Shown: in pieces, positions 1-22,042 of the stretch
Layout of the letters: each line of letters starts with the position of its first letter
Position numbering within the stretch: the stretch's first letter is position 1
IMG/VR virus record: IMGVR_UViG_3300032156_002402
Location: 1 to 22,042 of that record
DNA: 22,042 nt
Origin: a virus
Reading direction: 5' to 3' (one strand)
Notes under the pieces: model-generated
What the model was told of the DNA's origin: nothing
What the model saw: only the letters and a program-made list of their open reading frames with translations
The model's database searches: none
Translations under genes and position numbers: made by a program

Positions 1-846
1 ATGTCTGATCTTCAACGATTGAATCAAATGTCAAGTGGGTTGAATTCTAAACCAATACCTCCCACAGATTGGGTTGCTAATCCAAAGCCGACAACTAAAA
101 ATAATATATTAGCTAAGAATCAAAAGATTGCAACTTTGACTGATACTCAAAGGGACGAAGTGAAAAGATACATCATAACGATGCTGGGAGCTCCTGTAGT
201 CAAGGTTGAATTGAATGATGAGCAGCTTGAGAATGTTATCAAGATGGCTACAGACACTTTCATAAGATACTTGGGTCGCGAAAGATATTCTTATACTGTT
301 GCTCAAGCATACCAGACTGAGTACGAATGGCCTGATGATGCGCTCGTTATCTATCAAGTTTACTTCAGGCCTGCTACACTATCAGCACTCGGTAACATAT
401 CGCAAAACCTTTTCTCAGACTTTTATCTTCTTGCTACAGATCTAGCTGTTGACATCTATGAAAGCCCAACAACCTATTGGTGCTACCTCGCATCTAGGGA
501 GATGCTCGAAAAGACTTATGGCGTATGGGGTAGCTGGGAGAACATAGACTACAGAAGGTTTAGAATATACCCTTCGCCTATGAAAAACCAGATTATAGGT
601 GTACATTATAAAGCTAATGACTTCGATCTATCAGAAGATAAGTACAATTTGTTCAGAAAGCTTTGTTTGGCGTATGCAAAAACAATACTTGGAAGGATAC
701 GTAGCAAATATGCTTCGATCCCAGGTAGCAACAACAACCTGCTTACATTAGATGGAGCAGCACTGTTATCCGAAGGATCAATTGAAGAGAAAGAAGTTAT
801 CAAAGACATAATACTTCAAACTCCATTACGATTCGAGGTGTTCTAA
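1..846 (+). CDS. Neck/head-completion protein, gp13-like (tentative)
   Basis: This 281-aa protein is open from the first base of the window, so an upstream start cannot be excluded, although MSDLQRL is a plausible beginning. Residues about 50-95 hold a segment (RDEVKRYIITMLGAPVVKVE, then a helical stretch with DEQLENVIKMATDTFIRYLG) of the type seen at the N-terminus of neck proteins of T4-like phages, which close the head after packaging and form the platform for the tail. No signal peptide or membrane segment is visible. Its TAA stop shares a base with the ATG of the next gene (TAATG), which suggests translational coupling with a gp14-like partner. Position ahead of other connector and tail genes supports the call. 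The assignment rests on family resemblance by eye and gene order. Confidence 0.5.
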   Translation: MSDLQRLNQMSSGLNSKPIPPTDWVANPKPTTKNNILAKNQKIATLTDTQRDEVKRYIITMLGAPVVKVELNDEQLENVIKMATDTFIRYLGRERYSYTVAQAYQTEYEWPDDALVIYQVYFRPATLSALGNISQNLFSDFYLLATDLAVDIYESPTTYWCYLASREMLEKTYGVWGSWENIDYRRFRIYPSPMKNQIIGVHYKANDFDLSEDKYNLFRKLCLAYAKTILGRIRSKYASIPGSNNNLLTLDGAALLSEGSIEEKEVIKDIILQTPLRFEVF

Positions 847-1439
847 TGGCAGAATTTCAACCGAACCCAGATCAATGCTTAAGCAATCAGCCAAAAGCAG
901 ATAATCCATTTAGATTAGCTGAAGATCAAGAAGCGATTGCTCTTGCTAAACAGTTACAGCAAGAGCTGAACGAGATTTCTAGTCTTCCTGTAACGGTTTA
1001 TTTGCTATTAGATACTACTATAGATAATTTATATGGTGAAGCTAAGAATCCCAGATATGGTAGTCCTATTTATGGAGTAGTGGGACATTACAGTCCTATG
1101 AGTCTAAAGTTTGAGTTGAACAAATGGGGATTGGACACAGATACGGATCTTGTAATATACTTTACGAAAGATGAAGTTATAAATAAATGCGGCAGAATAT
1201 TGCAGCAGGGTGATCTTATATATGATACAAAGCTTCAAAGATTATTTGAAGTCACAGAACAGAATGATGACACTAACTTCAATTTTGAATTCATTAATCA
1301 ATATGTATTTTGTAAACGTAGACTTGGCGATGTGCCTCTGTTGGGCGGAGATCAATATGAACAACCTAAAGAGGGCCAAGACATTGCAACAACAGAAGAA
1401 TTAGACGATAGAAGAAAAGACAATTTCTTCTCTTATTAA
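846..1439 (+). CDS. Neck protein, gp14-like (tentative)
   Basis: This 197-aa protein starts at the ATG overlapping the previous stop by one base. The central part (residues about 50-125: LLLDTTIDNLYGEAKNPRYG, then FELNKWGLDTDTDLVIYFTKDEV and a segment around GDLIYDTKLQRLFEV) recalls T4 gp14-type neck proteins, which sit with gp13 at the head-tail junction. The N-terminal 45 residues and the charged C-terminus (EELDDRRKDNF) look flexible. It is shorter than T4 gp14 (about 256 aa). The gp13-gp14 order is the usual one in T4-like phages, which is the main support. It could instead be a head-tail adaptor of another family. Confidence 0.45.
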   Translation: MAEFQPNPDQCLSNQPKADNPFRLAEDQEAIALAKQLQQELNEISSLPVTVYLLLDTTIDNLYGEAKNPRYGSPIYGVVGHYSPMSLKFELNKWGLDTDTDLVIYFTKDEVINKCGRILQQGDLIYDTKLQRLFEVTEQNDDTNFNFEFINQYVFCKRRLGDVPLLGGDQYEQPKEGQDIATTEELDDRRKDNFFSY

Positions 1440-1449
1440 GAGGACACTT

Positions 1450-1683
1450 ATGGACATAAACGTAAAGATAGATAAATTGTTTGAAGATGAACGAGTTGAA
1501 GACAGCAACTTGCCTGTTTATTCTGCTGTATTAGCAATAGACGGCAACGCCATAGTGTCTGTAAGTGCTGGCTCTCCTGAAGAGGCTAAGGATAAGATCG
1601 AGCGGCTAAAACAATCTTTGAGATGGCATGTAGTACGAGGAAAGCAAATACTTAATAGTCCTGTAAGGTCTACTGAAAGGTAA
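1450..1683 (+). CDS. Small hypothetical protein in connector gene cluster
   Basis: This 77-aa protein is not recognised. AGAGGA, a fair Shine-Dalgarno sequence, lies just upstream of the ATG. The sequence is mixed alpha/beta by eye: VYSAVLAIDGNAIVSVSAGS followed by a charged helix (EEAKDKIERLKQSLRWHVVRG). There is no membrane segment and no cysteine pattern. It lies 10 bases after the gp14-like gene and 2 bases before the next, so it is probably co-transcribed with head-tail connector genes. A minor connector or assembly role is a guess from position only. Confidence 0.65.
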   Translation: MDINVKIDKLFEDERVEDSNLPVYSAVLAIDGNAIVSVSAGSPEEAKDKIERLKQSLRWHVVRGKQILNSPVRSTER

Positions 1684-1685
1684 AC

Positions 1686-1994
1686 ATGAAAGATCTAAAG
1701 ATGACTGATACTGATTCTCTCTCTAAAATAAAATCAGAATTAGTTGGATTTCAGAAAGAGATGTTTAAAGAGTTCAAGATAATTGGCGAACAAATTGTCA
1801 ATGATGAGTTTGAATATATAAAGAATACTCTGCAAGACAAGCACGGAAAGAAGTATTCTGTAATAATGAACAAGACAGATGATGGCTGGATAATATTTCC
1901 AGATAATGCAGATCAAGCAATACTGCAGGAGTTTGGACTTAATTTTCCAATATGGAGACAGCTTTATAGCTCGTATAAGAAGAATGAAAAATAA
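1686..1994 (+). CDS. Small hypothetical protein, possible connector component
   Basis: This 102-aa protein is not recognised. Its first half is a long amphipathic, lysine- and glutamate-rich helix (residues about 10-50). The second half has a short beta-rich segment (KYSVIMNKTDDGWIIFPDNAD) and ends YSSYKKNEK. The ATG at 1686 follows GAAAGG; an in-frame ATG at 1704 is an alternative start. Its 3' end overlaps the next gene by about 11 bases, a spacing typical of coupled phage structural genes. Confidence 0.6.
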   Translation: MKDLKMTDTDSLSKIKSELVGFQKEMFKEFKIIGEQIVNDEFEYIKNTLQDKHGKKYSVIMNKTDDGWIIFPDNADQAILQEFGLNFPIWRQLYSSYKKNEK

Positions 1995-4200
1995 TCTACT
2001 CAGTAAAGCTTTGGGAATAATGGAAGGAGCATTTGGCTCTTTCAGTTATGGGTTGCCGTCAGATAAGAAGCAGATGATTATCGACTTCTATTTGCTTGCC
2101 AACATGCGACCTGATGCTGATAACGAAGACATCAATCTATCAATTAAAGAATCTAAAGATGCTCTATACACAGCTCTTCAAAAGGAATTGATGGATGCTG
2201 TATTCTTTTCTGTTGCATGTGAATTCAGGCATGTATGGGATAATACGTACAACACAAAGCAAGAGATAGCCGAATGGTTTGAAAAGAAAGGATACGGAGA
2301 TTTCTTGAGGAAGTATCTCGGATCTTTCGGAGCTTGGAAAACATACGGTCTAAAACCAGATACAACAGGAGTAAATGTTCCTCATTTTGAGAGAGAAAAA
2401 GGAAGTGATTCGTCTAGAGCTAGACATATGTCATATAGGTCTGCAAAAGTAGCTGCTGGCGGGAATGATGCAAGATTTATGCAGATAGCTAAAGATGCTA
2501 TGAATGAATTGAAATGGCAATCTTATTTCGGTGGCAAGAATTGGGGAAACATATGCAATGGATGGCTAAGACTTAATACAGCTAGAACACATCAAGAGCT
2601 TGAACTATGGATTGATCACGTATATGATTTACAACACAATACAGGAACTGTGTTCAACAAGATCAAAGAATACATGAGAGGTGAAGAAAAATACGACTGG
2701 ATAAAGAAAGTTCTTGATTGGAAAGCTAACATTGTTGATCCTGCAGCATTGATGGATGAGGCTAGCCCTGAAATTAAGAGGCTTTACAATGCTTATAACG
2801 CTTCATATCAAACAGCAAAATATACTGGATCTGGCGGATCAGCGCCAGCTTATGATGAAGGTCCGGGGTCTGGAACTACAGTTTATAAAGGATTTGAAAA
2901 AAGAGGCGCTATGTCTGGAGAAGAGTATGATGAATTTAAGAATACTCTGAAGAAGGGCAAGGGCAAGTATTGGAAGCTTTCAATATATGATTTGATGAAG
3001 AAGAATGACTACAAAGAGATCAAGTGGGAGAAGCCTGAAGAGATAAAAGTAGGGCAAGTAGTTAAGGTAGGTGCAGGCCCTGATCAAATATCTGTAGTAA
3101 GACACGTAGGTAAGCTTCCAAGTGGTATGGGGCAATCTAGCAATATATGGATAGATAAGAAGCTATATGACAAGAAAGGGAACAAGATTTCTGTAGAATA
3201 TCCATCGCTTGCTGCAATGTCTCTTGTTCACAAAGAAGACATCACGGGAGTTGCTACATATATTGAAGATATTGACTCTCCTAAGAAGAAGCCTGAAGAG
3301 AAAAGCACGTCAGATACAGGCCAGTTTAGTGAGGGAGACGAGATAGAAGTTGTAAGCGGAAACTATGGTTTGACCAAGCCTGGATCTCTGGGTGTTATAC
3401 AAAAAATATATTCAGACAATGGGAAAGCAGATATAATGTTCAGCAAATTAACTGGTGCGTCGTCTAGCACTAAAGTTCCTGCTAGCTACAATATATCTCT
3501 ATCGCATGTGCAGAAGAAATCTGATTCAAAGACACCTGAGCTAGATAAGATAGTTTTGAAAAAGAAAACCGAACAATATAACGTAGGTGATGTAGTTTTC
3601 AATATAAATAAAAAGGCATACATCAAGAATCCCAAATCAAATTATGCTAATTATAAAAAGATGGCTAAGATATTGAAAGCTACAAACTATCAGACAGGAA
3701 AAGCCGAAGACAAAGGAATTAAATACGGAGACGAGGTTACTGTATTAGCAAGTTCTCCTGCAGAGAAAAATCCAGCTTATAAAGTATATCTTGTTCAGGA
3801 TACAAAAGGAAACCAGCATCTTTTTGGAGCTAGCGGGATAAAGTGGAAGATGTTCGGGTATGATGAGAATTATGATAAGTCAATCAGTTTAGGTGTACCT
3901 AAACTGTCATACATATTAGAAAGGGCATCTGCAATTATGGAAACGCCCTGGGTGCAAGTATCTGACAATAAAGTTATTGATCTAGAATTTGAAAAGCTTA
4001 GGTCTTTACAGGGAATAATGGGCAAAATAAAAGAAGAACTAGAGAAACTTACTGATGATGAACAAAAAGATTTTATAGATAAGCTATTCTCTGATTATTG
4101 GACTATGATGAATCATTACGGTATTCACAAAGATGAAGTACAAGCCTTGGTGGCTAAACCACACCCAGCTGAGGAATATTATAACTATGAGCAAGATTGA
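1984..4200 (+). CDS. Large hypothetical virion-associated protein with SH3-like segments
   Basis: The frame is open from 1906, but the ATG at 1984 (product MKNNLLSKALGIMEG, 738 aa) avoids a long overlap with the preceding gene; 2020 is another option. Residues about 1-300 are helical and Trp/Tyr-rich, including GGKNWGNICNGWLRLNTA and a segment LWIDHVYDLQHNTGTVFNKI. A low-complexity linker with Gly, Ser and Pro follows near residue 310. The remainder holds several short beta-rich modules built around KVGQVVKV, EGDEIEVVSGNYGL and YNVGDVVF, which look like KOW/SH3-type barrels. A helical tail ends in an acidic C-terminus. I do not recognise the family. Position between connector and tail-completion genes suggests a structural or internal virion protein. 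Its end overlaps the next start by 14 bases. Confidence 0.65.
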   Translation: MKNNLLSKALGIMEGAFGSFSYGLPSDKKQMIIDFYLLANMRPDADNEDINLSIKESKDALYTALQKELMDAVFFSVACEFRHVWDNTYNTKQEIAEWFEKKGYGDFLRKYLGSFGAWKTYGLKPDTTGVNVPHFEREKGSDSSRARHMSYRSAKVAAGGNDARFMQIAKDAMNELKWQSYFGGKNWGNICNGWLRLNTARTHQELELWIDHVYDLQHNTGTVFNKIKEYMRGEEKYDWIKKVLDWKANIVDPAALMDEASPEIKRLYNAYNASYQTAKYTGSGGSAPAYDEGPGSGTTVYKGFEKRGAMSGEEYDEFKNTLKKGKGKYWKLSIYDLMKKNDYKEIKWEKPEEIKVGQVVKVGAGPDQISVVRHVGKLPSGMGQSSNIWIDKKLYDKKGNKISVEYPSLAAMSLVHKEDITGVATYIEDIDSPKKKPEEKSTSDTGQFSEGDEIEVVSGNYGLTKPGSLGVIQKIYSDNGKADIMFSKLTGASSSTKVPASYNISLSHVQKKSDSKTPELDKIVLKKKTEQYNVGDVVFNINKKAYIKNPKSNYANYKKMAKILKATNYQTGKAEDKGIKYGDEVTVLASSPAEKNPAYKVYLVQDTKGNQHLFGASGIKWKMFGYDENYDKSISLGVPKLSYILERASAIMETPWVQVSDNKVIDLEFEKLRSLQGIMGKIKEELEKLTDDEQKDFIDKLFSDYWTMMNHYGIHKDEVQALVAKPHPAEEYYNYEQD

Positions 4201-4966
4201 TTATAAGAAATATCTTGTAGACTATCAAGGAGACGGATATGGCGGTACTAAAAAGTATCGTGTATATGACGAGTCTTTTAGAGGGTATTCTGAAGCAATA
4301 AAACTTTGGTTGCAAGATATAACAGTTCCTCGTAATGATAAGGAAGTCCAGGTTGAGATTATTTATGGCTATCCTGAGCTAGCAACTGCACTCAGAGCAA
4401 CTCCTTCTCAGCAAGTAAAGCCAGAAGTCAACAGAGAATTGGGTGAAAGACTTATTGATCTTAGGGAAGATAGGACTAGAATTCCTATAATATCTTTCTA
4501 TATAACTAATTACACTTACGATCAGGCAAGAGAGCTTCCGGGCGAGATATTCTATAAGGGACAATATACAGACGACTCAAAGAAGAATGTGTATATGCTT
4601 AACAAAGAAGTTCCTTTTATACTTCAATATACAATGACTGCCTGGACGAAATACAAATCAGATATGGCTTATATTAGACAGCAGCTTCTGTCTAGGTTCA
4701 ATCCGAACGTAGTTTTTCTTGTTGATAATCAAGAAATTCCGTGTAGGCTTGATAGCATTGTAGACACAAGCACAATGGAATCTAAAGATGGGAATTATCA
4801 GTTAATACGTAATGATATGATAATGTCTCTTGATGCTTGGATGAAAAGAGATCCGGTTTCAGTAAGAACAGTTCATCGCGAGAGAACTGTGTTCTATGAA
4901 AAATCATTATTGGGAGACAATCCTACTGAAATATTGAATCAGATGGATAAGAAGTCTTCGCAATAA
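4187..4966 (+). CDS. Tail completion/sheath terminator protein, gp15-like (tentative)
   Basis: This 259-aa product starts MSKIDYKKYLVDYQG; the ATG at 4187 lies inside the end of the previous gene and follows GAGGA at some distance. An upstream in-frame ATG at 4133 would overlap far more. The length is close to T4 gp15 (about 272 aa), which caps the tail and stabilises the last sheath ring. Residues about 95-190 (RIPIISFYITNYTYDQAREL, then FILQYTMTAWTKYKSDMAYIRQQLLSRFNP) match the look of that family: a strand-rich core, then a helix with W-T-K-Y followed by F-N-P. Gene order between neck genes and the tail sheath agrees. The call is by eye. Confidence 0.5.
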   Translation: MSKIDYKKYLVDYQGDGYGGTKKYRVYDESFRGYSEAIKLWLQDITVPRNDKEVQVEIIYGYPELATALRATPSQQVKPEVNRELGERLIDLREDRTRIPIISFYITNYTYDQARELPGEIFYKGQYTDDSKKNVYMLNKEVPFILQYTMTAWTKYKSDMAYIRQQLLSRFNPNVVFLVDNQEIPCRLDSIVDTSTMESKDGNYQLIRNDMIMSLDAWMKRDPVSVRTVHRERTVFYEKSLLGDNPTEILNQMDKKSSQ

Positions 4967-4991
4967 CTAAATAATAAAGGAGATAATAAAA

Positions 4992-5192
4992 ATGGCTAAA
5001 GTAAAGATCGTAAATAACAGTTTGCAGGTTATCAATCTGTTGGTGAAGGAAGGCGTGACTAACAAGAACGTGCAGTTGCTTCCTAAAGCAAGTTTTATAG
5101 TTGACAAAGACCTTCTAACTGATCAGGTTAAAAGACTTAGAGATTTGAATGTAATTTCTGTTTTGCCTTATACAGAAATGATAGAAATATAA
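4992..5192 (+). CDS. Small 66-aa hypothetical protein
   Basis: This 66-aa protein has a strong ribosome site (AAAGGAG) nine bases before the ATG. It is beta-strand rich with a lysine-rich N-terminus (MAKVKIVNNSLQVINLLVKEG) and ends IEI. The motif VQLLPKASFIVDKDLLTDQVKRL resembles small phage proteins that occur next to tail fibre and sheath genes, but I cannot name it. The 25-base gap before it carries the motif ACTAAATA, which also precedes two other structural genes here. Confidence 0.6.
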   Translation: MAKVKIVNNSLQVINLLVKEGVTNKNVQLLPKASFIVDKDLLTDQVKRLRDLNVISVLPYTEMIEI

Positions 5193-5210
5193 TATAAGAG
5201 GGAAAGGAAA

Positions 5211-7511
5211 ATGGCTGAATTTCAAGGAGCTGGGAGAGAAGTTCTAATAGCAGTGGCTCAGAATGAAGTTGATGATGCTGCAATGAGAGCATTTATAGCT
5301 GGATTCAGCGGATTCAGTTTCCTTAGCGGTTATTCTGGATATAGCGGATCATCAGGCTATTCTGGAGATAGCGGAATTTCGGGTTATAGCGGCTACTCAA
5401 GTTTTTCTGGCTATTCAGGCTACTCAAGTTTCTCTGGGTATTCGGGTTATTCAAGTTTGTCTGGCTACTCAGGTATCTCTGGCTACTCAGGAGATAGTGG
5501 CATAAGCGGCTATTCAGGCTATTCGGGTTATAGCGGCGATTCTGGTATTTCAGGCTACAGTGGAGATTCAGGAATATCTGGTTATTCTGGAGATTCGGGA
5601 ATCAGTGGCTATTCGGGAGATTCAGGAATTAGCGGCTATTCAGGTTTCTCTGGCTACAGTGGAGATTCAGGAATTTCAGGATATAGCGGATATTCAAGTT
5701 TCTCTGGCTACTCTGGAGATTCAGGTATCTCTGGCTATTCAGGATTCAGCGGTTATTCTAGTTCTGGTTATAGCGGCTACTCTGGCTACTCTGGAGATAG
5801 CGGTATTTCTGGCTATTCAGGATTTTCGGGCTACAGCGGAGATTCAGGAATTAGTGGCTATTCTGGCTACAGCGGAATTAGTGGTTATTCGGGATATAGT
5901 AGCTTTAGCGGCTACTCAGGTTTTTCTGGCTACTCTGGCTACTCAAGTTTCTCTGGCTATAGCGGAATCAGCGGTTTTTCATCAGATTCAGGTTGGAGCG
6001 GTATTTCTGGTTACTCTGGAATCAGCGGCTACTCTGGAATTTCTGGAATAAGCGGCTATAGTGGACTAGTTGGATACACCGGAACATCAGGTTATAGTGG
6101 TATTGGTACATCTGGATATAGTGGTTACTCTGGCATATCTGGTTTTTCTGGCACAAGCGGAATAAGCGGAGCAAGCGGAAAGAGCGGATACAGCGGCGCA
6201 TCTGGCTACTCTGGATATAGCGGATATATAGGAGTTACAGGATCTCAGGGATTTAGCGGATGGTCTGGCAAAAGTGGCTACTCAGGATTGTCTGGGACTT
6301 CGGGATACTCTGGCATCAGTGGATATAGCGGAGTAGGATTGACTGGTTTTTCTGGTGCAAGCGGAAGAAGCGGATATTCAGGATGGTCAGGCCCAGTTGG
6401 TGGATTAGGAGTATCTGGATATTCAGGAAGAAGCGGCTATTCTGGCATATCAGGATTTGTAGGACAATCTGGTTATTCTGGAGATTCAGGAATTAGTGGT
6501 TACTCTGGAGATTCTGGTCCTAGAGGCATCAGTGGATATTCAGGAGAGATAGGAGCATCAGGCTATAGTGGAATCGGATTATCTGGCTATTCGGGCATAT
6601 CAGGATATAGCGGAATCGGATTATCAGGCTATTCTGGAAGTTCTGGTTATATTGGTACAAGCGGATATTCTGGAGATAGCGGACTTAGTGGATATAGCGG
6701 ACAAAATCCAGGAGCATCTGGCTATAGCGGTATTTCTGGCTACTCAGGTTACAGCGGAATTAGCGGATATTCAGGAACTTCTGGCTACTCAGGTTACAGC
6801 GGCTATTCAGGAATTGGAACTTCTGGTTATTCAGGAGTAAGTGGATATAGAGGAGTTCAGGGCTTCTCTGGAGAGAGCGGATATAGTGGAGTTTCTGGTT
6901 ATAGCGGATTAAGCGGATATTCAGGAGTAGGAGTTTCTGGCTACAGTGGATATTCTGGTGATATAGGCGCTTCTGGCTATTCTGGCATAAGTGGATATAG
7001 CGGACTTAGAGGACTCAGCGGATATAGCGGACTTCCGATAAGCTGGATGAGTCAGTGGATAACATCAACTTCTTATGTTATTAATGATGTTGTTGCTAAT
7101 TTGTTTAACACATATATTTGTATTTTTGCACATATATCAAGCGCAATCACAGAACCTGGAGTTGGCGGTAGTTGGGCAATTTATTGGGAGCTTATGGTTC
7201 CTAGAGGAACGCCTGGCTCTTCAGGTTATTCGGGACAATCGGGATACAGCGGTGCTAATCCGGGAGCTTCAGGTTATAGCGGATACTCAGGCGCAAATCC
7301 GGGAGCATCTGGCTATAGCGGATATTCAGGAGCAAATCCGGGAGCTTCAGGCTACAGCGGAATGTCTGGCTATTCAGGAGCAAATCCGGGAGCATCTGGC
7401 TACAGCGGATTCTCTGGTTATTCAGCAGGAGGCACGGGCTTCGGAGGATCTTTCCAGGGCACAACCGGCTGGCTTTATTTTGTTAATGGATTTATTGTAG
7501 GAATGAGTTAA
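5211..7511 (+). CDS. Collagen-like fibre protein with G-x-S triplets
   Basis: This 766-aa protein has a 30-residue N-terminal segment (MAEFQGAGREVLIAVAQNEV...) that may anchor it to the virion. About 570 residues of collagen-type triplets follow, in which position three is nearly always serine (GYS, GDS, GIS, GFS) and proline is almost absent. In residues about 45-270 some glycines are replaced by serine (SGYSSFSGYS), which would interrupt a perfect triple helix. A non-repetitive module at about 607-668, rich in Trp and Tyr (WMSQWITSTSYVINDVV ... WAIYWELMVP), looks like a small carbohydrate-binding-type fold. Four copies of a GANPGASGYSG unit follow, and the chain ends in GWLYFVNGFIVGMS, like the closing strand motif of phage fibre proteins. 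A trimeric surface fibre is the likely role. The ribosome site is AAAGGAAA. Confidence 0.8.
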   Translation: MAEFQGAGREVLIAVAQNEVDDAAMRAFIAGFSGFSFLSGYSGYSGSSGYSGDSGISGYSGYSSFSGYSGYSSFSGYSGYSSLSGYSGISGYSGDSGISGYSGYSGYSGDSGISGYSGDSGISGYSGDSGISGYSGDSGISGYSGFSGYSGDSGISGYSGYSSFSGYSGDSGISGYSGFSGYSSSGYSGYSGYSGDSGISGYSGFSGYSGDSGISGYSGYSGISGYSGYSSFSGYSGFSGYSGYSSFSGYSGISGFSSDSGWSGISGYSGISGYSGISGISGYSGLVGYTGTSGYSGIGTSGYSGYSGISGFSGTSGISGASGKSGYSGASGYSGYSGYIGVTGSQGFSGWSGKSGYSGLSGTSGYSGISGYSGVGLTGFSGASGRSGYSGWSGPVGGLGVSGYSGRSGYSGISGFVGQSGYSGDSGISGYSGDSGPRGISGYSGEIGASGYSGIGLSGYSGISGYSGIGLSGYSGSSGYIGTSGYSGDSGLSGYSGQNPGASGYSGISGYSGYSGISGYSGTSGYSGYSGYSGIGTSGYSGVSGYRGVQGFSGESGYSGVSGYSGLSGYSGVGVSGYSGYSGDIGASGYSGISGYSGLRGLSGYSGLPISWMSQWITSTSYVINDVVANLFNTYICIFAHISSAITEPGVGGSWAIYWELMVPRGTPGSSGYSGQSGYSGANPGASGYSGYSGANPGASGYSGYSGANPGASGYSGMSGYSGANPGASGYSGFSGYSAGGTGFGGSFQGTTGWLYFVNGFIVGMS

Positions 7512-7622
7512 TATAGCTTCACTTACAACGCATAGGTAATTCCTCAGATAGCTGCAATTAAAATAATTGGCTATGAAAATTGTGATAAAAATGAACGAAT
7601 AAATATAACGGAGGAATTTATA
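7512..7622 (+). promoter_or_regulatory. Structured leader of the tail sheath gene with anti-Shine-Dalgarno
   Basis: The 111-base gap holds a hairpin at 7548-7574 (ATAGC+CAATTA paired with TAATTG+GCTAT, TG bulge, AAA loop). Outside it, AATTCCTC at 7538-7545 is perfectly complementary to GAGGAATT at 7611-7618, which contains the sheath ribosome binding site. Folding would close a long stem and hide the start site. No T tract follows, so this does not look like a terminator. Translational control is inferred. Confidence 0.5.
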
Positions 7623-9779
7623 ATGGGAGTTTATTTAAGTCCAGGTGTTTACACTATGGAAATCGATGTCAGCAATTACCCAAGTGCTGTTTCTTCAGCT
7701 ATTTGCGGAATGGTTGGCACGGCAGTAAAGGGACCGGTTAATTTACCGATCTTCATCACAAATCCACAACAATACATCGACACTTTTGGAGAGCCGACAC
7801 CTAGCTCTTATTTGGGTTACGCATCACTTGCTTTTCTAGAGAAAGGCAACCAGCTTTATGTTGCAAGAGTTGGAGCACAAGCAGGATCAGACGCTCTAGC
7901 AAAAGCATCAAAAGATATAGTTACAGGAGCTGCTTCTGGAGTTCAGGCTGCTACTATAGGACTGTATTCTCTAACAACTGATAGCTTTGACATCATAGTA
8001 AATGGTGGAGCTAAACAGACTATTTATTATACTGTCTCAGGCGGATCAGCAACTGATCTAGCTGCTATAATAAATCAACAAGCTTCTGGTTTCAATGCTT
8101 CTGATGTAGGCGGAGCTCTTAAGCTTACTTCGAATGCTCTCGGCACAACATCTACTCTAGAAGTTCTTAGAATAGATAATGTTCCGTTCTCATTCCCAGG
8201 CATAGCTGAAGCTTCAATACTAGGAACAATCACTGAAACTTATAACATCACAGCATCAAACAAATATTTAAAGATAAAGATCAATGGCGGAGTAGAAGTT
8301 ACTGTTGCTGTTAATATAGGATCTGGCTTGACTGCAGCTGCAGTAGCTAGTGACATTAACTCTGCATTAGCTCCATACGGAGCAGGTGCACAGGCAACAG
8401 CATCAGCTGTAGAGATTTATTCAACAGAATCTGGATCTGGCACATCAATAGAGATTCAGTCTGTGACAAACTCTGCATATTCAACTCTTGGTTTCTCTGT
8501 TGGATCTACTTCGGGAACATCAACAATTCCTGCAGGGACTGACAGCGTAACTAATGTAATAGATGTCAGTGCTCTCACAGAAGGAAGCTGGGGCAACGAT
8601 GTATATGTTTCTATTTCTAACAGAGCAGACGGCACATTCGATCTATCTATATATTACAACGCAATTCAAGTAGAGAGATTCGGCACATTGAAACGTGGAA
8701 CAGCAAATGTAGCTGATGATTTCTATGTTGAAAAACAAATCAACGGCATATCAAAATATATTACTGTAGCAGACTATGCTTCCGAAACAGGCAATCCTCA
8801 TGATATAGTACCGAATGCAACAGCCGGACTATTGAGTGGCGGAGCTGATGGTATTGTTGGTATTTCTGATGCAGATTATATTGGCGTTGCTTGGAACCCA
8901 TCAACTGATAAACCTACAGGATTGCAAATATTCAACAATGCAGAAGATATTAATGTTAACATACTCGCAGTTCCAGGAGTATCTTCTACATCAGTAATAG
9001 CTGCAATGCTAACAATATGTGAAGGAAGAGCTGATTGTATGGCGATTGTAGATCCTCCGTTCGGTCTAACACCTCAACAGGTTACTGACTGGCACAACGG
9101 CAAGGGATCTGGCAATACTACAGCATTCAACTCTAGTTATGGAGCACTATATTATGACTGGCTATTAATATATGATGCTTATAACAAACAAGAACTCTAC
9201 GTTCCGCCTTCAGGATATATAGCAGGCGTCTTTGCTCTAAATGATTTTGTGAGCGAACCTTGGTATGCTCCTGCTGGTCTAAACAGAGGAAGAATTCTCT
9301 CAGCAATCGGTCTGAGATATTCACCTAATCTAGGCGAAAGAAACTTACTATATGGAGATGGCAATGCAATCAATCCTATAGTTAATTTCGTTCAAGATGG
9401 CATTACTGTTTGGGGACAGAGAACACTACAACGCAAATCATCTGCTCTTGATAGAGTAAATGTACGCAGACTAATGTTATATCTCAGGAAAGTAGCTGCT
9501 AATTTCAGCAGATACTTTGTATTTGAACCTAATGATCCTGCTACTTGGAGAAGGGTAAGATACACATTTGATTCTCTATTATCAGACGTTCAGTCAAGAC
9601 GTGGTATTAGAGATTACAAGGTTATCTGTGACGAGACGATCAACACTCCAGAAAGAGTAGATAGGAACGAACTTTGGGTGAGGATACTTGTAAGACCCAC
9701 AAAGGCTGCAGAATTCATAGTTGTTGAATTCGTAATCATGCCTCAGGGTGCTTCACTTGAAACAGAATCAATAGTCTAG
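7623..9779 (+). CDS. Contractile tail sheath protein
   Basis: This 718-aa protein forms the contractile outer sheath of the tail. The N-terminus (MGVYLSPGVYTMEIDVSNYP, then VGTAVKGPVNLPIFITNPQQYIDTFG and a Y-x-G-Y-A-S-L-AFLEKG-x-x-LYVARVG stretch) is diagnostic of phage tail sheaths. The C-terminal part (about 560-718) has the conserved domain: VWGQRTLQ, VRRLMLYLRK, YFVFEPNDPATWRRVR, SRRGIRDYKVICD, NTPERVDRNEL and FIVVEFVI. The middle, residues about 100-330, is a Ser/Thr/Gly/Ala-rich insertion likely exposed on the surface; length is similar to other large-phage sheaths. GGAGG sits nine bases before the ATG. A terminator follows directly. The tail tube gene, normally next, is almost 10 kb away. 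Confidence 0.96.
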   Translation: MGVYLSPGVYTMEIDVSNYPSAVSSAICGMVGTAVKGPVNLPIFITNPQQYIDTFGEPTPSSYLGYASLAFLEKGNQLYVARVGAQAGSDALAKASKDIVTGAASGVQAATIGLYSLTTDSFDIIVNGGAKQTIYYTVSGGSATDLAAIINQQASGFNASDVGGALKLTSNALGTTSTLEVLRIDNVPFSFPGIAEASILGTITETYNITASNKYLKIKINGGVEVTVAVNIGSGLTAAAVASDINSALAPYGAGAQATASAVEIYSTESGSGTSIEIQSVTNSAYSTLGFSVGSTSGTSTIPAGTDSVTNVIDVSALTEGSWGNDVYVSISNRADGTFDLSIYYNAIQVERFGTLKRGTANVADDFYVEKQINGISKYITVADYASETGNPHDIVPNATAGLLSGGADGIVGISDADYIGVAWNPSTDKPTGLQIFNNAEDINVNILAVPGVSSTSVIAAMLTICEGRADCMAIVDPPFGLTPQQVTDWHNGKGSGNTTAFNSSYGALYYDWLLIYDAYNKQELYVPPSGYIAGVFALNDFVSEPWYAPAGLNRGRILSAIGLRYSPNLGERNLLYGDGNAINPIVNFVQDGITVWGQRTLQRKSSALDRVNVRRLMLYLRKVAANFSRYFVFEPNDPATWRRVRYTFDSLLSDVQSRRGIRDYKVICDETINTPERVDRNELWVRILVRPTKAAEFIVVEFVIMPQGASLETESIV

Positions 9780-9791
9780 ACAAACGACATT

Positions 9792-9823
9792 AAAGGGGCC
9801 ATCTAAAAAGTGGCCCCTTTTTT
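9792..9823 (+). terminator. Rho-independent terminator after the tail sheath gene
   Basis: AAAGGGGCCA pairs perfectly with TGGCCCCTTT across a nine-base loop and runs into six Ts. It ends the left structural block. The stem reads the same in reverse, so it may also stop - strand transcription leaving the DUF3307-type gene, although the T tract there is poor. Confidence 0.93.
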
Positions 9824-10172
9824 ATGCGAAATGCCAGTATAGAAGTTTACAGACTATATGTATAGCTTGATCTGAGTGAGGGTTTAGAATACCTTTATCA
9901 CTGCACTTTGTATAATCTGTTATCCAGTGAACTACAGTTTCCCATACACCGAACCCGATATTGCCCGTAATAAGAAACACCAAGCCGCCATTTATCAACG
10001 AGTGTGCTGTTAGCCAATAAGGCCAGCACGGCACAAACTTTTGTCCCTTAGGGATGTATTCAGGTTTGAAATGTCTGTTCTTGCCTTTAGCCATAGCTTC
10101 TGGTTGCCACGCCATATCAGCTAAAGCATGTCCCACTAGCAACATGAAGAGAAGTTCAAATCTCGGTATCAT
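9822..10172 (-). CDS. DUF3307-type small membrane protein
   Basis: This 116-aa product starts MIPRFELLFMLLVGHALADMAWQ. The frame continues upstream to 10214, but the start at 10172 is preferred because it overlaps the previous gene by only 17 bases. The N-terminal hydrophobic helix with G-H-x-x-x-D followed by W-Q, a later hydrophobic segment (SLINGGLVFLITGNIGFGVWETVVHWITDY) and a C-terminal D-Q-x-x-H motif (SDQAIHIVCKLLYW) match the pattern of DUF3307 proteins found in phages and bacteria. Three or four membrane segments are likely and the function is unknown. A clear ribosome site is lacking, so translation probably depends on coupling to the upstream gene. Confidence 0.72.
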   Translation of the reverse strand: MIPRFELLFMLLVGHALADMAWQPEAMAKGKNRHFKPEYIPKGQKFVPCWPYWLTAHSLINGGLVFLITGNIGFGVWETVVHWITDYTKCSDKGILNPHSDQAIHIVCKLLYWHFA

Positions 10173-10365
10173 TAGCACATTCGCTATTGGGAAGAACGTC
10201 GGTATTTGGAACATCTTTATCCTCTTTCTGCACTACTTCTGCTTTGGGAAGAGCACGATGAGCTCTAATAGCATTAATACGTTTAGCAACTGTATTATAT
10301 AGCTTTATTAGCTCATTCTCATCTGTTTCTGAGTTTACTTTGAAATATGTATCTATAGGTATCAT
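10156..10365 (-). CDS. Small hypothetical protein upstream of DUF3307-type gene
   Basis: This 69-aa protein is not recognised: a charged helical N-terminal half (MIPIDTYFKVNSETDENELIKLYNTVAKRINAIRAHRAL) and an acidic tail. Its stop overlaps the start of the DUF3307-type gene, suggesting coupling. No good Shine-Dalgarno sequence precedes the ATG, so the start is uncertain. No membrane segment is visible. Confidence 0.5.
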   Translation of the reverse strand: MIPIDTYFKVNSETDENELIKLYNTVAKRINAIRAHRALPKAEVVQKEDKDVPNTDVLPNSECANDTEI

Positions 10366-10478
10366 AATTTTAGGCGGGGGCTGCTTTATCGTGCGTCAAT
10401 TAATATTCGCATTTTTCTGCTACCACCGACTTGGCCTTGTCAGCAATAGTCATATCACGAACCCCCATGTAATAGGAA

Positions 10479-10654
10479 GGGAGTAATAAGCTGAATCTAA
10501 ATACCGAGTGCTAACCAGTCAATTAGTTTGCCCGCCAGAGTGTAAGGGCGTTATTTAAAGCGTTTCGTGGTGCACCACTTTTTCGAGTAACGCTTGTCTG
10601 CAGCTTCCTAACCTCTATTACACTCCCATTAGCACCGGCTAGAATATTACTCCC
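10479..10654 (-). ncRNA. 176-nt nested long-hairpin RNA element (strand inferred)
   Basis: The gap 10366-10653 carries no convincing gene, but 10479-10654 folds on itself by successive perfect pairings: GGGAGTAATA (10479) with TATTACTCCC (10645); CCG-A-GTGCTAA (10504) with TTAGCACCGG (10629); GAGTGTAA (10538) with TTACACTC (10618); AAGCGTT (10558) with AACGCTT (10589); and an apical palindrome GTGGTGCACCAC at 10567. GCGTTA and TAACGC offer a competing pairing. The result is a rod with internal loops. It begins exactly at the TROVE stop codon. The strand cannot be told from pairing; minus is inferred from neighbours. It may be a partner RNA of the TROVE protein, a 6S-like rod or a processed 3' end. 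The rest of the gap (10366-10478) shows a GGGGG/CCCCC pairing and little else. Confidence 0.6.
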
Positions 10655-12132
10655 TAAAGCTGTACTTTCTCTATTTCAGCTATTAAAGCATTCTTGTCGG
10701 TTTCAAGGATCTTCATCACATCAAAGATCTTTTCAGACCAACCGGCAATAGCAAATACGTTCTTTTCAGGAAACATAATTGTTCCGTAGTCATTCAGGTT
10801 GAATGAATATACATAAGGATCTGCTTTGTAGTTTGTCTTGTATTTAGCAAATGTTTTTGTAGGTGCTCCTGGGTGCATCCAGGTAGAATCAGTCATCCAG
10901 CCCTGCATATCAGAAAGAATGATTATCCTGTCGTAATTTTTTTTGATAGTTTCGAATATAGAGTGGAAGTTAGTTCCGCCACCACACTCCTGTGACTTTT
11001 CAGCAACTTTATCTGCAAGTGTAATGACACTATCGGAAGTATCGATTGTGAAATACTTTGCTTCATCAGCAAAAGCTATGAAGTCTGCATCTTCGTTAAC
11101 TTTCAACAATACAGCTGAGAAAAGCGATCCGATGTCACGAGGTTTCCCATCCATAGAGCCAGAGCCGTCAAGAACTATAAGAGTCTTTCCTGTAAACTTA
11201 GGAACGTTCTTTAAAGCTATATCAGCTGCTTTGTTTATAGCTCTAAGTACTTTCTTTGCGCCATCAACACCAATATTCTCTATTTCTTTATAAGCAACAT
11301 GGTATCTAAAGGGAAGTACAAGGCTATTCTTTATAAGCTTCTCATCTGTAAGCATTTCACAAGCTTGATCAACTATGTTAGGAGATTGCTCTAATATATT
11401 TCTTAGATTCCTTAATAGAGCAAAATATCCTATCTTCTTTTCGGTAATTAGTTTTGTCCAAACATCTGACTTCAGCTGAACTTTTTCTTCTTCAGTTTTT
11501 GCTTTCTGGCCTGCCTGAGTAAGCTCAGTTTCCCATGTGTCTTTAGACTTTAATTTCTTATTGACAAGATCTCCTATAGCAAACCCATTCTTTTCAGTTG
11601 GCTTTGGGTGGATCAGATTAACTAGGTCTACTAAAGACACTTCTTTGCCTTCTCCACGGTATTTTGCCAGTTCATAGCTATTGAACTTGCCGAATGCTCT
11701 GCCCAGGCCCTTCTTTAAGGAGTTAGGCAAAGGTTTCTTGTAGTTCTTTAAGTAATATGACACGATCTCTGTCATATCGTCAGGTCTGTATACAACATCA
11801 CAGAAGAATTTCTTAGTCCACTCTTCTCCCTTTACAAGACGTGCAAGTTCTGCAGCTGTAAAGTGAGTTACAGATCTCATTCCGAATTTAGTGCGAGCAT
11901 AGATGGCAGCTTTTGCGAGGAACTTTTTATCAGAGATGTCTGTCATAAGCGTCAACAAGCGTCTCATAGTCTCATTTGAAGATTCATAGAACTTATCATT
12001 CAAAAACGACGTAAGAAGAGTGCTTACAAATTCTAACTTAGCAGATTCTTTGTATGCTACTCCGCCTTCTGCATTGACAGTCTCTGTAGATTTTGTTGCT
12101 GAAGATGTTCCCTTTGGATTGAACTTTGCCAT
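10654..12132 (-). CDS. TROVE-domain Ro60-like RNA-binding protein (Rsr-type)
   Basis: This 492-aa protein matches the Ro60/Rsr family in length and architecture: an N-terminal ring of helical HEAT-like repeats (about 25-310; e.g. KFLAKAAIYARTKFGMRSVTHFTA and LLRNLRNILEQSP) and a C-terminal von Willebrand factor A domain (about 314-492). The metal site is intact: DGSGS at 322-326, the threonine of GGGTN at 387 and the aspartate of ILSDMQ at 408. Known Ro60 proteins bind misfolded RNAs through the ring and Y RNAs on its outer surface, and in bacteria join exonucleases in RNA decay and rRNA maturation. AAGGAGG lies six bases before the ATG. RNA-like elements flank both ends of the gene and the tRNA array lies upstream on the same strand. 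A role in surveillance or processing of phage RNAs is inferred. Confidence 0.95.
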   Translation of the reverse strand: MAKFNPKGTSSATKSTETVNAEGGVAYKESAKLEFVSTLLTSFLNDKFYESSNETMRRLLTLMTDISDKKFLAKAAIYARTKFGMRSVTHFTAAELARLVKGEEWTKKFFCDVVYRPDDMTEIVSYYLKNYKKPLPNSLKKGLGRAFGKFNSYELAKYRGEGKEVSLVDLVNLIHPKPTEKNGFAIGDLVNKKLKSKDTWETELTQAGQKAKTEEEKVQLKSDVWTKLITEKKIGYFALLRNLRNILEQSPNIVDQACEMLTDEKLIKNSLVLPFRYHVAYKEIENIGVDGAKKVLRAINKAADIALKNVPKFTGKTLIVLDGSGSMDGKPRDIGSLFSAVLLKVNEDADFIAFADEAKYFTIDTSDSVITLADKVAEKSQECGGGTNFHSIFETIKKNYDRIIILSDMQGWMTDSTWMHPGAPTKTFAKYKTNYKADPYVYSFNLNDYGTIMFPEKNVFAIAGWSEKIFDVMKILETDKNALIAEIEKVQL

Positions 12133-12154
12133 CGTATCCTCCTTGTGGTTAAGA

Positions 12155-12213
12155 TGGGAGAAAATTGATCAGAGTGTTTTCTTAGCATGAAGTAACTCTA
12201 ATCTCACTACCCA
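12155..12213 (-). ncRNA. Structured RNA unit A (candidate Y-RNA-like, in TROVE leader)
   Basis: This is the first of four tandem units sharing one plan. On the + strand, TGGG (12155) pairs with CCCA (12210); GAT-C-AGAGT (12167) pairs with ACTCT-A-ATC (12195); GAAGTA precedes the 3' arm and TCACT follows it, facing a GAGAAAA internal-loop side. It sits just upstream of the TROVE ribosome site, so it could be an autoregulatory leader. Strand is assigned from unit C. Confidence 0.5.
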
Positions 12214-12225
12214 ATTTAATAAAAC

Positions 12226-12284
12226 GTGAAGAAAATTGATTTGAGTGTTTTCGTCCATTGAAGTAACTCAAATCTCACTATCAC
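12226..12284 (-). ncRNA. Structured RNA unit B (candidate Y-RNA-like)
   Basis: GATTTGAGT (12238) and ACTCAAATC (12266) form a perfect 9-bp stem, closed outside by GTGA/TCAC (12226 and 12281). The flanking conserved bases GAAAATT, GAAGTA and TCACT match unit A, while the stem bases differ in compensating pairs. The apical loop is about 19 nt, so this is a minimal member of the family. Confidence 0.5.
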
Positions 12285-12295
12285 AATAAATAAAT

Positions 12296-12464
12296 GGAGA
12301 GAAAAGTGTTAAGGGGGTGTATATTTCTTTAAGTTAAGTCGAATATACAAACTGACTCTTGAATCTAGCTATATTCTGCTAGATCGGGATATGGTCTTTC
12401 GACCGTACCATCAATAGCACCTTACGGTGCTGCTTGTATGAAGTATCCCTTAACTCACTGCTCC
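12296..12464 (-). ncRNA. Structured RNA unit C with four inserted hairpins (candidate Y-RNA-like)
   Basis: The shared outer plan is present: GGAG/CTCC (12296 and 12461) and GTTAAGGG/CCCTTAAC (12308 and 12447), with GAAGTA before the 3' arm and TCACT after it. The apical loop is replaced by a 120-nt insert with four hairpins: TGTATATT/AATATACA, ATCTAGC/GCTAGAT, GGTC/GACC and AGCACC/GGTGCT. Read on the minus strand the last two have GAAA and GTAA loops, classic GNRA tetraloops, which is the best evidence that the family is transcribed on the minus strand. Bacterial Y RNAs likewise combine a Ro-binding stem with a distal folded module, but I could not identify a canonical Ro-binding sequence. 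Confidence 0.6.
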
Positions 12465-12479
12465 AATTTTTCAAAGAGT

Positions 12480-12561
12480 GGGAGAAAGATTGCCAGGGTA
12501 ATTTAGGTCGGCTTGAGGGCCGATCTTTTCTTATGTAGAAGTAACCCTAACATCACTGCCC
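12480..12561 (-). ncRNA. Structured RNA unit D (candidate Y-RNA-like)
   Basis: GGG/CCC (12480 and 12559) closes the unit, AGGGT/ACCCT (12495 and 12544) forms the inner stem, and GAAGTA plus ATCACT are conserved. The apical part holds a 7-bp hairpin, GGTCGGC/GCCGATC. It is the first unit transcribed from the promoter at 12691-12719. Between this unit and tRNA-His (12562-12615) a 7-bp AT-rich hairpin followed by nine Ts reads on the + strand. Confidence 0.5.
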
Positions 12562-12615
12562 TATAGATGATATATAGTGATTCATCTAATTTTTTTTTCG
12601 ATTCTGTAAAATAAT

Positions 12616-12690
12616 TGGGTTGACTGACGGGATTCGAACCCGTTTCCCGTGGGCCACAGCCACGTGTCTTGCCATCCGACCCCAGCCAAC
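12616..12690 (-). tRNA. tRNA-His (GUG)
   Basis: The anticodon loop CTGTGGC gives GTG. The gene encodes CCA, discriminator C73 and a G at position -1 that pairs with it, both hallmarks of tRNA-His. T-loop TTCGAAT and D-loop GG are standard. Its 5' end directly abuts the -10 box of the promoter at 12691-12719, so that promoter cannot produce this tRNA whole; the tRNA must come from upstream transcription. Confidence 0.95.
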
Positions 12691-12719
12691 ATAATACCAC
12701 GGATCGTGCTATTTGTAAA
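12691..12719 (-). promoter_or_regulatory. Sigma70-like promoter overlapping the tRNA-His 5' end
   Basis: On the minus strand: TTTACA, 17 bases, TATTAT, with TGG just before the -10 box (extended -10). It matches three other promoters here. The expected start lies about seven bases inside tRNA-His, so it probably serves units D to A and the TROVE gene. Confidence 0.7.
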
Positions 12720-12725
12720 CTAAAA

Positions 12726-12802
12726 TGGTAGCCGAGGAAGGAGTCGAACCTTCAAAAATCTGTTTCTAAGACAGATATCTATGCCAATTCGATTACCCGG
12801 CC
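12726..12802 (-). tRNA. tRNA-Leu (UAG) without long variable arm
   Basis: Anticodon loop CTTAGAA gives TAG, reading CUA. CCA is encoded and the discriminator is A as expected for leucine. The variable region is only five Ts, whereas leucine tRNAs are class II with a long arm. The D-arm is ATC/GAT with GG, and the T-loop is TTCGACT. The anticodon stem TCTGT/ACAGA is perfect. Confidence 0.88.
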
Positions 12803-12803
12803 G

Positions 12804-12877
12804 TAGCGGTGAAGGGATTCGGACCCGTACTTTGCGGCTTTTAAGACCGCTGCCTCTGCCAGTTGGGCTACACCGCC
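12804..12877 (-). tRNA. tRNA-Leu (UAA), no encoded CCA, short variable region
   Basis: Loop CTTAAAA gives TAA. It is the only tRNA here whose 3' end is not CCA in the DNA (CGG follows the discriminator A). The variable region AAAGT is five nt, again class I for a leucine tRNA. T-loop TCCGAAT has C55 with G18G19 in the D-loop. One T-stem mismatch is present. One base separates it from the next tRNA. Confidence 0.85.
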
Positions 12878-12882
12878 AAAAA

Positions 12883-12960
12883 TGGTGCGTGAAGTAGGAT
12901 TCGGACCTACAAAACAGAAGGTTTGAGCTTCTGATGTCTGCCAATTGCAATCATTCACGC
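12883..12960 (-). tRNA. tRNA-Leu (CAA), short variable region
   Basis: Loop CTCAAAC gives CAA, reading UUG. CCA is encoded; discriminator A. Variable region GTTTT, five nt. T-loop TCCGAAT (C55) with D-loop TTGGCA. The 5' end directly follows the CCA of the upstream tRNA-Arg with no spacer. Confidence 0.88.
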
Positions 12961-13038
12961 TGGCACCCCTGATAGGATTTGAACCTATGACTCCAAGTTT
13001 AGAAAACTTGTACTCTAGTCCAGCTGAGTTACAGGGGC
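12961..13038 (-). tRNA. tRNA-Arg (UCU)
   Basis: Loop TTTCTAA gives TCT, reading AGA, a common arginine codon in AT-rich genes. Encoded CCA, discriminator G, T-loop TTCAAAT, D-loop CTGGA. Acceptor GCCCCTG pairs with CAGGGGT (one G-U). Its CCA abuts the following tRNA-Leu. Confidence 0.94.
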
Positions 13039-13045
13039 AAACAAA

Positions 13046-13121
13046 TGGTCTGCCTAACAGGATTTGAACCTGTGTCCTACAGTTTAGGAAACTGTCATGC
13101 GTCCAATTACACCATAGGCAG
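13046..13121 (-). tRNA. tRNA-Arg (CCU)
   Basis: Loop TTCCTAA gives CCT, reading AGG. Encoded CCA, discriminator A, T-loop TTCAAAT, D-loop TTGGA. The 5' end follows the tRNA-Met CCA with no spacer. Confidence 0.94.
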
Positions 13122-13198
13122 TGGTGCAGACAGCAGGGCTCGAACCTGCGACCTGCCCATTATGAGTGGGCTGCTCTTCGCTACTGAGCTATGTCTGC
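13122..13198 (-). tRNA. tRNA-Met (CAU), elongator-type or Ile2
   Basis: Loop CTCATAA gives CAT. A G1-C72 acceptor pair and an anticodon stem without the GGG/CCC run argue against an initiator. With C34 modified to lysidine it would read AUA as tRNA-Ile2, which the DNA cannot decide. T-loop TTCGAGC keeps U55 but the D-loop reads AGTAGCG, giving an A18-U55 combination. Confidence 0.9.
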
Positions 13199-13203
13199 AA
13201 AAA

Positions 13204-13279
13204 TGGACTCTCCGGAGAGATTCGGACTCTCAATCTACTGGTCCGTAGCCAGTCGTTGATCCAGTTCAACTACGGAGAG
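13204..13279 (-). tRNA. tRNA-Arg (ACG)
   Basis: Loop CTACGGA gives ACG, which needs A34-to-inosine editing by a TadA-type enzyme, not seen in this window. Encoded CCA; discriminator T is unusual for arginine. T-loop TCCGAAT (C55), D-loop AACTGGAT. The upstream tRNA-Ile CCA abuts its 5' end. Confidence 0.9.
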
Positions 13280-13354
13280 TGGTCCACGAGGCTGGAATCG
13301 GACCAACTTATGCCGCCTTATCAAGACGGTGCTCACCCGGAGAGCTTCTCGTGG
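13280..13354 (-). tRNA. tRNA-Ile (GAU)
   Basis: Loop TTGATAA gives GAT. Encoded CCA, discriminator A, T-loop TCCGATT (C55) with G18G19. The anticodon stem CCGTC/GGCGG has one U-G pair. Its 5' end touches the stop codon of the 49-aa gene upstream. Confidence 0.92.
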
Positions 13355-13504
13355 TTATGCCTTTTCAATCTGATCTTTATTATACTTCTCGACCAGTTCT
13401 AAAATGTTTTTCACAAATTCAATATCTTCTACTTTTGGATCTTGTATAGTAGTTGCAATATATTCATGAATACCATTGCTTCTTTTTTCAATTACAACTC
13501 TCAT
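13355..13504 (-). CDS. 49-aa protein gene inside the tRNA array
   Basis: A 49-residue frame (MRVVIEKRSNGIHEYIATT...NKDQIEKA) fills the gap between tRNA-Ile and tRNA-Val. AAGGAG lies five bases before the ATG, and the TAA stop is the base next to the tRNA-Ile 5' end. The product looks like a short beta-hairpin followed by one long amphipathic helix (VEDIEFVKNILELVEKYNKDQIEKA). No family is recognised. The leader AAGGAGTAGTTATG recurs before the 43-aa gene at the head of the array, so both are probably translated from the tRNA transcript. RNase P cutting at tRNA-Ile would leave the message ending at its stop codon. Confidence 0.78.
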   Translation of the reverse strand: MRVVIEKRSNGIHEYIATTIQDPKVEDIEFVKNILELVEKYNKDQIEKA

Positions 13505-13524
13505 AACTACTCCTTTTTATAAAA

Positions 13525-13598
13525 TGGTAGGCGATAAAAGAATTGCACTCTTATCTTCTGGGTGTAGACCAGATGTCCTTCTGTTGGACGAATCGCCC
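13525..13598 (-). tRNA. tRNA-Val (UAC)
   Basis: Loop TCTACAC gives TAC. Encoded CCA, discriminator A. T-loop TGCAATT has G55, and the 7-nt D-loop AACAGAA has A18G19 instead of G18G19. T-stem AAGAG/CTTTT has one G-U. It abuts the CCA of tRNA-Asn. Confidence 0.9.
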
Positions 13599-13682
13599 TG
13601 GCTCCGAGGGCAGGAGTCGAACCTACATGCCTTACGGCGGCTGGTTAACAGCCAGCTGGGTTACCAATTACCCAACCTCGGA
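13599..13682 (-). tRNA. tRNA-Asn (GUU) with long variable arm
   Basis: Loop CTGTTAA gives GTT; discriminator G fits asparagine; CCA is encoded. Between the anticodon and T stems lie 13 nt able to form GCC-GTAA-GGC, a class II-like arm not expected in asparagine tRNA. T-loop TTCGACT, D-arm GGG/CCC with TTGGTA. All other arms pair perfectly or with single wobbles. Confidence 0.88.
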
Positions 13683-13683
13683 A

Positions 13684-13758
13684 TGGTGCCGGAAGAGGGT
13701 GTCGAGCCTCATCTTTGGCTCTTCAGACCAACGCTCTTACCAGTTGAGCTATCCCGGC
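13684..13758 (-). tRNA. tRNA-Phe (GAA) with irregular T-arm
   Basis: Loop CTGAAGA gives GAA. Encoded CCA, discriminator A. Acceptor and anticodon arms are good, D-loop ACTGGTA standard. The T-arm fits best as a 4-bp GAGG/CCTC stem with an 8-nt loop CTCGACAC, one base longer than normal and with C at position 54. Confidence 0.85.
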
Positions 13759-13765
13759 ATCTAAA

Positions 13766-13839
13766 TGGAGCAGGTGGAGAGAATCGGACTCTCATATTGA
13801 GGTTGGAAACCTCACATTCTGCCATTGAATTACACCTGC
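13766..13839 (-). tRNA. tRNA-Gly (UCC)
   Basis: Loop TTTCCAA gives TCC. Discriminator T is correct for bacterial glycine tRNA; CCA encoded. T-loop TCCGATT (C55), D-loop AATGGCA. The upstream tRNA-Thr CCA abuts its 5' end. Confidence 0.92.
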
Positions 13840-13913
13840 TGGAGCCGGAGGAAGGAATTAAACCCTCATCTGAAGTTTACAAAACTACCGTTCTATCGTT
13901 GAACTACACCGGC
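13840..13913 (-). tRNA. tRNA-Thr (UGU)
   Basis: Loop TTTGTAA gives TGT. Encoded CCA; discriminator T is unusual for threonine. T-loop TTTAATT has U56 rather than C56, and the D-loop AACGATA has A19 rather than G19, keeping a Watson-Crick 19-56 pair. One mismatch each in the anticodon stem (T-T) and acceptor stem (T-T). Confidence 0.85.
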
Positions 13914-13930
13914 ATAACAAAGAGCAAATT

Positions 13931-14004
13931 TGGAGCCCGGTGAGGGTACTGGCCCCTCTCCTCGACATTGGCAATGTCGCATACTACCTTTATACGAACC
14001 AGGC
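13931..14004 (-). tRNA. tRNA-Gly (GCC) with variant T-loop
   Basis: Loop TTGCCAA gives GCC; discriminator T and encoded CCA fit glycine. The T-loop GCCAGTA has G at both 54 and 58 in place of the usual T54-A58 pair, and C55. The T-stem GAGGG/CCCTC is perfect, so this is not simple decay. It abuts tRNA-Ala with no spacer. Confidence 0.85.
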
Positions 14005-14078
14005 TGGTGGACCGTACCAGAATCGCACTGGTATCTGCTGATTGCAAGTCAGCCATCCTACTATTGAACGAACAGCCC
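14005..14078 (-). tRNA. tRNA-Ala (UGC)
   Basis: Loop CTTGCAA gives TGC. Discriminator A and encoded CCA. Acceptor GGGCTGT/ACGGTCC pairs with two G-U pairs. T-loop TGCGATT (G55), D-loop AATAGTA (A18G19). Confidence 0.9.
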
Positions 14079-14085
14079 TAAACTG

Positions 14086-14172
14086 TGGTGGTGGATGATG
14101 GACTCGCACCATCGAACCCCTTTCGGAGACCTGGTTTACAGCCAGGCGGAATTGCTACTATCCCAACCCACC
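14086..14172 (-). tRNA. tRNA-Tyr (GUA)
   Basis: Loop CTGTAAA gives GTA. A 16-nt variable arm is present, as expected for bacterial tyrosine tRNA. Encoded CCA, discriminator A. T-loop TGCGAGT (G55) with D-loop AGTAGCA (A18G19). Confidence 0.93.
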
Positions 14173-14209
14173 ATAACACGTCTAATGAACTATAACATAG
14201 ACGATGTTA

Positions 14210-14713
14210 CTATAAATACTTTTCCCATAGATCGTGTATTTCACCGATCTTGATACGTATGATCTCCTTGAAACCGTGTGGCTTTCTTGGAGTTCTGATC
14301 AAATGCATATCAGCTTCTTGTGGAGTTCTGTTGTCCTTTACTCTATTGCAACCGCCGCAAGCTGATACTGTGTTCTCCCATATTGATTCGCCACCTCTTG
14401 ATTCTGGTATCACGTGATCAATAGTTATCTTTTCTTTTCTAGTCTTTTCACCGCAGTACTGACAAATGAAATTATCTCTACGATGTATGTTATTCTTAGT
14501 ATATGAAACGTAAGTGATACGTTCATAGACGACCTTTACATATTTCTTTAGACGTATAACTGCTGGAACTTTCATCTCCATGCTGGGAGAATGGATTACT
14601 TGATCATATTCTTCTTCAACGATAGCCCTGCCTGTTACAGCAGCACATACAGCTGACTTCCAATCAGTTACACCAAGAAATTCATAACTTGCATTCAATA
14701 CTAGTACCCGCAT
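14210..14713 (-). CDS. Free-standing HNH endonuclease within the tRNA array
   Basis: This 167-aa protein starts MRVLVLNASYEFLGVTDWKSAV; an upstream in-frame ATG at 14758 lies inside a tRNA gene, and GGAG lies eight bases before the chosen start. The C-terminal half carries a Cys-metal HNH fold: C84-x2-C87, the D99-H100 pair (TIDHVIPESRGG), N114 in ENTV, and C119-x2-C122-N123. This subfamily is a common stand-alone nuclease of about 165-185 aa in bacteria and phages. Flanked by tRNA-Gln upstream and tRNA-Tyr downstream, it is probably a mobile homing-type gene that settled between tRNAs, or it may nick invading phage DNA. No intron is visible around it. Confidence 0.92.
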   Translation of the reverse strand: MRVLVLNASYEFLGVTDWKSAVCAAVTGRAIVEEEYDQVIHSPSMEMKVPAVIRLKKYVKVVYERITYVSYTKNNIHRRDNFICQYCGEKTRKEKITIDHVIPESRGGESIWENTVSACGGCNRVKDNRTPQEADMHLIRTPRKPHGFKEIIRIKIGEIHDLWEKYL

Positions 14714-14729
14714 ACATGTTTCTCCTTTA

Positions 14730-14803
14730 TGGCTGAGAAGTAAGGACTTGAACCTCAACCTATTGCTCCAGAGGCAATTGTGCTACCATTACACCACTTC
14801 TCA
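14730..14803 (-). tRNA. tRNA-Gln (CUG)
   Basis: Loop CTCTGGA gives CTG; discriminator G and encoded CCA fit glutamine. T-loop TTCAAGT, D-loop with TGGTA. Its CCA end lies a few bases before the ribosome site of the HNH gene. Confidence 0.92.
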
Positions 14804-14804
14804 A

Positions 14805-14879
14805 TGGTCGGAGAGGTGAGATTCGGACTCACGTGGTCTCGGTCCCAAGCCGAGTGACTAGCCGCTAGCCTACTCTCCG
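14805..14879 (-). tRNA. tRNA-Pro (UGG)
   Basis: Loop CTTGGGA gives TGG. Encoded CCA, discriminator A. T-loop TCCGAAT (C55), D-loop AGCGGCT. The anticodon stem CTCGG/CCGAG is perfect; one base separates it from tRNA-Gln(CUG). Confidence 0.93.
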
Positions 14880-14897
14880 TTTATTTCTATTCTAATT

Positions 14898-14916
14898 TGT
14901 ATATTCGCAATATACA
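14898..14916. repeat. Inverted repeat TGTATATT-CGC-AATATACA
   Basis: A perfect 8-bp inverted repeat with a 3-base loop lies in the 51-base spacer between two tRNA genes. The same two arms, with a 16-base loop, form a hairpin in RNA unit C (12318-12349). It may be an RNA processing hairpin or a protein-binding palindrome. Confidence 0.6.
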
Positions 14917-14930
14917 CTTCTTACTCAAAT

Positions 14931-15004
14931 TGGCTGACGGACCTGGGCTCGGACCAGGGATAACAGATTCAAAGTCTGTCGTGTTACCACTACACTATCC
15001 GTCA
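14931..15004 (-). tRNA. tRNA-Gln (UUG)
   Basis: Loop CTTTGAA gives TTG. Discriminator G, encoded CCA. T-loop TCCGAGC (C55), D-loop AGTGGTA, D-stem GTGT/ACAC. T-stem CCTGG/CCAGG perfect. Confidence 0.93.
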
Positions 15005-15010
15005 ATAAAA

Positions 15011-15089
15011 TGGTGGACCCGCATACTACTGCGCCAGCTGGACGCCCATAGTATTTATTTTATTCGGTGGTTTCAGCACCATCAGGCCC
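15011..15089 (-). ncRNA. Aberrant tRNA-like RNA with encoded CCA
   Basis: In step with its neighbours, 79 nt form a 7-bp acceptor stem (GGGCCTG with CGGGTCC), discriminator A and encoded CCA. Inside, the first arm is TGGTG-CTGAAAC-CACCG, exactly an anticodon arm with GAA (Phe) and T33; there is no room for a D-arm. An A-rich linker follows, then a long hairpin (ATACTA ... TAGTAT, with GCG-T-CC-AGCT-GG-CGC) in place of the T-arm. It could be a decayed tRNA or a deliberate mimic. Confidence 0.55.
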
Positions 15090-15098
15090 ATGTAAATC

Positions 15099-15173
15099 TG
15101 GTGAACGAGGTGGGATTTGCACCCACATATCTCCTGGTTAAGAGCCAGGTGCTTTACATTTAGCTACTCGTCC
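15099..15173 (-). tRNA. tRNA-Lys (CUU)
   Basis: Loop CTCTTAA gives CTT. Encoded CCA, discriminator A. T-loop TGCAAAT (G55); the short D-loop AAATGTAA lacks the GG pair altogether. Anticodon stem CCTGG/CCAGG perfect. Confidence 0.9.
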
Positions 15174-15174
15174 C

Positions 15175-15250
15175 TGGTGCCTGTGGCGAGAATTGCACTC
15201 ACAACCTACTGGTTAAAAGCCAGTTGCTCTGCTGTTTGAGCTACACAAGC
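15175..15250 (-). tRNA. tRNA-Lys (UUU)
   Basis: Loop CTTTTAA gives TTT. Encoded CCA, discriminator A. T-loop TGCAATT (G55); D-arm GCTC/GAGC with loop AAACAGCA (A18G19). One base separates it from tRNA-Lys(CUU). Confidence 0.92.
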
Positions 15251-15256
15251 AAAATC

Positions 15257-15330
15257 TGGAAGCCGTGATCGGTATTGCACCGATGTACACCGTTTTGCAG
15301 ACGGTTACCTATCTACTCGGTCACACGGCC
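15257..15330 (-). tRNA. tRNA-Cys (GCA)
   Basis: Loop CTGCAAA gives GCA; discriminator T is the cysteine identity base; CCA encoded. T-loop TGCAATA (G55), D-loop AGTAGAT (A18G19). Acceptor GGCCGTG/CACGGCT. Confidence 0.93.
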
Positions 15331-15336
15331 AAAAAA

Positions 15337-15410
15337 TGGTAGCGGGTCCTGGAATTGCACCAGGGTCCTGACCTTATGAGAGTCATGACTTGCTACTTGT
15401 CCAACCCGCC
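15337..15410 (-). tRNA. tRNA-Met (CAU), second copy, elongator-type or Ile2
   Basis: Loop CTCATAA gives CAT; anticodon stem TGACT/GGTCA. Encoded CCA, discriminator A. T-loop TGCAATT (G55), D-loop AGTAGCA (A18G19). It has no initiator features. As there are two CAU tRNAs, one may be an AUA-reading isoleucine tRNA. Confidence 0.9.
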
Positions 15411-15414
15411 CGTT

Positions 15415-15488
15415 TGGCAGGGGATAAAGGAGTTGAACCTTTACCTGAGGTTTTGGAGACCTCCGTGCTGCCTTAACACTTATCCCCT
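15415..15488 (-). tRNA. tRNA-Trp (CCA)
   Basis: Loop CTCCAAA gives CCA, reading UGG. Discriminator G fits tryptophan; the 3' CCA is encoded. Standard T-loop TTCAACT and D-loop with AGGCA. Anticodon stem GAGGT/ACCTC perfect. Confidence 0.94.
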
Positions 15489-15490
15489 AT

Positions 15491-15576
15491 TGGCGGAAGG
15501 TGGTAGAGTTGAACTACCAAGCCTGTTACAGCTCTAGTTTTCAAGACTAGTGAGCTCGCCCATGCTCAGACCTTCC
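15491..15576 (-). tRNA. tRNA-Ser (UGA)
   Basis: Loop CTTGAAA gives TGA. A 15-nt variable arm and discriminator G are as expected for serine. T-loop TTCAACT standard, GG in the D-loop. Encoded CCA. Confidence 0.94.
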
Positions 15577-15577
15577 G

Positions 15578-15665
15578 TGGCGGAGATGGCAGGATTTGAA
15601 CCTACGGGGCTGTTACACCCAACGCCTTAGCAGAGCGCCGCTTTAAACCGCTCAGCCACATCTCC
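15578..15665 (-). tRNA. tRNA-Ser (GCU)
   Basis: Loop CTGCTAA gives GCT. A long variable arm (GGG...CCC) and discriminator G are present, CCA encoded, T-loop TTCAAAT. The RNase P RNA lies six bases upstream of its 5' end. Confidence 0.93.
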
Positions 15666-15671
15666 GTTTTA

Positions 15672-15928
15672 GTGAACTGTAAGCCGGATTCTGTATTTGG
15701 TAATCATCTATCTAAGCTCCCGACCCGATACTATTGATCGAGCAAATCAGTATCTGTTTGGGATTGCTCCATGCAGAGATTGGCCGTTTCACGTTACTCG
15801 TCTCTGTTCCTCTGATCCTCACTGCTGAAAGTGGGCAGGTTTATTGGACCTGCTGCACTGCTCTATGGAGTCCGGACTTTCCTCAAGAGATCTCTCTCCA
15901 CGAGAGATTCTTGCGATTACCTGTTCAC
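15672..15928 (-). ncRNA. rnpB: RNase P RNA, compact, phage-encoded
   Basis: On the minus strand this 257-nt element shows the signature blocks of bacterial RNase P RNA, the catalytic RNA that cuts tRNA 5' leaders. P1 is GTGAAC/GTTCAC and P2 is GGTAATC/GATTACC. A P3 hairpin ATCTCTC/GAGAGAGAT comes next, then the P4 5' core GAGGAAAGTCCGGACTCC, the hairpin GCAGGT/ACCTGC, and AACAGAGACGAG with GTGAAACGG. GGAGCAATCCCAAACAG, a GGGT motif (CCA contact) and the 3' core ACAGAATCCGGCTTAC complete it. Typical bacterial forms are 350-400 nt. The missing length falls mainly in the specificity region (P12-P14), whose job is to grip the tRNA elbow. It sits between tRNA-Asp and tRNA-Ser with five- and six-base spacers. 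The protein subunit is not in this window and may be host-supplied. Confidence 0.95.
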
Positions 15929-15933
15929 CAATT

Positions 15934-16007
15934 TGGCAGTCCATAGGGGAATTAAACCCCTGCTTTAAGCGTGACAAGCTTACGTGCTATCACTACACCA
16001 ATGGACT
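15934..16007 (-). tRNA. tRNA-Asp (GUC)
   Basis: Loop TTGTCAC gives GTC; discriminator G and encoded CCA fit aspartate. T-loop TTTAATT has U56, and D-loop AGTGATA has A19, preserving the 19-56 pair as in tRNA-Thr. D-stem GTGT/GCAC. Confidence 0.92.
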
Positions 16008-16024
16008 ATATCAAAGAACAATTA

Positions 16025-16098
16025 TGGTAGGGCTAGGCGGTACTGACCCGCCGCTCTCAGGCTGAAAACCTGATGTGCTGCCTTTACACAATAGCCCC
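16025..16098 (-). tRNA. tRNA-Glu (UUC)
   Basis: Loop TTTTCAG gives TTC. Encoded CCA; discriminator A (G is usual). T-loop GTCAGTA has G at 54 and 58, as in tRNA-Gly(GCC). T-stem GGCGG/CCGCC is perfect. This is the first tRNA transcribed in the array. Confidence 0.9.
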
Positions 16099-16111
16099 AA
16101 TAAACACGAAA

Positions 16112-16190
16112 AAGACCGCCTTTTCACCTGCAGAATATCCGTTTTTTCTATCTGTTTCGGAGTTTCTGCTTAGCGAATTGATTCGGTCTT
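16112..16190 (-). other. Nested stem structure between 43-aa gene and first tRNA
   Basis: AAGACCG (16112) pairs with CGGTCTT (16184) and, inside, GCAGAA (16130) with TTCTGC (16164). Read on the minus strand the structure ends in CGGTCTTTTT, so it resembles an attenuator or terminator with an unusually large loop. It overlaps the last codons of the 43-aa gene, and so could link its translation to read-through into the tRNA array. Confidence 0.4.
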
Positions 16191-16301
16191 ATTTATATAC
16201 TGAGCAGCATCTCCTGTCACTGGACAGAGTGATACGGATAACGTCGGTTGTTTACCGGCGCTTTCCTTAAACCACATATGTCTCCCTAGTGACAAGAACA
16301 T
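16170..16301 (-). CDS. 43-aa leader gene ahead of the tRNA array
   Basis: A 43-residue frame, MFLSLGRHMWFKESAGKQPT...YINKTESIR, is preceded by AAGGAG five bases before the ATG, within a leader (AAGGAGTAGTTATG) identical to that of the 49-aa gene inside the array. The promoter at 16361-16389 lies just upstream. The product shows no known domain. Its last codons fall inside the nested stem at 16112-16190, an arrangement typical of leader peptides that control downstream transcription, but this is inference; it may be an ordinary small phage protein. Confidence 0.65.
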   Translation of the reverse strand: MFLSLGRHMWFKESAGKQPTLSVSLCPVTGDAAQYINKTESIR

Positions 16302-16360
16302 AACTACTCCTTATTTGTGCTACCTTAGATATATAGTAAATCGTTTATCTTGAGGATGTT

Positions 16361-16389
16361 ATCTTACCATAATAAATAGGGCTTGTAAA
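16361..16389 (-). promoter_or_regulatory. Sigma70-like promoter for the tRNA/RNase P array
   Basis: TTTACA, 17 bases, TAAGAT, with TGG before the -10 box on the minus strand. Transcription would start near 16353 and run through the 43-aa gene into the array. The -10 box is weaker than in the two promoters at 18060 and 19463. The rest of 16302-16404 shows no gene. Confidence 0.65.
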
Positions 16390-16404
16390 CATTTATTTTT
16401 TCTT

Positions 16405-16737
16405 TTAATCGTTTATTATTTCTTCCTTATTAACATCGATGACGAAGTGCCCGTTATCACTGTTGTCTCCATCACGCCGATCTTTGCCGAGGTAAAGGCT
16501 ACTTTCAACAATCTCCATGCCTTTCGTGTAGTCTCTTATGAAATCTACCATGACAGTATTCGGTTCTAACCTAGCTATTGGATCCGATATCTTTGACTTC
16601 CTCTTTGCTATTTTTTCTTTGAGCCGCTTTAGATAGTTTAAAGCTTCTCTAGCAAATGATACACCTCCCCAGTGATGAAATAAAGCTACACTTTCTTCGC
16701 TACCATCTTTGAAGCTTATACTGGCTCTATCACCCAT
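16405..16737 (-). CDS. Hypothetical protein, MGDRASISF family of phages
   Basis: This 110-aa product starts MGDRASISFKDGSEESVALFHHWGG. The frame is open to 16761, but GGGAGG sits just before the ATG at 16737. The N-terminus (D-R-A-S-I-S-F followed by LF-H-H-WGG) is a pattern I associate with small uncharacterised phage proteins. A lysine/arginine-rich helix and an aspartate-rich C-terminus follow. The start overlaps the ligase stop by eight bases (ATGGGTGA), so translation is coupled to the ligase. No function can be given. Confidence 0.75.
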   Translation of the reverse strand: MGDRASISFKDGSEESVALFHHWGGVSFAREALNYLKRLKEKIAKRKSKISDPIARLEPNTVMVDFIRDYTKGMEIVESSLYLGKDRRDGDNSDNGHFVIDVNKEEIIND

Positions 16738-18037
16738 TTTTCCCTCCCTTTTTGTTTGCATTTAGAATTTTATCTTTCATGCTTACTGTTGTTACATCAT
16801 CTTTATCTTCTCTTGTTCTTATGAATACTGGGAATCTTAAGCTACCATCTTTTGTTACTTCCTGACATTCTACTTCTATTATCTTACCTTTCATAGCTTC
16901 TCTGTTTTCCCAGAATTCTTTCCTTTGTTTATCCTTAAAACCTCCGCCTACTTTTACTTTTTTGCCTTCAAAGTCACATATGAAAGCACCTAATATACCT
17001 GAATATTTACCATCACCTATTTCAACATCAACGATCCTTACGTCATATGTTTCAACCGGCTTCCATTTCAGCCACGCCTTGCTTCTTCCGAAAGGATACA
17101 TCGATCCGAGGTGCTTTAGAACTACACCTTCAAATCCTTCTTTCAATAATTTCTTATATATTTCTTTAGCTTCATCTATGGTCTTAAATTCATACCAAGG
17201 AGTTAACTTGATGTTGTCAAGATTGTGGCCGCCAAGCAATTCTTTAACATCAAAGAATTTCTTCATAGCTACTTTTCTTTCATCAAGCTTCTTTGTTATC
17301 TGAGTTCCAAATTCCTCCATAGAGATCATATCAAATATGTAATAGCACATTTTTGTGCTGTTTACTTTTGTTTGTGTATGCATTATGCTTGTCGAATCAT
17401 TCCAGTCGGTGGCATACATCTCGCCATCGAACATTACATTGCTGAAATCATTCATTTTGCAAACATCTGCAAGTTGTTCTTTTATCAGTTCTGTATTGTA
17501 GATCGGCTTGTTATTTCTTGAAACGATGCTTACATTATAGTGATGGTCTACAAAAGCTATTGCTCGGCCGCCATCATATTTCGGTTCAGCAACCCATTGA
17601 CCCGGAAGCATTCCTTCATCATACTTTTCGCAAAGGCCGATCTCAAAAACAGGTATCAGACCTTTGTAAATCTTATTGATTGTTGTTACTGCGGCTCCGC
17701 AATTCATATCCTTCTTGAACATTTTAACAAGCCACTTTCTGGCTACAGGATCTGAAGTTAAAAGTGTTTTCCGAAGCATGTCTTTTGCTGAATTTCCTAC
17801 GTACGTTTTATCAAGCAACTTATCACGGAGAGCCAGAAGTTCTTTATAGGTAGGAACGTCCTTCCTATAATCCTGATAATCATCGAATTCCGAACAATTA
17901 TAATTGTAAAACGGATTCAATGCTGTTGCGAAAGCGAACTTTAACTCTTCTGATTCTTCCTTTACTAAAATCTCTTCCTTTACATTCCGGCTAGAATTCT
18001 GTTCTAACCTTTCCAAAACCTCAATAACCCGTTTCAT
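16730..18037 (-). CDS. ATP-dependent DNA ligase
   Basis: This 435-aa enzyme seals nicks in DNA through an enzyme-AMP intermediate. Motif I is EPKYDGGR with the adenylated lysine at 153. Motif III is FDGEMY at 203-208, motif IV EGVVLK at 303-308 and motif V WLKWKP at 322-327. The C-terminal OB domain follows (VEIGDGKYSGILGAFICDFEGKKVKVGGGF ... IIEVECQEVTKDGSLRFPVFIRTREDK). The N-terminal 130 residues are helical, as in T4-type and other phage ligases, and match a DNA-binding lobe. Length is between the T7 (359 aa) and T4 (487 aa) enzymes. AAAGGAGG lies before the ATG, and a near-consensus promoter starts 23 bases upstream of it, giving a very short leader. It likely serves phage replication and repair. 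Confidence 0.95.
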   Translation of the reverse strand: MKRVIEVLERLEQNSSRNVKEEILVKEESEELKFAFATALNPFYNYNCSEFDDYQDYRKDVPTYKELLALRDKLLDKTYVGNSAKDMLRKTLLTSDPVARKWLVKMFKKDMNCGAAVTTINKIYKGLIPVFEIGLCEKYDEGMLPGQWVAEPKYDGGRAIAFVDHHYNVSIVSRNNKPIYNTELIKEQLADVCKMNDFSNVMFDGEMYATDWNDSTSIMHTQTKVNSTKMCYYIFDMISMEEFGTQITKKLDERKVAMKKFFDVKELLGGHNLDNIKLTPWYEFKTIDEAKEIYKKLLKEGFEGVVLKHLGSMYPFGRSKAWLKWKPVETYDVRIVDVEIGDGKYSGILGAFICDFEGKKVKVGGGFKDKQRKEFWENREAMKGKIIEVECQEVTKDGSLRFPVFIRTREDKDDVTTVSMKDKILNANKKGGKNG

Positions 18038-18059
18038 ACCCCCTCCTTTGTTATAATAT

Positions 18060-18088
18060 ATTATACCACGGATTCTGAGATTTGTAAA
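18060..18088 (-). promoter_or_regulatory. Sigma70-like promoter for ligase operon
   Basis: TTTACA, 17 bases, TATAAT preceded by TGG (extended -10) on the minus strand: perfect -10 and five of six at -35. The predicted start is about 15 bases from the ligase ATG. It shares CCGTGGTAT with the promoter at 12691. Confidence 0.85.
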
Positions 18089-18094
18089 CTTTTA

Positions 18095-18892
18095 TTAACC
18101 GCTCCAGGACATGTAATAATCGTCTTTATCTTTCTGACTCAATACATATTCAATCGTTTCTTTTACAACTTCGAGGGCTTCGATATACCACTTGAAGCTG
18201 TTTTTGCTTTCATATATAACATATATCGCAGGCGTCTTACCTATTATATTACGTGTCCCTTTTACGAAGCCGAGACATTTCCTTCCCTTTGGATAAAAGT
18301 CACCTTCTCTGCAAGAATATCCGCCGTCAAATGCATGCGGCTTTTCTTGTTGTTTTTGAAATACCTTTAGTGCTTCTTTTTCGTCTTTTGCATAGTCTGT
18401 AGTGTCGGGCGTAAATATATTTTGAGCTTCTACACAGAAGACATCGTAGTCTTTATTCTTTATCTTACCAAATGCATCAAGACATGCATCAACTCTTTTG
18501 AGAGCTTCTTCCCAGTCTGGTCTGAATTCATATTGTTCTTTTTGATAGTCAAAGATATAATATAGATCTCCTATATCAAGGCGTTCAAGCACTCGATTAA
18601 TGCCTCCATCGTTATATGAAGATCTAAAATATCCTATCTTGAAAAGATGCTTGGGATGTTTCTTTGAGTTTTTCTCTATCTTCGCCCGAGTCGGTGCAGA
18701 TCCATACTTGCCGAGCTTTAAGCTTTTTGATAGCTCGTCACACTTTTTGCTTGCTTCATCTCTTTCCTGTTTTGACATCGCTTCCCACTTCTTGTTTCCC
18801 CAGATTTTAGAACTGCCAGCTTCATACAGATCTTCAAGCTTTTTTGCTGCCTTAAGATCTTTGCACCTCTCTACATAAATATCTAAGCCCAT
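18095..18892 (-). CDS. Hypothetical protein, MGLDIYV-type phage protein
   Basis: This 265-aa protein has a strong ribosome site (AAGGAGG) six bases before the ATG. The N-terminus MGLDIYVERCKDLK, followed by a central IGYFRSSYNDGGINRVLE and acidic/aromatic stretches, is of a kind seen in uncharacterised phage and bacterial proteins that start MGLDIY; no function is known to me. It is highly charged, soluble and lacks membrane segments. The C-terminal third has several Tyr/Lys-rich segments and ends YYMSWSG. It lies ten bases downstream of the 62-aa Cys-rich gene in the same operon, and the ligase promoter begins after its stop. Confidence 0.75.
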   Translation of the reverse strand: MGLDIYVERCKDLKAAKKLEDLYEAGSSKIWGNKKWEAMSKQERDEASKKCDELSKSLKLGKYGSAPTRAKIEKNSKKHPKHLFKIGYFRSSYNDGGINRVLERLDIGDLYYIFDYQKEQYEFRPDWEEALKRVDACLDAFGKIKNKDYDVFCVEAQNIFTPDTTDYAKDEKEALKVFQKQQEKPHAFDGGYSCREGDFYPKGRKCLGFVKGTRNIIGKTPAIYVIYESKNSFKWYIEALEVVKETIEYVLSQKDKDDYYMSWSG

Positions 18893-18902
18893 CTTATCCT
18901 CC

Positions 18903-19091
18903 TTATTGTTGTCTACGACTTACTCTATCAAGTTCTCTTTCACGCTTTACACATTCCCAATGCTTCGGATTACTGCACTTTCTCATCGTGTGTCCTGCAG
19001 AATGCAGAGATGAACAACTGCATGATTGTGCAGCTTTCATTAGTAATTTGAAATTTGCTTCGTACGCTTTTGAAATTTCATCTTTTGTCAT
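18903..19091 (-). CDS. Small Cys/His-rich protein
   Basis: This 62-aa protein has Cys at 24, 26, 39 and 47 and His at 30, 34 and 44 (CSCSSLHSAGHTMRKC ... HWEC), a spacing that could hold a zinc ion. The N-terminus is a helix (MTKDEISKAYEANFKLLMKAAQS) and the C-terminus is arginine-rich. Its ATG overlaps the stop of the preceding gene (ATGA) and GGAGG lies nine bases upstream. It may be a nucleic-acid-binding accessory protein; function is unknown. Confidence 0.72.
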   Translation of the reverse strand: MTKDEISKAYEANFKLLMKAAQSCSCSSLHSAGHTMRKCSNPKHWECVKRERELDRVSRRQQ

Positions 19092-19243
19092 CCTTCGACC
19101 TCCTGTTGTATTATCTTGTGTTTGTCAATCATGTAAGCATTCTTTTGAACTATCTCTTCTGCCTTTTCTTTTGTTCTTGCAACACCTAGCGGGCCTGCTA
19201 CTTTTAACAACCCGTTCCAGCCCATAACTACGAATACTGTCAT
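19088..19243 (-). CDS. 51-aa protein, coupled at both ends
   Basis: A 51-residue frame (MTVFVVMGWNGLLKVAGPLGVARTKEKAEEIVQKNAYMIDKH...) links its neighbours: its ATG overlaps the stop of the 66-aa zinc-ribbon gene and its TGA overlaps the start of the Cys/His-rich gene, both as ATGA. GAGGAGGA precedes the ATG. It reads as a beta-hairpin followed by a helix, with a segment like those in small phage proteins that handle residue-numbering-type repeats (VARTKEKAEEIVQ); no family is assigned. Confidence 0.8.
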   Translation of the reverse strand: MTVFVVMGWNGLLKVAGPLGVARTKEKAEEIVQKNAYMIDKHKIIQQEVEG

Positions 19244-19440
19244 GCTTCCTCCTCTCTAAAGATTTTATCTTGACATTTCTGACACATTCCAGAGATCATA
19301 TATTCTTTTGCGCTTATGTGATCTCTGAAGTCTTCTTTGTTCACAGGTTCCTTACAGATGGGACAGAACCCGTGTTCAACAGCATCTATCTCTTCCTTAA
19401 AACCCGCTATCTTCAACATATTCTTCTTCTTGTTATCCAT
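19240..19440 (-). CDS. 66-aa zinc-ribbon protein
   Basis: The start at 19440 (MDNKKKNMLKIAGFKEEIDAV) follows GGAGG; the frame extends to 19512 but that part overlaps the promoter. Two CxxC pairs, C26-PI-C29 and C53-QK-C56, are typical of a treble-clef or zinc-ribbon protein. Between them lie KEPVNKEDFRDHISAKEYMISG and a helix. Small proteins of this layout are frequent in phage early operons, with no assigned role. It is the first gene after the promoter at 19463-19492 and heads a four-gene coupled operon. Confidence 0.82.
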   Translation of the reverse strand: MDNKKKNMLKIAGFKEEIDAVEHGFCPICKEPVNKEDFRDHISAKEYMISGMCQKCQDKIFREEEA

Positions 19441-19462
19441 ACGACCTCCGTTTGTTTTTTCA

Positions 19463-19492
19463 ATTATACCACACGATACGCACTTTTGTAAA
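19463..19492 (-). promoter_or_regulatory. Sigma70-like promoter for the four-gene - strand operon
   Basis: TTTACA, 18 bases, TATAAT with TGTGG before the -10 box on the minus strand. The predicted start is about 15 bases before the ATG of the zinc-ribbon gene. Promoters at 12691, 16361 and 18060 share its pattern. Confidence 0.85.
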
Positions 19493-19569
19493 CTTAAGAA
19501 GCTGAACATCACTAAATAATATTAAACAAGGTGTAGGGCTTATAGGCGCTATTTCAGGAGGAGATAATA

Positions 19570-20124
19570 ATGGCTACTGAGAATTTAGGTTTTAAAGCTG
19601 GTTCGCAGTTTAGGGGCGGTTTCAAATTCGAACCTCTTCGTCAGTTTAGATGGGAACTTGATATATTTAATCTGGCAGGATTCGACAAAGTGAAATTAGC
19701 ACTGCTAACTTGCGATCGTCCAAATTCAGCAAACGAACCTGTGACAGTTGAACACTTCAACGACAGATTCTATATCGCTGGAAAAACTACTTATGATCCG
19801 ATAAACTTCACAGTTTATGACACAATTCCAGACACAGAGACTGGTATATACACATCACAACTGCTAGAACAGTGGAGAGATGTAGTGTTTAATCCAAGAA
19901 CAAACTTGATGTTCCCAGCTGGTGGAGCTACAGGTTACAAGAGAGATTCTGTATTGACAATGTATGACGGCTTGGGAAATGAACAGATTTCTTGGTCGTT
20001 GATCGGTTGCTGGCCGTCAAGAATAAATTTCAATTCAGCTGCTCTTAACTACGGCGAAAATGGTCCCGCAATGATAGCTGTAGAAATGAAAATTGACAAA
20101 GCATTCTTAAATCAGAATGCTTAA
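19570..20124 (+). CDS. Tail tube protein, gp19-like
   Basis: This 184-aa protein is the right length for the T4 gp19 family, which stacks in hexamers as the inner tail tube. Features include the start FRGGFKFEPLRQFRWELDIFNL, the segment ERFYIAGKTTY-like (NDRFYIAGKTTYDPINFTVYD) and the closing INFNSAALNYGENGPAMIAVEMKIDKAFL, all typical of tube proteins. GGAGGAG lies six bases upstream. In most contractile-tailed phages it directly follows the sheath gene; here it restarts the + strand block after the RNA module. The leader carries the motif ACTAAATA at 19511. Confidence 0.9.
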   Translation: MATENLGFKAGSQFRGGFKFEPLRQFRWELDIFNLAGFDKVKLALLTCDRPNSANEPVTVEHFNDRFYIAGKTTYDPINFTVYDTIPDTETGIYTSQLLEQWRDVVFNPRTNLMFPAGGATGYKRDSVLTMYDGLGNEQISWSLIGCWPSRINFNSAALNYGENGPAMIAVEMKIDKAFLNQNA

Positions 20125-20137
20125 TAGGAGATAATAG

Positions 20138-20539
20138 ATGGATAAAGGCGTAGAGATACAAATAGAGATAGAGAAGAACAAAGTAGATGATGCAAACTTT
20201 GAAGCTGCAATTGGTGTTGCTGCTCCAGAAATAGCAGCTTTAGTTGCTAAAGTTGATGCTTCAGGAGAGACATTAACACTTACTGGCGGACAGCCCTGCA
20301 TACAATGGGGAAATAGAATTCTGTATGACAGTCTTGTTCATGCTTCTCTTAATTGGGAGACAAGGACATTGGGAGTTGGTGATTGGACAGCAAATGCTGG
20401 TTCTTTCAAGGGAGCTCATAAGTCAAGTGATGGCAGCAGCGGTGCAACAAACACTTATACTTTTGATGCTACAGTTCCTGGGAGTGTTACGGGCATAACT
20501 GTTAAAGATGGTCTTATTATTAGCGTAACAACGCTGTAA
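20138..20539 (+). CDS. Hypothetical structural protein after the tail tube gene
   Basis: This 133-aa protein is not recognised. TAGGAGAT lies before the ATG. The sequence begins with a charged strand (MDKGVEIQIEIEKNKVDD), continues with an alanine-rich helix and then a Gly/Ser/Thr-rich beta-sandwich-like region (WTANAGSFKGAHKSSDGSSGATNTYTFDATVPGSVTG). Such composition suits an exposed virion protein. Spacing of 13 bases to the tube gene suggests co-expression as a minor tail or decoration component. Confidence 0.65.
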   Translation: MDKGVEIQIEIEKNKVDDANFEAAIGVAAPEIAALVAKVDASGETLTLTGGQPCIQWGNRILYDSLVHASLNWETRTLGVGDWTANAGSFKGAHKSSDGSSGATNTYTFDATVPGSVTGITVKDGLIISVTTL

Positions 20540-20565
20540 TTAAAAAATAGCAAAGGAGAATAAAA

Positions 20566-21324
20566 ATGAGTGAATTTGTATACGAGTCTGTATTATTGCC
20601 GTCGAAAGGCGCACTGTATCCTAAAGATTGGACTAAAGATGGAAAGATTTCTATCCGTCCAATGACGATTAAAGAAGAAAAGATTCTCAATACAGTAAGA
20701 TTAGTTAAATCAGGTAAAGCTCTTGATATGATTTTTAGAGCTTGTATTGAGAAGCCCGAGATCAAAGTTGAGGAGCTTCTATCAGGCGATAGAAGCTTCT
20801 TGCTGTTCTATCTAAGATGTATTTCTTACGGAGCTGCATATGAGTACAGGATTAACTGTCCTTCTTGCAGTACTCAGTTTGAGAACGTTTACAATCTTAA
20901 CGAGATGAAAGTAAAGTATCTTGGCGATAAGTTTAAAGAGCCAGTTGACTTTGTGCTTCCTATCTCTAAGAAAAGAATTGCATATAGACTTCTCAGAGGT
21001 GCTGATGAAGTAGCTATGATAGAAGAAAGAGAAAGAAAACTATCTAGCTTCAATGCAGATCAGATAGATGATTCTATCACGTTTAGATTATCACAAACAA
21101 TAGAGCTATTAGAAAGTGTAACAGATAAGTTTGAAATAGCACGTCTCGTCGATAACATGTTAGCCGGTGATGCCGCCGCATTACGACAAAACATGATAGA
21201 CACAGATTGTGGCGTAGATACATCTGTTAAACATATTTGCCCGAAGTGTGCTAATGAATTTCAGGCTGATATACCTCTCACCGTAGACTTTTTTCGTTTT
21301 ACAGGCGGCAGAGGAACTGAATAA
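20566..21324 (+). CDS. Baseplate hub protein, gp26-like, with zinc ribbon
   Basis: This 252-aa protein has the features of the T4 gp26-type baseplate hub family. It opens ESVLLPSKGALYPKDWTKDGKISIRPMTIKEEKILN, has a helical LLSGDRSFLLFYLRCISYGAAYEYRI, and carries two CxxC pairs, CPSC near 104-107 and CPKC near 226-229, that probably bind one zinc. A long charged insert lies between. AAAGGAGA precedes the ATG. The frame ends FFRFTGGRGTE, but the +1 frame stays open through the overlap and continues 160 bases further; see the next entry. The protein acts in baseplate assembly in T4; the same role is inferred here. Confidence 0.68.
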   Translation: MSEFVYESVLLPSKGALYPKDWTKDGKISIRPMTIKEEKILNTVRLVKSGKALDMIFRACIEKPEIKVEELLSGDRSFLLFYLRCISYGAAYEYRINCPSCSTQFENVYNLNEMKVKYLGDKFKEPVDFVLPISKKRIAYRLLRGADEVAMIEERERKLSSFNADQIDDSITFRLSQTIELLESVTDKFEIARLVDNMLAGDAAALRQNMIDTDCGVDTSVKHICPKCANEFQADIPLTVDFFRFTGGRGTE

Positions 21325-21484
21325 GATCTATAATGATCTATTAGAACAACAATTCATATTGCATTACTTCGGTAATTATAGTTGGTATGATATAGAGCTT
21401 ATGCCTACTGACGAGAGGTTAAGTATTATAAAGAGACTGAATGCTCAAAAAGAAGAAGAAAAGAAGAACATGCCTCGCTTGTAA
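21287..21484 (+). CDS. Overlapping +1 frame, probable frameshift extension of the gp26-like gene (gp51/chaperone-like)
   Basis: This open frame begins after a TAG at 21284 and has no ATG or GTG near its upstream end; the first ATG would give only 28 residues. The encoded sequence (LQAAEELNKIYNDLLEQQFILHYFGNYSWYDIELMPTDERLSIIKRLNAQKEEE...) is clearly protein-like, with a Trp-Tyr motif followed by LMPTDER, as in tail or baseplate assembly chaperones. A run of six Ts at 21289-21294 followed by CGT lies in the overlap: a Phe tRNA on TTT could slip forward to TTC, giving a 305-aa fusion. A sequencing error in the T run, or an unusual start, are alternatives. Confidence 0.6.
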   Translation, partial: TFFVLQAAEELNKIYNDLLEQQFILHYFGNYSWYDIELMPTDERLSIIKRLNAQKEEEKKNMPRL

Positions 21485-21523
21485 TACTAAATACTAATAT
21501 ATGAATGAAGAGAGGTAATGTAA

Positions 21524-22042
21524 ATGGCCATATATGAAAGGTTTAATGCTAGAGTTGATAATGATGTTAAATTAAGACGGAATTTCTTTAATGATGGGAT
21601 TCTGTTTGATCCCTACACAATAGACAAAATAGAGATATGGAAGACTCGATATGATCTAGAATATGAAGCAGAAAATCCAGGATCTTTGTTGATGGACACT
21701 CTGTATGGTTCTAGGATGATATTGCTTGGTCTTAATAATAACGCGTATAATATTCTTGGCTTAGAAGCAGGTCAAGCTGTCCCAGATGTAATAACATTAA
21801 CAGAATATGAAGAAGATTTTGTTAATACAGCGGATATAACATTCCCTCATAATTTAGGTGATTTGACTCCTATAGTGACTGTATATGATATTACTAGTAC
21901 AACAATTATACCAGATAGTATTACAGCTATAGATGCAAACAATATAAGAGTTCAGTTCTCGTCAGCAACATCAGGGACTGTAGATATCGTAGGCGCAGTT
22001 CCTGTATCTCAAGCTGCTCCAGCGTCTCTAGTAAAGAAATAT
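21524..22042 (+). CDS. Structural protein, partial (cut by window end)
   Basis: An open frame of 173 codons runs off the window. It begins MAIYERFNARVDNDVKLRRNFFNDGILFDPYTIDKIEIWKTRYD, after GAGAGG, with the motif ACTAAATA further upstream. The FFNDGILFDPY-x-I-x-K-I-E-I-W stretch resembles N-terminal segments of virion proteins in large phages that hold bacterial Ig-like or beta-sandwich domains. From about residue 115 (DITFPHNLGDLTPIVTVYDITSTTIIPD) it turns to a beta-rich repeat of the kind used in tail-associated proteins. A tail or baseplate role is inferred from position. Confidence 0.7.
   Translation, partial: MAIYERFNARVDNDVKLRRNFFNDGILFDPYTIDKIEIWKTRYDLEYEAENPGSLLMDTLYGSRMILLGLNNNAYNILGLEAGQAVPDVITLTEYEEDFVNTADITFPHNLGDLTPIVTVYDITSTTIIPDSITAIDANNIRVQFSSATSGTVDIVGAVPVSQAAPASLVKKY

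Follow-up and report, generated by a model that had tools for sequence, protein, structure and literature searches.

A predicted class A RNase P RNA gene with a reduced specificity domain in the tRNA array of a phage

The window, meaning the whole stretch of DNA analysed here, is IMG/VR virus record IMGVR_UViG_3300032156_002402 (22,042 bases, positions 1 to 22,042). It carries a set of phage tail genes (T4-type sheath, tube, baseplate hub, head-tail adaptor and neck), and bacterial contamination was ruled out because tail sheath, tail tube, baseplate and neck genes lie on the same contig as the RNA gene described below. A tRNA array occupies 12616..16098 on the minus strand. ARAGORN predicted 27 tRNAs in it and cmscan two more (13528-13598 and 13934-14004, minus strand), giving a total of about 29. 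CCA is encoded by 26/27 tRNAs of the ARAGORN set, and the spacers of the array are often 0-7 nt long. An HNH endonuclease gene lies within the array (14210-14758, minus strand); the tRNA arrays of the Microbacterium phages described below also carry HNH and endonuclease VII genes. Directly downstream of the array, a TROVE/Ro60-like protein is encoded at 10654-12132 on the minus strand (Pfam TROVE 1e-22, PHROG 850), and its best phage relative, with 51% identity, was found in the 634-kb phage LR745206. Ro60 binds Y RNAs, which mimic tRNA; no Y RNA scored over the Rfam threshold in the window. On the plus strand, upstream of the tail sheath gene, a 766-aa protein (5211-7511) consists mostly of SGYSG-type repeats and has a collagen-like look.

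Between tRNA-Asp (15934..16007, CCA encoded) and tRNA-Ser(GCU) (15578..15665), and on the same minus strand as these tRNAs, cmscan of the window found a match to RF00010 (RNaseP_bact_a) at 15664-15932 with 136.2 bits and an E value of 4.1e-42. The score exceeds the gathering score of the model, which is 100, and the alignment runs end to end over model positions 1-367. We placed the RNA at 15666..15931 (minus strand), from the P1 5' strand, which starts 2 nt after the CCA of the upstream tRNA-Asp, to the nucleotide preceding tRNA-Ser, whose first nucleotide directly follows the 3' end of the RNA. Its length would be about 266 nt if RNase P cleavage at tRNA-Ser sets its end. A sequence-only reading had recognised the core blocks of a shrunken bacterial RNase P RNA on the tRNA strand, with paired P1 and P2, at 15672-15928. 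These ends are a few nucleotides off the P1 ends at 15669-15931, and the identification was borne out by a P1 of 9 bp, a P2 with 7/7 pairs and the recovery of all conserved blocks. Neither a low covariance score nor a broken P4 was seen, P4 forming 7/7 pairs.

Alignment to RF00010 located helices P1-P11 and P15-P17 in the window RNA and left the P4 and P6 pseudoknots and all five conserved regions (CR) intact; the following coordinates are all on the minus strand. P1 is formed over 9 bp by UUGGUGAAC (15923..15931) and GUUCACUAA (15669..15677), P2 by GGUAAUC (15915..15921) and GAUUACC (15699..15705), and P3 is a hairpin at 15885..15912. The P4 5' strand is provided by CR-I, GAGGAAAGUCCGG (15872..15884), and its 3' strand by CR-V, ACAGAAUCCGGCUUA (15680..15694). 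The P6 5' strand GAGCA (15859..15863) is complementary to UGCUC in the L17 segment UUUGCUCG (15739..15746), giving a long-range pseudoknot. CR-IV GGAGCAA (J5/15) lies at 15764..15770 and the L15 region CGGGUCGGGA, with the GGU for tRNA CCA, at 15718..15727; L15 is known to pair with the 3' end of tRNA (PMC4919913). P5, P7, P15, P16 and P17 are also kept. The reduced specificity domain (S domain) contains a P8 hairpin (15835-15853), a P9 hairpin (15820-15833) and P10/P11 with the elbow-docking junctions (15774..15814). The latter stretch holds CR-II, ACAGAGAC, in J11/12 (15797-15807), GUGAAAC in J12/13 (15786-15792) and CR-III with GCCAA (15774-15784). In place of P12, P13 and P14, which take up 80 model positions, there is a 12-nt link, UAACGUGAAACG (15785..15796), and P18 is reduced to 0 nt, so "shrunken" was an apt description. 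Secondary-structure modelling agreed with this anatomy: an unconstrained fold recovered P1, P2, P3, P8, P9 and P15-P17, with a z of −1.96.

The window RNA thus has the catalytic P4 pseudoknot with its bulged U, conserved CR-I and CR-V, the class A signature of P6 together with P16/P17, and the L15 GGU for the tRNA CCA end, and it lacks P12, P13, P14 and P18. These four helices are common in class A, yet some members do without them. As they are not universal, class A membership of the window RNA stands. On these predictions, the element is a genuine phage gene for class A RNase P RNA (rnpB), minus P12-P14 and P18.

We then asked how common such RNAs are. Viral contigs in IMG/VR were scanned with exact patterns (the two P4 strands at short spacing, or the 5' block), which gave 25 loci; these counts are lower bounds, since exact patterns with limited spacing miss variants such as that of phage Zooman described below. 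RF00010 matched 25/25 of the loci, most of them under the gathering score. Removal of two duplicates and two cellular-looking loci left 21 distinct RNAs besides that of the window. The shortest measures 198 nt (L010), the longest is a full-length RNA of 415 nt (L031), and most lie within tRNA arrays. Every one of their records holds some tRNAs (1 to 66), and a tail-sheath or terminase match was found in 11/24 records when the window and the duplicates are counted. Two full-length RNAs at loci without tRNAs (L032 and L033) were not counted as phage RNase P. Matches in Microcystis phage MaAM05 and Acinetobacter phage MD-2021a were set aside, because the cellular genes in their neighbourhoods make them look like bacterial rnpB. 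The MaAM05 entry (L002, MW495066.1) itself resembles a bacterial chromosome, with fabI, engB, mtgA and a full-length RNase P RNA of 252 bits.

Blastn with the window RNA against GenBank phages gave nothing informative, a second set of RNAs used as queries gave no matches, and no match was found in the plasmids searched. Six distant loci related via DNA ligase held neither RNase P RNA nor tRNAs, and RF00010 had no match in four phages related through Ro60 or sheath, LR745206 among them.

The phage RNAs differ considerably in how much they retain. The S domain is nearly all lost in L009 and L010, and the smallest phage core measures 153 nt. Small size alone is not special, because reduced cellular RNAs exist as well (at least 118 loci, with a core of at least 205 nt among the matches listed). 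Four RNAs (L003, L007, L008 and L011) share a reorganised specificity domain in which a block like AAGCCGAAACUUAAAAAGCA replaces the usual J11/12-P12 region; this arrangement may be a new S-domain type. At the other end of the range, L031 (7142 bases) holds a class A RNase P RNA of full length (415 nt) that abuts tRNA-Val in an array of 27 tRNAs, possibly a less reduced form. In L007 (6827-7193), L019 (2368-2685) and L023 (636-993), the phage tRNA array that holds the RNase P RNA also contains a tmRNA gene.

One RNA type of the viral contigs is present, at 99% identity, in the cultured phage A3Wally and, more diverged, in phages Zooman and Big4. These Microbacterium phages were matched by blastn with other phage RNAs as the query, not with the window RNA. 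All three genomes are complete (192-195 kb), and in each the RNA sits within the tRNA array and has no annotation. Judged from the alignment, both strands of P6 differ between A3Wally (GAAUG/CAUUC) and Zooman/Big4 (GAAUC/GAUUC) and remain paired. Both strands of P4 differ as well, AAG/CUU in the former becoming AGU/GCU in the latter, with pairing mostly kept and one pair now a wobble. This change in P4 deserves notice, as the letters concerned are nearly universal. It may reflect altered or lost catalysis in Zooman (L179) and Big4 (L180), and would not apply to the window RNA, in which the near-universal P4 letters are unchanged.

Pairing was also compared across the wider collection. P4 was paired at 7/7 positions in 20/20 RNAs examined, the window included, although the conserved P4 blocks formed part of the search pattern. 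Two P4 pairs were left free by that pattern, and these were standard pairs in 40/40 cases, of types GC, AU, CG and GU. Nearly all RNAs also have a paired P1 and P2, built from unrelated sequences. P6, which lies outside the search pattern, pairs far better within than between RNAs (0/5000 permutations). The covariation of P1, P2, P4 and P6 indicates that the fold is under selection. This bears on the idea that rnpB was captured together with host tRNAs and now decays as a passenger of no benefit to the phage. Widely varying sizes, the loss of many helices and the habit of tRNA arrays of acquiring genes by transfer would suit such a passenger. Three observations make it very improbable: 1) two-sided changes keep P4 and P6 paired, both between close relatives and across distant phages; 2) the helices lost are those dispensable for catalysis; and 3) the RNA is retained in many unrelated phages.

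Bacterial RNase P RNA works with a protein subunit, RnpA, which we looked for with PF00825. It was found in 0/23 phage records, the window record being a 22-kb fragment, and in 0/3 complete Microbacterium phage genomes; the same search was positive in 10/14 control genomes. As no RnpA was found in the phage sequence searched, host RnpA is the probable partner of the RNA. A type A catalytic domain can cleave in the absence of both the S domain and P18 (PMC5839562), so the losses in the window RNA are compatible with activity. We propose that the window RNA is most likely transcribed together with the tRNA array, that it would bind the host RnpA protein, and that the complex would cleave the 5' ends of the tightly packed pre-tRNAs of the phage. 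The phage might gain extra processing capacity during a burst of dozens of tRNAs, or at times when host RNase P runs short. That the RNA is transcribed, that it uses host RnpA, that it is catalytic and that it benefits the phage are all inferred from the genome.

A conserved fold could also be kept for another purpose. The RNA might be a decoy that binds host RnpA or pre-tRNAs and so starves or redirects host RNase P, without itself being an efficient enzyme. Such a role would fit the changed near-universal P4 nucleotides of Zooman and Big4 within a conserved fold, the loss of nearly the whole S domain in L009 and L010, and the lack of RnpA in the phage sequence searched. We nevertheless regard it as unlikely. 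The window RNA and 19 other RNAs retain conserved P4 blocks with 7/7 pairs in P4 (the blocks being part of the search pattern), and the CCA-binding GGU is kept in the window RNA. Moreover, a site between substrate tRNAs suits an enzyme better, and these phages need their own tRNAs processed.

The position of the RNA relative to tRNAs was examined across the phage loci. In 12/22 of them the next annotated tRNA begins no more than 30 nt past GGCUUA, the conserved 3' block, always on the same strand and directly following the P1 3' strand; the other 10/22 phage RNAs have no annotated tRNA within 30 nt downstream. The corresponding count for cellular loci with similarly short RNAs, a set picked by the same pattern as the phage RNAs, was 0/110 among the matches listed (p 2e-11 against phages). 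Where a tRNA adjoins the 3' block, its 5' processing would simultaneously finish the 3' end of the ribozyme. In the window, an RNase P cut at tRNA-Ser would thus create the 3' end of the ribozyme and render the array self-maturing. Likewise, a cut between abutting tRNAs would give the 5' end of one and the CCA 3' end of the tRNA upstream. We favour, as the likely reading of this locus, a functional phage RNase P RNA that uses host RnpA and processes both the tRNA array and its own 3' end.

RNase P contacts the tRNA elbow via interdigitated T-loops of the S domain (PMC4919913; PMC12974513). The sequences that form these docking T-loops, CR-II ACAGAGAC, GUGAAAC and GCCAA, are retained in the window RNA; the assignment of these letters to the docking motif is our own reading. 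Even the link that stands for P12-P14 devotes 7 of its 12 nt to GUGAAAC, the J12/13 consensus. On this assignment, what is lost is the scaffold around the docking site, not the docking site. It had been suggested from the sequence that the P12-P14 specificity region was largely gone; this was right for the helices, P18 being lost in addition, but docking junctions J11/12 and J12/13 are still present.

The same reading had described the tRNA elbows as altered. Indeed, 17/27 window tRNAs depart from TTC at positions 54-56 (7 TCC, 6 TGC, 2 TTT, 1 CTC and 1 GTC). With the D-loop numbered by eye, position 18 is a non-G (A or T) in 6/6 G55 tRNAs versus 1/21 others (Fisher p 2e-5), and both U56 tRNAs, tRNA-Thr and tRNA-Asp, carry A19. 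The predicted elbow is therefore altered yet preserved through covariation, as exchanges at 18-55 and 19-56 compensate each other. A rewritten but kept elbow across the tRNA set of one phage looks unusual in itself.

From altered elbows and a missing specificity region, co-evolution of the viral ribozyme with its tRNA substrates had been proposed, the region being lost because the elbows had changed. The 17/27 tRNAs off TTC and the absence of P12-P14 speak for this idea. It finds no support in the docking junctions, which are retained, or in the elbow pairs, which covary. Over 16 phage loci, no significant correlation was seen between the size of the RNA core and the share of T-loops that deviate from TTC (rho 0.33, p 0.22). 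Furthermore, smaller RNAs occur alongside normal T-loops: L008, L009 and L010 have far smaller S domains and T-loops that are almost only TTC. We consider loss driven by the elbow to be the least probable of the explanations weighed here.

Compared with bacterial class A RNase P RNA (RF00010, rnpB, M1 RNA), the window RNA shares the five conserved regions, P1-P11, P15-P17, the P4/P6 pseudoknots and the L15 GGU. It differs in being phage-encoded within a tRNA array, in its length of about 266 nt, in lacking P12, P13, P14 and P18, in having no rnpA in the sequence searched, and in a 3' end that would be defined by an abutting tRNA. A reduced specificity domain with a kept catalytic domain is also seen in simplified laboratory RNase P RNAs and in the type T RNase P RNA of Pyrobaculum, reportedly described by Lai et al. 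in 2010. Type T comes from archaea and acts together with archaeal proteins. Its S domain is degenerate (PMC5839562), whereas P7-P11 and the docking junctions are present in the window RNA; L009 and L010 come nearer to type T in size.

The nearest report that we found concerns Mycobacterium austroafricanum and M. sp. YC-RL4, which have extra rnpB homologues with a structurally different specificity domain, an endonuclease gene between the copies and suspected transfer (PMC9569102). Unlike the window RNA, those copies lie in bacterial genomes and, in the portions of that paper available to us, are neither traced to phages nor described in tRNA arrays. Huge phages resemble the window phage in having large tRNA sets, and also carry tmRNA, synthetases and translation factors (Al-Shayeb et al. 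2020, PMC7162821); the main text of that survey makes no mention of RNase P. The nearest Ro60-bearing huge phage, LR745206, has no RF00010 match. Our literature search, of partial coverage, turned up no paper describing a phage RNase P RNA. By its predicted structure the window RNA is plainly an RNase P RNA; what appears new is that it is viral, reduced, without its own protein and punctuated by tRNAs.

Few ribozymes are as conserved and essential as RNase P RNA, which has so far been regarded as a cellular gene. With somewhat less assurance than for the window RNA itself, we lean towards the view that the phage RNAs represent a widespread, undescribed class of viral ribozyme. Its members would be encoded without a protein, punctuated by tRNAs, and self-maturing while they process the array; they would recruit host RnpA, and would have repeatedly shed specificity-domain helices, some also rewriting conserved P4 pairs. 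Because the gene is present in cultured Microbacterium foliorum phages, the idea is directly testable. Should phages indeed rely on an RNase P RNA of their own, they would control tRNA maturation during infection. Dozens of natural minimal variants would then be at hand for asking which parts are required for RNase P RNA to work, and how an RNA of foreign origin teams up with a protein of the host.
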